Source: a bacterium
Lineage (GTDB): Bacteria; Desulfobacterota; Binatia; HRBIN30; CADEER01
DNA: 64,000 nucleotides
Assembly: GCA_019637795.1 (NCBI GenBank)
Contig: JAHBUY010000001.1
Span: 393,001 to 457,000, forward strand
Reading direction: 5' to 3'
The notes below the pieces were generated by a model. The model was not told the origin of the DNA. It did no database searches and saw only the letters and a program-made list of their open reading frames with translations. Positions 1 through 64,000 of the stretch are shown here, one piece after another. The translations under genes were made by a program, and so were the position numbers. Position 1 is the first letter of the stretch, and the number at the start of each line of letters is the position of its first letter.

Positions 1-2177
1 GCGAACAGCGGCGCCGCCGACCAGGTGCGACCCGGGCGCGTCGATTCGGGACCGTTCCACGCGTCCGGCCCCGACAGCGTGCCTTCCCAGATGTCGGGGT
101 AGGCGGCGGTGTGGGCGGCGAGCGTCATGCGGCGCCACGCTTCCCAGGCGAGATCGGGGTCATGGCGCGCCGCCGCCCAGACCAGGGTCATCTCGATCGC
201 GTACCAGATGCCGCCGCTGGTGCCGTCGCCCCAGGTGCCGGCCTCGACGCGACCGGGTTCCGCCGGCCAGCGCAGGCGCGTCCCGAGCGGCGAGCCGGCG
301 CGCGGCCCCTGGTCGAGCGTCGCCAGCAGCGACGCCGCCTGCGCCGCATCAGCGGCGCCGCACAGGATCGCCCACGGCTGCACCTCGAGCCAGCAGTCGT
401 GCTCGCCCACCGGCGCGACGCCGGGCGCGTAGGCGCGGTGGAACCAGCGCCCGTTCCACGCCTGCGCCACCAGGGCGCGCAGCTCGGCGGCCTGCGCCGC
501 GGCCTCGCCGGCCAGCGCCGCCTCGCCGAGCCGCGCCGCCAGCCCGGCGAACACCGACAGCACCCATGCGGCCATGGCGGAGTTCAGCACCGACCCGCCG
601 CGCTCGATCATCGTCGCGCGGTCGACGCCGGACTCGGCGATGGCGACGTCGTTCCAGTCGGCGTTGAGGATGCGCACGTGGCCGCGCTCGCCGCGGCCGA
701 TCCGGTCGACGAAGAAGCGGAACTGCCGCCGCAGGTGCTCGCGCAGCGGCACCGGCTCGGCGGCGCGCGACGGGTGATAGGCGAGCGCGGCATCGAACGC
801 CGCCAGGTCGCCGGTGGCGGCGGCGTACTCGCTCGCCAGCCACAGCGCCCACAGGTTCTGATCCGACGGCCGGAAGCCGAACGCCTGCGGCTGCTTCCTG
901 GCGTCGAGCGCGTACGGCAGGTCGCCGTCGGCCCCCGCCCAGGCGCAGGTGTTGCGCAGCACCGAGAGGGCGCGCGGCGGATCGAGGTAGACGAGCGGCA
1001 GGGCGTGCTGCAACGGGTCGCGCGCCGCGCCGTTGAAGCCGATCGCGTAGGCATACGCCGAGCCCTGGTTGAGCGAATGGCCGCCGAGCACGCGGTCGGC
1101 GGCGAGCCCGCCGGTGAGCAGCGCCGCGTGCCAGGGAACCTCGCGCCGCGCCTCGGGGGCGCGCGGCGCGCCGGCGCGCGGCAGGCGACCCGCCAGGGCG
1201 CGGCGCGAGTCGCGCAGCACGGCGGCGGGGTCGATCGCCGCGTCATCGGGGCGTCCGAACCGGAACCACAGCTCGCGGCGTTCGCCCGGCTGCAGGGCGA
1301 TCGGCACCGCCAACCGCAGCGTCGGATGCGGCGCGCCGGCGGCGCTGGCGACCGCCGCGCGGGCGCCGAGCTGCTCGAGCCGCAGGGTCGCCGGCGGCCC
1401 GATCAATGCCTGCGCCGCCTGGCCGACCGCGCCGCCCGCATCCGGGGACGCGAAGCGCTCGCGCGCTTCGACCATCCCGATGCCGGTGGCGACCTCGTAC
1501 TGCACCGCCAACTCGGCGCGCTGGCGGCGCTGGTCCGCGGTCTCGAGGAAGTTGCAGAAGCGCGGCCGCAGCGCCCACTGCTCGCTGAGCTCGATGCGGC
1601 GCTCCGCGGCGTCGGCCGCCAGGGACAGCCGCACCCGCACCAGCAGCCACGGCACCTCGCCCTCGGGACAGAGCACCAGGCGCGCCAGCGCCAGCCCGGC
1701 GCGCGAGTCGCGCACCTCGAACCAGGTCGGGCCGAAGGTGCGCAGCGGCGGCGCCGCGCCGCCGCGCTGGCGGTAGTCGCTTCCCCAGGAGCTGCCGTCG
1801 CTCTCGGCGACGAGCGAGATGCCGGTGCCGACCGGGTCGGGAGCGGTGAGCCAGCGCAGGCCGTCGCCCTCGTCGAAGACGCCGACCGTGCCGTCGTTCG
1901 CCACCTGCATGCGGATGGCGCGGTTGCCCACCATCACCCAGTGCCGGCGCGTGCGCGGCGCGAGGATCGGATCCCACTCCGCGGCGGCGAGCGCCTCCTG
2001 GTCGGCCGAGTAGACGAACGCCGGCACGCCGCCGCGCCGCACCCAGCGGCCGTATGGACTCGCCCCCACGCCGCCGCCGCGCGACGCCAGCGCCCGCGCC
2101 CGGCCGCGGGCGCCGATGCCGGCCATCATGGCGATGCCGCTCGCCGCCGCGAGGCGGAGAAGCTCACGCCGCCGCAT
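1..2177 (-). CDS. GH94-like glycoside hydrolase/phosphorylase, secreted, 3' end outside window
   Basis: The open frame runs from ATG 2177 off the left edge, so the C-terminus is missing. The N-terminus (MRRRELLRLAAASG) is an RR-containing, Tat-like or Sec signal. A beta-rich N-terminal half is followed from about residue 370 by an (alpha/alpha)6-type region: a SLNQGSAYAYA stretch, a GADGDLPYALDA loop, an SDQNLWALWLASEY helix and ADWNDVAIAESG. That layout resembles GH94 cellobiose-phosphorylase-type enzymes, whose acid loop is DWNDG; here the Gly is Val. It is the last gene of a minus-strand cluster behind an esterase lipoprotein, so a role in polysaccharide or glycoside breakdown outside the cytoplasm is inferred. 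The substrate, and hydrolysis versus phosphorolysis, cannot be told. Another (alpha/alpha)6 family is possible. Confidence 0.6.
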   Translation of the reverse strand, partial: MRRRELLRLAAASGIAMMAGIGARGRARALASRGGGVGASPYGRWVRRGGVPAFVYSADQEALAAAEWDPILAPRTRRHWVMVGNRAIRMQVANDGTVGVFDEGDGLRWLTAPDPVGTGISLVAESDGSSWGSDYRQRGGAAPPLRTFGPTWFEVRDSRAGLALARLVLCPEGEVPWLLVRVRLSLAADAAERRIELSEQWALRPRFCNFLETADQRRQRAELAVQYEVATGIGMVEARERFASPDAGGAVGQAAQALIGPPATLRLEQLGARAAVASAAGAPHPTLRLAVPIALQPGERRELWFRFGRPDDAAIDPAAVLRDSRRALAGRLPRAGAPRAPEARREVPWHAALLTGGLAADRVLGGHSLNQGSAYAYAIGFNGAARDPLQHALPLVYLDPPRALSVLRNTCAWAGADGDLPYALDARKQPQAFGFRPSDQNLWALWLASEYAAATGDLAAFDAALAYHPSRAAEPVPLREHLRRQFRFFVDRIGRGERGHVRILNADWNDVAIAESGVDRATMIERGGSVLNSAMAAWVLSVFAGLAARLGEAALAGEAAAQAAELRALVAQAWNGRWFHRAYAPGVAPVGEHDCWLEVQPWAILCGAADAAQAASLLATLDQGPRAGSPLGTRLRWPAEPGRVEAGTWGDGTSGGIWYAIEMTLVWAAARHDPDLAWEAWRRMTLAAHTAAYPDIWEGTLSGPDAWNGPESTRPGRTWSAAPLF

Positions 2178-2232
2178 CGCCCGCGGCCGCGTTGGCGGGC
2201 GCCGCTACCGCGGCGCCGGTCTGTGCCGTCAT
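2164..2232 (-). CDS. possible 22-residue coupling ORF between esterase and glycosidase
   Basis: An ATG at 2232 overlaps the esterase stop as ATGA. It opens a 22-codon Ala-rich reading frame that ends at 2164, 14 bp inside the glycosidase start at 2177. The peptide (begins MTAQTG) has no recognisable domain. It may only keep ribosomes moving from one stop to the next start, or the overlap may be chance in GC-rich DNA. The alternative, that this ATG is the true glycosidase start with a frameshift, is not needed because the ATG at 2177 already has a convincing signal peptide. Confidence 0.2.
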   Translation of the reverse strand: MTAQTGAAVAAPANAAAGDAAA

Positions 2233-3848
2233 GCGTCCTCCTCGCCGATCGTCACGCGGCGCACCGTCCAGTAGCCGCCGGCCGCCTCGGCGGCGTTGGC
2301 CGGCGGCGTGAACTGCTCGACGACGTGCGACGGCCCGAGATCGACCTCGATGCGCAGGCTGCCGTCCGGGTCGGCGACCAGCACCTGCGGCGCGTCGGCC
2401 GCGCCGCCGACCCGGTACGCCGCGCCCGGCCGGTAGATGCCGGCGGTGCGCACGGTGGCGCGGCCCGAGCCCTGGATCTCGAAGCCGTCGCGGTCGACGT
2501 GGCGCAGATCGAGGAACTCGCGCACGTCGCGCGCAACGTCGACCTGGTAGCCCCAGACGCTGAACGACGGCGCCACCGAGCGGTAGCGGAAATCGGCGCG
2601 CGGCGTCGGCGACGGATCGGCGACGTCGGCCGGGTGGGGATCGGCGAGGCGCGCGAGCAGGAATGGCAGATGGCGATCGCGCAGCCACGGCGACCACCAG
2701 CGCCAGGCGTGCGCCCCCTCGCCCTCGCGGTATTCCAGCCCGCCGTCCCCCGCCGCTCGCACCGCGGCGAGGCGGCTGCTGAAGGCGCGGTTGGCGGGAA
2801 CGAACACCTGCTCGAACTGGTAGGCGAGGCAGTTGTCGACCATCCGATCGGCGTCGCAGACGGTGCCGATGTCCATCGTCACGTCGATGCCGTCGAGGTT
2901 GCTCGCCAGCTCCACCGGCAGGCTGCCGCGGGCGAACGCCGGCGCGGTGCCGGCGGCGAGGCCGACGAAGGTCAGCCCCGCCAGGTTGCCCGACATCGAG
3001 CCGGCGGCGACGAACCGGTCCGGCGCCCTGGCGGCGAGGTGCAGCGCGCCATAGCCGCCGTTCGACAGGCCGTCGATGGCGCGGCCGTCGCGCGAGGCGA
3101 TGGTGCGGAAGTGCCGGTCGACGTAGGGAATCAGGTGGTCGAGCACGTAGCGCTGGTTGCGCAGGCTGCCGTCGATGTTGTCGTACCACTGCGCGTCGGT
3201 GCCGTCCGGCGCGACGACGATGGCGGCGGCGCTCGGGTCGGCGGCGATCGCCGCGTCCATGATCGCCGGCACCTGGCCGAACACCATCCAGTCGGCCTGG
3301 TCGCCGCCGCCGCCGTGCAGCAGGTAGATGACCGGATAGGCGAGGCCGCTCCTGAGGTACCCGGGCGGCAGGTACACGCAGGCGCCGGCGGTGAAGGCGA
3401 GGCCGCCGTCGTCGGCGAGCGGTCCGCGCGGCAGGATGCGCAGCAACAACGAGCCGGCGCTGTCGCGCAGGGTGTCGGCGCAGGCATCGGCGGGGCGCAC
3501 GTGGTTCGGGTCGCCGAACGGGTTGCGGCCGTCGGCGCCATTGTCGAGCGCCGGCGGCAGCTCGTCGTCGATCGTCGGGGGCGCGGTGGCCGACGGGGTC
3601 GCGCTGGCGGTGGCGATCGCCGTCGCGCTCGCCGCCGGCGCCAGTGTCCAGGTCGGCGTCGGCGACGGCCGCGCCGTCGCGGTGAACGGCGCGGTGGCGG
3701 TCGCCGGCGGTGGCGCGGTGGCGGTGAGCGGCGCGGTCGCGGTCGCCGTGGCGACCGGCGTCGGCGTCGCCGGGGGCGCCGCGCCGTCGCTGCCGCCGCA
3801 CGCCGCGATCAGCAGCAGCGGCAGCAGCAGCCCGCCGCCGCGCCTCAG
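2229..3848 (-). CDS. esterase D/feruloyl-esterase-like lipoprotein, likely CTG start
   Basis: About 539 residues. A short basic N-terminus leads into LLLPLLLIAAC, a lipobox with the lipid-bearing Cys near residue 17. A Thr/Ala/Pro-rich linker follows to about residue 90, then an alpha/beta-hydrolase of the esterase D (PF00756) type. LLHGGGG near 177-182 is the oxyanion region, GLSNGGYG puts the nucleophile at about Ser262, and a later GAHAW could give the catalytic His. No ATG, GTG or TTG lies in frame near the signal peptide. CTG 3848-3846 overlaps the upstream TGA as CTGA, the geometry of an ordinary ATGA overlap, and gives a perfect signal peptide. An outer-membrane- or periplasm-anchored esterase acting with the peptidase and glycosidase beside it is likely. 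Substrate unknown. Confidence 0.75.
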   Translation of the reverse strand: MRRGGGLLLPLLLIAACGGSDGAAPPATPTPVATATATAPLTATAPPPATATAPFTATARPSPTPTWTLAPAASATAIATASATPSATAPPTIDDELPPALDNGADGRNPFGDPNHVRPADACADTLRDSAGSLLLRILPRGPLADDGGLAFTAGACVYLPPGYLRSGLAYPVIYLLHGGGGDQADWMVFGQVPAIMDAAIAADPSAAAIVVAPDGTDAQWYDNIDGSLRNQRYVLDHLIPYVDRHFRTIASRDGRAIDGLSNGGYGALHLAARAPDRFVAAGSMSGNLAGLTFVGLAAGTAPAFARGSLPVELASNLDGIDVTMDIGTVCDADRMVDNCLAYQFEQVFVPANRAFSSRLAAVRAAGDGGLEYREGEGAHAWRWWSPWLRDRHLPFLLARLADPHPADVADPSPTPRADFRYRSVAPSFSVWGYQVDVARDVREFLDLRHVDRDGFEIQGSGRATVRTAGIYRPGAAYRVGGAADAPQVLVADPDGSLRIEVDLGPSHVVEQFTPPANAAEAAGGYWTVRRVTIGEEDA

Positions 3849-5167
3849 GTGACGATCCCGGCGCGCATCGCCGCCGCCGACACGCCCGCGGTCGCGTCGA
3901 TGATCTCGGTCACCGCGCGCCCCACCGGCTCGAGGCTGGCGACGTGGATCTTGTCGAGCGTGTCGCACGAGTCGAACAGATACATCGGCGCGGTGAGAAA
4001 ATGCACGAGCGGCACGCCGGCGGGATGGAAATAGGCGCCGTCGGTGGTCGGCATCGGCCCGAAGACGTCCGGCCGCAGGACGAGCGAGCGGCGCAGGTCG
4101 TGCGCCCGCAACGCGGCGCCGACCGCCGCCTCGAGCCGCGGATTGCGGCTGGTGAACCACCACCGCACCTCCGGCTCGTCGGTCGGCACCAGCGCGCCGT
4201 CCACCGGCAGGCAGCGGCGCGCCGCGTGCTCGAGATGCACCTGGAGCACGACGCGCGGCAACAGCCCGGCATGCCGGGCGATGAAGGCGCGCGTGCCGGC
4301 CGCCTCGGCCATGTGGCCGGCGCTGAGCAGGAAGAGGAGGTTGTGCGGCCGCGCGGCGCGCGGCTGCGCCGCCCAGTACGCCGCCTGCGCCAGCACCATG
4401 GCGACGCCCGAGGCGTCCTCGACCGCCGACGCCCACGGGGCGTCGTGGTGCGAGGCGATGATCACCCACTCGTCCGAGGCGCCGGGCAGCGTGCCGACGA
4501 CATTGTGCGAGGTGGCCGGGTGGCGGTCGACCTCGACCGTCAGACGCGCCCGCGGCGCGGCGTCGCCGAGACCAGCCAGCAGCCGGCGTCCGTCGCCGGC
4601 CGACAGCCACAGGCCGGGGATCGGACGGGCGATCGCATCGTACGGCACGTAGTAGTCGCGCGTTTCCCAGGGAAAGCCGGTGAGCAGGCCGACGAAGCCG
4701 ACCGCGCCGGCCGCGATGGCGGGATCCATCACCTCGCGGAATCGGGCGCCGAACGGCAGCACCTGCTCCAGGGTGTCGAAATCGGCGTCGGGATCGTAGG
4801 CGGCGGTGGCGAGCAGGCGGAAGCCGCTCTGCGGCATCCGCAGCAGGGCGAGCTCGGACACGGCGATGCCGCCGGCGAGCTCGCCCCCCTCGCGCACCAG
4901 CGCGGCCTCGATGTCGCCGCCGGCGGCGTGCGGCAGGGGAAAGCCGGTGAACGACTCGCCGGCGAATCGCAGCTCGGCCCGCCGCGGCGCCCAGTACGGC
5001 AACGCGAGCGGCTCGAGACGGACGTCGGCGACGCCGAGCTGGCGCAGTCGTTCCGCCGCCCACGATTCCACCCAACGATCGGCGGGATACGCCGGCCGGC
5101 GCAGCCCCTGCGCCACGATGGTGGCGATCCACTCCATCATCCGCGCGGCGCTGGGGAGCTGGCTCAC
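3845..5167 (-). CDS. M28-family-like zinc peptidase
   Basis: 440 residues from GTG 5167; ATGs 27 and 30 bp further in are alternatives. The M28 metal-binding pattern is visible: SHHDAPWASAVEDASG supplies His near 240/241 and Asp 251, followed by an HLEH stretch near 311 and a C-terminal VHFLT His. Residues around 90-200 look like an inserted PA-type lid domain. No signal peptide is evident, which is odd for a family often exported. It is first in the minus-strand cluster and its stop overlaps the esterase start. M28 enzymes are aminopeptidases, carboxypeptidases or cyclases. Which activity this one has is not determinable, and some ligand positions are unusual. Confidence 0.65.
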   Translation of the reverse strand: MSQLPSAARMMEWIATIVAQGLRRPAYPADRWVESWAAERLRQLGVADVRLEPLALPYWAPRRAELRFAGESFTGFPLPHAAGGDIEAALVREGGELAGGIAVSELALLRMPQSGFRLLATAAYDPDADFDTLEQVLPFGARFREVMDPAIAAGAVGFVGLLTGFPWETRDYYVPYDAIARPIPGLWLSAGDGRRLLAGLGDAAPRARLTVEVDRHPATSHNVVGTLPGASDEWVIIASHHDAPWASAVEDASGVAMVLAQAAYWAAQPRAARPHNLLFLLSAGHMAEAAGTRAFIARHAGLLPRVVLQVHLEHAARRCLPVDGALVPTDEPEVRWWFTSRNPRLEAAVGAALRAHDLRRSLVLRPDVFGPMPTTDGAYFHPAGVPLVHFLTAPMYLFDSCDTLDKIHVASLEPVGRAVTEIIDATAGVSAAAMRAGIVT

Positions 5168-5285
5168 CAGCGCATTTCACCACAGCGCCGCGCGGAGGAA
5201 CACCGACGGCCTCCGAGGCGCGCCGCCGTGCCCCGCCGCGGGCGCGCGCTTGACAGCTCGCGCCGCGGTCGCCAAGCGTGCGCCG

Positions 5286-5744
5286 ATGCGGCGGCTGCTC
5301 TCGCTCCTTCTCGTCCCCCTGCTCCTCTCCGCTCCGGCGCGCGCCGCCTGGGTCGTCGACGCAGCCGGCGGCTGCGTCGAGCAGTGGGCGCCGAGCGACA
5401 TGCTGCGCGGCCCGACGGCGGTGCTGAACGGCCCCATCCTGCCCTTCCGCCAGATGGCGGGCGGCGCCGCGTACGCCTGGAACACCCAGGAGTGGTGGCC
5501 GTGGCAGATCGCCGGCATGGGCCCCGGGGTGACCCTGTTCAGCGGCGCCGCCGGCGTCCTCGAGGGCACGTGGTGGATGACCACGGGCCTCGCCGACACG
5601 GTGACCGGCGGCTACTTCCAGGTGGCGCCGGAACAGGCGACCGAGCTCAGCATCGAGCCGCAGGTGTCGACGATGATCGCCGACGCCGCGCCCACCCCGA
5701 AGCCGACCACCGATCGCTGCGGCCGGCCGCTGGCCGCGCCGTGA
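5286..5744 (+). CDS. small secreted protein of unknown function
   Basis: 152 residues starting at ATG 5286. A clear Sec signal (MRRLLSLLLVPLLLSAPARA) is followed by a mature protein rich in Trp, Gly and aromatic residues. It has one Cys soon after cleavage and another near the C-terminus (DRCGRP), which could form a disulfide. The C-terminus has a short PTPKPTT linker. No family recognised. It is transcribed away from the peptidase gene across a 118-bp gap and converges on the SagB-type gene. Confidence 0.6.
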   Translation: MRRLLSLLLVPLLLSAPARAAWVVDAAGGCVEQWAPSDMLRGPTAVLNGPILPFRQMAGGAAYAWNTQEWWPWQIAGMGPGVTLFSGAAGVLEGTWWMTTGLADTVTGGYFQVAPEQATELSIEPQVSTMIADAAPTPKPTTDRCGRPLAAP

Positions 5745-5777
5745 CGGCGGCGCGCCGGCGTCTGGCCGCGCGGGACC

Positions 5778-7286
5778 TCAGAGGCGCGGCGCGGGGGGGC
5801 CGGCGGCGACCAGGAACATGACGGCCTTGCCGGCGGCGTGCGGCGAGAAGAGCTCGATGACGTCGTCATCGAAGAAGGTCAGGCCGGTGGCGCCGAGGCC
5901 GAGGGCGTAGGTGGCGAGATAGAGCTTGCCGCCGGCGATCGCCGCGGCGAGGGCCGCGGCGCGATAGCTGCGGTCGCCGGCGTCGAGCAGGCGCGGCAGG
6001 TCGGCGAGACAGTAGACGTTCACCGCCGCCTCGGCGGCCAGCGCCTGGCCGAGGTCGAGATGACCGGCGACGGCGCGGAGATCGCCACGCGACAGCGGCG
6101 TCAGCGCCGGCGCCCGGCGGTCGAAGGCGTACGTACCGGGCGGCAGGTCGGTGACCGCATGGACGATCAGGTGCGGCTCGACCAGCGCCATGCCGTCGCT
6201 GCCGTCGTCGAACGGGATGCCGCCGCTGGCGGCGCGCAGCATCGCCGCCAGGGCGTCGAAGGCGATCGGGGCGCGGGCGAAGCGTCGCGCCGAGCCGCGA
6301 CGGCGGATCACCTCGTCGATCGGGCGCGCCGGCGCCGGAGCTGGTGCCGGGAGGGGAACCGGCTCGCCCATGCCGGCCGCCGCCGGGCGCGGCGCGAGGG
6401 CCGCCAGACGCGTCCGCCAGGCGCGCACCGCGGTGGCGTCGGCGAGTGAGGTCGCCGCGTGCGCGGCGCGGATCAGCGGATAGTCGACCTCGCGCGCCGA
6501 CAGCGGTCGGGTCGCCAGGCGCAGCGTCGGAACCGCCGGCGCCGGCGGCGGCGGCGCGCCGCGGCCGAGGGCCACCAGCGACAACGCGACCTCGCGCGCG
6601 CCGTCGAGCCCGAGCAGCGCGTTCACCGCCGCATCGGCGAAGCCGACCACCACCCGCGCCGGCACGCCGTCGGCCGCCGCCACCGCCAGCAGGTTCGCGA
6701 GCAGCGTGCCGGCGTCCCAGAAGCAGTGCCGATAGGTGCGCGCCTGATACTTCCAGGCGTTGCGCCAGAAGGTCGACGCGCAGACCAGGAGCGCCGGCGC
6801 GGCGGCGACCGCCGGCTCGCCGCCGCTCGCCTCGGCGAGCACGGCGCGGAAATCGCCGCGGCGCAACTGGTGCAGCGCGCCGTCATGCGGCCCGAACTGG
6901 TAGACGCCCGCCGCCAGGCCGGGCAGCGCGCCGCACGCCACGTAGACGTCGATGTGGTAGAGCGCGCCGGTGCAGGCGGCGGCGCGGAAGTCCATCACCT
7001 GGCCGCCGGGATACGTCCGGCGCCGGGTGATGCCGGCGCTCAGGTGCAGCAGCCGCGCCAGGTGCCGCAGGTCGGGCGTCGCGACCTCGCCGCCGCCCGG
7101 CGCGGCGAGCGCCGACAGCGCCGGCCGCGCCGACGCGCCGAGGTCGCGCGGCAGGGGCAGCGCCGGCGCGTCCTCGTAGATCTTGAACGGCAGCGGCTGG
7201 ATCGCCCAGTCGAGCGTGTGGCGACTGGCGCGCACGCTGGCCGGCGAATGCTTGCTGCGCTCGTGGTACTCGGCGATGCTCGTCAT
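5778..7286 (-). CDS. SagB-type dehydrogenase (tandem nitroreductase-fold, FMN-dependent)
   Basis: 502 residues. ATG 7286 gives MTSIAEYHERSKHS, and YHERSKHS is the hallmark N-terminus of SagB-type proteins. Two nitroreductase-like halves are visible: one around residues 60-240 (HLSAGITRRRTYPGG) and one from about residue 305 (DEVIRRRGSARRFARAPIAF) to the end (GLGATGLTFFDD). In thiazole/oxazole-modified microcin clusters SagB oxidises azolines to azoles with FMN. Single-gene SagB proteins are common and mostly uncharacterised. No SagC/SagD (YcaO) or precursor peptide gene lies nearby, so a peptide-modification role cannot be assumed. Its start is 136 bp from the divergent efflux operon, so the two may share a control region. 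Confidence 0.85.
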   Translation of the reverse strand: MTSIAEYHERSKHSPASVRASRHTLDWAIQPLPFKIYEDAPALPLPRDLGASARPALSALAAPGGGEVATPDLRHLARLLHLSAGITRRRTYPGGQVMDFRAAACTGALYHIDVYVACGALPGLAAGVYQFGPHDGALHQLRRGDFRAVLAEASGGEPAVAAAPALLVCASTFWRNAWKYQARTYRHCFWDAGTLLANLLAVAAADGVPARVVVGFADAAVNALLGLDGAREVALSLVALGRGAPPPPAPAVPTLRLATRPLSAREVDYPLIRAAHAATSLADATAVRAWRTRLAALAPRPAAAGMGEPVPLPAPAPAPARPIDEVIRRRGSARRFARAPIAFDALAAMLRAASGGIPFDDGSDGMALVEPHLIVHAVTDLPPGTYAFDRRAPALTPLSRGDLRAVAGHLDLGQALAAEAAVNVYCLADLPRLLDAGDRSYRAAALAAAIAGGKLYLATYALGLGATGLTFFDDDVIELFSPHAAGKAVMFLVAAGPPAPRL

Positions 7287-7422
7287 GGCGGGCCGGCGCC
7301 AGCACACCAGGGATCGCGCGCCGTGTCGATGGCCCCGCCCGGGAGCGGCCGCGGACGATCCCACCCTCGTCAAGCCATATCGTCTCCGGCCGGCGTCTGT
7401 GTCAGGCTGCCTGGCGACGTCG

Positions 7423-8937
7423 ATGTCCCGCTTGCCCTCCGCCACCGCCGGCGCCGCGCTGGCCGTCCTGCTCCTCGGCGGTTGCACCGTCGGCCCCGAC
7501 TACCACCCGCCCGAGCCGGCGATGCCGGAGGGGTGGGAGGAGCTGTCGAGCGGCGTCACGCAGCAGCCGGCCGACCTCTCGCGCTGGTGGACGCTGCTCG
7601 GCGATCCGACCCTCGACGGGTTGGTGACCGAGGCGCTGCACGGCAACCTCACGCTGCGCGAGGCGGTGGCGCGGGTCGACGAATCGCGCGCCCGCTACCG
7701 CATCGCCCGCGCGGCGCTGTTCCCGCAGCTCGACAGCACCTCGACCGTGACCGGCAATCTGGCGAGCGAGAACGGCCCGGCGTTCAGCGGCGACACCACC
7801 GACGCGCCGCAGGTGCCGAACCCGCCCACGCCGCAGGTCTACGCCGAGTACACCATCGGCCTCGCCGCCAGTTGGGAGCTCGACGTCTTCGGACGGGTCC
7901 GGCGCTCGGTCGAATCGGCGAACGCGCTCGCGCAGGCGAGCGAGGACGATCTGCGCGACGTGCTGGTGATCGTCTGCGCCGACGTCGCGCAGTCGTACGT
8001 GACGCTGCGCACCATCCAGCAACGCCTGTCGGTGGCGCACCAGAACCTCGCCTCGCAGGAGGAGATCTTCCGCCTGACCCGGACCCGCTTCGAGCTCGGC
8101 CTGGCCTCCGGCCTCGACGTCGCGCAGGCGACGCAGGTGCTGGCGAGCACGCGGACGCTGATCCCGCCGCTCGAGCTGGCGATGACCATCGAGCTCAACC
8201 GGCTCGGCGTCCTGCTCGGCGAGCAGCCGGGGGCGTTGCGCAGCCGCCTCGCCGACAGCGCGCCGATCCCGCATCCGCCGGAGCGCTTCGGCGTCGGCCT
8301 GCCGGTCAACCTGCTGCGCCAGCGGCCCGACATCCGCCGCGCCGAGCGCCAACTCGCGGCGGCGACGGCGCGCATCGGCGTCGCCGTCGGCGACCTCTAT
8401 CCGCGCTTCGTCCTGCTCGGCACCTTCGCCTTCGACTCGACCCAGGTCGCCAATCTCATCGAGGGACCGAGCCGCAGCTTCACCGTCGGCCCGGCGATGG
8501 TCTGGAACGTGTTCGACGCCGGCCGGCTGCGCGCCCAGCTCAACGCCGAGGAAGCGCTCACGGCGCAGGTCCTGGCGCGCTACGAGCAGCAACTGCTGAT
8601 CGCGCTCCAGGAGGTGGAGAACGCGCTCGCCGCCTACGGCCAGACGCGCGAGGAGCGCGGCGCCGTCGCCGACGCGGTGGCGGCCTCGAGCGAGGCGCTG
8701 GACCTCTCGATCCTGTTGTACAAGGACGGCGCCGTGGACTTCCAGAACGTGCTCGACGCGCAGCGCACGCTGCTCGACCTCGAGGAGCGCCTGGCGATCA
8801 CCGACGGCAACGTGGCGCGCAGCGTCGTCCAGCTCTACCTGGCGCTCGGCGGCGGCTGGGATCCCGACGCGGGAACGGCGCCGCCAGCGCAACAGGTCGC
8901 CGCCGCGTCGGCGGCGCCAACGGAGGCGGCGCGGTGA
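7423..8937 (+). CDS. outer-membrane efflux lipoprotein, NodT/OprM (TolC) family
   Basis: 504 residues from ATG 7423. The lipobox LLLGGC is followed by TVGPDYHPP, the signature of the NodT/OprM branch of outer-membrane factors. Two long helical repeats typical of the TolC fold follow, including LRQRPDIRRAERQLAAATARIGV in the middle and YKDGAVDFQNVLDAQRTLLD near the end. It forms the trimeric exit duct of an RND pump. It is the first gene of a four-gene plus-strand operon, unlike the common adaptor-pump-channel order, and lies 31 bp before the flavoprotein gene. Substrate of the pump unknown. Confidence 0.93.
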   Translation: MSRLPSATAGAALAVLLLGGCTVGPDYHPPEPAMPEGWEELSSGVTQQPADLSRWWTLLGDPTLDGLVTEALHGNLTLREAVARVDESRARYRIARAALFPQLDSTSTVTGNLASENGPAFSGDTTDAPQVPNPPTPQVYAEYTIGLAASWELDVFGRVRRSVESANALAQASEDDLRDVLVIVCADVAQSYVTLRTIQQRLSVAHQNLASQEEIFRLTRTRFELGLASGLDVAQATQVLASTRTLIPPLELAMTIELNRLGVLLGEQPGALRSRLADSAPIPHPPERFGVGLPVNLLRQRPDIRRAERQLAAATARIGVAVGDLYPRFVLLGTFAFDSTQVANLIEGPSRSFTVGPAMVWNVFDAGRLRAQLNAEEALTAQVLARYEQQLLIALQEVENALAAYGQTREERGAVADAVAASSEALDLSILLYKDGAVDFQNVLDAQRTLLDLEERLAITDGNVARSVVQLYLALGGGWDPDAGTAPPAQQVAAASAAPTEAAR

Positions 8938-8968
8938 CGCCGCCGCGCCGCCTCGACGGGAACATCGC

Positions 8969-10669
8969 ATGAGCCATCCCTCCCCCACCCGCATGGTCGA
9001 GACGCGCGGCGAACAGATGTTCCCGCGTCTCAGCGACGCCCAGCTTCTGGACCTGCTGCCGTTCGGCGACCACCGCACCTACGCCGCCGGCGAGATCCTG
9101 TTCGCCGAGGGCGAGCGGCACGTGCCGATGTTCGTGGTGCTGTCGGGCGCCGTCGACATCGTGCGCCACGGCCGCGACGGCAGCGAGGTGCCGATCGTCA
9201 CCCACCTGCCGGGGCAGTTCACCGGCGAGGTCGGCGTGCTCGCCGGCCGCGGCGCCATCGCCAGCGGGCGGGCGCGCGAGCCGAGCCGCGTGCTGGTGAT
9301 CGCCGAGGCGAAGCTGCACGAGCTGGTGGTCAACCGCGCCGAGCTGAGCGAGCTGATCATGCGCGCCTTCATCCTGCGCCGCGTCGCCCTGATCGACCAG
9401 CCGGACGCCGGCCTGACGCTGATCGGCTCGCGCCGCGCCCCCGACACCCACGCCCTGCGCCAGTTCCTGGAACGCAACGGCCAGCCGCACGTCTACCTCG
9501 ACCTCGACGACGATGCCGACACGGCGGCGGTGATGGACCTGCACGGGGTCACCGTCGACGAGCTGCCGGTGGCGATCACCATCGGCGGCCAGGTGCTGCG
9601 GCGCCCCGGCATTCGCGAGCTCGCCGACGCCATCGCCCTCACCCCCGATCGCCTCGACGGCCGGACCGTCGACGTCGTCGTCATCGGTGCCGGTCCCGCG
9701 GGGCTCGCGGCCGCGGTCTACGCCGCGTCGGAGGGCCTGTCGGTGGTGGTGGTCGACGCCAAGGCGCCCGGCGGCCAGGCCGGCTCCAGCTCGAAGATCG
9801 AGAACTACTTCGGCTTCCCCACCGGCATCTCCGGCCAGGCGCTGGCCGGCCGCGGCTTCGTCCAGGCGCAGAAGTTCGGCGCCGAGGTGGCGATCCCGCG
9901 CCGCGCGGTCGATTTCGAGTGCGGGCACCGGCGCCGCACCGTGGTCATCCTCGACGGCGGCGAGCGGCTCACCGCGCGCGCCGTCGTGCTCGCCACCGGC
10001 GCCCGCTACCGCAAGCTCGACACGGTCGACAACCTCGAGCGCTTCGAGGGCCGCGGCGTCTACTACGCGGCGTCCATGATGGAGGCGACGCTGTGCAGCG
10101 GCGAGGAGGCGATCGTCGTCGGCGGCGGCAACTCCGCCGGCCAGGCCGCCGTCTTCCTCGCCGCGCACGCCAAGCACGTGCACGTGCTGGTGCGCGCCAC
10201 CGGGCTGGCGGCGAGCATGTCCGACTACCTGATCCGCCGCATCGCCACGACCAGCCGGATCACCCTGCACACCGAGACCGAGATCACCGAGCTGCTCGGC
10301 GACCGCGTGCTCGAGGGCGTCGTGTGGACCAGCCGCGCCACCGGCGCGCGGGCGCCGCGGCCCATCCGCCACGTCTTCCTCTTCTGTGGCGCCGAGCCGC
10401 ACACCACCTGGCTGCGCGACTGCGTCGCGCTCGACGACAAGCACTTCATCCTCACCGGCGACGACATCGGCGCCGAGGCGCTGCGCGCCGCCGCCTGGCC
10501 GCTGGCGCGGCCGCCGATGCGGCTCGAGACCAGCCACCCCGGCGTGTTCGCGGTCGGCGACGTGCGCAGCGGCTCGGTGAAACGCGTCGCCGCCGCCGTC
10601 GGCGAGGGCTCGACGGCCGTGCAACTCCTGCACGCCTACCTCGCCGAGCAGGCGGGGGAGGCGCCGTGA
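8969..10669 (+). CDS. cNMP-binding/thioredoxin-reductase-like fused flavoprotein lacking CxxC
   Basis: 566 residues. The N-terminal ~150 residues are a cyclic-nucleotide-binding/CRP-type jelly roll (FAEGERHVPMFVVLSGAVDIV, GQFTGEVGVLAGR). A glutaredoxin-like segment follows (LIGSRRAPDTHALRQFL). From about residue 230 comes a thioredoxin-reductase-like domain with VVVIGAGPAGLAAAVYAASEG for FAD, GGQAGSSSKIENYFGFP, IVVGGGNSAGQAA for NAD(P)H, and FAVGDVR. Where true thioredoxin reductases carry CATC this protein has AASMMEATLC, so only one Cys remains and disulfide reduction is unlikely. The architecture is a known but poorly understood family. Its place between the efflux channel and adaptor genes, with a GTGA overlap onto the adaptor, suggests redox or cNMP control linked to the pump (inference). 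Confidence 0.9.
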   Translation: MSHPSPTRMVETRGEQMFPRLSDAQLLDLLPFGDHRTYAAGEILFAEGERHVPMFVVLSGAVDIVRHGRDGSEVPIVTHLPGQFTGEVGVLAGRGAIASGRAREPSRVLVIAEAKLHELVVNRAELSELIMRAFILRRVALIDQPDAGLTLIGSRRAPDTHALRQFLERNGQPHVYLDLDDDADTAAVMDLHGVTVDELPVAITIGGQVLRRPGIRELADAIALTPDRLDGRTVDVVVIGAGPAGLAAAVYAASEGLSVVVVDAKAPGGQAGSSSKIENYFGFPTGISGQALAGRGFVQAQKFGAEVAIPRRAVDFECGHRRRTVVILDGGERLTARAVVLATGARYRKLDTVDNLERFEGRGVYYAASMMEATLCSGEEAIVVGGGNSAGQAAVFLAAHAKHVHVLVRATGLAASMSDYLIRRIATTSRITLHTETEITELLGDRVLEGVVWTSRATGARAPRPIRHVFLFCGAEPHTTWLRDCVALDDKHFILTGDDIGAEALRAAAWPLARPPMRLETSHPGVFAVGDVRSGSVKRVAAAVGEGSTAVQLLHAYLAEQAGEAP

Positions 10670-11877
10670 GACGCGCCGCCTCGACGATCCCGGAGGGCCG
10701 CGCGGGCCGCGGCGGCGCGCGAGCGCGGACCTCCAGGGCGCTGCTCGCGCTCGCCGCGCTGCTCGCCGCCTGCGCCCAGGCGCCGCCGCCGGCGAGCGTC
10801 GCGCCGCCGAAGGTGACGGTGGCGACGCCGGTGGCGAAGTCGGTGGTCGAGTGGGACGAGTACACCGGCCGGCTGGAGGCGATCGACGCGGTCGAGGTGC
10901 GGGCGCGGGTGAGCGGCTATCTCGAAGCGGTGAAGTTCACCGACGGCGCGATGGTGAAGAAGGGCGACGTCCTGTTCATCATCGATCCGCGGCCGTACAC
11001 CGCCATCCTGCGCCGCGCCGAGGCTGAGCTGGCGCTCGCCAAGGCGCGGCTCGAGCTCGCGGAGAGCCGCTACGAACGCGCCAGTCGGCTGGTGGCGCGC
11101 AACGCCATCTCGCAGGAGGAGGCCGACACGCGCGCCGCCGAGGCGCGACAGGCGGCGGCGGCGGTGCAGGCCGCGCAGGCGGCGCTGGAAGCCGCGCACC
11201 TCGACGTCGAGTACACCGAGGTGCGGGCGCCGGTGAGCGGCCGGGTGAGCCGCAAGCTGGTGACCGAGGGCAACCTGGTGAACGGCAGCTCCGGAACCCA
11301 GGGCACGCTGCTGACCACCATCGTCTCGCTCGACCCGATCTACGTCTACTTCGAGGCCGACGAGCGCTCCTATCTGAAGTACGTGCGCCTGGCCCAGGAG
11401 GGCAAACGCCCCAGCTCGCGCGACACGCGCAATCCGGTGCAGATCGCCTTCGCCGACGAGGAGGGCTTCCCGCACCAGGGCTACGTCGACTTCGTCGACA
11501 ACCGGCTCGACGAGCAGACCGGCACCATCGCGGCGCGGGCGGTGCTCGCCAACCCCGACCTGCTGCTCAGCCCCGGCCTCTTCGCCCGCGTCCGTCTCAT
11601 CGGCAGCGGCGAGTACGCGGCGCTGCTCATCCCCGACGCGGCGGTGGGCACCGACCAGGCGCGCAAGTTCGTCTACGTCGTCGACGCCGAGAACCGCGCC
11701 CGCTACCGTCCGATCGTCCTCGGCCCGATGATCGACGGCCTGCGGGTGGTGCGCGAGGGGGTGAACGCCGACGACCGCATCATCGTCACCGGCGTGCAGC
11801 GGGCGAAGACCGACGCCCTCGTCGATCCGCAACTCGCCACGCCGGCGGCGACCGCGGCGGCGCCCGCCACGCCCTGA
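10666..11877 (+). CDS. RND efflux periplasmic adaptor (membrane fusion) lipoprotein
   Basis: 403 residues from GTG 10666, which overlaps the previous stop as GTGA. The N-terminus ends in LLALAALLAAC, a lipobox. Typical adaptor blocks follow: the lipoyl-like VEVRARVSGYLEAVKFTDGAMVKKGDVLF, a coiled-coil hairpin rich in Ala/Glu (about 100-150), then VEYTEVRAPVSGRVSRKLVTEGNLV and the beta-barrel DPIYVYFEADE. This is the AcrA/MexA type. It links the inner-membrane pump, three bases downstream, to the outer-membrane factor at the start of the operon. Confidence 0.93.
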   Translation: MRRAASTIPEGRAGRGGARARTSRALLALAALLAACAQAPPPASVAPPKVTVATPVAKSVVEWDEYTGRLEAIDAVEVRARVSGYLEAVKFTDGAMVKKGDVLFIIDPRPYTAILRRAEAELALAKARLELAESRYERASRLVARNAISQEEADTRAAEARQAAAAVQAAQAALEAAHLDVEYTEVRAPVSGRVSRKLVTEGNLVNGSSGTQGTLLTTIVSLDPIYVYFEADERSYLKYVRLAQEGKRPSSRDTRNPVQIAFADEEGFPHQGYVDFVDNRLDEQTGTIAARAVLANPDLLLSPGLFARVRLIGSGEYAALLIPDAAVGTDQARKFVYVVDAENRARYRPIVLGPMIDGLRVVREGVNADDRIIVTGVQRAKTDALVDPQLATPAATAAAPATP

Positions 11878-11880
11878 TCC

Positions 11881-14800
11881 ATGTCGCGGTTCTTCATCGA
11901 CCGGCCGATCTTCGCCTCGGTCATCTCCATCGTCACCATCATCGTCGGCGCCCTCGCCTATCGCGCGCTGCCGGTGGCGCAGTACCCGGAGGTGGTGCCG
12001 CCGACCATCGTCGTCCGCGCCTCGTATCCCGGCGCGCCGCCGGAGGTGATCGCCAACACCGTCGCGACGCCGATCGAGCAGGAGGTGAACGGGGTCGAGG
12101 ACATGCTCTACATGTCCTCGCAGTCGACGACCGACGGGCAGATGGTGCTGACCATCACCTTCAAGCTCGGCACCGATCTCGACAAGGCGCAGGTGCTGGT
12201 GCAGAACCGCGTCGCGATCGCCGAGCCGCGGCTGCCCGAGGACGTGCGCCGCATCGGCATCACGACCCTGAAGTCGTCGCCCGACCTGCTGATGGTGATC
12301 CATCTGCTGTCGCCGGACGGCCGCTTCGACCAGCTCTACATCGGCAACTACGCGCTCATCCAGGTGCGCGACGCGCTGGCCCGGGTCGACGGCGTCGGCG
12401 ACGTCAACCTGTTCGGCCTGCGCGAGTACAGCATGCGCATCTGGCTCGACCCCGAGCGGCTGGCGTCGCGCAACCTGACCACCGGCGACGTCGTGGCGGC
12501 GCTGCGCGAACAGAACATCCAGGTCGCCTCCGGGATCATCGGCCAGCCGCCGGTGCCGGCCGGCGAGGCGTTCCAGCTCCCCGTGGTCACCCTCGGCCGG
12601 CTGCTGACGCCGGAGCAGTTCGAGCAGGTGGTGATCAAGAGCGGCGAGGACGGGCGGCTGATCCGCGTCCGCGACGTCGCCCGCATCGAGCTCGGGGCCC
12701 GCGACTACGCCGTCAACAGCTACCTCAACAACCAGCCGGCGGTGGCGATCGCCATCCTGCAGCGCCCCGGCTCGAACGCGCTCGCCACCGCCGACGCGAT
12801 CGAGGCGACGATGCGCGAGCTGGCCTCGCACTTCCCCGCCGGCCTGGAGTACCGCATCCTCTACAACCCGACGGTGTTCGTGCGCGAGTCGGTGAACGCC
12901 GTCATCCACACGCTGTACGAGGCGGTCGGGCTGGTCGTGCTGGTGGTCCTGCTGTTCCTGCAGCGCTGGCGCGCCAGCCTCATCCCGCTGCTGGCGATCC
13001 CGGTGTCGCTGATCGGCACCTTCGCCGCCATGGCGGCGCTCGGCTTCTCGCTCAACATGCTGTCGCTCTTCGGCCTGGTGCTGGCGATCGGCATCGTCGT
13101 CGACGACGCGATCGTCGTGGTCGAGAACGTCGAGCGCCACATCGCCAGCGGCATGACCCCGCGCGACGCGGCGCGCCTGGCGATGGACGAGGTGACGCCG
13201 GCGGTGATCGCCATCGCCTTCGGCCTGTGCGCGGTGTTCGTGCCGACGGCGTTCGTCGGCGGCATCTCCGGCCAGTTCTACCGCCAGTTCGCGCTCACCA
13301 TCGCGGTCTCGACGCTGCTCTCGGCCTTCAACTCGCTGTCGCTCAGCCCCGCCCTGTGCGCGCTGCTGCTGCGGCCGCACGACGCGCCCGCGGACTGGTT
13401 CGAGCGCCTGTGGGAGCGCCTCTTCGGGCGCTTCTTCCGCTGGTTCAACCACAGCTTCGAACGGCTGGCGCACGGCTACGCCGGGGCGGTGCGGTGGCTG
13501 CTGCGACGCTCGGTCATCGCCTTCGCCGTCTACCTGCTGCTGTTCGCCGCGGCCGGCGTCGGGTTCCAGGTGCTGCCGAGCGGCTTCATTCCCGCCCAGG
13601 ACACGGGCTACCTGATCGTCGCCATCCAGCTCCCGGACGGCGCCTCGCTGGAGCGCACCGACGCCGTCATCCGCCGGGCGTCGGACGTGATCCTGAAGAC
13701 GCCCGGCGTCCGCTTCGCGGTCGCCTTCGCCGGCTTCTCCGGCGCCACCCGCGCCAACGCCTCCAACGCCGGCGCCATCTTCGTCGGCCCGGAGCCGTTC
13801 GAGGAGCGCACCGCCGCGAGCCCGACCGCCGACGAGCTGATCCACGCCCTGCGCGGCCGGCTGAGCGAGATCCAGGACGCCGACATCTTCGTCATCCCGC
13901 CGCCGCCGGTGCGCGGGCTCGGCACCTCGGGCGGCTACAAGCTGCTGGTGCAGGACCGCGCCGGGCGCGGGCTCGCCGCGCTGCAGGACGCCGCCGACCA
14001 ACTGGTCGATGCCGCCAAGCACGATCCCCACCTCACCGGCGTGTTCACCACCTTCCGCGCCGCCACGCCGCAGCTCTATGCCGACGTCGACCGCATCCGC
14101 GCCGAGAAGCTCAACGTCCCGATCGCCAACATCTTCGACACCCTGCAGGTCTACCTCGGCTCGGTGTACGTCAACGACTTCAACCTCTTCGGCCGCACCT
14201 TCCAGGTGCGCACCCAGGCCGAGGGCAGCTACCGCGCCGAGCCCGAGGACATCGCGCGGCTGAAGACGCGCAACGCCTCCGGCGGCATGGTGCCGCTCGG
14301 CTCGGTGCTCGACGTCCAGTGGCGCAACGGCCCCGACCGCGTCGTCCGCTACAACATGTACCCGAGCGCCGAGATCACCGGCGACACCGCCGCCGGCGGC
14401 AGCCTCGGCACCGCCATGGCGACCATCCAGCGCCTCGCCGACGAGGTCCTGCCGCCGGGCACCGCCATCGCCTGGACCGACATCGCCTACCAGGCGCAGC
14501 TCGCCGGCAACACGGCGCTGTTCATCTTCCCGCTCTGCGTGCTGTTCGTCTTCCTCGTCCACTCCGCCGAGTACGAGAGCTGGTCGCTGCCGCTGGCGAT
14601 CATCGCCATCGCGCCGATGTGCCTGCCCTTCGCCCTCGCCGGCCTGTGGCTGCGCGGCATCGACAACAACCTCATCGCCCAGATCGGCTTCGTGGTGCTG
14701 ATCGGCCTGGCGGCGAAGAACGCGGTGCTCATCGTCGAGTTCGCCAAGCAGCAGGAGGAGCACGGCAAGGACTGGTTCAGCGCCGCCGTCGAGGCCTGCC

Positions 14801-15093
14801 GGCTGCGCCTGCGCCCGATCCTGATGACCTCGTTCGCCTTCATCCTCGGCGTGCTGCCGCTCGCCCGCGCCACCGGCGCCGGCGCCGAGATGCGCCGCGC
14901 CCTCGGCACGGCGGTGTTCAGCGGCATGCTCGGCGTCACCGCCCTGGGCCTGTTCCTGACGCCGGTGTTCTACGTCAGCCTGCGCCGCTTCTCGACCTGG
15001 CTGCTGAGGAAACGCGCCCTGGAGGGCCGCGCGCCCGCGCCGCCGTACGACGCGACCGCCTCGCGAGAGGGATCGCCTGGGCGCGACGGATGA
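11881..15093 (+). CDS. RND multidrug efflux transporter, HAE1 (AcrB/MexF-like)
   Basis: 1070 residues, full length for AcrB-type pumps. It starts MSRFFIDRPIFASVISI, the canonical HAE1 N-terminus. The proton-relay pair is at about Asp408-Asp409 within GIVVDDAIVVVENVER, and the later GLAAKNAVLIVEFA carries the matching Lys. Two large periplasmic loops and 12 membrane segments fit the family. The sequence resembles the MexF/OqxB side of HAE1 pumps, which take amphiphilic drugs; the real substrate is unknown. It ends the operon and faces a convergent DAC-domain gene across a strong GC hairpin. Confidence 0.96.
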   Translation: MSRFFIDRPIFASVISIVTIIVGALAYRALPVAQYPEVVPPTIVVRASYPGAPPEVIANTVATPIEQEVNGVEDMLYMSSQSTTDGQMVLTITFKLGTDLDKAQVLVQNRVAIAEPRLPEDVRRIGITTLKSSPDLLMVIHLLSPDGRFDQLYIGNYALIQVRDALARVDGVGDVNLFGLREYSMRIWLDPERLASRNLTTGDVVAALREQNIQVASGIIGQPPVPAGEAFQLPVVTLGRLLTPEQFEQVVIKSGEDGRLIRVRDVARIELGARDYAVNSYLNNQPAVAIAILQRPGSNALATADAIEATMRELASHFPAGLEYRILYNPTVFVRESVNAVIHTLYEAVGLVVLVVLLFLQRWRASLIPLLAIPVSLIGTFAAMAALGFSLNMLSLFGLVLAIGIVVDDAIVVVENVERHIASGMTPRDAARLAMDEVTPAVIAIAFGLCAVFVPTAFVGGISGQFYRQFALTIAVSTLLSAFNSLSLSPALCALLLRPHDAPADWFERLWERLFGRFFRWFNHSFERLAHGYAGAVRWLLRRSVIAFAVYLLLFAAAGVGFQVLPSGFIPAQDTGYLIVAIQLPDGASLERTDAVIRRASDVILKTPGVRFAVAFAGFSGATRANASNAGAIFVGPEPFEERTAASPTADELIHALRGRLSEIQDADIFVIPPPPVRGLGTSGGYKLLVQDRAGRGLAALQDAADQLVDAAKHDPHLTGVFTTFRAATPQLYADVDRIRAEKLNVPIANIFDTLQVYLGSVYVNDFNLFGRTFQVRTQAEGSYRAEPEDIARLKTRNASGGMVPLGSVLDVQWRNGPDRVVRYNMYPSAEITGDTAAGGSLGTAMATIQRLADEVLPPGTAIAWTDIAYQAQLAGNTALFIFPLCVLFVFLVHSAEYESWSLPLAIIAIAPMCLPFALAGLWLRGIDNNLIAQIGFVVLIGLAAKNAVLIVEFAKQQEEHGKDWFSAAVEACRLRLRPILMTSFAFILGVLPLARATGAGAEMRRALGTAVFSGMLGVTALGLFLTPVFYVSLRRFSTWLLRKRALEGRAPAPPYDATASREGSPGRDG

Positions 15094-15094
15094 T

Positions 15095-15123
15095 GCGCCC
15101 GCGTCGCCCGGCGGCGCGGGCGC
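15095..15123. terminator. GC-rich hairpin between convergent genes
   Basis: A perfect 9-bp inverted repeat, GCGCCCGCG (15095-15103) and CGCGGGCGC (15115-15123), with an 11-base loop, starts two bases after the RND pump stop. It ends 12 bases before the convergent DAC-domain gene stop. There is no T-run, as expected in very GC-rich DNA. It may end transcription from both sides. Confidence 0.45.
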
Positions 15124-15135
15124 GCGGCCTCCAGG

Positions 15136-16554
15136 TCAGGCGGCGAGCAGGTGCCCGGACAGGTAGTGCCAGTAGGTGACGGCGCCGTCCTGCCAGCAGG
15201 CGAAGCGCACGCCGCCGTCCTGCGAGACGATGATCGCGACCGCCTCGGGCATCGCCTGGCAGAGGCGGTAGGCGGAGCGGTGCCGGGTGCCGACGCGCTC
15301 GGTGGACTCGGGCACGCGCACCGTGCCCTCGAGGTCGTGGGCCCGCATCACCACCGGCACGTCGGGCAGGTTGCCGGCGATCTCGGCGCCGAAGCCGAGC
15401 AGCTCGAAGGTGTGGGTCATCAGCACGGCGCCATCGACCGCGGCGAAGCCGGCGATCAGGTGCGCGACCTCGAACAACGCCTCGTCCAGCCCCGCGACCG
15501 TCGCCCCGCTGCTGTGCCGGTACTCCGCCCAGCCCACCGCCTCGGCCAGCGGTCCGGCGTGCTGTGCCGCCAGCGTATCCATGATGCGCAGGATCAGGGT
15601 CCGGTAACGGCGCCGCGCCTCGCCGTCGGCGAGGCGATAGTGCACGCGCAGGAACGACGGCGGCGACGACAGCGCCGCCTCCGCCGCGGACGGGACGACC
15701 AGCACGGTGGCGCCGTGGCGGGCGGCGCGGATGACGGCGATGAGCTGACGCACCATGTGCTGGCCGATGCCACGGATCAGGCTCTCGTCGAGCGGCGCCC
15801 ACGGCACCTTCGCCGTGGCGCGGTCGGCGGCGTGTTCCGCCAGGAGGGCCGCGCGCACCGCCGCGAAGCGGCGCGGCAGCCACTGCGAGGCGAAGACGTC
15901 GACCGTGGTGCCGCCGATGCGGCCGGCCTCGAGCCGCGCCAGCACCTCGTCGCCCAGCTCCACCTCGATGCGACCGGGGCCGCCGACGCTCACCACCAGG
16001 GCGCGCGGCAGCGCCGGCGCCGGCAGACGGCCGCCGGTGCGCACCCGCAGCCAGCGCGCGCCGGCGTGGACGATGCCCCACAGCGCCGGCCGGCCGCCGT
16101 CGCCGATGCAGGCGCCGATCAGCGCCCGATGGTACGGCGCCGCGGCGGCGAGCCGGCGCAGCTCGCTGACGTCGCAGAGCCGGCGCTCGCGGAAGCGCAG
16201 CACGTGCAGGCCGCTCGGCGGTCCGCCGCCCTCCGGCATCACCTCGGGCGGCGCGACCAGCAGGCGGAAGATCACCTGCCGCCCCTCGTCGCGCAGCAGG
16301 CTCGCCTGGTAGGCGGTCGAGAGCAGCGACTCGAGGCGCGCCGGCTCGAGCAGCGGCGAGGCGACGGCGCCGTCGCCGCGGCGGCGCAACGCCGCCAGCA
16401 CCGCCGCCGCCAGGTCGGGTGGATAGGCGTGATGCGCCGGCGGCTCGCCACCCGCCGCCTCGTCGCGATCGCGCTCGTCGGCCATGGCCGTCAGCGCGCG
16501 GCCGCCGGCCGCGCTGGCGATGGCGGGCGTGTCAGACGCCCGCCTCGTCGACAT
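15136..16554 (-). CDS. DAC-domain protein (DACNV-like putative nucleotide sensor or diadenylate cyclase)
   Basis: 472 residues from ATG 16554; a start 69 bases further in (MADERDRDE) is also possible. The C-terminal ~130 residues carry the diadenylate cyclase (DisA_N) signature: DGAVLMTHTF near 374-383 and GTRHRSAYRLC with RHR near 424-426, followed by IIVSQDGGVRF. These are the DGA and RHR motifs that bind ATP and metal in c-di-AMP synthases. The N-terminal ~340 residues match no domain I can name, and there is no DNA-binding or membrane segment as in DisA or CdaA. This resembles the DACNV group proposed as sensors. With both motifs intact, c-di-AMP synthesis is possible but unproven. No c-di-AMP phosphodiesterase is in the window. 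Confidence 0.7.
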   Translation of the reverse strand: MSTRRASDTPAIASAAGGRALTAMADERDRDEAAGGEPPAHHAYPPDLAAAVLAALRRRGDGAVASPLLEPARLESLLSTAYQASLLRDEGRQVIFRLLVAPPEVMPEGGGPPSGLHVLRFRERRLCDVSELRRLAAAAPYHRALIGACIGDGGRPALWGIVHAGARWLRVRTGGRLPAPALPRALVVSVGGPGRIEVELGDEVLARLEAGRIGGTTVDVFASQWLPRRFAAVRAALLAEHAADRATAKVPWAPLDESLIRGIGQHMVRQLIAVIRAARHGATVLVVPSAAEAALSSPPSFLRVHYRLADGEARRRYRTLILRIMDTLAAQHAGPLAEAVGWAEYRHSSGATVAGLDEALFEVAHLIAGFAAVDGAVLMTHTFELLGFGAEIAGNLPDVPVVMRAHDLEGTVRVPESTERVGTRHRSAYRLCQAMPEAVAIIVSQDGGVRFACWQDGAVTYWHYLSGHLLAA

Positions 16555-16911
16555 GACACCAGCGCCAGCGCTCGCCCGGCGGAGCGCGCCGTCACCGCGC
16601 GAATGGCGGCGGGATGTTCACAGGGCATGCCGGCCATCCTGCCGTCGGGCGTCACCACACCGTCGGCGGCCGACGCGAGAGCCTTGGCGCATGGACCCGA
16701 ATCCTAACCACAACGGGCCATCGAGGACACGGGGGGCGCCATGCGCCCCCACGACGGCCGCCGAGGGGACCGACGGAACCCGGCGTTCCGCGACCGGCCG
16801 GCTGGTGATAGGGTCGCGCGCGGGATGGCCGGCGCGCGCATCGAAACGATCGCCGAACTGTCGCGCCGGGAGCGCCAGCGGATCGCCACGGCGGGGGCCG
16901 GAGGGACGACC
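16555..16911. other. intergenic stretch between divergent genes
   Basis: 357 bases separating the DAC-domain gene from the nucleotidyltransferase gene. The frame of the latter stays open upstream to about 16741, but the added residues look like random GC-rich translation. It presumably holds both promoters. No convincing promoter, RNA or repeat was seen. Confidence 0.4.
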
Positions 16912-17394
16912 ATGGACGAACCGGCGGACAAGGTGGGCGCCCTGCGAGACGCGGTGCGTGCCCTCGACCAGGTGGCCGCGGCGTGCGCCCTGATCGGCGG
17001 GGTGGCGGTGGGCATCCGTTCCGGCCTGCCGCGCGCCACGCTCGACACCGACCTCGCCGTCGTGTCGACCGCTGACCGTGCCGCGACGGTGCGCGCCCTC
17101 GTCGCCGCGGGCTTCGAGCCGCGCGGCGAATTCGCGCACAGCGTCAACTTCCGCCATGCCAGCGGCGAGCCTCTCCAGATCGTCTTCGATCCCTCGTTCG
17201 ACCCGATGATCGAACGGTCCGAGGTGATCCCGGTCGGCGGCGTGCCGGTGCGCGTCGTCACGACGGCCGATCTGATCACCATGAAGGAACGCGCCGCCGC
17301 GGATCCCGGCCGGCGACGCAGCAAGGCGCTCCGGGATGCCGCGGACGTCGCGCTCCTCCGCGGCGACGTTCCGGATCCCGACGAGGGCTGGTGA
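16912..17394 (+). CDS. AbiEii-like/MNT-type nucleotidyltransferase
   Basis: 160 residues from ATG 16912, chosen because a GGAGGG ribosome site ends six bases before it. The pattern LIGGVAVGIRSGLPRATLDTDL is the polymerase-beta fold active site (GG, then the D-x-D pair) as in AbiEii/UbiB-like nucleotidyltransferase toxins and related MNT proteins. RVVTTADLITMKERAA and a helical end follow. Full AbiEii toxins are longer and sit with AbiEi antitoxin; no such partner is adjacent here. It may be a solitary housekeeping or degraded toxin-type enzyme. The target is unknown. Confidence 0.65.
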   Translation: MDEPADKVGALRDAVRALDQVAAACALIGGVAVGIRSGLPRATLDTDLAVVSTADRAATVRALVAAGFEPRGEFAHSVNFRHASGEPLQIVFDPSFDPMIERSEVIPVGGVPVRVVTTADLITMKERAAADPGRRRSKALRDAADVALLRGDVPDPDEGW

Positions 17395-17473
17395 CCGTCC
17401 GGCCCGCGGGCGCGATGGCGCGCGCGGACGATCGCGCTTGTGGCCGCGGGCGCAGCGGAGTAGGCGGCTGCTC

Positions 17474-18547
17474 ATGCGCCGCCCTGCCCTCTTGGCCGTT
17501 CTCGCCCTCCTCGCCCCGGCCGCCGGCGCGGCGCAGAGCGCGCCGCCGCCGACGCCGCTGATCGTCGGCGTCACCGACAGCCGGCCGCTGTCGTACCAGA
17601 ACGACGACGGCGTCTGGACCGGCCTCGGGGTCGTCGTCTGGGAGCAGATCGCGGCGCAGGTGGGGCTCACCTACGAGCTGCGGCCGATCGCCATGGGTGA
17701 CGTCACCCACGCCCTCGCCGACCACTCGATCGACGCCGCGATCGGCGCCATCCCGGTGACCCCGGAGGGCGAGGCCGTGCACGACTTCAGCCAGCCCTAC
17801 CTGGTCACCGGCCTCGGCTTCGCCCAGCGGCAGCAGGACGGCATGCTGTGGAGCGCGCTCATGCGCGCGTTGCTCGACCCGCGCCTGCTGACCATGGTGG
17901 GCGGGATCATCGCCAGCGTGCTCGTCGTCGGCGTGCTGATCGCCCTGGTGGAGCGGCGCTCGCACAGCACCGACTTCGGCGGCTCGATGCGCGAGAGCGT
18001 GTCGATGGGCGTGTGGTGGGCGGCGGTGACCATGACCACCGTCGGCTACGGCGACGCGACCCCGAAGACCACCACCGGCCGCGCCCTGGCGCTGGTGTGG
18101 ATGTTCGTCGGCGTCGTCGCCGTCGCCTTTCTCACCGCCACCGTCACCTCGGTGCTCACCCTCGCCCACCTGCGCGGCGCGGTGGAACACCCCTCCGATC
18201 TGCTGCGCATGCGGCTCGGCGTCGTCGACAGCGGCGCCGGCGCCGACTACCTCGGGCACCGCCACGTCGCCTACGCCACCTACCCGACCTACGAGGACGC
18301 GCTGGCGGCGCTCGATCGCGGTTCCGTCGACGCGGTGGTGGGCACCCTGCCGGTGTTGCGGGCGCTGGTGTCGCAGTCGTGGACCGGCCGCCTGCAGGTG
18401 TCGCCGATCGTCCTCGAGCCGCTGCTCTACGGCGTCGCCCTGCCCGACGGCAGCCCGCTGCTCAGCCGCGTCAACCAGGCGCTGCTCGCCATCACCCACG
18501 ACGACGCCTGGCACGACACCGAGGAGCGCTTCCTCGGCCGCCGCTGA
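17474..18547 (+). CDS. prokaryotic ionotropic glutamate-receptor-like K+ channel (GluR0-type)
   Basis: 357 residues. Order of parts: Sec signal (1-20); first lobe of an amino-acid-type periplasmic binding domain (about 28-120); membrane helix M1 (about 139-159); a pore loop with the K+ filter TVGYGD at 189-194; helix M2 (about 205-229); second binding lobe (about 243-350, with GSVDAVVGTLPVLRAL and DGSPLLSRVNQALL). This interrupted binding domain around a two-helix K+ pore is the layout of cyanobacterial GluR0 and of eukaryotic glutamate receptors. In amino-acid binders a TPER Arg usually holds the ligand carboxylate; here the segment reads VTPEGEAVHDFSQPY with Gly, so the ligand may not be an amino acid. 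A CPA2 antiporter gene converges five bases away. Confidence 0.85.
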   Translation: MRRPALLAVLALLAPAAGAAQSAPPPTPLIVGVTDSRPLSYQNDDGVWTGLGVVVWEQIAAQVGLTYELRPIAMGDVTHALADHSIDAAIGAIPVTPEGEAVHDFSQPYLVTGLGFAQRQQDGMLWSALMRALLDPRLLTMVGGIIASVLVVGVLIALVERRSHSTDFGGSMRESVSMGVWWAAVTMTTVGYGDATPKTTTGRALALVWMFVGVVAVAFLTATVTSVLTLAHLRGAVEHPSDLLRMRLGVVDSGAGADYLGHRHVAYATYPTYEDALAALDRGSVDAVVGTLPVLRALVSQSWTGRLQVSPIVLEPLLYGVALPDGSPLLSRVNQALLAITHDDAWHDTEERFLGRR

Positions 18548-18552
18548 ACGGG

Positions 18553-19806
18553 TCAGCGGGCGGCGTCCGCCTCGCGCGACGCCGGCGGGTAGAGCCAGGC
18601 CAGGACGGGCGCCGCCATCATGGTGGTGGCGATCGCCATCAGCACCATCATCGCGAACACCTCGGGGCCGATCAGGCCGAGGTCGAGACCGAGGTTGAGG
18701 ATGATCAGCTCCATGAGACCGCGGGTGTTCACCAGCACGCCGAGCCCGGCGGCGTCGCGCCAGCCGAGGCCGACCAGGCGCGAGGCGATGAGCGTGCCGC
18801 CGAGCTTGCCGGCGACCGCGACCGCGATCAGCAGCGCCACCAGCGCCCACTCGCCCGGCCCGTCCAGCAGGCCGATCTGTGTCCGCAGACCGGTGTAGGC
18901 GAAGTAGAGCGGCAGCAGGAAGACGGTGGCGAAGTCCTCCACCGTCGCGCCGAGCGCGCGCGCGAAGCCATCGCGCTTGGGCACGACGACGCCGAAGAGG
19001 AAGGCCCCGAACAGGGCGTGGATGCCGATCGACTGCGTCGCCAGCGCGCTCAGCATGAGCAGCACCAGCATCGCCGCCAACACGTTGGGCGTCACCCGGC
19101 CGACGGCCCGCGCCGCAAGCCGCGCCAGCAGCGGACGCACGACGCCCAGCATCGCCGCGGCGTAGAGCGCCACCTGCGCCAGCACGCCGGCGACGCCGAT
19201 CCCACCGCGCGCCGCGCCGACGGCGGCGACCAGCGACAGCAGCGTCCAGCCGGCGACGTCGTCGACCGCCGCGCAGGTGAGCGCCAGCGCGCCCAGCCGG
19301 GTGCGCAGCAGGCCGCGCTCCATGAGGATGCGCGCCAGCACCGGAAATGCCGTGATCGCCATGGCCGCGCCGAGGAAGAGCGAGAATCCCGCCGCCGTCG
19401 CCGACGGACCGGCGTGCGCCGGGTAGAGCGCCACCGCCACCCACGCCCCGAGCGCGAAGGGCAGCGCGATCCCGGTGAGCGAGATCACCGCCGCCACGCG
19501 CCCGCGCTGCCGCAGCAGCGCCGGATCCAGCTCGAGGCCGATCAGGAACATGAAGAGGATGATGCCGACCTCGCTCAGCAGCTTGAGGAACGGCATCGCC
19601 GAGGCGGGAAACAGGGCGGCGGCGGGCGCCGGCGCCAGCCAGCCGAACAGCGACGGTCCGAGCAGGATGCCGGCCACCACCTCGCCGATCACCTGCGGCT
19701 GGCGCAGGGCGCGGAAGGCGAGGCCGAGGACCCGCGCCACGGCGATGATCACCGCGATCTGCAGCAGCAGGACGGCGAGGAGATGGTCGATCTCGGCGGC
19801 GGGCAT
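18553..19806 (-). CDS. CPA2-family cation/proton antiporter (KefB/NapA-like membrane domain)
   Basis: 417 residues from ATG 19806; the frame is open further upstream but that part is not membrane-like. About 12-13 hydrophobic segments and the family landmarks are visible: RQPQVIGEVVAGILLGPSLFG, GIILFMFLIGLELDP, ITAFPVLARIL, and the ion-binding LTCAAVDDVAGW with the Asp-Asp pair. HALFGAFLFGVVVP and LVNTRGLMELIILNLG follow. No TrkA-N/RCK domain is attached, so it is a bare exchanger. It would swap Na+ or K+ for H+ across the inner membrane. The gene ends five bases from the convergent K+ channel gene, an interesting pairing for K+ handling. Confidence 0.93.
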   Translation of the reverse strand: MPAAEIDHLLAVLLLQIAVIIAVARVLGLAFRALRQPQVIGEVVAGILLGPSLFGWLAPAPAAALFPASAMPFLKLLSEVGIILFMFLIGLELDPALLRQRGRVAAVISLTGIALPFALGAWVAVALYPAHAGPSATAAGFSLFLGAAMAITAFPVLARILMERGLLRTRLGALALTCAAVDDVAGWTLLSLVAAVGAARGGIGVAGVLAQVALYAAAMLGVVRPLLARLAARAVGRVTPNVLAAMLVLLMLSALATQSIGIHALFGAFLFGVVVPKRDGFARALGATVEDFATVFLLPLYFAYTGLRTQIGLLDGPGEWALVALLIAVAVAGKLGGTLIASRLVGLGWRDAAGLGVLVNTRGLMELIILNLGLDLGLIGPEVFAMMVLMAIATTMMAAPVLAWLYPPASREADAAR

Positions 19807-19985
19807 CGGCGGCGGTCGTCGGCCCCAGCCACGTACAGGATGCGCCGGCCGCCGCAAGGGGCGAACGGCGTTTCCCCCGGCGCCGCGCCCCGTCTCCCGC
19901 CCGCCCGTCGGGCCCAGCGGGCCCGCCGCCGCGGACGCGGCGTACATTGAATCAATCGCGCAAAAGTGAAAAAAGCTGAAGGCGC
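19807..19985. promoter_or_regulatory. divergent promoter region with an AT-rich patch
   Basis: The 179 bases between the divergent antiporter and peroxidase genes. From about 19942 to 19980 the sequence becomes markedly A/T-rich (TTGAATCAAT, then CAAAAGTGAAAAAAG), which stands out in this genome, just before ATG 19986. A promoter for the peroxidase gene is likely here. No clear -35/-10 pair could be fixed. Confidence 0.35.
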
Positions 19986-21572
19986 ATGTCGAACACCGCG
20001 TCGCCCGTGGGCGCCGCTCGCCGCGCCCGCTTTGCCCTCGCGATCGCCGTATCGCTCTCCCTATCGCTCGCCGCCTGCGGTGGCGGCGGGAGCGGCGGCG
20101 GCAACGGCGCCGCGTCCCTCGACCGCCGGCTCGAGCGCCTGATCGCCGACAACCATCTGCACGGCCATCCGACGCTCGATCATCCGCCCCTCGGCGCCGA
20201 GCAGACGGCGCTGCTCGAGAAGCGGATCGAGCTCGGGCGTCTGCTGTTCTTCGACCACGCGCTGAGCGGCGTCGAGCAGACCTCGTGCGCCACCTGCCAT
20301 CACGCCGCCTTCCAGTTCAGCGACGCGCGCAACATCGCCCGCGGCGTCTTCTGCGACCTGGTTCCCGAGGTGAGCATCACCTGCCACCCGGCGCCGGCGC
20401 CGGGCAGCGATGGCAACGTCGTCGGCCCCGAGCGCGCCTCGCCGCTCAACAGCCGCAACAGCCCGTCGCTGATCAACGCCGCGCTGTTCCCGCGCCTGAT
20501 GTGGAACGGCCGCTTCCGCTTCATCGACAACCGCAGCACCGACGTGAACCAGTGCGATCCCGAGGAGGGCTTCCGCCTGCCGGCGCCGGAGGGCGACATG
20601 TTCGTCCGCTCCCTGCTCACCGCCCAGGGGCACATTCCGGTCACCGAGCTGGTCGAGATGACCGGCAACTTCCCGCACAGCGACGGCAGCATCGAGGACG
20701 CGGAGGAGGCCAACCCCGAGATCCGCGAGGCCCTCACCACCCGCATCGACTTCACCCCCGCCTACCGCGCGCTCTTCGAGGAGGCATATCCCGACCGGCC
20801 GGACCTGATGCTCTCGCCGCTCGATCCGATCGTCGGCCCCAACGACGACCTCAGCTACCTCGCCATCGCCGACGCGCTCGGGCATTTCCAGGAGTCCCTG
20901 ATCATGACCGACGCGCCGTGGGACGCCTACCTCGCCGGCGATCGCGGCGCCCTCAGCGCCGCCGCCAAGCGCGGCGCCATCGCGTTCTTCGACGGCGGCC
21001 GCTGCTCCTCCTGCCACGCCGGCGAGCTGTTCAGCGACTTCGACAACTACAACATCGGCGTGCCCCAGGTCGGACCCGGCACCGGCCGATCGGCGGCGCG
21101 CGATGCCAGCTACGGCGGCCGCACGAACTGGGACTTCGGCCTCGAGGAGATCACCACCGAACGGAGCGACCGGTTCAAGTTCCGCACGCCGCCGCTGCGC
21201 GGCGTCGCCCTCACCTCGCCGTACATGCACAACGGCGCCTACGCGACCCTCGAGGACGCCATCCGCCACCACGTCGACCCCGCCGCGGCCTATGCCGCGT
21301 ACGACCTGTCGCAGATCGAGCCCGCCATGCAGGCCTTCGGCCTCAACCCGGCGGGCCCGGTGTTCGACGCCCGCAATCCGGTCGTGCTCGGCCGCGGCCC
21401 GGGGCAGCGGCGCATCGATCTGAGCGAGGCGCAGGTGGCGGACCTGGTCGAGTTCCTCAAGGCGCTCACCGATCCGCGCATGCTGGACACGGCGGCGTTC
21501 GCGCCCGCCTCGGTGCCCAGCGGTCTGCCCGTCGATGTCGCCGGACCACGCCATTTCCCGACCTACGAATAG
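19986..21572 (+). CDS. di-haem cytochrome c peroxidase/MauG-like lipoprotein
   Basis: 528 residues. The lipobox SLSLAAC puts the lipidated Cys at 31, followed by a Gly/Ser spacer. Two c-type haem motifs are present: CATCH at 101-105 and CSSCH at about 340-344. The arrangement LGRLLFFDHALSG and FKFRTPPLRGVALTSPYMHNGAYATLEDAI matches the CcpA/MauG superfamily. Extra sequence between the haems (about 110-200, with a third CHP Cys-His) makes it longer than classical CcpA (~320 residues). Periplasmic peroxide reduction or MauG-like oxidation of a partner protein are both possible. The downstream FG-GAP gene overlaps its 3' end by 38 bp, so the two are probably co-expressed. Confidence 0.9.
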   Translation: MSNTASPVGAARRARFALAIAVSLSLSLAACGGGGSGGGNGAASLDRRLERLIADNHLHGHPTLDHPPLGAEQTALLEKRIELGRLLFFDHALSGVEQTSCATCHHAAFQFSDARNIARGVFCDLVPEVSITCHPAPAPGSDGNVVGPERASPLNSRNSPSLINAALFPRLMWNGRFRFIDNRSTDVNQCDPEEGFRLPAPEGDMFVRSLLTAQGHIPVTELVEMTGNFPHSDGSIEDAEEANPEIREALTTRIDFTPAYRALFEEAYPDRPDLMLSPLDPIVGPNDDLSYLAIADALGHFQESLIMTDAPWDAYLAGDRGALSAAAKRGAIAFFDGGRCSSCHAGELFSDFDNYNIGVPQVGPGTGRSAARDASYGGRTNWDFGLEEITTERSDRFKFRTPPLRGVALTSPYMHNGAYATLEDAIRHHVDPAAAYAAYDLSQIEPAMQAFGLNPAGPVFDARNPVVLGRGPGQRRIDLSEAQVADLVEFLKALTDPRMLDTAAFAPASVPSGLPVDVAGPRHFPTYE

Positions 21573-23916
21573 CCGTCGCCGTCCGCTCATCGGTGTCGCC
21601 GTCGCCGCCATCCTGCTGTGCGGCGCCGGCGTCCGGGCGCAGCAGACGGTCGACTTCCTGGCGCCGTTGTCGTTCCCCATCGGCGGCATGCCGAACGACA
21701 TCCTGGTGCGCGACTTCGACGGCGACGGCGCGCTCGACATCCTGACCACCAACTTCGACGCGGCGACGATCTCCGTCCTGCTCGGCGACGGCCACGGCGA
21801 CTTCACGCCGCTCGACGACCAGTTCGCCTCGTCGGCGCCGTCGCAGGTCGCCGCCGGGCTGTTCAACGACGACCCCTACCTCGACCTGGTGATCTCCGAG
21901 GGCGAGGGCGACTGGGTGAACATCATGCTCGGCAACGGCGACGGCACCTTCCAGGCGCCGCGCCAGAGCCCGTGCAGCCACGATCCCGCCGGCGTCGCGG
22001 TCGCCGACATGAACGGCGACGGCATCCTCGACATCGTCGTCTCGATCGCCGCCGAGGCGAATGGCGAGATCGACGTCCTGCTCGGCCGGGGCGACGGCAC
22101 CTTCAGCTTCGACCCCGAGACCCAGGGCCGGCGGCTGAGCGCCCAGGCGTACGGCGTCGGCGTCGGCCACCTCGACGGCGACGGCGCGCTCGACGTCGCC
22201 GCCGTCACCACCAACGGCCAACTCGCCATCCTGCTCGGCAACGGCGCCGGCGGCGTGTCGCGGCCGGTGAGCCAGCCCACCGGCATGGCGCCGCTGCGCC
22301 TCGCGCTCGCCGACCTCGATCGCGATGGCCGGCTCGACGTCGTCACCGCCGACAGCGGCAGCGACCAGCTCACCCTGTTCCGCGGCGACGGCCTCGGCGG
22401 CGCGACCAGGACCGGCACCGTCGCCACCGGCCAGGCCCCCGTGTCCCTGGTGCTCGCCGACATCACCGGCGACGGACTGCTCGACGCGCTGACCGCCAAC
22501 ACCACCAGCGGCGACCTCAGCGTCGTTCCCGGCCGCGGCGACGGCACCTTCGGCCCCGCCCGCCACTTCGTCTCGCCGGTGCGCCCGTTCGCGGTCGCCA
22601 GCGGTGACTTCGACAACGACGGCCGCGTCGATCTGGTGAGCGCCAATTCGGGCAGCTTCGGCGGCGAGGCGGTCGTCCTGCTCGCCCGCCCCGGCGGCTA
22701 CGACGCGGTCGAATCGCTGCTGCCCGGCCGCGGCGTCCGCGACCTCTCGCCCGCCGACCTCACCGGCGACGGCCTGCCCGACCTGCTGCTCGCCGTCGCC
22801 AGCGACAAGACGCTCGCCGTCCTGCCGGCGCTCGCCGGCGGCGGCTTCGCGCCACCGCTGGTGCTGGCCAGCGGCGTCGACGCCGCCTACGTGCGCGCCG
22901 CCGACGTGAACGGCGACGGGCGGCTCGACCTGCTGGCCTTCGACGCCGAGCAGCCGGATCTGCACGTCTTCCTCGCCCGCCCCGACGGCAGCTACGCGCC
23001 GGCGCCGCGCGCCGACCTGCCGGGCCCGGCGATCGGCGTCGCCATCGGCGATCTCGACCGCGACGGCCTGCCCGACGTCGTCGCCACCGGCCGCTCCGGG
23101 CTCAGCGTCGGCGTCCTATTCAGCAATGGCGACGGCACCTTCACCGTCGCGCCGTCGCTGCCGCTCGCCGGCGAGGCGGCGGGGGTGGCCATCGGCGACT
23201 TCGACGGCGACGGCCGCCGCGACATCGCCGCCGGCAACGTCCGCACCAGCAGCATCACCGTGTTCCGCGGCGCCGCCGGGCGCCAGTTCCAGTCGCCGCA
23301 GGCGCTCGACACCGGCCTCGGCCCGTTCGCCCTCGCCGCCGCCGACATCGACGGCGACGGCTTCGACGATCTCGCGGTGCTCACCAGCGGCGCCCGCCAG
23401 GCGCGCCTGTTCTTCGGCAGCGCCGCCGGGACGTTCACCCCGGTGACCGGCCCATCGGTCAGCGGCGCCACCATCGCGCTGCGCGACGTCACCGGCGATC
23501 TGCGGCCGGACATCCTGATCGCCGACCAGATCGGCAACGCCGTCGCCATCGCCCCCGCGCGCGACAACCGCAGCGTCGGCCCGCCGCGATCGTACCTGGT
23601 GGGTCTGCGCCCCAATACCGTCGCGACCGCCGACTTCGACGGCGACGGCCGCTACGACGTCGCGGCGCGCGGCAACGGCAACTGGGTGCTGACCAACCAG
23701 GCCGGCCCCGACGTGCGGCGCGGCGACGGCAATGGCGACGGCCAGCGCACCGCCGCCGACCTCGTCGCCCTCGCCCGCGCCCGCCTGGTAAGCGACCGCC
23801 CGGTCGAAACCGCCGCCCGCGCCGCCGCCGCCACCGCCGGCATCGACGCCAACGGCGACGCCCTGGTCGACGCCCGCGACGTGGGCGCCCTGTGCGCCCA
23901 CCTCTTCGGCGGCTGA
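21535..23916 (+). CDS. secreted FG-GAP/VCBS beta-propeller protein with dockerin-like C-terminus
   Basis: 793 residues, signal peptide ending near VRAQQ. At least thirteen repeats of a D-x-D-G-D-G-x-x-D calcium loop (for example DFDGDGALDIL, DMNGDGILDIV, DVNGDGRLDLL) are spaced about 50 residues apart, enough for one or two seven-bladed propellers. The last ~65 residues hold two F-hand-like motifs (GDGNGDGQRTAADLVALARA and GIDANGDALVDARDVGALCA), as in type I dockerins. It should be exported and Ca2+-bound, and probably binds a protein or glycan. ATG 21535 lies inside the peroxidase gene; it was chosen because it gives an intact signal peptide. Confidence 0.88.
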   Translation: MSPDHAISRPTNSRRRPLIGVAVAAILLCGAGVRAQQTVDFLAPLSFPIGGMPNDILVRDFDGDGALDILTTNFDAATISVLLGDGHGDFTPLDDQFASSAPSQVAAGLFNDDPYLDLVISEGEGDWVNIMLGNGDGTFQAPRQSPCSHDPAGVAVADMNGDGILDIVVSIAAEANGEIDVLLGRGDGTFSFDPETQGRRLSAQAYGVGVGHLDGDGALDVAAVTTNGQLAILLGNGAGGVSRPVSQPTGMAPLRLALADLDRDGRLDVVTADSGSDQLTLFRGDGLGGATRTGTVATGQAPVSLVLADITGDGLLDALTANTTSGDLSVVPGRGDGTFGPARHFVSPVRPFAVASGDFDNDGRVDLVSANSGSFGGEAVVLLARPGGYDAVESLLPGRGVRDLSPADLTGDGLPDLLLAVASDKTLAVLPALAGGGFAPPLVLASGVDAAYVRAADVNGDGRLDLLAFDAEQPDLHVFLARPDGSYAPAPRADLPGPAIGVAIGDLDRDGLPDVVATGRSGLSVGVLFSNGDGTFTVAPSLPLAGEAAGVAIGDFDGDGRRDIAAGNVRTSSITVFRGAAGRQFQSPQALDTGLGPFALAAADIDGDGFDDLAVLTSGARQARLFFGSAAGTFTPVTGPSVSGATIALRDVTGDLRPDILIADQIGNAVAIAPARDNRSVGPPRSYLVGLRPNTVATADFDGDGRYDVAARGNGNWVLTNQAGPDVRRGDGNGDGQRTAADLVALARARLVSDRPVETAARAAAATAGIDANGDALVDARDVGALCAHLFGG

Positions 23917-24077
23917 ACCGCGTCCCGACCCGCCGTCGATCACGGCAGAAGGCGCGCCCATCGGCCGGGCCGCGGCCTGTGACCTTCGGCCACGGGGGTG
24001 GACCCGGGCGAGGCGCTGGGGCTACGATTCGACCGCGTCACGCTGCACACGCAGCGGTCTCGTCTCCCGGCGATCGT

Positions 24078-24093
24078 TGGCACGGCTCGTGCC
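24078..24093 (+). promoter_or_regulatory. sigma-54-like promoter candidate upstream of methyltransferase
   Basis: TGGCACGGCTCGTGCC has the GG-N10-GC spacing of -24/-12 promoters. It would start RNA about 40 bases before ATG 24146. The same bases also form a small palindrome (GGCAC/GTGCC), so an operator or chance is possible. The -12 element lacks the usual TTGC. Confidence 0.25.
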
Positions 24094-24145
24094 CTGGTAG
24101 ATCGGCACCGCGTCATGCGGATTACCCCATCACGAGGAGGACACG

Positions 24146-25195
24146 ATGGACGAAGCGAAGTTGGAGGCTTTCGTACACCAGGCGCTCGGCGACATAGGGT
24201 CGGCGCTGACCGCCGCGCTGGTGGTGATCGGCGACAAGCTCGGGCTCTACCGCGCCATGGCGGGCGCCGGTCCGCTGACCTCGAGCGAGCTGGCGGCGCG
24301 CACCGGCACCACCGAGCGCAGCGTGCGCGAGTGGCTCGCCGGGCAGGCGGCGGCCGGCTACGTGACCTACGACCCGGCGAGCGAGCGCTACGAGCTGCCG
24401 CCGGAGCACGCGGTGGCGCTGACCGACGAGAGCAGCCCGGCCTGCGTCCTCGGCGGCTTCCAGGGGATGACGGCGGCGATGCGGGCGACGCCGAAGGTCG
24501 TCGAGGCCTTCCGCCACGGCCGCGGGGTCGGCTGGCACGAGCACGATCCCGAGCTGTTCCTCGGCACGGAGCGGTTCTTCCGCCCCGCCTACAACGCGCA
24601 CCTGGTGGACGAGTGGATCCCGGCGCTCGACGACGTGCAGGCGAAGCTCGAGGCCGGGGCGGAGGTCGCCGACGTCGGCTGCGGCTACGGCGCCTCGACG
24701 ATCATCCTCGCCAAGGCCTTCCCGCGCTCGCGCTTCGTCGGCTTCGACTACCACGCGCCGTCGGTGGCGGCGGCGAGCGAGCGGGCCGGCGCCGCCGGGG
24801 TCGCCGACCGGGTGCGCTTCGAGGTCGGCACGGCCAAGAGCTTCCCCGGCCGCTACGATCTGGTGGCGTGCTTCGACTGCCTGCACGACATGGGTGATCC
24901 CGTCGGCGCCGCGGCGCACGTGCGCGATGCGCTGCAGACCGACGGCACGTGGCTGCTGGTCGAGCCATTCGCCCATGACCAGGTCGCCGGCAACCTCAAC
25001 CCGCTGGGCCGCATCCTCTACTCGGTCTCGACCCTGGTCTGCACCCAGGCGTCGCTGGCGCAGGAGGTCGGCGCCGCGCTCGGCGCCCAGGCCGGCGAGG
25101 CGCGGCTGCGCGACGTCGTCACCCGCGGCGGCTTCAGCCGCTTCCGCCGCGCCGCCGAGACGCCCTTCAACCTGGTGTTCGAAGCGCGTCCGTAG
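24146..25195 (+). CDS. SAM-dependent methyltransferase with N-terminal winged-helix domain
   Basis: 349 residues; ribosome site GAGGAGG at 24134-24140 sits five bases before ATG 24146. The N-terminal ~100 residues form a helix-turn-helix-like dimerisation domain (ELAARTGTTERSVREWLAGQAAAGYV) as in plant-type and antibiotic O-methyltransferases. The Rossmann part has the SAM loop EVADVGCGYGASTI near 172, then FVGFDYH and VACFDCLHDMGDP. Similar proteins are annotated as class I methyltransferases related to the Rv2258c group. The methyl acceptor is unknown. A B12-type radical SAM gene converges 27 bases away. Confidence 0.85.
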   Translation: MDEAKLEAFVHQALGDIGSALTAALVVIGDKLGLYRAMAGAGPLTSSELAARTGTTERSVREWLAGQAAAGYVTYDPASERYELPPEHAVALTDESSPACVLGGFQGMTAAMRATPKVVEAFRHGRGVGWHEHDPELFLGTERFFRPAYNAHLVDEWIPALDDVQAKLEAGAEVADVGCGYGASTIILAKAFPRSRFVGFDYHAPSVAAASERAGAAGVADRVRFEVGTAKSFPGRYDLVACFDCLHDMGDPVGAAAHVRDALQTDGTWLLVEPFAHDQVAGNLNPLGRILYSVSTLVCTQASLAQEVGAALGAQAGEARLRDVVTRGGFSRFRRAAETPFNLVFEARP

Positions 25196-25222
25196 GAGCG
25201 CGTCCGACGGCCCCGCCGCCGG

Positions 25223-26992
25223 TCAGCCGCGGCCCGCGACCACCGGCAACTCGCTGCGCCGCCCGGCGCGCGCGCCGGCCCGCTGGGCGGCCGCCGACGT
25301 GCGGTAGAGCTCCAGATCGGCGACCGCGGCCGGCGCGATGGCGGCGTCGGAGTAGTCGCGGCGGCGCGGATCGCGCGCGATGCGGCGCCGCATGCGGTCG
25401 ATCGACCACAGCAGCTTCAGGGTCGGCACGTAGGTCGTGACGATGTCGCGCACGCGGCGGACGGCGAAGGTGGCGAGAGGCTCCCGCGGCAACCCGCTGC
25501 GGCGCTGGCGGCGCAATTTGCGTCGCAGCAGGCCGCCCTGCAGCGGATGGACCCCCTCGAAAGCCGCCGTGGCGTAGAAGTAGAAGGCCATCTCGGCGAC
25601 GCGGCGACCACTGGTGCCGTTGGCCATGGCGCGCCGGATGAGCGTCGCGATGTGATCCGGCGAGTAGTACAGGTGCCAGGCGCGGCGATAGATGCCGGCC
25701 CATTCGGCGTCGGACATCCGCGGGTGCGCGGTGGTCACGTGCTCGCTGTCGTAGCGATTCATGTCCGGGTCCATGGCGACGCCGGCGCGCGCCAGCTCCT
25801 GGTGGTCCTTCGAGCCCGGCAGCGGCGTCAGCATGAAGAACTCCAACGCGTCGATCGGCAGCTCGCGCTGGATGATGCCGATGTCGCGCTCGATGCTCGC
25901 CACGGTGTCCTGCGGAAAGCCCAGGATGTAGCCGGCGAAGGTGAGGACGCGCCGCCGCCGCCATTCCTGCAGCATGGCGCGGTACTCGTCGATCTGGTTC
26001 TGCCCCTTGGAGGTCGCCCGCAGGCTGTCCGGATTGATGTTCTCCAGGCCGATGAACACCTTGGTGCAACCGGCGCGCGCGGCCTTGGCGATGAAGTTCG
26101 GGATCTTGTGGCAGCAGGTATCGACCTGCATGTTGAGATGGATCTTGAATCCGTGCTCGTGGCGCAGCGCGATGATGCGGTCGAGAATCGCCTCCCAGTT
26201 CCGGTTGCGGGCGAAGTTGTCGTCGGTGATGAAGAAGCTGCGGATGCCGCGCGCGGCGTTGACGCGGATGAGCTGTTCGACGTCGTCGGCGCTGCGATGG
26301 CGCGACGTGCGTCCCTGGACGTTGATGATGGTGCAGAAGCTGCAACTGAACGGGCAGCCGCGACCAGCGTCGAAGGAGGCGATGTTGCCGAGGTAGCGGC
26401 GGACGGTGCGCCGCGGCAGCACCGGCAACGGTTGCGCCTCGAGCCCGGGCAGATCGCTCATGAAGTTGTAGAGCGGCGCCAGGGTGCCGGTGTCGGCGGC
26501 GCGCAGCAGCGCATCGAGCCGCCCCTCCGCCTCGCCGGCGAAGAGGGTGACGCCGAGCGCCCGCGCCTCCTCCAACTCGGGCGGCAGCGCCGGCAGCATC
26601 GCCAGGCAGCCGCTGACGTGGAACCCGCCGATGGCGACCTGGATGCCGGCGGCCCGGAGCGGCCGCGCGATGTCGAGGGCGCGCGGGAACTGGTTGGTCT
26701 GCACCCCGACCAGACAGACGAGCCCGCGCCGCCGGTTGCGCTCGAAGCGGCGGATGATCCGGCGCAGCGGCAGGACGGTGGTGGTCTCGTCGCGCACCCG
26801 CACGTCGAGCCGCACCTCGCTGCCCAGCACCTGCCGCTGACTCGCGCTCGCCGCCAATCCGTAGAGGCTCGACAGCGAGTTCGAGGGGACGCTGCCGCGC
26901 CACCACTGGATCACATAGCCGTCGTCGTCGTAGTGCGACGGCTTCAGCAACTCGAGCAGAAAGGTTCCGGCCCCGGCGGATGATCGCTGCAT
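25223..26992 (-). CDS. B12-binding-domain radical SAM protein
   Basis: 589 residues from ATG 26992; the open frame continues upstream but looks random. Residues about 60-200 resemble a cobalamin-binding Rossmann domain (VGVQTNQFPRALDIARPL, GIQVAIGGFHVSG). The radical SAM core follows with GRGCPFSCSFC near 230, the CxxxCxxC that binds a 4Fe-4S cluster. Later come SFFITDDNFARN, KVFIGLENINPDSL and AGYILGFPQDT. The C-terminal ~150 residues are basic and unassigned. Such class B proteins usually methylate unactivated carbons or rearrange lipids and natural products. The substrate is unknown. It converges with the methyltransferase gene. Confidence 0.88.
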   Translation of the reverse strand: MQRSSAGAGTFLLELLKPSHYDDDGYVIQWWRGSVPSNSLSSLYGLAASASQRQVLGSEVRLDVRVRDETTTVLPLRRIIRRFERNRRRGLVCLVGVQTNQFPRALDIARPLRAAGIQVAIGGFHVSGCLAMLPALPPELEEARALGVTLFAGEAEGRLDALLRAADTGTLAPLYNFMSDLPGLEAQPLPVLPRRTVRRYLGNIASFDAGRGCPFSCSFCTIINVQGRTSRHRSADDVEQLIRVNAARGIRSFFITDDNFARNRNWEAILDRIIALRHEHGFKIHLNMQVDTCCHKIPNFIAKAARAGCTKVFIGLENINPDSLRATSKGQNQIDEYRAMLQEWRRRRVLTFAGYILGFPQDTVASIERDIGIIQRELPIDALEFFMLTPLPGSKDHQELARAGVAMDPDMNRYDSEHVTTAHPRMSDAEWAGIYRRAWHLYYSPDHIATLIRRAMANGTSGRRVAEMAFYFYATAAFEGVHPLQGGLLRRKLRRQRRSGLPREPLATFAVRRVRDIVTTYVPTLKLLWSIDRMRRRIARDPRRRDYSDAAIAPAAVADLELYRTSAAAQRAGARAGRRSELPVVAGRG

Positions 26993-27351
26993 GCGTCCCC
27001 TTGGGTGGTGGCCGCGTGGACCCGGTCCCGCCGCCGAAGCCCACCTGCGCCGGCGCCGCGGACGACAGACCCGTGATGGCTGCGCCCGGGCCCAGTAGAG
27101 CGCCCGCGCGCGTTCGGACAAGGGCTCTCGCAAACTGTGACAGAAGCGTGATGAACGGGCGCGCGCCATTGGTTGGTTGCGACGGGCCGCGCGGATCGCC
27201 CATCGCGCGCCCCGCTCCGCGGTCATCCGCACCTCACCCTCGCTTGCGGTCGCGGGGTCGATGGGCGATGGTGGCCATGGAGCGGTGAGGACGGTGGAGG
27301 AGGAGGCAGCCCGCTGCCATCCGTGGCGGCAGCAGAATGGAGGCCTCTTCC
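26993..27351. other. intergenic region, probable divergent promoters
   Basis: 359 bases between the radical SAM gene and the zinc-ribbon gene. The middle (about 27110-27160) is less GC-rich (CTCTCGCAAACTGTGACAG) and may hold the radical SAM promoter on the minus strand. No RNA, repeat or gene could be supported. Confidence 0.35.
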
Positions 27352-27552
27352 ATGGCGTCCGCTTGGTTCGGCCCATGCCCGCACTGTCATTCGGCCCTGT
27401 CCTATCTGGAGGGCGTGACCGGTAGCACCATGAAACCCGTCTGTCCGCGCTGCCGGGTCGCCGTGGCAGTGGAGCGCGCGACCTTCCTGATGGCGGACCA
27501 CTCGCGGCCGGTGCCCTATCCGAAGGAGCGCCGCCCCACGAAGGTCGAGTAG
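27352..27552 (+). CDS. small zinc-ribbon protein
   Basis: 66 residues from ATG 27352, preceded by GGAGG at 27339-27343 with an eight-base spacer. Two CxxC knuckles (CPHC and CPRC) about 25 residues apart form a single zinc ribbon, followed by a short charged tail (YPKERRPTKVE). Such mini-ribbons often bind nucleic acid or a partner protein, but the function is not known. The start five codons upstream (27337) lacks a better ribosome site. A hairpin follows the stop. Confidence 0.6.
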   Translation: MASAWFGPCPHCHSALSYLEGVTGSTMKPVCPRCRVAVAVERATFLMADHSRPVPYPKERRPTKVE

Positions 27553-27560
27553 GGAAGCGC

Positions 27561-27598
27561 GGTCCGCCGCGATCGTTCGCGAGCGCGGTCGACGGACC
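27561..27598. terminator. imperfect hairpin between convergent genes
   Basis: GGTCCG (27561-27566) pairs with CGGACC (27593-27598), with further G/C pairing inside. It lies 9 bases after the zinc-ribbon stop and 31 before the stop of the gene on the other strand. There is no T-run. A two-way terminator is plausible. Confidence 0.35.
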
Positions 27599-27628
27599 GG
27601 GTCTCCGGCCGCCAACTGTCGATTCAGA

Positions 27629-29044
27629 TCACGCGACGGGCGGCGTCTCGCGGGCGGCGAAACGATCGCGGCGGACGATCGCGAAGCGGGCCGTCAGGCG
27701 CTCGGTGTCGTAGTCGTTGGCGACGCTGCACAGATCCTCGGGGCCGCCGTAGGTGACGTCGCCGCCGACCAGGGCGCGCAGGTGCAGGTCCTCGGTGACC
27801 TGGTAGCCGTCGAAGTGGGTCCACAGCGCCTGCCGGCCCCACCCGAACTGCGGCGCCAGGCGCAGGTAGACGTCGAACGGAATCGGCACCACCGCGTACG
27901 CGGCCGGATCGAGCCCCAGGTCGGCGCAGACGCGCGGCCCGCGCCGGCGCACGCAGTCCTCGATCGCCCGCCGCGACAGCGCGCGGCGGCGCGGCAGCGC
28001 CAGCGCGTCGAGCAGCGGGGTGCGGGCGTTGGGATCGCTCTCCGGAACGGTCTCGACGAGGAGGGTCTCGGCGCCGAAGTACGGCAGGTAGCGGGTGCCG
28101 GCCGAGGTGACGAAGGGATGCAGCATGAGCAGGTCGAGGGCCTGGCGCAGGGTGCCCGACATGCCCGGTGGATAGGCGTGACCGCAGGTGCTGCCGGCGG
28201 CGGCGCGGTGGGTTTCGGTCAGCGGCCGCTCCGGGAAGGCGGCGCGGGCGGCGCAGTCGCAGCTCAGGTAGTCGTTCAACGCCCCGTCGTCGGCGATGGC
28301 GATCATCGCCAGGCCGAGCGCCTCGGCCCGCCGCGCCACGTCGTCGGCGAACGGGGCGCGCAGCGATTCGACGAGGTTCGCCGGCGGCAGCGGAATGCGG
28401 ACGCGCGCCAGCCGGCTCTCCGGCATCGCGACGAGGAGCGCCGCGCTCAACCGCTCCGCCTGGTCGAAGTCGCCCTTCTCCGCCGCCTCGATGATGCGCC
28501 GCTGCACGTCGCCGGCGCTCACCGGCGTCGGCGCGGCCACGTCGGCGACCACCTCCAGACGCTCGAAGTGCGCCAGGCGGGCGCGATAGAAGTCCGCCCG
28601 CTCGCGGTCGCGCGCGATCAGCAGGCGGAGCCAGGCGACGCACTCGTCGCGGGCGCGGCCGAGGTGCGCGCTGGGCCGGACGATCAGGCCGCTGAGCGCC
28701 AGGGCATCGGCGTCGGCGACGAAGACGCGCGGCCCGTAGACGACGTCGCCGAGCGCCAGCAGGCGCTGGTGCGCGGCCAGGTGGTGGCGGTCGCGCGCGC
28801 CGCGCTGGGCCAGCGTCCGCACCGTCGCCCAATCGCCGCGCTCGGCGCCCTGGCGCAGCTCCCGGGTCAGCGCGCCGAGATGGGCGCGCTCCTGCCGCAG
28901 CGCGGCGTACCGCTCCTCGGGCAGGAGCGGCGCGAGCAGGGCCTGCGCGCGCTCGAGATAGACCTCGCCCCAGGGGAGATCGGCGGCGTGCAAGCGCACC
29001 AGGGCTTCGATCGCCGCCAGCTCGCCGTCCTGCGCTTCGATCAT
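27629..29044 (-). CDS. uncharacterised soluble protein next to a beta-CASP nuclease
   Basis: 471 residues from ATG 29044; a GTG slightly upstream is possible. No family recognised. Residues 1 to about 240 are helical and Arg/Glu-rich, with RERAHLGALTRELRQGAERGDWATVRTLAQRG like a small helical repeat. The second half has several Cys (DYLSCDCAARAAF, GSTCGHAYPPG, DCVRRRGPRVCADLG) and a conserved-looking end (THFDGYQVTEDLHLRALVGG, NDYDTERL). No signal peptide or membrane segment is seen. It starts 34 bases after the beta-CASP gene ends, on the same strand, so the two are probably one transcript. Confidence 0.6.
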   Translation of the reverse strand: MIEAQDGELAAIEALVRLHAADLPWGEVYLERAQALLAPLLPEERYAALRQERAHLGALTRELRQGAERGDWATVRTLAQRGARDRHHLAAHQRLLALGDVVYGPRVFVADADALALSGLIVRPSAHLGRARDECVAWLRLLIARDRERADFYRARLAHFERLEVVADVAAPTPVSAGDVQRRIIEAAEKGDFDQAERLSAALLVAMPESRLARVRIPLPPANLVESLRAPFADDVARRAEALGLAMIAIADDGALNDYLSCDCAARAAFPERPLTETHRAAAGSTCGHAYPPGMSGTLRQALDLLMLHPFVTSAGTRYLPYFGAETLLVETVPESDPNARTPLLDALALPRRRALSRRAIEDCVRRRGPRVCADLGLDPAAYAVVPIPFDVYLRLAPQFGWGRQALWTHFDGYQVTEDLHLRALVGGDVTYGGPEDLCSVANDYDTERLTARFAIVRRDRFAARETPPVA

Positions 29045-29078
29045 CGCCGGCCCCGCCCACGCATCACCGCGAGTCTCC

Positions 29079-30497
29079 TCACCCACCTTCCACCGGCCCC
29101 GATCGGTGATCAAGCGCGATGCGTTGCAGATCGCCGGCGACCGCCGCGTTCCAGCCCAGGGTCGCGCGCAGGGACGCGGCCAGCGCCGCGGCGGCGGCGG
29201 GTTCGCCGTGGACGACGAAGACGCGCCCCGGCGGCCGGGTGAAGCCGGCCGCCCAGCGCAGGATCTCGTCGCGATCGGCATGGGCCGAGAAGCCGTCGAG
29301 GGTGACGACCCGGGCGCGCACGGGGATGTCCTGGCCGTACATGCGGAGCGCGCGGGCGCCGTCCTGCAGCGACCGCCCGCGCGTGCCGGCGGCCTGGAAG
29401 CCGGGCAGCAGCACGGTGGCGCGCTCGTCCGGCAGCCGACGCGCGAGGTGGTGGAGCACCCGGCCGCCGGTGGCCATGCCGCTGCCGGCGATGATGATCA
29501 TCGCCCCCTGGCGGTCGTTGAGCGCCCGGGAAGCCGCCGCGGTGCGCACCAGCGTGTAGTGCGTCGTCGAGAGCGGCGACTGGTTCGCATCGATGAGGCG
29601 CCGCATGTCGAGGTCGTGGTCTTCCGGATGCCGGCAGTAGATCTCGCTGACGTCGATCGCCATCGGGCTGTCGACGAACACCGGCAGCGCGGGAATGGCG
29701 GCGGATTCCTCGAGCTGGCGCAGGGTCCAGACCAGCTCCTGGGTGCGGCCGACGGCGAACGCCGGCACGATCAGCGGCCCGCCGCGCGCCACCGCCTCGC
29801 GCACCACGGCAGCGAGCGCCTGCGCCGCCTCGGGAGCGTGGACGCGATCGCCGTACGTGGACTCGACGAGCAGCACGTCGGCGTCCCGCGTCGGCTCGGG
29901 ATCGCGCAGGATCGGCCGCTGCCAGCGCCCGAGATCGCCGGAGAAGACCAGGCGCAGCGGCCGCGGCCCGACCTCGAGGTCGACCGTGGCCGACCCGAGG
30001 ATGTGGCCGGCGCGGCGGAACAGCGCCGACAGCCCGGCGACGACGGGAAAACGGGAGCCGTAGGGGTGCGCCATCGCCAGCTCGACCGCCGCCTGGGCAT
30101 CGGCGGCGGTGTAGAGCGGCAGCGCCGGATGGTGCTTGGTGTAGTGGTAGCGGTTGGCGCGCTGCGCTTCCTCCTCCTGCAGCTTGGCGGTGTCGAGCAG
30201 CAGCACCGGCAGCAGATCGGCGGTGCCCGCCGTGCAGTGGATCGGACCGCGGAAGCCGCGCCGCACCAGCAGCGGCAGGTAGCCGGAGTGGTCGAGATGC
30301 GCGTGGCTCAGCACCACCGCGTCGATCGTCGCCGGATCGAAGGGCGGCGCCTGCCAGTTGCGCAGCCGCAGCGCCTTCAGACCCTGGAACAGGCCGCAGT
30401 CGAGCAGCACGCGGCGGTCGCCGACGGTGACGAGATACTTCGACCCGGTGACCGTCCCCGCCCCACCGGCGAACAGCAGTGTCGGCGCCTCGCTCAT
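29079..30497 (-). CDS. metallo-beta-lactamase/beta-CASP RNA exonuclease-like protein
   Basis: 472 residues from ATG 30497 (MSEAPTLLFAGGAGTVTGS). The Zn motif SHAHLDHSG lies near residue 65. GHILGSATVDLE, VFSGDLGRW and VESTYGD follow, and the beta-CASP part has PAFAVGRTQEL, IIIAGSGMATGGRVLHHL, TLDGFSAHADRDE and VFVVHGE. This is the bacterial CPSF-73-like family (YSH1/TTHA0252 type), single-strand RNA endo- or exonucleases of RNA decay. It is co-directional with the unknown 471-residue protein downstream, which might be a partner (inference). Confidence 0.9.
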   Translation of the reverse strand: MSEAPTLLFAGGAGTVTGSKYLVTVGDRRVLLDCGLFQGLKALRLRNWQAPPFDPATIDAVVLSHAHLDHSGYLPLLVRRGFRGPIHCTAGTADLLPVLLLDTAKLQEEEAQRANRYHYTKHHPALPLYTAADAQAAVELAMAHPYGSRFPVVAGLSALFRRAGHILGSATVDLEVGPRPLRLVFSGDLGRWQRPILRDPEPTRDADVLLVESTYGDRVHAPEAAQALAAVVREAVARGGPLIVPAFAVGRTQELVWTLRQLEESAAIPALPVFVDSPMAIDVSEIYCRHPEDHDLDMRRLIDANQSPLSTTHYTLVRTAAASRALNDRQGAMIIIAGSGMATGGRVLHHLARRLPDERATVLLPGFQAAGTRGRSLQDGARALRMYGQDIPVRARVVTLDGFSAHADRDEILRWAAGFTRPPGRVFVVHGEPAAAAALAASLRATLGWNAAVAGDLQRIALDHRSGPVEGG

Positions 30498-30573
30498 CGA
30501 GCCTTGCCCATAGCGGAACCCGCCGCCGATGCCAGCGGCGGGGCGCGGCGGATGGCGTCGGCCACCCGCGCGT

Positions 30574-32619
30574 TCACGGTGGCGCGGGGCCGGCGGCGGC
30601 TCCGGCGACTGGCGGGCCGAGCGAGCCGCAGAGGACGTCCGCGAAGACGATGCCGACCTGCAACTCGACGATGGGGCCGATGACGCCCGCGAACGCCCCA
30701 CAGCGCTCCGGGCGAGCGTCGAGGCGCGCGCGATACGCCTCGGTGGCCTGCTGCCCGCAGGCCAGGTCGTCGAGTCGGCGGTCGCGGAGAATGCTCGTGC
30801 GGTGGCACGCGAAGAGATCGTCGATCAACGATCCGCTGGCGGCGAGCGCCGCGGCGCTGCAGCGGACCCGCAGCCGGGGCGCGTCCGGACCGGCCATGTA
30901 CCGGACCACCCCACGGAAGCCATCCACCTGCGCGCGCAACCGCTGCCCCAGCCGCTTGGGATCGAAGCACGTGCCGCAGCCGACGACCGTCCGGTCGTAG
31001 ACGGCCTGCGCGGCGGCCTGACACGCGGCGAGATCCGGCGCGCCGGCCGCGGCCTGGCGCTCGCACCGCAGCAGCCGGCGGACGAAGGCCATGGCCTGCC
31101 TGGCGCTGCGAAGCTGGCACGCCGTGCGCGAGGCCTCGGTGTCGACCCCCGGGGTGACCAGCATGCGCGACAGCCAGCGACTGCTTGGCGGGCGGAATGC
31201 CCGACGGGTCGGCGGGTCGACGTCCCAGAAGCGCAGCTCCCGCCCCTGCCAGCGGTCGGAGCCGGTGGCGACCAGGGCCAACGCCGCCGTTCCCGGAAGG
31301 AGATGCCGCGCGAAGACGCCGGCGACCGGCGTGGGCAGCGGTTGGTTCTCGAGATAGACGGTCGCGCCGGGCGGCGCCGCTTGCGCCGCCGCGGCGACGC
31401 GCGCGAGTTGGCGGTCGACGGTCTGGCGGACGGCCGCTCGCGGCCTGATCCAGACCGGATGCCGATACAGCCCCCACGCGTCCACGGCGACCAGCGCCAG
31501 CCCGGCGACGATCCACGCCGTCCATCGCCGGCGCGCCAGCGCGACCACGGCGGTCGCCAGGCAGAGGGTCAGGACGGCGGATCCGGCGTAGTGATACCGC
31601 TGCACGGTCGCCGTCGCGTCCGGGCCGCCCCAGGAGCGACCGAGCGCGATCACGCCGTACACCGCCAGCGCCAGCAGCAGGGTCGCGACGATGGCCCGGC
31701 GCGCCGCCGCGTCGGCCCGGACGACGGCCGCCGCCAGCGCCAGCGCCGCGGCGGCCGGCAGTCCCCACGACCACGGACCGGCCGCGCCGGCGAGCGGGGC
31801 CCAGGGGCCGGCCACGATCCCGAGCAGCGCTTGGCGAAGGAGCCCAACGAGGATGACGGGCACCGCGTCCAGGTGCTCGGCCGCCATGCTCAGCGCCAGG
31901 TCGTTCTGCCACGAGCTGTCGCCGATCCAGCGGGCGAGCCAGCGGAGCCCGAAATAGAGGAGCGGCGTCGCGAGCGACGTCCCCAGCAACGCGGCGCGCG
32001 CGCCGCCCCGCCGGGCGGCGGGCGCGATCAACATCACCGCCAGCGGCGCCGTCACCGCGATGGCGAGGCCGGTGCCGAAGCAGGTGGCGCCGAGCAGGAG
32101 CAGAAGGCCGGATGCCGCCGCGACCGCCGCCGACGGGTGCCGATCGCCGAACGGGCGCGGGGGCAGGACGAGCGCCAGGGCGCCCAGGAGCGCCGTCGCG
32201 CTGAGCACGTGGCCGTACACCGCGTACCACCCCAACGGCTCGGCGTGCAGCGGCGAGGTCCCCCACAGCAACGCGCCGATGGACGCCGCCAGGCGCCGAC
32301 CGGTGAGCAGGCGGAGGACGCGGAAGAGCAGGCAGACGTTCAGCAGATGGGTCGCCAGGACGACGGCGAAGTAGCCTTGCGCGTCCAGGCCGAAGAGCCC
32401 GAAGTGGAGGCACATCAGCAGGTTGCGGGCGACCAGGACGTGCCCGGCCATGGGCTCCAGGGCGAAGCGCGCGCAGCCGCGGTCGGCGATGCGGGTGAAA
32501 TTGAAGAGGTCGTCGGCGAAGAAGTAGCTGCCCAGCAGCGGCGCGTAGACCAGCGCGCTGGCGACCACGGGGAGGGCGACGGCCGCCGCGGTCCACCCTC
32601 TGCCCCAGCGCCCTGGCAC
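30574..32619 (-). CDS. polytopic membrane protein, possibly GT-C glycosyltransferase-like, with Cys-rich C-terminal domain
   Basis: About 681 residues from GTG 32619; the frame is open to 32871, but the upstream part is Arg-rich and not membrane-like. At least nine hydrophobic segments span residues 10 to about 370. The first loop carries FADDLFNF, reminiscent of the acidic loop in GT-C enzymes such as PMT and ArnT, and HAEPLGWY and YFAVVLATHLLN follow. After the membrane part comes a soluble domain of about 300 residues with more than ten Cys (CGTCFDPKRLGQRL, DDLFACHRTS, DLACGQQATEAYRA), likely disulfide-bonded outside the membrane. Lipid-linked sugar transfer is a guess. Start uncertain. 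Confidence 0.55.
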   Translation of the reverse strand: MPGRWGRGWTAAAVALPVVASALVYAPLLGSYFFADDLFNFTRIADRGCARFALEPMAGHVLVARNLLMCLHFGLFGLDAQGYFAVVLATHLLNVCLLFRVLRLLTGRRLAASIGALLWGTSPLHAEPLGWYAVYGHVLSATALLGALALVLPPRPFGDRHPSAAVAAASGLLLLLGATCFGTGLAIAVTAPLAVMLIAPAARRGGARAALLGTSLATPLLYFGLRWLARWIGDSSWQNDLALSMAAEHLDAVPVILVGLLRQALLGIVAGPWAPLAGAAGPWSWGLPAAAALALAAAVVRADAAARRAIVATLLLALAVYGVIALGRSWGGPDATATVQRYHYAGSAVLTLCLATAVVALARRRWTAWIVAGLALVAVDAWGLYRHPVWIRPRAAVRQTVDRQLARVAAAAQAAPPGATVYLENQPLPTPVAGVFARHLLPGTAALALVATGSDRWQGRELRFWDVDPPTRRAFRPPSSRWLSRMLVTPGVDTEASRTACQLRSARQAMAFVRRLLRCERQAAAGAPDLAACQAAAQAVYDRTVVGCGTCFDPKRLGQRLRAQVDGFRGVVRYMAGPDAPRLRVRCSAAALAASGSLIDDLFACHRTSILRDRRLDDLACGQQATEAYRARLDARPERCGAFAGVIGPIVELQVGIVFADVLCGSLGPPVAGAAAGPAPP

Positions 32620-32964
32620 GACCGACCGACCCGCGACTACGCCGGCATCCCGGCGACGCGGCGCGGCGCGGTGCCGATGGCGGGGATCGCGTTCTCCTGG
32701 TTCACCTCGTCGAGGCGACCGAGGCGCGCGCTCGTCACCGGCAGACCCTCGACGGCGCCGCGCCGGGCGCGGCGGTGGTGAGCGTGCCCTTCTCCACGTC
32801 GCCGCGCAGGTACGACACTCCCCCCAGCGGGTCAACCGCGCGGCGCCCTGAGGGCCGGATCCCGGCGCCAACGGAGCGCCGCCCCCCGGCCGGCTCGCCC
32901 ACCGCGCGGCACGTGCCCGGCGCCGCCGGCTGCCACGCCACGGCGGCGGGCGGCGGCCGGCGCC
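32620..32964. other. intergenic stretch, nothing identified
   Basis: 345 bases between the membrane protein start and the hflC stop, all on the minus strand. Long GC-rich frames pass through but none has coding character or a start with a ribosome site. It may hold the hflKC terminator and the promoter of the membrane protein gene; neither could be fixed. Confidence 0.3.
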
Positions 32965-33840
32965 TCACGGCGCGGTCTCGGCCGGGGCGCTGCCCTTGAG
33001 GAGGCGGAAGAACTCGCTGTCCGGCGACAGGATCGCGGTGGTGCCCTCGCCGAGCGTCTTGCGGTAGGCCTCCAGGGTGCGCACGAACCGGTAGAAGTCG
33101 GGATCGCGCCCGTAGGCGTCGGCGAAGATCGCCACCGCCTGCGCGTCGCCGGTGCCGCGCAGGATCTCGGCCTTCTGCCGCGCGTCGGCCATCAGGATCT
33201 GCACCTGCTTGTCCGACTCCGAGCGGATCTTGCGCGCCTCCTCGTCGCCCTCGGCGCGGAACTTCTTCGCCAGCCGCTCGCGCTCGGTGCGCATGCGGTT
33301 GAAGACGTTGAGCTCGTTCTTCTCCGGCAGGTCGACGCGCTTGACGCGCACGTCCACCACCTCGATGCCGTACTCGCGCGCCTTCTCGTCGCTGCGCGTG
33401 GTGACGCTCTGCATCAGCTCGCTGCGTTTGCCGCTGACGATCTCGGCCAGCGTGTGGCGGCCGAGCGTCTCGCGCAGGTTGGAGTAGACGATGTCGTCGA
33501 GGCGCGACTGGGCGCCGTTCTCGTCGCGCACCGAGCGCACGAACTGCAGCGGGTCGACGATGCGCCAGCGGGTGTAGTTGTCGACCACGAGCTGCTGCTT
33601 GTCGCGGGTCAGGATCTCCTTCGGCGACGACGCCTGTTCGAGCAGGCGGCGGTCGAAGTAGGTCACCGTCTGGATGAACGGGATCTTCCAGTACAGGCCG
33701 GGCTCGCGCACCACGCGCACCGGGTCGCCGAGCTGGACGACCATCGCCTGCATCCACTGCGGCACCACGAACAGCGCCGTGTTCCACAGCAGCACCAGGG
33801 CGGCGAAGACGGCGACGATGCCGATCCAGCGCCGATCCAT
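32965..33840 (-). CDS. hflC: HflC, modulator of FtsH protease
   Basis: 291 residues. N-terminal membrane helix (IGIVAVFAALVLLWNTALFVV), then the SPFH/band-7 domain (REPGLYWKIPFIQTVTYFDRR, TRDKQQLVVDNYTRWRIVDP) and the HflC end (TILSPDSEFFRLLK-type, here ILSPDSEFFRLLKGS). HflC and HflK form a large periplasm-facing cage around FtsH that tunes membrane protein quality control. Its ATG overlaps the hflK stop as ATGA, the usual hflK-hflC order. Confidence 0.95.
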   Translation of the reverse strand: MDRRWIGIVAVFAALVLLWNTALFVVPQWMQAMVVQLGDPVRVVREPGLYWKIPFIQTVTYFDRRLLEQASSPKEILTRDKQQLVVDNYTRWRIVDPLQFVRSVRDENGAQSRLDDIVYSNLRETLGRHTLAEIVSGKRSELMQSVTTRSDEKAREYGIEVVDVRVKRVDLPEKNELNVFNRMRTERERLAKKFRAEGDEEARKIRSESDKQVQILMADARQKAEILRGTGDAQAVAIFADAYGRDPDFYRFVRTLEAYRKTLGEGTTAILSPDSEFFRLLKGSAPAETAP

Positions 33841-34922
33841 CACGGCGCTCCCGGCGCCGCGTCCGGCGCGCCGCGGCGCATCAGCGGGTCGAGCGGCAGG
33901 TAGGGCACCGCCTGGCGCGCGGCCGCGTCGTCCATGATGATCTTGTTCATGCCGGGCAGGATGCTCTCCATCGTCTCCAGGTAGAGCCGCTGGCGGGTCA
34001 CGCCGGGCGCCTTGGCGTACTCGGTCTGCAGCGCCGTGAAGCGCTCGGCCACGCCGCGGGCGTCGCGCACCTTGGCCTCGCGGTAGGCTTCGGCCTCGTT
34101 CAGCAACTGCGCCGCGGCGCCGCGGGCGCGCGGCACGACGTCGTTGGCGTAGCCGGCCGCCTCGTTGATCAGGCGCTCCTTGTCCTGCTGGGCGCTGATC
34201 ACGTCCTTGAAGGCGTCGGACACCTGCGGCGGCGGATCGACGTCCTGCAGCTTGACGGTCACCACCTCGACGCCGACGCGGTAGCGGTCGAGGATCGCCT
34301 GCAGCACCTTCTGCGCCTCCTCCTGCACCTCCTCCTTGCCCTCGGTCAGCGCCTGGTCGATGGCGGTGCGGCCGATGACCTCGCGCATCGCCGCCTCGGC
34401 GGCGGCGCGCACGGTCTCCCGCGGATCGCGCACGTTGAACAGGAAGTCGGTCGGCCCGCTGGCGTCGGCGCGCACCTTGTACTGCACGATCGACTCGAGC
34501 GAGACGATGTTCTCGTCGCCGGTGAGCATCAGCGCCTCCACCGGCACCTCCTGGTAGCGCGCCGGCGGACCCTGCGAGACGGTGCGGAAGCCGATCTCCT
34601 CCTTGCGGATGGCGGTGATGCTCGGTCGGATCACCTCCTCCATCGGCCACGGCAGGCGGTAGTGCGGACCCGGATCGGTCTCGCGCACCACCTTGCCGAA
34701 GCGCAGCACGATGCCGCGCTCGTCCGGCGCGACGATGTAGACGCCGGTCAGCAGCCACAGGACGACGAGCACGCCGAGGATCAGGAAGGGATTGAGGGTG
34801 AACCGGGGCGGGTCGCCGGCGCCGCTGGGCAGGCGCGCGCGCAGGCGCTCCCAGAGCTGGCGCAGGTCGTCGAAGGGATCCTGGGACGACCGCCGCGGCG
34901 GCCACTCGGTGCGATCGGGCAT
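33840..34922 (-). CDS. hflK: HflK, modulator of FtsH protease
   Basis: 360 residues from ATG 34922. A Pro/Arg/Asp-rich cytoplasmic tail is followed by one membrane helix (LILGVLVVLWLLTGVYIV), then VAPDERGIVLRFGKVVRETDPGPHY and the band-7 domain with a long Ala/Glu/Arg helix (SAQQDKERLINEAAGYAND). It ends YLPLDPLMRRG, like HflK. Together with HflC it scaffolds FtsH. No hflX or hfq lies beside it, unlike in enterobacteria. Confidence 0.95.
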   Translation of the reverse strand: MPDRTEWPPRRSSQDPFDDLRQLWERLRARLPSGAGDPPRFTLNPFLILGVLVVLWLLTGVYIVAPDERGIVLRFGKVVRETDPGPHYRLPWPMEEVIRPSITAIRKEEIGFRTVSQGPPARYQEVPVEALMLTGDENIVSLESIVQYKVRADASGPTDFLFNVRDPRETVRAAAEAAMREVIGRTAIDQALTEGKEEVQEEAQKVLQAILDRYRVGVEVVTVKLQDVDPPPQVSDAFKDVISAQQDKERLINEAAGYANDVVPRARGAAAQLLNEAEAYREAKVRDARGVAERFTALQTEYAKAPGVTRQRLYLETMESILPGMNKIIMDDAAARQAVPYLPLDPLMRRGAPDAAPGAP

Positions 34923-35011
34923 GGGTCGCCGCAGCTTGCAGGTGCGGCAGCGGCACGTCAACGCGCGGCCGCCGATTTCCGCGCCGCGCGCCGGATCGCG
35001 ACGCGATCGGA

Positions 35012-36364
35012 CTACGCCAGGAGGGCGCTCAGCGGCTGCGACGCCTGCAGCGAACCGGTGCCCCAGGCGCCGACGGTCAGGCCCATCACCTGCTGCACGG
35101 TGAGCCCGATGCGGGTCACCGGCTCGCCGTTGCCGCGCACGTGCACGCCGGCGCGCAGGCGGCCGCCGGCGCGGCCGGCGATCATCACCGGCAGGGCCGT
35201 CACCTGGTGCGACTTCGCGAACGAGCTCTCGGAGTGGGCGAGCACCAGGCAGTTGTCGAGCAGGCTGCCGGCGCCCTCCGGGGTCGATGCCAGGCGCTGC
35301 ACGAAGCCGGCCCAGGCGTCCATCGACGCGAGCACGAAGCTGGTCGCCTGCGGCTGGTAGCCGAGCACCGGATCGACCACTTCGTCGTGCGTGTACTGGT
35401 GGTGCGCCGTCTCGGCGCCGCTGCGGCGCAGCTCCGAGGTGCCCCAGGAGAAGAGCATGTTGAACACCCGCGTCTGGTCGCACAGCAGCGCGAAGACCAG
35501 CAGGTCGGTGAGCATGCGGTGGGTGGCGGTGGTGCGGTCGAGATCGGTGCCGAGCCGCTCGCCGGCGGGCGGACGCGGTCGCCTGCAGGCGGCGAGGTCG
35601 GGCGGATCGAGCGACAGCGCGATCTGGTTCTCGAGCTGGCGCAGCGAGGTGAAGTACTGGTCGAGCCGCTGCCGATCGTGGCTGCCGAGGCGGGCTTCGA
35701 GGCGCCGCGCGTCCTCGCGCACCAGCGACAGGACGCTCTGCCGCAGCACGGTGCGCGGATCGGGCATCTGGTTGCCGTCGCCGGGGGCGACGAACTCCGG
35801 CCCGAAGATGCGCGTGTAGAGCTCGAGCGGCGACACCGTGCTGGCGTTGACGATGCTCTGGCTGGCGCGGCTGTAGCTCTGCCCGGGTACGCCGGTGGCC
35901 GCCAGCTCCAGCGAACGGAAGCGGGTGGCGCCGCCGAGCCGGGCCGAGATCAGCACGTCGAGGGTCGGCGCCGGCACCTCCGGTTCGACGCTGGGCACCG
36001 ACCCCGTGAGGGTGGCCATCACCCCGGTCCAGTGCGGCAGGTTCGGGCGCCCGTCGAGGATCACGTTGAAGCCGCTGAGCACGCTGACGTGCTCGCGCAC
36101 GTCGGCGATCGCCGTCAGCTCCGGCGGCAGCGCGAAGGCGGCGCCCTCGGCGCTCGGCACCCAGCGATCGGGGTTCATGCCGCAGCCCCAGAACCAGGTG
36201 CCGAAGCGCACCGGCAGCGGCGCCCCCTGGGCCAGCGCGGTGCCGTGGTCGTTGAGGAAGCAGTCGAGCAGCGGCAGCCCGAGCGACACCGCCGCGCCGC
36301 CCAGCATGCCGCGCAGCAGGGTGCGCCGGGTGATGCCGGCGCGCGACGCGGTGCGTTGGCTCAT
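35012..36364 (-). CDS. DUF1552 secreted protein (Tat signal)
   Basis: 450 residues. The N-terminus has a twin-arginine signal (ITRRTLLRGMLGGAAVSLG) ending near ALAQG. The body is a DUF1552 protein: FGTWFWGCGMNPDRWVP, VSVLSGFNV, PHWTGVMATLTG, SLRQLENQIALSL and HHQYTHDE. DUF1552 proteins occur paired with DUF1592 proteins in Planctomycetes, Verrucomicrobia and delta-proteobacteria; their chemistry is not established. The fold is thought to be sulfatase/alkaline-phosphatase-like. The ATG overlaps the DUF1592 stop as ATGA, so the two are translated together and probably act together in the periplasm. Confidence 0.88.
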   Translation of the reverse strand: MSQRTASRAGITRRTLLRGMLGGAAVSLGLPLLDCFLNDHGTALAQGAPLPVRFGTWFWGCGMNPDRWVPSAEGAAFALPPELTAIADVREHVSVLSGFNVILDGRPNLPHWTGVMATLTGSVPSVEPEVPAPTLDVLISARLGGATRFRSLELAATGVPGQSYSRASQSIVNASTVSPLELYTRIFGPEFVAPGDGNQMPDPRTVLRQSVLSLVREDARRLEARLGSHDRQRLDQYFTSLRQLENQIALSLDPPDLAACRRPRPPAGERLGTDLDRTTATHRMLTDLLVFALLCDQTRVFNMLFSWGTSELRRSGAETAHHQYTHDEVVDPVLGYQPQATSFVLASMDAWAGFVQRLASTPEGAGSLLDNCLVLAHSESSFAKSHQVTALPVMIAGRAGGRLRAGVHVRGNGEPVTRIGLTVQQVMGLTVGAWGTGSLQASQPLSALLA

Positions 36365-38712
36365 GGCATCGCTCCCGCCGCGATCCAGCCGCGGATGGCG
36401 GCGATCTGATCCTCGCTCAATGGTCCGCCGACCAGCGGCATGCGGGCGCCGTAGGTGGCGCTGGTCGGCTGCGTGAGCTTGACGAGCAGGAAGCTCTGGT
36501 CGGGCTCGAACGGCGTGACGCGCGCCCATCCGGCGGCGCGCGCCGCGGCCAGCGTCGGCGCCGCGCCGACCAGATTGTCGTAGGCGGCGCCGGCCTCGAG
36601 CACCAGCCCGCCGGAGCGCGCCTGCTGGCTGTGGCAGTAGCGGGTGGCGCAGCTCGGGGTGAGGATCTCGTCCTGGATCTGCGCCAGCGTCGCGCCCGCC
36701 GGCGTCGCCGTCGGCACCGCCGGCGAGGGCGTGGCGGTCGGCGCGCCGCCGCCGGTCGGCGGCGCGCCGCGGGTCGCGGTGGGCGTCGCCGCGGGCTCGC
36801 CCGGCGTCGGGGTGGCCTCGGCGACGCGCGCGCCGGAGGCGCCGCGGAAGGGAGCGCTGAGGACGATGGCGCGCAGGATGTCGCGCAGCCGGTAGCCCTC
36901 GGCATCCAGGCGCGCCTCCAACTCGGCGAGGAACGGCTGGTCGCCGGCGACGAGGTCGCGGCCGACGGCGTAGCGGTACAGGCTCTCGACGAAGCACGGC
37001 CCGAGCGCCGGGTGGCGCGCCAGCACCTCGCCGAGGCCGCGCGCGTCGGCGAACGGCTCGCCGTCGAGCTGGCCGGAGGGATCGATGGTCGCGCCGTTCT
37101 CGGTCTCGCGGTAGACGCCGATGCCGTCGAGCTGTTCCAGCGCCAGGCCGATGGGGTCCATCAGGCTGTGGCAGCCGGCGCACACCTCGTTGGCCACGTG
37201 CACCGTCAGGCGGTCGCGCGCCGTGCGCCGGTTGGGACCGCCCTCCTCGGCGAACTGGGAGAAGTCGATGTCGCCCGGCGGCGGCGGCACGTCCTGGCAG
37301 AGCAGCACCTCGCGCACGAACTTGCCGCGCAGCGTCGGCGAGCTGCGGCCGGGGTGGGAGCGCAGCGCCAGCAGGCTGACGTGGGTGAGCAGGCCGGCGC
37401 GCGGGCCGTCGGCGGGGAAGTCGTACGGCTCCCAGCCGGCCGCGGCGCGCACCGGCACCTGGTAGACGAGACCGAGCGAGCGGGTCATGAACGCGGCGCG
37501 GGTGGTGAACAGCTCGCGGTAGTCGCCGTCGTCGTCCAGGAGGTGCTGCACGATGACCCGCAGCGTCTGCTCGCGCGCGTCGCTGATCATCTGCTGGTTG
37601 AAGGCCGGGAAGAGCGCCGGGTCCTTGCGCACCAGGCCCTGCTCGATCTCCTCGAAGCCGTAGAGATCGGAGAACAGCGCCCGCGCGGCGGCGGCGAGCC
37701 GCGGCGAGGCGAGCAGGCGGTCCACCTGACGGGCGAGCCCGTCGTCGTCGACCAGCTCGTCGCGCGCCGCGGCGGCGAGCAGCTCCGCGTCCGGCGTCGT
37801 GTTCCACAGCAGGTAGCTGAGCCGCGTCGCCATCGTCAGGCTGCCGAGGCGCTGGCGCCCGGGATCGCCGGGATCGGCCTCCGCCTCCTCGACGCGGAAG
37901 AGGAACTCCGGCGACAGCAGCAGCGACGCGAGCGCCGGCTCGAGGCCGGCGTAGAAGTCGCCCAGCGCGCTGGCGCCGGCGGCGGCGAGCGCGACGCGCG
38001 GCGCGACGTCGTCGTCGGCGAGCGGCCGGCGCAGCAACCGGCCGCCGACGTCGCGGACGAAGGCCGCCGCGCAGGCGTCGTCGGGCCGCGCCGCATCGCC
38101 CGGCGCGCACGGCACCAGCCGGTCGCGGTGCGCGGCGTCGAGGGCCTGCTCGGCGACGCCGCGGGCGATGGCGTCGTACTGCTCGAAGCCGGCGCCGGTG
38201 ACGCTGACGAACGAAGCGCCGACGGCGAGCAGGCCGTCGCGGCGATTGTCGGGCTCGAAGCGACCGGCGACGACCAGATCGTCACCGAGCACGTCGGCGA
38301 TGCTGGCGCGGTACTGCGCCTCGGTGAGCCGGCGCATGGCGAGCGGTCCCGGCGGTGGGCCCGGCGTCTGGGTCGGCGCCGGGGTGTGGGTCGGCGCCTC
38401 GCTGGGCGGCGCGGTCGGCGGCAGGGCGGTGGCGCTGGGCACGGCGGTCGGAATGGCCGTGGCGACCGCGCTCGGCGCCAGGGTGGCGGTCGACACGACG
38501 GTCGCGGTGGCGCTCGCCACCGCGGTGCGGGTCGGCGTCGCGTCACCTCCGCCACCGCCGCCGTCGCCGCAGGCGGCGAGCAGGAGCAGCGCGGCGGCGG
38601 CGCAGGGGATCGCGCGCCGCGGGGCCGGATCGCGCTGACCACTGACGCGCTTCGCCCCGGCGATGCCAATGGCGGCGGCGGCGCCGCCCTCCGGGTCGGT
38701 CTGCCGAACCAT
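36361..38712 (-). CDS. DUF1592/DUF1588/DUF1585 (PSD-type) cytochrome-like lipoprotein
   Basis: 783 residues from ATG 38712. Lipobox AALLLLAAC near residue 45, then a Thr/Pro/Ala linker to about residue 100. The planctomycete-type PSD domains follow in order: MRRLTEAQYRASIADVLG (DUF1587), a helical DUF1595 part, DUF1592 (LSYLLWNTTPDAELL), DUF1588 (LRSHPGRSSPTLRGKFVREVLLCQ) with a CAGCHSLMDPIG haem motif, and DUF1585 (YAVGRDLVAGDQPFLAEL). After a second Thr/Pro linker comes a C-terminal domain with CATRYCH, a CxxxCH-type haem motif, and MPLVGGPLSEDQI. It should be an electron-transfer lipoprotein. Its start overlaps the upstream stop as TGATG. Confidence 0.88.
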   Translation of the reverse strand: MVRQTDPEGGAAAAIGIAGAKRVSGQRDPAPRRAIPCAAAALLLLAACGDGGGGGGDATPTRTAVASATATVVSTATLAPSAVATAIPTAVPSATALPPTAPPSEAPTHTPAPTQTPGPPPGPLAMRRLTEAQYRASIADVLGDDLVVAGRFEPDNRRDGLLAVGASFVSVTGAGFEQYDAIARGVAEQALDAAHRDRLVPCAPGDAARPDDACAAAFVRDVGGRLLRRPLADDDVAPRVALAAAGASALGDFYAGLEPALASLLLSPEFLFRVEEAEADPGDPGRQRLGSLTMATRLSYLLWNTTPDAELLAAAARDELVDDDGLARQVDRLLASPRLAAAARALFSDLYGFEEIEQGLVRKDPALFPAFNQQMISDAREQTLRVIVQHLLDDDGDYRELFTTRAAFMTRSLGLVYQVPVRAAAGWEPYDFPADGPRAGLLTHVSLLALRSHPGRSSPTLRGKFVREVLLCQDVPPPPGDIDFSQFAEEGGPNRRTARDRLTVHVANEVCAGCHSLMDPIGLALEQLDGIGVYRETENGATIDPSGQLDGEPFADARGLGEVLARHPALGPCFVESLYRYAVGRDLVAGDQPFLAELEARLDAEGYRLRDILRAIVLSAPFRGASGARVAEATPTPGEPAATPTATRGAPPTGGGAPTATPSPAVPTATPAGATLAQIQDEILTPSCATRYCHSQQARSGGLVLEAGAAYDNLVGAAPTLAAARAAGWARVTPFEPDQSFLLVKLTQPTSATYGARMPLVGGPLSEDQIAAIRGWIAAGAMP

Positions 38713-41009
38713 CAGCGGGCGACGAAGGCGGGCACCGCGGTGAGGTGATAGCCGGTCGACAGCGAGGTGCAGCGTCCGGTCCCGGCGTCGTAGTCGCCGT
38801 CGGCTTCGCTCACCAGCGCGGCGTGGAAGCCGGTGCAGGTGTAGCCGAGGGCGGCGGCGCCGGCCTGCCCGGCCTTGCGGCCGAAGATGTCGTAGAACTC
38901 CTCGAGCGGCTGGTAGCCGAAGATCTGCCCGCGCACGCTGCCGTCCGCTTGGCGCGCCAGGCTGATCCAGGCGTGGCGGAAGGTCAGGTCGCCGGCGACG
39001 ATCTGGATGTTGATCGGCACCCGCACGTCCATCGGGCCGGCGGTGAGGACGCCGTCGCGAACCGAGCCGGCGCCGACCCCGCTGCGATAGCGGGCGTCGG
39101 GATGGACGGTCAGGGTGCCGTAGGGCAGCACCGTGCCGGTGGCGCCGATCGGCGGCGCGTCGAGGCTGCCGAACACCTGGACGCGCACCGCGTCGTCCGC
39201 CTCCCAACTGTCGAGGCCGCGCACCTCGACGAGGACGGTCATCGATCCGTCGCGCACCGCCTGGCCGACGACGATGTCGGCGATCTCGCCCGCCTGGAAA
39301 CCGCGAATGCAGCCGACGGCGCGCCAGAGCTGCAGGTCGAAGCCCGGCTCGCCGAGCGGACCGCTGAAGTCGTCGTGCGGACACCGATCGTCGTCCGGCG
39401 CGGCGCGGCGCGACACCTTGCCGTCGAGATCGACGCCGTCCAACGTCCCGGGTGCGTCGAAGGTGCGGAAGTCGGGGTCCTGGCTCGCCTCGGGGTCGAG
39501 GCAGTCGTCGGCGAGCGGCGGCAGGCCGCGCGTCAGGCGCTCGACCGGGCCGAGATTGAAGCCGCCGGGGCAGGCGCCGGCCTCGAAGGTCGGGACGACC
39601 GAGGCGAAGCTGGCGACGACGAAGCCCGCGACGTCGGCCGGGGGATGGCCGGGATCGTCGTCGGCGCGATAGCGCAGGGTGATCGGCGCGAAGGCATCGG
39701 CGATGCCGGCGCCGAGACCGACCGCGGGTTCGTCCAGGGCGAGCGCGGCGCGCGCGTGGGCGACGGTGAAGTGCTGCGCCACCCGCCAGAATTCGGCCGG
39801 CGCGATGTTCTCCGGCCGGCAGCCGTCGATCGCCTGCGCCAGCAGCGCCGGCGGAATCGGGAAGCCCGCCTCGACCAGCCGCTCGAGGAAGTTGTTGCCG
39901 CCCCAGATGATCGCGCACTGGTCGGTGAAGCTGTTGTGGCCGGCCTGGTCGATCGACACGAAGCGCTTGACCGCCGACAGGTCGTCGTAGGCGCTCTCCA
40001 GGGCGCCGACGCCGCCGTCCTCGCTGCCGGCCAGCAGCAGGATCGGCTTGCCCGTGACGCCGCTGCTCGCGTTGCCGGTGGCGAAGCCGATCATCGCCTT
40101 CACTTCGGGGTGGTCGGACAACGCGAACGCGGCGCGGCCGCCGGCGGAATGGCCGGCGGTGATGATCCGGCTGGCGTCGACGCCGCCGGCCAGCGGCGAG
40201 CCGGCATCGGCGCTGGCCGCCGCCAGGCGGCTCACCGCGGCCAGCGCGACCTCGCCCGGATCGCGGTTGGTGCCGGGCGGCAGCAGCCCGACCTGGGCGA
40301 GCAGGCCCCACTCGAGATGGTCGAGCGAGGCGACGACGAAGCCGTGCGAGGCGACGCCGGTGAGGAACCCCGAGTACGCCTGGCGGAAGCCGCCGGCGCC
40401 ATGGCTGAAGGTGAGGATCGGGAACGGCCCGGCGTGGCTGATCGGCAGGTCGCGGTAGGCGTCCATCGGCACGACGATGTTGAGGTCGGGCGGCAGGAGC
40501 GCCTGGATCGCCGCGGGCAGGACGGTGAACGAGGCGTAGCTCGCCGGCTCGGCGCCGGCTTCGCTGCCCGGATCGAGCGGGTACCAGACCTCGATGTCAC
40601 GATCGCCGATGTTGAGCGTCGTCACCCCGACCGGATACGGGCCGCGCTCGGCATAGGCCGCCCGGGCGCCCGGATCGGGCGTCGCGCTCGCCGTCGCCGA
40701 CGGCGTCGCGGTCTCGCTCGGCGTGGCGGTGGCGCTCGGCGCCGCCGTGGCGGTCGGCGACGGCGTGCTGCTGCGCGTCGCGGTCGGCGGCGCGGTGGCG
40801 CTGGCGATCGCCGTCGCGGTGGCGGTCGGCGCGCTGGTCGCCGTGCCGGTCGGCGCGCTGGTCGCGGTCGCGGTCGGGCGCGGCGCGCCGTCGCCGTTGC
40901 CGGCACAGCCCGTCAGCGCGACCAGTGCCACGGCCAGCGCCAGTCCCACCAGGCCTGCTGCCCGATCCCCCACGGCACCGTCAGACCACGATCGCCGCGA
41001 GATTGGCAA
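38712..41009 (-). CDS. alpha/beta-hydrolase lipoprotein (dienelactone hydrolase/PAF-AH/PETase-like)
   Basis: 765 residues. Lipobox VALVALTGC near residue 35, then a Thr/Ser/Ala/Pro linker to about residue 110. The hydrolase domain has TLNIGDRDIEVWYPLDPGS, PILTFSHGAGGFRQAYSGF (oxyanion) and ITAGHSAGGRAAFALSD with the nucleophilic Ser. A likely catalytic His lies in IDQAGHNSF. This layout is shared by chlorophyllase-, PAF-acetylhydrolase- and polyester-hydrolase-like enzymes. A further ~300-residue C-terminal region looks beta-rich and is unassigned. It heads the operon and is translationally coupled to DUF1592. A surface esterase feeding products to the PSD/DUF1552 pair is possible but unproven. 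Confidence 0.78.
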   Translation of the reverse strand: MPISRRSWSDGAVGDRAAGLVGLALAVALVALTGCAGNGDGAPRPTATATSAPTGTATSAPTATATAIASATAPPTATRSSTPSPTATAAPSATATPSETATPSATASATPDPGARAAYAERGPYPVGVTTLNIGDRDIEVWYPLDPGSEAGAEPASYASFTVLPAAIQALLPPDLNIVVPMDAYRDLPISHAGPFPILTFSHGAGGFRQAYSGFLTGVASHGFVVASLDHLEWGLLAQVGLLPPGTNRDPGEVALAAVSRLAAASADAGSPLAGGVDASRIITAGHSAGGRAAFALSDHPEVKAMIGFATGNASSGVTGKPILLLAGSEDGGVGALESAYDDLSAVKRFVSIDQAGHNSFTDQCAIIWGGNNFLERLVEAGFPIPPALLAQAIDGCRPENIAPAEFWRVAQHFTVAHARAALALDEPAVGLGAGIADAFAPITLRYRADDDPGHPPADVAGFVVASFASVVPTFEAGACPGGFNLGPVERLTRGLPPLADDCLDPEASQDPDFRTFDAPGTLDGVDLDGKVSRRAAPDDDRCPHDDFSGPLGEPGFDLQLWRAVGCIRGFQAGEIADIVVGQAVRDGSMTVLVEVRGLDSWEADDAVRVQVFGSLDAPPIGATGTVLPYGTLTVHPDARYRSGVGAGSVRDGVLTAGPMDVRVPINIQIVAGDLTFRHAWISLARQADGSVRGQIFGYQPLEEFYDIFGRKAGQAGAAALGYTCTGFHAALVSEADGDYDAGTGRCTSLSTGYHLTAVPAFVAR

Positions 41010-41052
41010 GCGCGACCCGCGTCGCGCCGGTGCCGGCGCGGCGAGCCGGCAA

Positions 41053-42696
41053 TCAGATCGAATGCACGACGACCGTGTGCACGCGACCGCGGATCGGCTG
41101 TTCCCCGCGCGGCACGGCCTGGCACCGCAACGCGTCGGGCAGGCGGATCAGGGTGTCTTCGGTCATGAGGGTGTCGGTGCCGAGCGTCTTGTTCAGCTCC
41201 TCGACCCGGGCCGTGACGTTCACCGAATCCCCGATCACCGAGTACTGCTCACGGCGCGGCGTGCCGATGTTGCCGGCGATCACCGCTCCGGTGTGGATGC
41301 CGATCCGCATCCGCAGATGCGCCGCCCCCTGCCCGTGCCAGAGCTTGGTCTCCAGTTGTTCCCAGTGGCGGTTCGCCTCCGCCAGCCGGGCCTGCATCTC
41401 GATCGCGCAGCGCACCGCCCACTCGGCATGGTCGGGCAGCGCATCGGGCGCGCCGAAGACGCACAACAGGCCGTCGCCGGTGAACTCGATCATGCACCCG
41501 TGGTGGCGGTCGATGATCTCGCCCATCAGCTCGAAGTAGGTGTTCAGCAGCGTCACCACCTCGGCCGGCGCCATCTGCTCGCTCAGCGTCGAGTATCCCG
41601 ACAGGTCGGTGAGGAGCATGGTCACGATGCGCTCCTCGCCGCCGAGCGCGGCCCCCTCCTCCGACGCCAACACCCGCCGCGCGACGTCCTCGGAGACGAA
41701 GCGTCCGAAGGTCGCGCGGATCAGCTCGCGCTCGCCCAAGCCGGCGGCCATCTGGTCGAGATGCCGACCGAGAATCCCGAATTCGTCGTTGCGTTGCAGG
41801 CGGACGCGCGTCTCGAGCCGGCCGGCCGCGATCTCCGTCGTCGCCTCGGTGATGTGGCCGAGCGGCTTGCGCACGTTGCGCCCGACGAACCAGCCGAGCA
41901 CCGAGATGCTCAACGCGGCGACTCCGAAGACGCCGAGCGTGAGCATGCGCACCTCGAGCTTCAGTTGCCGCACGTCGGCCGCCGAGACGTCGACGCCGAC
42001 GACCGCGATCGCCTGGCCCGTGGCGTCGCGGATCGGTGCGTAGCCGGACAGCACGGTGCCCCAGCGGTCGGTGGTGAAGCGGTCCGCGACCGTCGGTTGC
42101 CGGAAGCCGGCGTCGATCGACGGCGCCTGCCGCTGATCGTATTCCTCGCCGACCATCGCCGGCGAGGTGCGGCCCGGCGCCACGAAGTCGGCCGCGAAGG
42201 CCAGCACGTTCGCCTGCTCGGTCGGGCGCAGCACGTAGATGCTCACGAACTGCGGCTCGTCCGCCGCCACCTCGCGAAACAGCGCGATCAACTCGCGGTA
42301 CTCCGGCTTGTCGCGGTCCGCCGCGACGTTGAGCGCCTGCACGGCCTCCGGGCGGATCTGGTGCGACAGGGTCACCGCGGCGGTGCGCAAGCGGCTCTGC
42401 AGCGCCCGCACCTGATGTCGCACCCCGACCTGGTAGAACGCGATGCCCATGAGCAGGAGCACGAACAGCACGAGGCCGCCGAACAGGCCCGACATGCGAA
42501 CGTGGAACCGCCGCCAGAAGGCGAGCTCGTGGACGCCACCCAGTGGAGAGGCCGACGGTGGCAGCGGGCGCGGTTGAGGTGGAGTGTCCAACGCGGCTCT
42601 GGTCCGGCAGGGGGCGCAAGGCGGATAGTCCGGGAGGCCCGCGGCGGTCAAGACGCCGCACCGCCTCGGCGTTTGAACAATGGTTGCCTTGCCCAA
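41053..42696 (-). CDS. membrane adenylate/guanylate cyclase with dCache-like sensor and HAMP
   Basis: Up to 547 residues; the start is uncertain. TTG 42696 and TTG 42591 lie upstream, and ATG 42495 (MSGLFGGLVLFV) is the last start before the first membrane helix. Layout: membrane helix, a periplasmic sensor of about 170 residues (DRWGTVLSGYAPIRDATGQ), a second helix, HAMP (GRNVRKPLGHITEAT, NDEFGILGRHLDQ), and a class III cyclase domain. The cyclase part has MLLTDLSGYSTLSEQM, EFTGDGLLCVFGAPDA, MRIGIHTGAVIAGNIG and YSVIGDSVNVTARVEEL. The metal-binding Asp residues are present. cAMP versus cGMP cannot be settled. A cNMP-binding flavoprotein elsewhere in the window is a possible receiver. Confidence 0.88.
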   Translation of the reverse strand: MGKATIVQTPRRCGVLTAAGLPDYPPCAPCRTRAALDTPPQPRPLPPSASPLGGVHELAFWRRFHVRMSGLFGGLVLFVLLLMGIAFYQVGVRHQVRALQSRLRTAAVTLSHQIRPEAVQALNVAADRDKPEYRELIALFREVAADEPQFVSIYVLRPTEQANVLAFAADFVAPGRTSPAMVGEEYDQRQAPSIDAGFRQPTVADRFTTDRWGTVLSGYAPIRDATGQAIAVVGVDVSAADVRQLKLEVRMLTLGVFGVAALSISVLGWFVGRNVRKPLGHITEATTEIAAGRLETRVRLQRNDEFGILGRHLDQMAAGLGERELIRATFGRFVSEDVARRVLASEEGAALGGEERIVTMLLTDLSGYSTLSEQMAPAEVVTLLNTYFELMGEIIDRHHGCMIEFTGDGLLCVFGAPDALPDHAEWAVRCAIEMQARLAEANRHWEQLETKLWHGQGAAHLRMRIGIHTGAVIAGNIGTPRREQYSVIGDSVNVTARVEELNKTLGTDTLMTEDTLIRLPDALRCQAVPRGEQPIRGRVHTVVVHSI

Positions 42697-42724
42697 GAAT
42701 TCGCCGCTCGCGCGAGGCAGCCCC

Positions 42725-42817
42725 AGGTTGTTAGGTTGTTAGGTTGCTAGGTTGTTAGTTGTTAGGCCTGAACGGCCTCTGAGACTAACAACCTAACAAC
42801 TAACAACCTAGCAACCT
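42725..42817. repeat. AGGTTGTT tandem array within a 26-bp perfect palindrome
   Basis: From 42725 an 8-base unit AGGTTGTT (one copy AGGTTGCT) repeats about five times to 42766. Bases 42741-42766 form a perfect inverted repeat with 42792-42817, with a 25-base loop. Outside, TTGCCCAA at 42689-42696 is mirrored by TTGGGCAA at 42821-42828. The element is strikingly less GC-rich than its surroundings. It lies between the divergent cyclase and glycosyltransferase genes, and looks like a mobile palindromic element or a strong hairpin. Confidence 0.8.
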
Positions 42818-42892
42818 CTATTGGGCAAAGCCAACAATGGTGTCTTCCTCTGGCCGGGGCGCCCGCGGCATCGCCGTGATAGGCGGAATCCG

Positions 42893-43864
42893 ATGAGCCA
42901 GCCGGGTGATCCGCTGTGGGTCGTCACGTCCTATTTCAATCCGGCGCGGTCGCCGACCCGACGGGAGAACTTCCGCCTCTTCCGGCGACACCTCGACGCG
43001 CCGCTGCTGGTGGTCGAGTTGGCGCCGGCCGGGCAACACCAGTTGCACCGCGGCGATGCCGACGTCGTCGTCTCGCTCGCCGGCGACGATCGCCTCTGGC
43101 AGAAGGAGCGGCTGCTCAACCTCGGCATCGCCGCCCTGCCGCGACACGTCCGCCACGTCGCATGGATCGATTGCGACGTCGTGCTCGAGCGCGCCGACTG
43201 GCCAGGCGCGGCCGCCGCGCACCTGGCCGAGCGCGGCGGCCTGCTGCAGTTGTTCACGCGGGCGATCCACCCGACACGCGACGGGTCGCGCCGCTTCGCC
43301 GGCGAGCGATCGCCGGCCGGTCTCACCCCCGTGCTCAGCGAGGAATCGATCGGCGCCGCCGCGCGGGCCGGCCGCGCCGTGCCGGCATTCCGGCGCTGCC
43401 TGGACCCCGCCCAACGGCGCGCCAACGGCGACGTCTGCGCGCTGGGAATGGCGTGGGCCGCGGCGCGGTCGGTGGTCGAGCGCTGCGGCCTGTACGACGG
43501 CGCGATCGTCGGCAGCGGCGACGCGCTCCTCGTCGCCGCTGCGCTGGCGCAGGACGACGAGGCGCTCCTCGGCCGCATCCTCAATCGCTCGCAGCGCCGC
43601 CACTTCCTGCTCTGGGCGCAGCAGGCCCGGCTGTCCGGGTTGTTCCACCACCTCGACGCCCTGCCGCAGGCGGCCGTGCATCTCTGGCACGGCGACCTGC
43701 GCGATCGGGGCTATGGACGGCGGCACCAGATCACCGCGGCGTTCGGCTTCGACCCGGCCGTCGACCTGCAAGCGACGCCGAACGGCCCCTGGCGCTGGTC
43801 GGTTCCCGACTCCCCCCTGGCCCGCGCCGTCGCGGCGTACCTCCAATCCCGGCGCGAGCAGTAG
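42893..43864 (+). CDS. GT-A-type glycosyltransferase-like protein
   Basis: 323 residues from ATG 42893; the frame is open upstream into the repeat from a TTG, but that part is not conserved-looking. N-terminal beta strand WVVTSYFNPARSPTRRENFRLF and the acidic motif HVAWIDCDVVLE near residue 95 (a D-x-D metal site) point to a GT-A glycosyltransferase. GDVCALGMAWAAARSVVERCGLYD and a late HLWHGDLRDRGYGRRH, with a possible metal-binding His, resemble C-terminal galactosyltransferase-like domains. Donor and acceptor unknown. No glycan cluster lies around it. Confidence 0.65.
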   Translation: MSQPGDPLWVVTSYFNPARSPTRRENFRLFRRHLDAPLLVVELAPAGQHQLHRGDADVVVSLAGDDRLWQKERLLNLGIAALPRHVRHVAWIDCDVVLERADWPGAAAAHLAERGGLLQLFTRAIHPTRDGSRRFAGERSPAGLTPVLSEESIGAAARAGRAVPAFRRCLDPAQRRANGDVCALGMAWAAARSVVERCGLYDGAIVGSGDALLVAAALAQDDEALLGRILNRSQRRHFLLWAQQARLSGLFHHLDALPQAAVHLWHGDLRDRGYGRRHQITAAFGFDPAVDLQATPNGPWRWSVPDSPLARAVAAYLQSRREQ

Positions 43865-44232
43865 CTCCGATCCGCCCCTCGCCGGCACCCGCCCCGGCGA
43901 GAGGCGGGCCGCGAGAAGCCCGCCCACCGAGGCGGCGTGCCGCCGACGCGCGCCGCCACCCAACGGCGTGGCAGCCGGCCGCCGTCTGCTCACACCCCCG
44001 CACGGGCAGGGTCGTGTCAGGCACCAGCAGCGACGTGCTGTCGTCGAGATCGAGGAACACCACGTTGCGGCTCAGCCAGAGGAACTCGGCATCGCCGAAG
44101 AAGCGCAGGCCGGTCGCATAGCCGCCGGCGCGCGTCACCAGCCGGCGGAACACCAGGGCCTGCGCCACATGGCGCTGCGACACGGCTATCGGGTCGGCCG
44201 TTGAAACGCCGGCGCCGTGACGCGAGGCGGCG
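43865..44232. other. intergenic region with a possible gene remnant on the minus strand
   Basis: No full gene is supported. On the minus strand, 44183 down to about 43992 translates without stops from a GTG into a protein-like stretch (GGYATGLRFFGDAEFLWLSR, then NVVFLDLDDSTSLLVPD). It then runs into Arg/Gly-rich random sequence over the end of the glycosyltransferase gene. This may be the N-terminal remnant of a lost gene. No family recognised. Confidence 0.3.
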
Positions 44233-45462
44233 CTACCGCTCGCGCGCGGCGTGCCACGCGATCCCCGGCCCGGCGCTCAGGCCGTGGACGAAGATGCTGA
44301 GCAGGACGGTGACGATGACGGCGGTGCGGATCGTCGCCTCCGCCGGCAGGCGCAGCTCCTGCTCGATGTAGACCAGGCCGAGGACGATCGACGCCAGGCC
44401 GCGCGGCCCGAACCACCCCATGAAGGCGATGCTCGGCCCGCCGAGGCCGGCGCCGGCGAGCGCCAGCCAGACCGGCAGCATGCGCACCAGGGTGAGACTG
44501 AGGACGGCGTAGAGCCAGAACGGCGCGCCGACCTGCATCCAGTCGCGCGCCGCGACGACGCCGAAGAGAAAGAACACGGCGAGGTTGAGCACCTGCCCCC
44601 ACTCCTCGGCGAAGTCGACGCTGTGCCGCCCGGCGTCGGGAAAGGCCCACTGCACCGCCAGCCCGGCGACGAAGGCGGCGATGAACATGCTGGCGCCGCT
44701 CGCCTCGGAGGCGATGAGGCAGAAGAGCGGGATGGCCACCACGGCGATCTGCCGGAAGGACGCGGCGATCCACTCGCGCCGCGCCGCGACGCCGAGCAGC
44801 CAGCCGGCGAGGAGCCCGACGCCCAGGCCGACCAGGATGCCGAAGCCGAGCTGCTCGACCATGAACTGCGTCAGGCTGGCGCCGCGGCCTTCGATCGGCG
44901 CCGCCGCGAGCGCCATGCAGAAGAGGAGGAAGGGCACCGACAGGCCGTCGTTCAGCCCGGCTTCGACGGTGAGCGCCTCGCGGATGCGCGCCGGCACGCG
45001 CGGGCTGGTGACGATGACCTGGCCCAGTCCGGCGTCGGTGGGGGCGAGGATCGCGCCGAGGATGCCGCACTCCCAGGGCGGCAGGCCGAGCACGAGGTGC
45101 GCGGCGACGGCGCCGAGCAGGATCGTCGGCAGCATGCCGATGGCGAGCAGGCGCGCCGACAGGCTGCCGGCGGCGCGCAGCGCCCGCAGGTCGGTGCGGT
45201 TGGCGTCGGTGAACAGCAGCAGCACCAGGCCGACCTCGGCCAGGTGCAGGAACACCGTCGGCGTCATGCCCGCCTGCACGATCATCGGTCGCAAGGACGT
45301 CAGCAGCATGCCGGCGGCGGTGAACACCATCGGCGCCGTGACGTTCCACCGCGCCAGGCGCCGCGACCCGGCGCTGTAGGCGAAGAAGAGAAGGACGAGT
45401 GCGGTGAGCAGGATCACGGGATGGAGACTGGGGCGCTTGATGTGACGAAACCATGTCACCAC
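44233..45462 (-). CDS. CPA1-type Na+/H+ antiporter
   Basis: About 409 residues with 12-13 membrane segments. Family landmarks: GILGAILAPTDAGLGQVIV, then VEAGLNDGLSVPFLLF with the Asn-Asp pair of CPA1 exchangers, EASGASMFIAAFVAGLAVQW and FMGWFGPRGLASIVLGL. It should exchange Na+ (or K+) for protons at the inner membrane. No C-terminal cytoplasmic tail is present. The GTG start at 45462 lies inside a palindromic repeat arm (45456-45603), and the first residues (MVTWFRHIKR) come partly from the repeat. A GTG further inside (at VILLTALVLLFF) is the alternative, so the original 5' end may have been replaced. Confidence 0.88.
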   Translation of the reverse strand: MVTWFRHIKRPSLHPVILLTALVLLFFAYSAGSRRLARWNVTAPMVFTAAGMLLTSLRPMIVQAGMTPTVFLHLAEVGLVLLLFTDANRTDLRALRAAGSLSARLLAIGMLPTILLGAVAAHLVLGLPPWECGILGAILAPTDAGLGQVIVTSPRVPARIREALTVEAGLNDGLSVPFLLFCMALAAAPIEGRGASLTQFMVEQLGFGILVGLGVGLLAGWLLGVAARREWIAASFRQIAVVAIPLFCLIASEASGASMFIAAFVAGLAVQWAFPDAGRHSVDFAEEWGQVLNLAVFFLFGVVAARDWMQVGAPFWLYAVLSLTLVRMLPVWLALAGAGLGGPSIAFMGWFGPRGLASIVLGLVYIEQELRLPAEATIRTAVIVTVLLSIFVHGLSAGPGIAWHAARER

Positions 45463-45603
45463 GGAGGCACGGAGACACGGAGCAACCTGGACACGAAGGG
45501 GTTCGGCGGCGAGATCCCCAACGCCATCAGCAATGGCCCTAGGGATCGCACCGACCCGCCATTCCGACGCTGCACCCTCCGTGTCTCCGTGCCTCCGTGG
45601 TGA
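45456..45603. repeat. palindromic dispersed element, copy A (148 bp)
   Basis: Perfect 27-bp inverted terminal repeats, 45456-45482 (begins TCACCACGGAGGCACGGAGA) and 45577-45603, flank a 94-bp centre. The same element occurs inverted at 49370-49516, and the centres align almost end to end with scattered substitutions and one or two indels. There is no open gene inside and no transposase nearby, so it looks like a MITE- or REP-type passive element. The left edge overlaps the start codon of the CPA1 antiporter. Confidence 0.88.
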
Positions 45604-45821
45604 AGGTGTCGTGTCGTATCGAGGCTCTAGCCGTCCTGGCCACGGCGGAGAAGAGGGTCGCCGTCATCAACTGTCATCGCGGCGCAGCGGCGCTGTCACC
45701 TGCGGCGCGTATGGTCCGCGCCAGGCCCGAACACGAGCCGCGCCCCACGCCAACCCCCGGCGTCGAGTCCGCATCCCTGCGGATGGGGGTGCGGCTCGTG
45801 GCGGGTCGAAGCACGGCGCGC

Positions 45822-46043
45822 ATGACCGACCCGGCGATCGTCCTGCAGAGCGGGATCATCGGCATGATCACCGCGGCGGTGGTGATCGCCGGCCGCGACG
45901 CCTGCGCCAGGGCGGTGTGGGCACGGTGCCGCCTGGCGCCGCGCTGGCTGCCCGTGTTGGCCGGGGCCGTGACCGGGTCCGGCCTGGCGATGCTGATCGC
46001 CGCCGCATGGGTGGTGCACGGCGTGATCGCGCCGCCGCGCTGA
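45822..46043 (+). CDS. possible small membrane protein
   Basis: 73 residues from ATG 45822. Two hydrophobic stretches are seen, IVLQSGIIGMITAAVVIAG and WLPVLAGAVTGSGLAMLIAA, with a basic linker between. No family recognised. The frame is open further upstream without coding character. It lies just before a secreted protein gene on the same strand. Could be a chance frame. Confidence 0.35.
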   Translation: MTDPAIVLQSGIIGMITAAVVIAGRDACARAVWARCRLAPRWLPVLAGAVTGSGLAMLIAAAWVVHGVIAPPR

Positions 46044-46100
46044 GGCGGACCGCCGCCCCGCGCCGTGGCCATCCCGCCGGCCGTGGTGTACGAGCCCGGC

Positions 46101-46895
46101 ATGTGGCGACGCGCGGATCGACGTCTCCTCCCGCGGCTGGCCGGGGCGCTGCTGTGCGCGCTCGCCGCGACCCTGCCACCGGGCGCCTCGCGCGCCGCGG
46201 TCGTCTTCGTGAACCTCGGCACGGCGGCGCCGCCGTCGACGCTGGGACCGTTCGCGGTCACGCCCTACGACCAGGGTCCGCAGGCCGCGATCCCGAACAT
46301 GAGCAACACGTCGGTGATCCCCGGCTCGCCGATTCCGCCCGACACCACCACCAGCTTCGCGGTGCAGAAGCGCACGGTCGGCGACGGCTGGACGTCGTGG
46401 AGCCACGGCTACGGCGGCCCCGTCTTCTACACCGTGCCCAAGGTGCCGCCGCTGGCGCTGACCATCGCGCCGGCCCGCGCCTTCTACGTCTACGTCGAGC
46501 CGGCCGCGTTCGGATCGCCGTTCGCCGTCACCGTCGCCACCAACGGCGGCGGCGCGTCCGGTCCGGTGTTCGTCGACGCGGCCGGCGGCGCGACGGGGTT
46601 CGGCTTCTACACGACGGCCGGCGAGTCGATCACGACGGTGACCATCGACGCCGACCCGAATGCCGGCGGCTTCGCCTTCGCCGAGCTCGGGCTCGGCAAC
46701 TACGGCATCGGCACGCCGTCGCCGACGCCGACCCCGCGCCCGCCGCTCCACCCCGGTGGCGGCTGCTCGCTGCTGGAGCGGCCGCGCCCGTCGCTGGCCT
46801 GGTGGACGGCGGTGGCCGCGATCGCGCTCTGGGGCCTGCGGCGAAGCCGCCGCGCGCGAACGCCGCGGCCTCAGGTGCCGCAGAAGGTGCGATAG
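46101..46895 (+). CDS. secreted protein with MYXO-CTERM-like C-terminal anchor
   Basis: 264 residues from ATG 46101. Sec signal ending near ASRA, then a Gly/Thr/Val-rich beta-type body ([54 protein letters not shown]). It resembles PEP-CTERM-type exported proteins. The end holds a PTPTPRPP spacer, a GGGC Cys, a membrane segment ([15 protein letters not shown]) and an Arg-rich tail, the layout of MYXO-CTERM sorting signals. The body function is unknown. Its 3' end overlaps the convergent selO gene by 25 bp. Confidence 0.65.
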
Positions 46896-48361
46896 CGAGC
46901 GGTGACCTCGCGCGGCGCCGGCTCGCTCCAGCGCTCCCAGCCCGGGCGCTCCGCGAAGGGGTGCGTGACGACCTCGAGCAGGCGCTCGAACGGCCCCAGG
47001 TCGCCCTGCGCCGAGGCGGCGGCGAGCGCCTCCTCGACGCGCTGATTGCGCGGGACATAGAGCGGGTTGACGCGCTGCATGGCGGCCCGCCGATCCGCTC
47101 CCGTTCGCCCGTCGCGCGTCGCGCGCCGCCGCCAGCGTTCGAGCCAGGACGCCGGCGCCGCCGGATCGGGGAACAGCGCCGCGAGCGGCGCCTCGTCGCC
47201 GGCGGCGGCGTCGCCGAGCCGTCGCCACGCCAGGGTGAAGTCGACCGCATGTGCCGCCAGGAGCGCCAGCCAGTCGGCGGCGAGTGCCGCGTCGCCGTCG
47301 TCGGCATCCGCCAGCCCGAGCTTGGCGCGGGCGCCGGCCAGCCACCGCGCGCCATGGTCCGCCGGGAAGGCGTCGATCACCTCGCTGGCGCGGGCGATGG
47401 CGCGTTCGCTCGACCCGGGATCGATCAGCGGCAGCAGGGTCTCGGCCAGGCGCGCCAGGTTCCAGCGCGCGATCGCCGGCTGGTTGCCGTAGGCGTAGCG
47501 GCCGTGCGCGTCGATGGAGCTGAAGACCGTCGCCGGGTCGTACGCCTCCATGAAGGCGCAGGGACCGTAATCGATGGTCTCGCCGGACACCGTCATGTTG
47601 TCGGTGTTCATGACGCCGTGGATGAAGCCGACCAGCATCCACTGCGCGACCAGCGCCGCCTGCCGCGCCGCCACCCGGCGCAGCAGGCCGAGGTAGCGAT
47701 CGGGATCGCCGGCGAGGTCGGGATCGTGGCGGGCGATGACGTAATCCGCCAGGGCCCGCACCGTGTCGTGGCGCTGCCGGGCGGCGAAGAACTGGAAGGT
47801 GCCGACGCGCACGTGGCTGGCCGCGACGCGGGTCAGCAGCGCGCCGGGCAGCGGCTGCTCGCGCCACACCACCTCGCCGCTGCGCACCGCCGCCAGCGCC
47901 CGGGTGGTCGGAATGCCGAGCGCGTGCATCGCCTCGCCGATCAGGTACTCGCGCAGCACCGGTCCGACCGCCGCCTTGCCGTCGCCCTGGCGCGAGAACG
48001 GCGTCCGGCCGGAGCCCTTGAGGGCGATGTCGCGCCGCCGGCCGTGGCGATCGATGACCTCGCCGAGCAGCACCGCGCGGCCGTCGCCGAGCTGCGGCAC
48101 GAAGCCGCCGAACTGGTGGCCCGCGTAGGCCTGCGCGATCGGCATCGCGCCGGCGGGCAGGACGTTGCCGGCGAACACCGCGGCGCCGAGGTCCGGATCG
48201 AGCGCGGCGACGTCGAGGCCGAGCTCCGCCGCCAGCGCGTCGTTGAGGCGCAGCAGCGCCGGCGCCGGCACCGACGCCGGCGTCACCGGCGCGTAGCAGC
48301 CCGCCAGCTCGCGGGCGTACGTGTTGTCGAAGCGGAACAGCTCGGGGGCGGTGGCGCTCAT
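46871..48361 (-). CDS. selO: SelO/YdiU protein adenylyltransferase (AMPylase pseudokinase)
   Basis: 496 residues from ATG 48361. SelO landmarks: [97 protein letters not shown] and [17 protein letters not shown]. The protein ends FCGT, with Cys close to the position used by Sec in eukaryotic SelO. SelO transfers AMP to Ser/Thr/Tyr of redox-related proteins. Full length for the family. An upstream in-frame stretch to 48427 is open but not typical. Confidence 0.95.
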
Positions 48362-48491
48362 CGGCGGCGGCACGCGCCGCGGCGGCGGCGCGCGGGCGAC
48401 GATTCCACGCCCCGGCGGCCCCGGCAAGCCGCCCGGCGCGCGGCCGCGTCGCGGCGGCGCGGGCGGCGGTCGCAGGCCACCGGCCGCCGGG

Positions 48492-49307
48492 TCACTTGCC
48501 CTCGAAGCGCGGCGTCCGTTTCTCCCGCCCGGCGGCGAAGCCCTCGACGAGGTCCTCCGAGACGAAGCCGACCGCGGCGTTGAGCGCCTCGAAGCGCAGC
48601 GCCTCGTCGAGCCCGCGATCGGCGAACAGGTCGATGGTGCGCTTGGTCGCCTGCACGGCCAGCGGCGCGGCGGCGGCGATCTCGCCGGCCAGCGCGTGCG
48701 CCGCGGCGAAGAGCGCGTCGGGCGGGTGGACCTCCTGCACGAGACCCAGCCGGTGGGCGAGCGCGGCGTCGAAGCGGCGGCCGGTGAGCGTCATCCACTT
48801 CGCCCACGACGGGCCGACCTCCTGCGCCAGTCGCAGGTCGAGGCCGCAGTCGATGGCGACGCCGATGCGCACCTCGGGACAGCCGAACACCGTGCCCTCG
48901 GCGGCCAGGCGGAAGTCGCCGAGCATGGCGATCTCGAACCCGGCGCCCAGGCAGTGCCCGTGCAGCGCCACGATGATCGGCTGCGGAATCGCCTCGATGC
49001 CCTGGGTGCGGCGGTGCGAGCCGCGGTAGCGGTGGTAGTAGCCCAGCACCTTCTCCGCCGGCGAGCGGCCGACGATGCGCTCGCGCACGTCGGGCTTGAG
49101 GTCGATGCCGGCGCAGAACGAGCGCCCGGCGCCGCGCAGCACGACGACCCGCACCTCGCGGTCGGCGGCGACCGCTTCCATGCGCTGGCTCAGCGCCATG
49201 CCCATCTCCCAGCTCCAGGCGTTCAGGCGCTCGGGACGGTTGAGCGTCACCGTCGCGATCGGACCGTCGCGCTCCAGCAGCACCGCATCGGCGAAGTCGT
49301 CGGCCAT
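48492..49307 (-). CDS. crotonase, delta3,5-delta2,4-dienoyl-CoA isomerase-like
   Basis: 271 residues from ATG 49307, chosen for a GGGAGG site eight bases before it. Crotonase fold: [20 protein letters not shown], the oxyanion loops SFCAGIDLK and [12 protein letters not shown], then [20 protein letters not shown]. The Glu plus the later Asp in VAIDCG match the acid pair of ECH1-type dienoyl-CoA isomerases better than the two Glu of hydratases. It would move double bonds in the oxidation of unsaturated fatty acids. Divergent from a dienoyl-CoA-reductase-like SDR gene, with a palindromic repeat between. Confidence 0.8.
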
Positions 49308-49369
49308 CGAGGCATCCTCCCTTTGGCGCGGCATCTAGTGCACCGTCGTCGAGATAGGCTCAAGCACCT

Positions 49370-49516
49370 TCACCACGGAGGCACGGAGACACGGAGGGTG
49401 CAGCGTGGGAATGGCGGGTGGGTGCGATCACGATGGCCATTGCTGATGGCGTTGGGATCTCGCCCCCGAACCCTCTCTTGTCCAGGTTCCTCCGTGTCTC
49501 CGTGCCTCCGTGGTGA
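49370..49516. repeat. palindromic dispersed element, copy B (147 bp, inverted relative to copy A)
   Basis: 27-bp perfect inverted ends at 49370-49396 and 49490-49516 are identical to those of copy A. The reverse complement of the centre matches copy A with scattered changes. It sits between the divergent isomerase-like and reductase-like genes, inside their likely promoter region. No target-site duplication is obvious. Confidence 0.88.
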
Positions 49517-49603
49517 GCTTATTTCTGCCACATCGAGGCTAGTGCGCCGCGCCGGCGGCGGACAAGCCGCGCGGCGCGCGCGGCGCCGCGCCCGTTGACC
49601 GCC

Positions 49604-50500
49604 ATGCCCGCGGATGCGACATGGGCGCCGATGTCGTTGCCCGAACCGCCGCCGCTCGGCACCGCGATGCTGCCGGCCGGGACCTTTGCCGGCGAGGTCG
49701 TGCTGGTCACTGGCGGCGGCACCGGCCTCGGCAAGGCGATGGCGGTGGAGTTCGCGCGCCTCGGCGCGGCGGTGGCGATCGCCAGCCGCGACGACGCGCA
49801 CCGGGCGCGCGGCATTGCCGCCGTCGAAGGCGTCGGCGGACGCGCCGCCGGCGTGGCGATGGACGTGCGCCAGCCGGAATCGGTCGCCGCCGCCTTCGAC
49901 GCCGCCGAGGCGGCGCTCGGCCCGGTCGGCGTGCTGATCAACAACGCCGCCGGCAACTTCCCGGTGGCGGCGATCGACCTCAGCCCCAACGGCTGGCGCG
50001 CGGTGGTGGACATCGTGCTCAACGGCACTTTCATCTGCGGGCGCGAATTCGCGGCCCGCCGCATCGCCCGCGGCGCGGCGGGCGCGATCCTCAACATCGG
50101 CGCCACCTATGCCTGGACCGGCGGGCCGGGCGCCGCGCACTCGGCGGCGGCCAAGGCCGGGGTGGACAACCTGACCATGACCCTGGCGGTCGAGTGGGCG
50201 GAGCACGGCATCCGCGTCAACACGCTGGCGCCCGGCATGTTCCCGCACGAGGACATGGCGGCGCACATGACCGCCAACCGGCCCGAAGGCTACGCCGAGG
50301 CCGGCCGCACGATCCCCGCCGGCCGCGTCGGCCGCCTGCACGAGCTCGGCTGGGCGGCGACCTACCTGTGCTCACCGTTCGCCAGCTACGTCAGCGGCCA
50401 CACCTTCGTCATCGACGGCGCCAACTGGCAGCGCCGCGGCCTGAAGATGCCGGCCGTGGTGCCGATCCGCGAGCAGCTCCCGAAGCGGCCGCCGCGTTGA
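49604..50500 (+). CDS. short-chain dehydrogenase, 2,4-dienoyl-CoA reductase-like
   Basis: 298 residues from ATG 49604; ATG 49631 is another choice. NAD(P) site VVLVTGGGTGLGKAMA, structural NNAAGNF, then NIGATYAWTGGPGAAHSAAAKAGVDNL. Ordinary SDRs have YxxxK; here the Tyr position is not Tyr, while the Lys is kept, as in the DECR branch where another Tyr/Asn pair acts. GMFPHEDM and HTFVIDGANWQRRG fit this branch too. It would reduce 2,4-dienoyl-CoA with NADPH, and its divergent neighbour would make the dienoyl substrate. Confidence 0.82.
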   Translation: MPADATWAPMSLPEPPPLGTAMLPAGTFAGEVVLVTGGGTGLGKAMAVEFARLGAAVAIASRDDAHRARGIAAVEGVGGRAAGVAMDVRQPESVAAAFDAAEAALGPVGVLINNAAGNFPVAAIDLSPNGWRAVVDIVLNGTFICGREFAARRIARGAAGAILNIGATYAWTGGPGAAHSAAAKAGVDNLTMTLAVEWAEHGIRVNTLAPGMFPHEDMAAHMTANRPEGYAEAGRTIPAGRVGRLHELGWAATYLCSPFASYVSGHTFVIDGANWQRRGLKMPAVVPIREQLPKRPPR

Positions 50501-50509
50501 ACGGACGGG

Positions 50510-52759
50510 CTACGGCAGCAACTCGCGCAGGCGCGCCGCGAGGCGCAGCCGCTCGCCGAGATAGCCGGGATCGTCGGCGCGGTTCTGCAACTGGTCGGGA
50601 TCGGCGGCGAGATCGTACAGCTCGACCTCGCCGCTGGCGTGCTCGACGTAGGTGTACTGGTTGGCGACGTCGCGCACGCCGAAGAAATCGCCCAGCGGGT
50701 AGTCCGGCGCGAAGGCCCCGGCCTGGTCGAGCTCCTCGCGCCATTGCACCATGAGATAGCCGGGCGCGGTGTCGGTGATGACCAGGCGCTGCCCCGCCGG
50801 ATCGAGCCCGTACGTCGTCCCCGCCACGGCCGCCTGCACCGCCGCGCCGAGGTTGGCGTAGGTCGTCGTCGCGTCGGGTCCGATCGGCACCGCGATCGCT
50901 CCGGGGCCGATGCCGTCGCCGGCATCGAATTCGAACACCTGCGCGGCGCGCGGCGGCAGCGGCGGGCCGGACAGCAGGCGGAGGCGATCGCCGTCGCGCG
51001 GCTGGTCGCTCCAGGTGAGCCCGTTGGTGCGCCCTCCGGCCCAGTGTTCGAGCAGGAAGTCGTCGCGCCAGGCCGGCGGCGGCGCGCCGGTCAGCCAGCC
51101 GGTGAACGCCGCGCCGTCGATCGCCGGCGCGCTCACCCCCGCCAGGTCGGCGATGGTCGCCGGCAGGTCGATGTTCAGCACCGTCGCCGACACCTCCGCC
51201 GGCGTGGTCGACACCCGCCGCGGGTAGCGCACGACCAGCGGCACCCGCAGCGCCTCCTCGTACGGCGACTGCTTGCCCTGGCTGAACATCCCGTGCTCGC
51301 CCCAGGTGACGCCGTTGTCGCTGGTCAGGATCACCAGCGTGTCGTCGCCGACGCCGAGGGCCTCGAGCTGGTCGAGCAGCAGGCCGAGCTGTTCGTCGAC
51401 CGCGAGCAGCGATTCATAGGCGCGGCGGCGCATTCGATCGGTGAGCAGCACCGTGGCCGGGCTGGGCGACGGCAGGGCCTGCAGCCAGAGCGGCTTGTCG
51501 CTCAGGTCGGACTCGTTGTAGCTCGCCGGTCGCCACGGCGGCAGCGCGAGAAACGCGTCGAGATGGCGCTGCGCCGGCTTGGGCACCAGCCCCGGCGTGT
51601 CGGCGTGCGACGCGTAGGGATTGAAGACGACGAAGAAGTTCTTGCCCGCGCGCACCGTCTCGCCGACGAAGGTCTGGATCTCGCCCGCCAGCAGGTCGGT
51701 CGAGTACTGCGCGTCGGTGGCGTGGTCCGCGTAGGTGGTCGTGGCGCCGCGCTCGTCCACCAACGTGTACGTCGCGCCGTTGATGCCGCCGTAGTGCTCG
51801 CCGCCGCCCATCGCGCGCCAGCGATCCCAGCCCGGCGGCACGTAATACGCGCCGCCCGGACCGGCCGTCGCCTCGCTGCCGCCGTAGGAGTTGAGGTACT
51901 TGCCGAACAGCCCGGCGCGGTAGCCGGCGGCGCGCAGCCAGGTCGCGATGGTCTGGCGATCGCCGCCGCTGCGGCGGAAGAACGGCGCGCCGCCGATCGG
52001 CAGGACGAGGGTGCGCGTCCCGTGGTTGACCGCGTAGCGGCCGGTGAGGAACGACGCCCGGCTCGGGCAGCAGAGGGCGTTGGGCACGAAGGCGTTGCGG
52101 AAGCGCACCCCCTCGCCGGCGAGGCGCGAGAGCAGCACCGGCATGCGATCGATGCCGTCGGCTCGCGTGTCGTCGAGATCGATGACCAGCACGTTCGGGC
52201 GCGGCGGCGGACACGGCGTCGTCCCCCTGGCGGCGATGATCCGCTGGGCGCGGTTGCGGCGGAAGGTGCCGAAGCGGCCGCAGGCCCGCTCCGCCCCCAC
52301 CTGCAGGGCGACGTCCAGAAACGACACCGGGCCGGGGATCTCGGCCGCCGGCGGGCCCGCCAATTGGATCTCCAGGCTGTCCGGCCGCAGGACGATGCGG
52401 CGCACGCCGCCGCCCCCCGCCGGGTCCTCGTAGGCGAAGCCGTCGCTGATCGCGCGCCAGTTGGCGCACGCCAGTGGCGCCACCCGATAGTCGCCGACGC
52501 CGATGCCGATGCGCAGCCCGGAGCGCGCCGGACAGCGCGGATCGCCGAGGCTCGCGAGGCCGGCGTCGCCGCGGAACGTGAACGACGCGGCGGCGCCGGC
52601 GCCGCTGCGCCGCACGCGGGCGACCCGCCCGCCGTGCAGCGGGATCTCGGCCGCCGAGAGCGCCGGCGCCCATGTCGACCCGAACGCGAGCGCGGCCAGC
52701 AGCACCCCCCACGCGGACCACCCGCGGCGAACGTGCCCCCGGTCCCCCCGTCGAGCCAT
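50510..52759 (-). CDS. secreted type I sulfatase with an N-terminal beta domain
   Basis: 749 residues from ATG 52759. Signal peptide ends near ALSAAE. Residues about 30-180 form a Gly/Arg-rich beta-type domain with paired Cys (LGDPRCPARSGLRI, VAPLACANWRAI) that I cannot name. The sulfatase domain starts NVLVIDLDDTRADGIDRMP and has the formylglycine motif CCPSR (C-x-P-S-R) in NALCCPSRASFLTGR, then GKYLNSYGG, YASHADTPG and VILTSDNGVTWGEHG. The substrate sulfate ester is unknown. Activity needs a formylglycine-generating enzyme, not in the window. A disordered-looking insert (about 620-700) precedes the end. Confidence 0.9.
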   Translation of the reverse strand: MARRGDRGHVRRGWSAWGVLLAALAFGSTWAPALSAAEIPLHGGRVARVRRSGAGAAASFTFRGDAGLASLGDPRCPARSGLRIGIGVGDYRVAPLACANWRAISDGFAYEDPAGGGGVRRIVLRPDSLEIQLAGPPAAEIPGPVSFLDVALQVGAERACGRFGTFRRNRAQRIIAARGTTPCPPPRPNVLVIDLDDTRADGIDRMPVLLSRLAGEGVRFRNAFVPNALCCPSRASFLTGRYAVNHGTRTLVLPIGGAPFFRRSGGDRQTIATWLRAAGYRAGLFGKYLNSYGGSEATAGPGGAYYVPPGWDRWRAMGGGEHYGGINGATYTLVDERGATTTYADHATDAQYSTDLLAGEIQTFVGETVRAGKNFFVVFNPYASHADTPGLVPKPAQRHLDAFLALPPWRPASYNESDLSDKPLWLQALPSPSPATVLLTDRMRRRAYESLLAVDEQLGLLLDQLEALGVGDDTLVILTSDNGVTWGEHGMFSQGKQSPYEEALRVPLVVRYPRRVSTTPAEVSATVLNIDLPATIADLAGVSAPAIDGAAFTGWLTGAPPPAWRDDFLLEHWAGGRTNGLTWSDQPRDGDRLRLLSGPPLPPRAAQVFEFDAGDGIGPGAIAVPIGPDATTTYANLGAAVQAAVAGTTYGLDPAGQRLVITDTAPGYLMVQWREELDQAGAFAPDYPLGDFFGVRDVANQYTYVEHASGEVELYDLAADPDQLQNRADDPGYLGERLRLAARLRELLP

Positions 52760-52845
52760 GCACGCCAGCTCTAATTTCGCGCCCGCGAGAATGTCAATTG
52801 GCGCGACGCGCCGGCGAACGGTCGAGCCCCCGACCGCCGGCCGGC

Positions 52846-53223
52846 TCAGGAGGCGCGTCGCCGGCGCAGCATCTGCCAGACGCCGATCGCCGCCAGCAGC
52901 GCCGCGGCGCTGGTCAGGCCCGTCGCGTCGAGCGCCGGCGCGCCGGCCGGGGCCGCCGCCTGGCACGCCGCGACGTCGGCGCACGTGCCGTCCATCGTCG
53001 TGGTGGGGGTCGAGCTGGGGCAGTTTCCGGCGCAGAAGTCGCCGCAGTTGCCGGGACCGCCGAGGTTGTCGAGGTCCCGGCAGGTCGCCTGCGCGCCGCC
53101 CGACGGGCACCCGGCGCAGATGCAGCATCCGGGCACCACCCCGGCCGGCGCGCGCGGCGGCAGCGTCAACAGCGCGATCCCGAGCACCGACATCGCCAGC
53201 ATCATCCCCAGTCGCGCGCGCAT
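52846..53223 (-). CDS. small Cys-rich secreted protein with IPTL-CTERM-like anchor
   Basis: 125 residues from ATG 53223 with GGGAGGG upstream. Sec signal, then a Cys-rich core (VVPGCCICAGCPSG, CRDLDNLGGPGNCGDFCAGNC; about ten Cys), a Thr stretch, and an end reading APALDATGLTSAAALLAAIG then an Arg cluster (LRRRRAS). That end resembles IPTL/PEP-type C-terminal sorting signals. Possibly cleaved and surface-attached. Function unknown. Confidence 0.6.
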   Translation of the reverse strand: MRARLGMMLAMSVLGIALLTLPPRAPAGVVPGCCICAGCPSGGAQATCRDLDNLGGPGNCGDFCAGNCPSSTPTTTMDGTCADVAACQAAAPAGAPALDATGLTSAAALLAAIGVWQMLRRRRAS

Positions 53224-53283
53224 GCGTCCCTCCCGAGCGGCGCCGCCTGTATCAACCGGCGGCGCCAAGAGCAATCGCGGCGC

Positions 53284-54522
53284 CTACGCCCGACGATCCA
53301 TCAGCGCGACGATGCGCTGCAGCACCTGCGGGCGCCGCTCCATGACCGCGATCTCCCACTGCCGCGCCTCCGCCAGGCGCTGCCGCAGCGTCTGGCCCTC
53401 CGCCTGCACCCGGTCGAGCGCCCGCCGCACGTCGGCCACGCTCGGGAGCTGGCCGATCGCCGGTCCCAGCGGCACCGCCAGGCCGAGCGCCTGGCAGCGC
53501 GCGGCGAGCGCCGGCTGATCGCCGAAGAGCGGAAAGGAGATCATCGGCACGCCGTGCATGATCGCTTCGTGGGTCGAGTTCAGGCCGTTGTGGGTGATGA
53601 AGACCCCGGCACTGCGCAGGGCCGCGATCTGATCCACGTACTGTTCGACGCGGACGTTGGCGCGGCGCAGCCGCGCTTCGGTTCCCGGCGGAACGAAGGG
53701 GCTGCCGAGAGCGATCAGACCGCGCGCCTGCGGATGGGCGGCGATGGCGTCGGCCAGGACCTCGAGCAGGGCCATGGTGTAGTCCGGGAAGGTCATCCAG
53801 GCGGCGGTGCCGAGCGCCACGTAGATGCGCAGCGATGCGGCCGCATCGGGGCCGAACGGCGGCGGCGCCGCCGCCGGCGCCGCGCCGCTGCCCGCCGGCC
53901 AGTACGAACCGAAGAACGCCAGCGGCTCGAACGGCGCCCGCTCCTCGGGGGCGAGAAACTCCGGCGGCTCCGAACAGATGTTGAGGTCGGCGGCGTCGTC
54001 GAAGAAGTAGGAGAAGGGCGAGGCATCGGGAATACCGTGTCGCTGCCGCAGCAGCGCCACCGAGGCGTGGCAGGCGTCGGCGACGCGCACCGCATCGCTG
54101 GCCTGCAGGGCGGCGAGCGCCCGCGTCGGCTCGAGATTGTGTCCGGCGCGCATGTTGACGCGCGGGATGGCGAGGTGGAAGGCGACGACCCTGCCGATCA
54201 CCGCGAAGGTATCGTGCAGGACCAGCGCGGGCCGCAGCGGCGCGACCTCGCGCACGATGTCGTCCGCCCAGTAGCCGGCGAAGCTGACGTTGCGCATCGG
54301 CACCGGCAGCGAGGTGCCGTCGGGCACGTCCATGTCGCGGCCGGCGTAGACGTCGACGAAGCGGGCGCCCGTCCGCTCGATCTGCCGCCGCGCCATCGCG
54401 TGGGCGAAGAAGTCGACCGACACGCCCATCTCGCACAGCCCGGCGACGACCGGCAGCAGACGATTGATGTGCCCCTGCCCGGGAATGGTGAACGCGACCA
54501 CGTGACGGCGGCTGGTGCTCAT
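53284..54522 (-). CDS. GT1 (UGT/MGT-type) glycosyltransferase
   Basis: 412 residues. N-terminal VVAFTIPGQGHINRLLPVVAGL is the acceptor-side GHINP-like start of macrolide/flavonoid-type glycosyltransferases. RIYVALGTAAW and, near residue 310, FITHNGLNSTHEAIMHGVP with ISFPLFGDQPALA form the donor-binding PSPG-like box. It should move an NDP-sugar to a small lipophilic molecule. The acceptor is unknown; no biosynthetic cluster is adjacent. Divergent from the dynamin-like gene across 218 bases. Confidence 0.85.
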   Translation of the reverse strand: MSTSRRHVVAFTIPGQGHINRLLPVVAGLCEMGVSVDFFAHAMARRQIERTGARFVDVYAGRDMDVPDGTSLPVPMRNVSFAGYWADDIVREVAPLRPALVLHDTFAVIGRVVAFHLAIPRVNMRAGHNLEPTRALAALQASDAVRVADACHASVALLRQRHGIPDASPFSYFFDDAADLNICSEPPEFLAPEERAPFEPLAFFGSYWPAGSGAAPAAAPPPFGPDAAASLRIYVALGTAAWMTFPDYTMALLEVLADAIAAHPQARGLIALGSPFVPPGTEARLRRANVRVEQYVDQIAALRSAGVFITHNGLNSTHEAIMHGVPMISFPLFGDQPALAARCQALGLAVPLGPAIGQLPSVADVRRALDRVQAEGQTLRQRLAEARQWEIAVMERRPQVLQRIVALMDRRA

Positions 54523-54740
54523 CGGCTTCCCTCTCCGATTCGGCGGATCCTGGCGACGTGGGACGGGACCTCGGCATCACGGCCCGCCGCCACCGGCGAC
54601 GCGCCGCAGGGTATCGCAACTCCGCGCCATCCTGTCACCGCCGCGGGGCTCTCATCCAGCGGCGGAACGGGATATGGGACTCCATCCGGACCGGAACCGA
54701 TCGCCGAGCCGGAAACGACGGGGACACGGACGGACAGAGG

Positions 54741-56468
54741 ATGCACCGCGGGCTCGAATCACTGGAGGAGGCGGCGGCACCGGATCGCGGCGGCCCGCCG
54801 GCGCCGCTGGTCGGGCTGGCCCGGCTCGCGCGCGAGGCCGGAGCGCCGGAGATCGCCGGCGAGGCGTCGGCGCTGGCCGAGCGGCTGGCCGAGGGCCGCT
54901 TCTACGTCGCGTGTCTCGGACAGTTCAAACGCGGCAAGTCGACGTTGCTCAACGCCCTCGTCGGACAGCCGCTGCTGCCCGCGGGCATCGTGCCGATCAC
55001 CACCGCCGTGACCGTGCTGCGCTGGGGACCGGCGCTGCGGGCGCGCGTCCGGCTCGCGCAGGACTGGCGCGAGATCGCGGTGGGCGAGCTCGCCGCCTAC
55101 GTCTCCGAGGAACGGAATCCCGCCAATCGCAAGGGCGTGTCGCTGGTGGAGGTGTTCGTGCCGAGCCCCGTTCTGGCGCACGGCCTGTGCCTGGTGGACA
55201 CGCCGGGAGTCGGCTCGGTGATCCGCGCCAACACCGACGCGACGCGGGCGTTCGTGCCGCAGATCGACGCGGCGCTCGTCGTCATCGGCACCGACCCGCC
55301 GCTCTCGGGCGAGGAGCTGGCGCTGGTCGAGGACGCCGCCGCGCAGGTGGACACCCTGCGCTTCGTGTTGAGCAAGGCCGACCGCGCGACCGACGCCGAG
55401 CGCGACGAGGCGGTGGCGTTCACCCGGCGCGTGCTGGCGGAGCGGCTGCGGCGGGATCCCGGCCCGGTGCTCCAGGTCAGCGCCCTCGAGCGGCTGCAGG
55501 GCGGGCACGCGACCGGCGACTGGGCGGCGCTCGAGGAGACGCTGCGCGCGCTCTCCGGAGCGGTCGACGGCACGCGGCTCGACCAGGCGGCGGCGCGCGG
55601 CGTCGAACGCCTGGCGGAGCGCCTGCGACGCGACCTCGACGAGCAACGCCGCGCCCTGGCGCGCCCCGTCATCGAGACCGAGCGCCACGTCGAGGCGCTC
55701 GGCGCCTGCGTCGCCGACGGCCGCCGCGCCCTGCACGAGCTCGGCTTCCTCTTCGCCGCCGAGCAGAAGCGCCTGCTCGGACGCTATGACGAGGCGTTGC
55801 GCGGGTTCGTCGAACGCGAGCTGCCGGTCGCCGCCGCCGAGCTCGCGGCGGCGCTGCACGCGCGCGCCGGGCGGCGCGGCGCGCTGCGCCGCCAGGCGCT
55901 GGAGATCGCCCGCGCGATCGCCGATCGCTCCGTCCACCGCTGGATGGTCGAGACCGAGCCGGTGGCCGAGGCGCTGTACGACGAGGCGGCGCAGCGCTTC
56001 GCGGATCTCGCCAACGGGCTGCTGCGTCGCGTGGCGCGCGACGGCGACCTCGCCGGCCTCCCGCCCAGCGTCAGCCCGCCCCCCGGCTTCCGCGGCCAGC
56101 GCCGCTTCGTGGCGATCGGCATGATGAAGGCGGCGGCGCGCCGCCCGAGCCGCTGGCTCCTGGACGCGCTGCGCCCGCCCGCGGCGGCGCGGCGGGCGGT
56201 CGAACGGGACGCGCACGCCTTCCTCGCCACGCTCATCCGCGGCAACGCCGGGCGGGTCGCGGACGATCTCGACCATCGCATGATCGAGAGCCGCCGCGCG
56301 CTCGAGTCCGAGATCCATGCCGCGCTCGAACGGATCACCGCCTCGGCCGCGCGCGCCCTGGAGCGCGGCCGCGCGCAACACGCCGCCGGCCACGACGCCG
56401 TCCAGGCGGAGCTGACCCGGCTCGACCGGCTCCGAGAGGCCGTCGAGCGCCTGCGCGCCGCGCCGTGA
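54741..56468 (+). CDS. bacterial dynamin-like GTPase
   Basis: 575 residues from ATG 54741; the frame is open to 54558 but that part is Arg-rich and unconvincing. The G domain has P-loop CLGQFKRGKSTLLNALVG, switch I IVPITTAVTVLRWG, G3 LVDTPGVGSV and G4 LSKAD. A long Arg/Glu/Ala helical stalk makes up the rest, with a hydrophobic-basic stretch near 450-480. Dynamin-like proteins remodel or protect membranes; some are tied to phage defence or envelope stress. Usually a second family member is next to it; here only one is present, with a small helical protein gene downstream. Confidence 0.82.
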   Translation: MHRGLESLEEAAAPDRGGPPAPLVGLARLAREAGAPEIAGEASALAERLAEGRFYVACLGQFKRGKSTLLNALVGQPLLPAGIVPITTAVTVLRWGPALRARVRLAQDWREIAVGELAAYVSEERNPANRKGVSLVEVFVPSPVLAHGLCLVDTPGVGSVIRANTDATRAFVPQIDAALVVIGTDPPLSGEELALVEDAAAQVDTLRFVLSKADRATDAERDEAVAFTRRVLAERLRRDPGPVLQVSALERLQGGHATGDWAALEETLRALSGAVDGTRLDQAAARGVERLAERLRRDLDEQRRALARPVIETERHVEALGACVADGRRALHELGFLFAAEQKRLLGRYDEALRGFVERELPVAAAELAAALHARAGRRGALRRQALEIARAIADRSVHRWMVETEPVAEALYDEAAQRFADLANGLLRRVARDGDLAGLPPSVSPPPGFRGQRRFVAIGMMKAAARRPSRWLLDALRPPAAARRAVERDAHAFLATLIRGNAGRVADDLDHRMIESRRALESEIHAALERITASAARALERGRAQHAAGHDAVQAELTRLDRLREAVERLRAAP

Positions 56469-56848
56469 TCCGGTGCGACATCGCAACGCGCGGAGCTGGC
56501 TCCGCAGGCCGTCGCCTGAAGGGCTCATCGAGCAGCGGTCCGCGCTCGGCCCACAGGTCGCGGGCTGCCGGTTTTCAGGTGCGCCGGGGACGTGTCCTGA
56601 CGTGCCTCGCCGTCCCCCGGGGCCGAGCAACCGCGGCCAGTGACCAGCCTCGGTGTCCCTCGCCATGGCGCCGGAGCCACGGCGTTGGTCCGCGGAACGT
56701 TGGCAACCGCCGGGCCGTCTCGAACGCTGTGAAGGGAGCTTCACAGCGCGGTGCCCCCGCTTCACGGCGCTGGCCTTGCGACGGCACCCGACTGCAGCGT
56801 CGGCGAGCCGTGGGGGCCAGGCACGGACGTTGCGCGAGGGGTCGCGAA
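56469..56848. other. intergenic stretch before a small gene
   Basis: 380 bases. A short repeated-looking element is visible: GAAGGGAGCTTCACAGCG near 56728 contains an inverted GAAG/CTTC, possibly an operator. Nothing else could be supported. Confidence 0.3.
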
Positions 56849-57049
56849 ATGTCCGATCAGGAGATTCTCAAGATGGCTGCCTTCCAGATGCATTCGTGCG
56901 CGGGCCGCATCCAGAAGCTGGCCCGCGAGACGAGGCTGTCCGCGGCGGCCGACCAGCTCGCATCGGTCGCCACCGAGTTGCTCGAGATCGAAGCGCGCCT
57001 TCTCCTGCTGGCGGGAAGGGGAACCGACCGGGACAGCAGCGAAGCGTAG
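56849..57049 (+). CDS. small helical protein
   Basis: 66 residues from ATG 56849, with GAGGGG ahead of it. It begins MSDQEILKMAAFQMHSCAGR and is predicted almost all helical (KLARETRLSAAADQLASVATE, LLEIEARLLLLAG). No family recognised. It resembles small DNA- or protein-binding helical hairpins. It lies after the dynamin-like gene on the same strand but 380 bases away. Confidence 0.5.
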   Translation: MSDQEILKMAAFQMHSCAGRIQKLARETRLSAAADQLASVATELLEIEARLLLLAGRGTDRDSSEA

Positions 57050-57077
57050 CGCTGCGGTCGGCTCCGAGCTCGCCCGT

Positions 57078-58647
57078 TCACGACTCCCCGCTGCGAGCGG
57101 AGGCGGGGAGCACCCTACGCGGTCGCACGCGCGCGGCCGCCGCCAGCGCAAGCGCCAGCGCGCACGACCACGCGAACCAGTCGCCCCAGCGACGGTAGGG
57201 ACTCCCCCCCACGGTCGGGGCGACTTCGCCGGTGATCGCGGCCGTCGCGAAGAGCGGCGTCGGTTGGTGCACGACGCCGTTCGGATCGACCAACGCCGAA
57301 ACCCCGGTGGTGGTGGCGCGGATCAGCCACGTGCGCTCCTCGACGGCGCGCGGCACCACCATCGCGAAGTGCTGCGCCGGACCGCTGCCGCGACCGAGCC
57401 AACCGTCGTTGGAGAGGTTGATGAGCGCCGCGGCGCCCTCCCCCATGCGCGCGCGAACCAGCTCCGGGAACACGCCTTCGAAGCAGATCACCACCGCCGT
57501 CGGGCCGAGCGGCGTCGGCAGAATGCCCTGGGTATCGCCGAACGCGAAGGTCCGAACCCGTCCGAAGCGGCGGCGGAGGAAGGCGATGAAGCGGAACGGA
57601 AAGTACTCCGCGAAGGGCAGCAGGCGCTCCTTGTCGGCGCGCGCCTGGATCCCGTCGGCGGTGATCGCGAAGGCCGAGTTGTAGAAGATCGGCACGGCCG
57701 GATCCGGATCCTCGACGTGCGGCGCGCCGGTCACCAGGGTCGCGCCGAGGTCGCTCAGGAGAGCCTCGATCGCCCCCAGGTGCCGGGGCTCGTTGGCGAG
57801 GAAGGACGTGACCGCGCTCTCCGGCCAGATCAGCAGACGCGGGCGAGCGCGCGCCGCGACCTCCCGCGAGAGCGAGAGATAGGTCGGCAGCCCGGCACCG
57901 TAGTATTCGGCGCGCCACTGGGCGCCGACGTCGTTGTTGCCCTGGACCACGGCGACCGACACCGGGACGCCGGCCGGCGGCGGCGGCGAGATCCGCCACG
58001 CGCCGTAGGCGACGAGGCACGTCCCCGCCGCGGTGGCGACCGCGACCGAGGCGATACGCCCGTTGCCGCCGACGAGGGTGGCGACGGCCGCGTTGACGAG
58101 CGCCAGGACGAACGACAGCAGGTAGATGCCCCCGAGGTCCGCGGCCTGTAGCAGCATGGGCGCCGGCACGAGGGCGTACCCGAGGAGCAACCAGGGATCG
58201 GCGGTCGGCCCGCGCGCGCGCAGCAGCTCGAAGGCCGTCCACGTGACGGCGAGCAGCAGGACGCGCGCCGCGCCGCTTCGCGTGCGGATCAGCCAACACG
58301 CGGTGGCGGCGAACGCCGCGTAGTGCAGGCCGCGGTAGAGGAACGAGCTCACCACGCCGAACGCGACCGCGAACCACATCGGCTGGTCGTAGTAGTAGCT
58401 CATCGCCGGCAGCACCCACGCGGCTTCCGCCCAGTGCGCCGCCATCCCCCACGCCAGCCCCCACCCCGCCGCCTGCAATGGCGTGACGCGCTCGATCAGG
58501 GCGAGCAGCGGCGCCAGGGCGACGAAGGCCAGCGGCCACCATCCCCAGGGCGGCATCGCCAGCGCGTGCAGCAGCGCCGAGGCGAGGACCGCGGTCGCGG
58601 CGGCGCGGATCGAAATGCGAGACACGGACGCGCGAACGGACGGCCCG

Positions 58648-58661
<14 letters not shown>
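57078..58661 (-). CDS. lnt: apolipoprotein N-acyltransferase
   Basis: 527 residues. Six to eight N-terminal membrane segments, then a nitrilase-type domain with the Glu-Lys-Cys triad: LLIWPESA (Glu), DKERLLPFAEYFP (Lys region) and VVICFEGVFPEL (Cys). It acylates the N-terminal Cys of lipoproteins in the inner membrane, fitting the many lipoproteins in this window. ATG 58661 overlaps the response regulator stop by 14 bp. The frame also runs up to 58736, but that part has no membrane character. Confidence 0.92.
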
Positions 58662-60093
<1,432 letters not shown>

Positions 60094-60233
60094 CCCGAGA
60101 AAGTCAAAACATCCACCGCGGCGATCGCGCCGCGCCCGATCGGCGTTCTCATCCTGCCGCCGCGTCCCCGTTGAAAGGGGCGGACGCCCCGCCCTGCGGA
60201 CCGCCCCGCGGCGGTGTGCTAGAGCGCCCTGCG

Positions 60234-62867
60234 ATGCACCGGCTGCGACCGTACTGGCGCCCGCTCCTCGCCGCGGCGCTGGCGCTGCCGTTGCTCATCG
60301 GCGCGGTCGCGGTCAGCGCGCCCTGGATCGGCCGCAGCTTCCCCGGCTTTCTCGTCCTCCACGACGGCGTCGTGCCGACGGTGAGCGCGTTCGACTGGCC
60401 CAGCGATCGGCGGGCGCTGTTCCACTCCCAGGTGGTGGCCGTCGACGGGCGGCCGGCCGCCGACAGCGCCGCCATCTACGCCGCGGTCGCAGACCGGCCC
60501 GCGGGTACGCTGGTCCAGTACCGCATGCAGCGCGACGGCGCCGAGCGCGCCATCACCCTGCCCGTGCGCCAGTTCGGCATCGGCGACTACCTGCAGACCT
60601 ACGGCGTGCTGCTCCTGTTCGGCGGCATCTGGCTCGCCTGCGGGCTGGTGGTCGGCGTGCTCCAGCCGCGCAGCCGGCAGGCGCGGGTGTTCCTGCTGCA
60701 GAGCGCCATCGCCGGGCTCTATCCGATCTCCGCCGTGTTCCTCTATCAGCCCGGCCTCGCCTGGCTGGGCTGGCTGCCGGTGGCGCTCGAATGCCTGCTC
60801 GGCGCCACCTGGATCCACCTGGCGCTGGTGTTCCCGGTCGAGCGGCCGCTCGGCGGGTGGCGGCGATCCGCGGCGGTCGGCGCCTACGCGCTCGGCGGCG
60901 CGCTCGCGATCGCCGCCGTCCACGGCCTCGCCGAGGCCCCGCCGCGGCTCGGCTGGCTGCACGCCGAGTACGCCTTCTCCGCGTTCGGTGTCTCGGCCTT
61001 CGTCCTCGCGCTCGTCGCCGGCTATCGCGAACACCCGAGCGGCCCCGTGCGGGCGCGCATCAAAGCCCTGCTGCCCGGCGCCGTGCTGGCGGGATCGCTG
61101 GCCGCCTACGCGCTGCTCAACGCCGCTCTCGCCGGGCGCGATTTCCCCGTCCAGTTCGGCCTGCTGCTGAGCCCGGTGTTCTGCGTCTCGGTGGGCTACG
61201 CGATCGCCAAGCACGACCTCTTCGACGTCGACCGCGTGGTCCGCCAGAGCTTCGTCTACGCGCTGCTGACGCTGGTGGTGCTCGCCGCGTACGCGCTGAC
61301 CCTCGCCGTCTCCGCCCGCGCCCTGCCGGCCTCCGACCGCCTCACCGCGGTGCTCAGCATGGCGTTCGTCGCCCTGCTCGCCTTCGTGCTCGAACCGCTG
61401 CGGCTCGCCATTCAGCGGGCCGTGGATCGCGCCTTCTTCCGCTCCCCGGTCGACTACCGCAAGACGCTCGCCGACCTCGGCGAGGCGATGACCACGCTGC
61501 TGCACACCGAGGACATCGCCGCCGAGCTGACGCGGGTCGGCACCGAGGTCGTGCAGCTCGAAGCCGCCGGCCTCGCGCTCGTGGAGTACGGCGGCGCGCC
61601 GCGCTACTGGCTGCGCCGCGCCGACGCCGCGCCCGTGCACGGCATCGCCCCGGCCGGCATCGCGCCGCTCTGTCGAGCAGCCGACGCGCTCGGCCGCCCG
61701 GCGCTGGTCGAGGAGCATCTCCCCGGCATCGCCGACCCCGCGGCGCGTGCGGACGCCGAGCGCTTCCTCGCCGCTCATCGCCTCGAGGTCGCGCTGCCCC
61801 TGACCTTCGACGGCGTCGTCATCGGCGGCCTGCTGCTCGGCCGCCGCCGCTCGGGGCGGACGGTGTCGTCCGAGGACATCCGCCTGCTGCGCACGCTCGC
61901 CAGCCAGGCCGCCATCGCCCTGCAGAACGCCCGTTCGTACCAGGCGCTGGAGACCCTGACCCGCGAGCTCGACTCCCAGGTCCAGCACCGCACCGCCGAG
62001 CTGCGGATTTCCAACGAGCAGCTCAGCCAGGCCTACGACGATCTCAAGCGCGCCCAGGCGCAGATCGTCCAGTCGGCCAAGATGGCGTCGCTCGGCCAGC
62101 TCGTCGCCGGCGTCGCCCACGAGCTCAACAACCCCGCCAGTTTCATTCACGGCGGCCTGCAGAACCTGAGCCGCGCCCTCGACCGCCTGGTCCGCCTGCT
62201 GCAAGCGCACGAAGCCATCGCGCCGGCGGATCCGGCCGATGCCGAACGGTTGGCGGCGATCCGCCGCGAGATCCGCCTCGACACGCTGCTGCAGGACGTC
62301 CCGGCGCTGCTCCGCATCTGCGCCGAGGGGTCGGAGCGGGTGAAGAAGATCGTCGACGATCTGCGCGTCTTCGTCCGCGCCGACCAGGGCGATCGCGCGC
62401 CGGTGGACGTCGCGCAGTCGATCGACGCCACCCTGGCGCTGCTCGGCGACCGCATCGAGCGCGGCGGCGTCACCGTGCACCGCGACTACCCGCCCGTGCC
62501 GCCCATCGACGGGCAGGCGGGCCAGCTCAACCAGGTGTGGATGAACCTCCTCGTCAACGCCCTCGACGCGCTCGAGGGCGTCGCCGATCCGACCCTGACC
62601 ATCTCCGTGCGCGCCGCCGGCGAGGCCGACGCCCGCCGCATCGAGGTGACGGTGCGCGACAACGGCGCCGGCATGGACGAAGCCACCCGCGCCCGCGCCT
62701 TCGAGCCCTTCTTCACCACCAAGCCCATCGGCCGCGGCACCGGCCTCGGCCTCAGCATCGCCTTCGGCGCCGTACAGAGCCACGGCGGGTCGATCGACAT
62801 CGAGAGCGCGGGCGGCGAGGGCACCAGCGTGGTGGTGCGCCTGCCCCTGGCGGATCGCCCGCGGTAG
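60234..62867 (+). CDS. multi-domain membrane sensor histidine kinase
   Basis: 877 residues from ATG 60234. N-terminal helix, a PDZ-like periplasmic segment (SQVVAVDGRPAADSAAIYAA), about seven further membrane helices (7TM-type sensor region, 105-410), a GAF-like domain (about 430-570), a coiled coil, a dimerisation segment SAKMASLGQLVAGVAHELNN with the phospho-His, and an HATPase domain (NQVWMNLLVNALDAL, VTVRDNGAGMD, GRGTGLGLSIAFGAV). It probably phosphorylates the divergent NtrC-type regulator; the signal is unknown. Confidence 0.92.
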   Translation: MHRLRPYWRPLLAAALALPLLIGAVAVSAPWIGRSFPGFLVLHDGVVPTVSAFDWPSDRRALFHSQVVAVDGRPAADSAAIYAAVADRPAGTLVQYRMQRDGAERAITLPVRQFGIGDYLQTYGVLLLFGGIWLACGLVVGVLQPRSRQARVFLLQSAIAGLYPISAVFLYQPGLAWLGWLPVALECLLGATWIHLALVFPVERPLGGWRRSAAVGAYALGGALAIAAVHGLAEAPPRLGWLHAEYAFSAFGVSAFVLALVAGYREHPSGPVRARIKALLPGAVLAGSLAAYALLNAALAGRDFPVQFGLLLSPVFCVSVGYAIAKHDLFDVDRVVRQSFVYALLTLVVLAAYALTLAVSARALPASDRLTAVLSMAFVALLAFVLEPLRLAIQRAVDRAFFRSPVDYRKTLADLGEAMTTLLHTEDIAAELTRVGTEVVQLEAAGLALVEYGGAPRYWLRRADAAPVHGIAPAGIAPLCRAADALGRPALVEEHLPGIADPAARADAERFLAAHRLEVALPLTFDGVVIGGLLLGRRRSGRTVSSEDIRLLRTLASQAAIALQNARSYQALETLTRELDSQVQHRTAELRISNEQLSQAYDDLKRAQAQIVQSAKMASLGQLVAGVAHELNNPASFIHGGLQNLSRALDRLVRLLQAHEAIAPADPADAERLAAIRREIRLDTLLQDVPALLRICAEGSERVKKIVDDLRVFVRADQGDRAPVDVAQSIDATLALLGDRIERGGVTVHRDYPPVPPIDGQAGQLNQVWMNLLVNALDALEGVADPTLTISVRAAGEADARRIEVTVRDNGAGMDEATRARAFEPFFTTKPIGRGTGLGLSIAFGAVQSHGGSIDIESAGGEGTSVVVRLPLADRPR

Positions 62868-62980
62868 CCGACCTGTCCTGCAACGGACTGCTGGAGGACG
62901 CCGCTCCATCGGCGCCTGTTGGAATCACATCGCGCCGCCATCCTGCAGGCGCCGATGGGCGGCGCCCTCCACCGGGTGCC

Positions 62981-63394
62981 TCACTCGTCGGCGGGGAAGC
63001 GAGCGATCAATCCGACCACGAACGTCGCGTCCGCCAGCGCCGCCTCGGCGTCCTCGCGCCGGTACTCCTCGGTCGGAATGAAATCGTCGTCGCCGTAGAA
63101 GGCGAGCTCTCGTTCCCTGCGCAACCGCTTCGAGATCGCCGCCAGGCGCTCGGTTTCCGCCGCGACGGCCGCCGGCAGGCGGCCTGCGTGCTCCAGCAGC
63201 AGCGCCCCGACGTCGTGCTGCTTCGGCGGCTCGATGCCGACGAACCGCAACATGCCCTCGAGCGCCAGCTCCACCAGCTCCTGCGCCTCGCGCACGACGT
63301 CGGAATAGGCCTCGTCCTCGAGCAGGGTGCGGAGGGCGCGCAGTCCCCGGCGCGCCTTGTCGAAATGGGCGCGCGCCAGGGCGAGGCTGGTCAT
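62981..63394 (-). CDS. HEPN-domain protein of an MNT/HEPN pair
   Basis: 137 residues from ATG 63394, overlapping the MNT stop as ATGA. HEPN (PF05168) pattern: ALARAHFDKARRGLRALRTL, QELVELALEGMLRFVG, then PPKQHDVGALL, the conserved H-D of the family. In MNT/HEPN toxin-antitoxin pairs HEPN can be an RNase toxin whose activity is blocked by AMPylation by MNT. The RNase R-x4-6-H motif is not clearly visible, so it may instead be a non-toxic binding partner. Confidence 0.8.
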   Translation of the reverse strand: MTSLALARAHFDKARRGLRALRTLLEDEAYSDVVREAQELVELALEGMLRFVGIEPPKQHDVGALLLEHAGRLPAAVAAETERLAAISKRLRRERELAFYGDDDFIPTEEYRREDAEAALADATFVVGLIARFPADE

Positions 63395-63897
63395 AGGCGA
63401 ATGATCTCGCCGCGCTTGTAGTCGGGCTTGAGATCCCAGTACCACTCGCTTCCGCGCCAGATCCGTCTGGCGCCGCTGCGCCGCAGGCGGGCGCGCAGGT
63501 CGTCGAGCGCCGCCGCCAGGATGCCGTCGCGGTCCTCGAGGATCACCGCGTCCTCGGTCAGATCGAGCATCAGCGGGCTGGCGGTGCGGATGTCCTCCGG
63601 CGTCCGCAGCACCGGCGAGAGCTCGGTGTGGATGCCGCCGCGCGCCAGCTCGGCGATCGCGTCGGCGAGCCGCGCCTCGACCGGATCGAAGCTCTGCAGA
63701 CGCGCCCGCCGGCCGCGCGGCAGGTCCGCAACGACGAGGAAGAGATCGACGTCCGAACCCGGTCGCGCGGTCCGCCGCGCCACCGACCCGAACAGCGCCA
63801 CGCTGCGCAGCCGCTCGCCATAGGTGGCCTTCATGGCCGCCAGGACGGCGCTGATGAACGGGTGCTCGGGCGTCAGTGAGGCAGCGCCGGCGGCCAT
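63391..63897 (-). CDS. MNT-type nucleotidyltransferase, partner of HEPN
   Basis: 168 residues from ATG 63897. SVALFGSVARRTARPGSDVDLFLVV is the G-S-x-x-R-x-x-x-x-S-D-x-D nucleotidyltransferase active site. The C-terminus has WRGSEWYWDLKPDYKRGEIIRL. MNT proteins are antitoxins that add AMP to HEPN toxins. Gene order MNT then HEPN with ATGA overlap is standard. Confidence 0.85.
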   Translation of the reverse strand: MAAGAASLTPEHPFISAVLAAMKATYGERLRSVALFGSVARRTARPGSDVDLFLVVADLPRGRRARLQSFDPVEARLADAIAELARGGIHTELSPVLRTPEDIRTASPLMLDLTEDAVILEDRDGILAAALDDLRARLRRSGARRIWRGSEWYWDLKPDYKRGEIIRL

Positions 63898-64000
63898 GTG
63901 CGCAGCGTAGCACGAGCCGGCCGCGCCTGTCCCCCGGGGACGAGCGCCCCGGGGGACGGCGACCGCGATCGGGAGCCGCCGCGGACGGCGCGGACCGGCC

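Follow-up and report, generated by a model that had tools for sequence, protein, structure and literature searches.

The channel gene at positions 17474 to 18547 (plus strand) of the window, as the whole stretch of 64,000 nucleotides analyzed is called here, raises the question of which ligand, if any, opens a GluR0-like K+ channel without the residues that hold amino acids, and whether the antiporter gene beside it is its functional partner. The gene (P0001; 357 amino acids) is recognized from its open reading frame, Pfam, its homologues, and an AlphaFold2 model. A likely signal peptide (residues 1 to 21; 17474 to 17536), assigned by eye from the sequence and accompanied by a model helix at residues 5 to 12, precedes the S1 half of the binding domain (residues 28 to 119; 17555 to 17830). 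The S2 half (residues 240 to 357; 18191 to 18544) closes the protein, both halves being supported by Pfam, the alignment to 2pyy, and the fold match. Between them lie the M1 helix (residues 136 to 162; 17879 to 17959) and the M2 helix (residues 200 to 234; 18071 to 18175), the latter corresponding to eukaryotic M3, both placed by the model, and the selectivity filter TVGYGD (residues 189 to 194; 18038 to 18055), evident from the sequence and the homologues. All of these features lie on the plus strand. In Pfam terms, SBP_bac_3 (5e-19; residues 29 to 355) is split by Ion_trans_2 (4e-14; residues 149 to 229), and Lig_chan likewise exceeds its cut-off.

The preliminary description of this locus had recognized a GluR0-like two-lobe domain interrupted by M1, a TVGYGD filter, and M2, and Pfam and the model (mean pLDDT of 86.9) bear this out, the predicted structure agreeing with GluR0 cores. 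The filter, whose possible degeneracy had been named as a weak point, is intact, with TTVGYGD in 117 of the 120 best homologues out of 243 matches (E ≤ 1e-3), the set on which the channel homologue counts here are based. This number of matches places homology far above chance. Full-length homology and the position of the proteins as one clade with Arg-keeping nearest neighbors in an unrooted tree indicate descent from the GluR0 channel family. The S1-M1-P-M2-S2 order, the K+ filter, and the fold of the binding domain are shared with GluR0 (Slr1257) from Synechocystis and the Nostoc punctiforme GluR0 core (1ii5 and 2pyy). Architecture and K+ filter likewise match the Group 1 receptors of Ger et al. 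(2010; PMC2950845).

The difference from these receptors lies in the two residues that hold the amino acid. A HMMER alignment to 2pyy places Gly99 (codon 17768 to 17770, plus strand) on the S1 Arg that binds the α-carboxylate and Thr291 on the S2 Asp that binds the α-amino group, and the same assignments follow when the profile of the clade is aligned with 2pyy and GlnBP. The segment Gly290-Thr291 (18341 to 18346, plus strand) thus stands where contact-keeping receptors mostly carry Tyr-Asp, and TPEG at residues 96 to 99 stands where GluR0-type binders carry T-x-E-R. The preliminary description had already read Gly in place of the Arg of TPER, correctly, and had overlooked the accompanying loss of the S2 Asp. 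The ten columns used below are presumed contacts, chosen in part after the structures of GlnBP and GluA2. The losses extend over the clade: among the 72 closest homologues (P0001 and P0003 to P0073), 67 lack both residues, 3 have lost only the Arg, and 2 show a gap at one site, so that the Arg is absent from all 71 readable members and the Asp kept in 3 of 72. Both contacts are kept in 46 of the remaining 48 of the best 120 homologues, the exceptions being P0081 (Arg, Gln) and P0107 (Gly, Glu). Further substitutions in most clade members replace Thr94 by Pro or Ala, Ser254 and Ser256 by Gly, and Tyr290 by Ala. In the between-group divergence of 334 columns, four of the ten contact columns rank 2, 3, 17, and 21 and the other six between 38 and 234.

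Ger et al. (PMC2950845) report the Arg and the Asp as invariant throughout Groups 1 and 2 of the prokaryotic receptors, in contrast to the clade found here, which mostly has neither. Among the titles and abstract openings listed in searches of the open-access literature, none describes prokaryotic iGluRs forming a clade that lacks the Arg and the Asp together.

A tree calculated without the ten pocket columns unites the 25 sampled clade members in one clade (support 100/99.8). Its sister is formed by P0081 and L005, the latter from a same-class genome; both keep the Arg and carry Gln for the Asp (support 98/85.5). The next candidate branch, with Arg kept and Asn or Ser for Asp, is unsupported (87/52). 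The tree requires 3 changes at the Arg site and 6 at the Asp site. With root and direction of this unrooted tree themselves inferred, the simplest order of events would be loss of the Asp first and of the Arg second.

Single losses also occur outside the clade, as the GTDB genomes indicate: among 80 loci taken in from 534 matches, 68 keep both contacts, 9 only the Arg, 3 only the Asp, and none lacks both. The channels L079 (Martelella), L081, and L092 (Verrucomicrobiota), which are outside the window's clade, replace the Arg by Asp or Ser and keep the Asp. Conversely, L058, L077, L078 (Bacteroidota), L084, L090 (Pseudomonadota), and also L071, L074, L082, and L088 keep the Arg and carry Asn, Ser, or Gly for the Asp. 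Such Arg-keeping, Asp-losing channels are possibly half-way stages of ligand changes.

Considering the domain order, the filter, the two losses, and the single clade that carries them, the preferred reading, given a probability of roughly 55%, is that positions 17474 to 18547 encode a predicted K+ channel of S1-M1-P-M2-S2 order whose gating ligand acts on the periplasmic side and, with both amino-acid anchors gone, is probably something other than an α-amino acid. The earlier suggestion that the ligand may be novel is thereby strengthened, the loss of the Arg being clade-wide and that of the Asp accompanying it. By analogy with GluR0, four subunits would surround an inverted K+ pore with the lobes on the periplasmic side, and closure of the two lobes around the ligand would pull on M2 and open the pore. 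The sister lineage, without the amino-group Asp and with the Arg, suggests that the ligand class shifted stepwise, the Asp going first and the Arg later in the window's clade. Open channels would let K+ run down its gradient and set the membrane potential. GluR0 itself conducts K+ and influences cell volume in KCl upshock, according to PMC13099474.

An ordinary amino-acid-gated GluR0 relative, binding its ligand through substitute contacts for carboxylate and amino group, would be in keeping with the strongest fold matches of the model, which are glutamate- and glutamine-binding proteins, and with the Asn found at the Asp position of 53 of 68 clade members, a residue able in principle to hydrogen-bond the amino group. 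The window's channel, however, carries Thr there and Gly in place of the Arg. Also lost are Thr94 and the greater part of the S2 Ser/Thr cluster, and the known prokaryotic receptors are reported to conserve Arg and Asp totally (PMC2950845), all of which makes this explanation improbable.

A weightier alternative to gating by a ligand other than an α-amino acid is that the lobes bind nothing. At equal pore identity, the identity of the binding domain is higher within the clade than outside throughout the bins between 0.50 and 0.75, in pairs that are non-independent (for example, 0.486 versus 0.410 at pore identities of 0.60 to 0.65), which indicates that the binding domain overall is not in decay. 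Above 0.75, the clade values are slightly lower (0.583 versus 0.637 at 0.75 to 0.80, then 0.656 versus 0.662 and 0.712 versus 0.724). Near-fixed, clade-specific lobe residues, namely Ser310 (65 of 68), Trp303 (63 of 68), and Gly99 (56 of 68), likewise speak against a domain without binding function. Conservation of the contact columns, on the other hand, does not significantly exceed that of the other domain columns within the clade (P values of 0.28 with ten columns, 0.14 with six, and 0.23 in a further test), whereas outside the clade it does (0.017 for ten and 0.002 for six). This lack of extra conservation makes the loss of ligand binding a real rival; the pattern fits it as well as it fits a new ligand. 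Under this rival, the channel would be constitutive or otherwise gated, with the domain serving in assembly or in the sensing of osmolarity, pH, or ions. The contacts have mostly become small residues (Gly and Ala), and the near-fixed new residue His103 (59 of 68) would permit a pH sensor. Gating may also differ, given that M1 position 157, a Trp in 98% of the proteins outside the clade, is mostly Ala within it and that the residue after the filter is likewise changed. Such a nonbinding domain is regarded as rather unlikely, and the channel likely answers to another chemical, possibly to none.

The filters of the insect Ionotropic Receptors are not known to be of the K+ type. According to PMC2924276, these receptors are iGluR relatives without the glutamate-contact residues that sense other chemicals, a likeness to the clade with the difference that they are eukaryotic and the bacterial loss is presumably independent. 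A tentative extension of the preferred reading, well short of an even chance, is that the clade forms a bacterial counterpart of these receptors, which might have lost first the Asp and then the Arg and been retuned to non-amino-acid environmental chemicals, in the window beside a Na+ extruder. The clade and its half-way sister lineage would show how a ligand-gated channel switches its ligand class. The clade would also offer small soluble lobes and an intact K+ channel for a ligand search and for studying iGluR retuning outside nervous systems.

In the window's own class, 12 of 148 genomes contain a family channel at E ≤ 1e-60, and the Gly/Thr type occurs in the window's genome only. Among 395 genomes sampled from the phylum, matches at E ≤ 1e-75 are confined to the window's genome and G021. 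The window's genome holds one strong match, the window channel itself, besides three weak ones (E values of 1e-5 to 7e-4). A search of genome contigs with the single channel protein yielded no match, and one with the alignment A1 brought in the 80 of 534 loci mentioned above, with identities of at most 41%, a set from which near records may be missing. Clade members beyond the window do not occur among these 80 loci, so the others are known here only as proteins without gene context. At the nearest same-class relative that has a channel (L106, in G021), a gene for a protein with a Fumble-type pantothenate-kinase domain lies upstream and acetyltransferase, tannase-like, and thiolase-like genes lie downstream; the two gene contexts, this one and the window's, share no theme hinting at a ligand. 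Five further iGluR-like proteins of the window's class, L011, L012, L013, L014, and L104 (family f5), keep Arg and Asp and carry ATQAD at the filter site, making a non-K+ pore likely, as in the published Group 2; L104 contains one internal stop codon.

The antiporter gene (P0122; 18553 to 19806, minus strand, with the ATG at 19806; 417 amino acids) converges with the channel gene. Five bases (18548 to 18552) separate the two stop codons, as had been noted earlier, and the arrangement is tail-to-tail, not head-to-tail as the preliminary description was titled. With the longer frame 18553 to 19947 as the query, PF00999 is matched at an E value of 5e-58 and is the sole domain found. The closest solved relatives are the Thermus NapA entries (4bwz and 5bz2; 4e-27), to which the protein is a distant homologue sharing the fold family, the Asp-Asp motif, and the transmembrane lysine. 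The ion-binding pair Asp182-Asp183 (19258 to 19263, minus strand) aligns with NapA D156-D157 and Lys334 (18805 to 18807, minus strand) with K305. The KefC K+/H+ exchanger (8bxg), also of the CPA2 family, follows at 3e-6; its C-terminal RCK domain was not found in the window's antiporter, whose motif is DD instead of QD and which falls below the TIGR00932 cut-off. DD occurs in 9 and ND in 3 of the 12 closest antiporters, the window's included, and the Lys is kept in all 120 homologues listed, among them P0136 from Candidatus Binatia (64% identity). NapA is electrogenic and DD has been suggested as the mark of electrogenic CPAs, as stated in PMC6181914, whereas KefC, with QD, is treated as electroneutral in PMC11150392. 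DD and Lys as in NapA lead to the prediction of a Na+/H+ rather than a K+/H+ exchanger, which would expel Na+ at the cost of the membrane potential. Of the earlier label, a K+/Na+-H+ antiporter, the CPA2 assignment stands, with a closer resemblance to NapA (Na+/H+) than to KefC.

A dedicated functional pair, serving Na+/K+ or potential homeostasis and compatible with the preferred reading of the channel, would draw on the relatives of both genes. In four close relatives, as in the window, channel and antiporter proteins are listed from contigs of equal size and overlapping sources: P0003 and P0124 (7356 bp), P0006 and P0127 (19238 bp), P0007 and P0131 (5390 bp), and P0010 and P0129 (3298 bp). 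Pairing is deduced here from the sizes in protein listings. These antiporters carry DD except P0131, which has ND, and if the 3298-bp contig holds both genes in full, the gap separating them is about 940 bp or less. All four coincidences fall within the 15 by 11 closest comparisons, for which about 0.04 would be expected, an estimate from the 4 of 165 pairs that lie within 50 bases of each other without being equal. Over the two whole lists of 120 each, chance alone would yield about 0.9. Six further close channels (P0005, P0008, P0011, P0012, P0014, and P0017; contigs of at least 3272 bp) have no matching contig among the 120 antiporters listed, and tblastn detected no antiporter at any of 90 other loci, the 80 genome-contig loci and ten class-relative flanks, in flanks that range per side from a few bases up to roughly 9.5 kb. 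Coincidences in four close relatives and absence at these more distant loci, between which the proposed conservation of the pair divides, indicate that the link is probably recent and narrow. In addition, the convergent genes are not co-transcribed and a NapA-like exchanger provides no direct link to K+. A dedicated pair is therefore unlikely, and the earlier proposal of a K+ or pH homeostasis pair is weakened by the DD and Lys in place of the KefC QD, keeping in its favor the linkage deduced for the four relatives.

Two genes upstream of the channel, a DACNV-domain protein (2e-21; 15136 to 16554, minus strand) weakly matches the diadenylate-cyclase domain of DisA, from which it diverges. Its candidacy as a third partner in a c-di-AMP/K+ island was rejected, tight linkage being unsupported. 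Against the channel, in a comparison that also serves as a control for the antiporter pairing, 3 equal-size contigs were seen where about 1.3 are expected (120 listed each); that of 2.6 Mb (2636637) reflects only the same genome, and those of 2177 and 6579 bp come from differing sources. There were none against the antiporter (120 listed each), and none of the flanks examined at 90 channel loci contains the gene. The immediate upstream neighbor of the channel is an AbiEii-type nucleotidyltransferase gene (PF08843, 1.5e-7; 16741 to 17394, plus strand), and a MauG-like di-heme cytochrome c peroxidase gene (PF03150, 1e-32; 19986 to 21572, plus strand) adjoins the antiporter.
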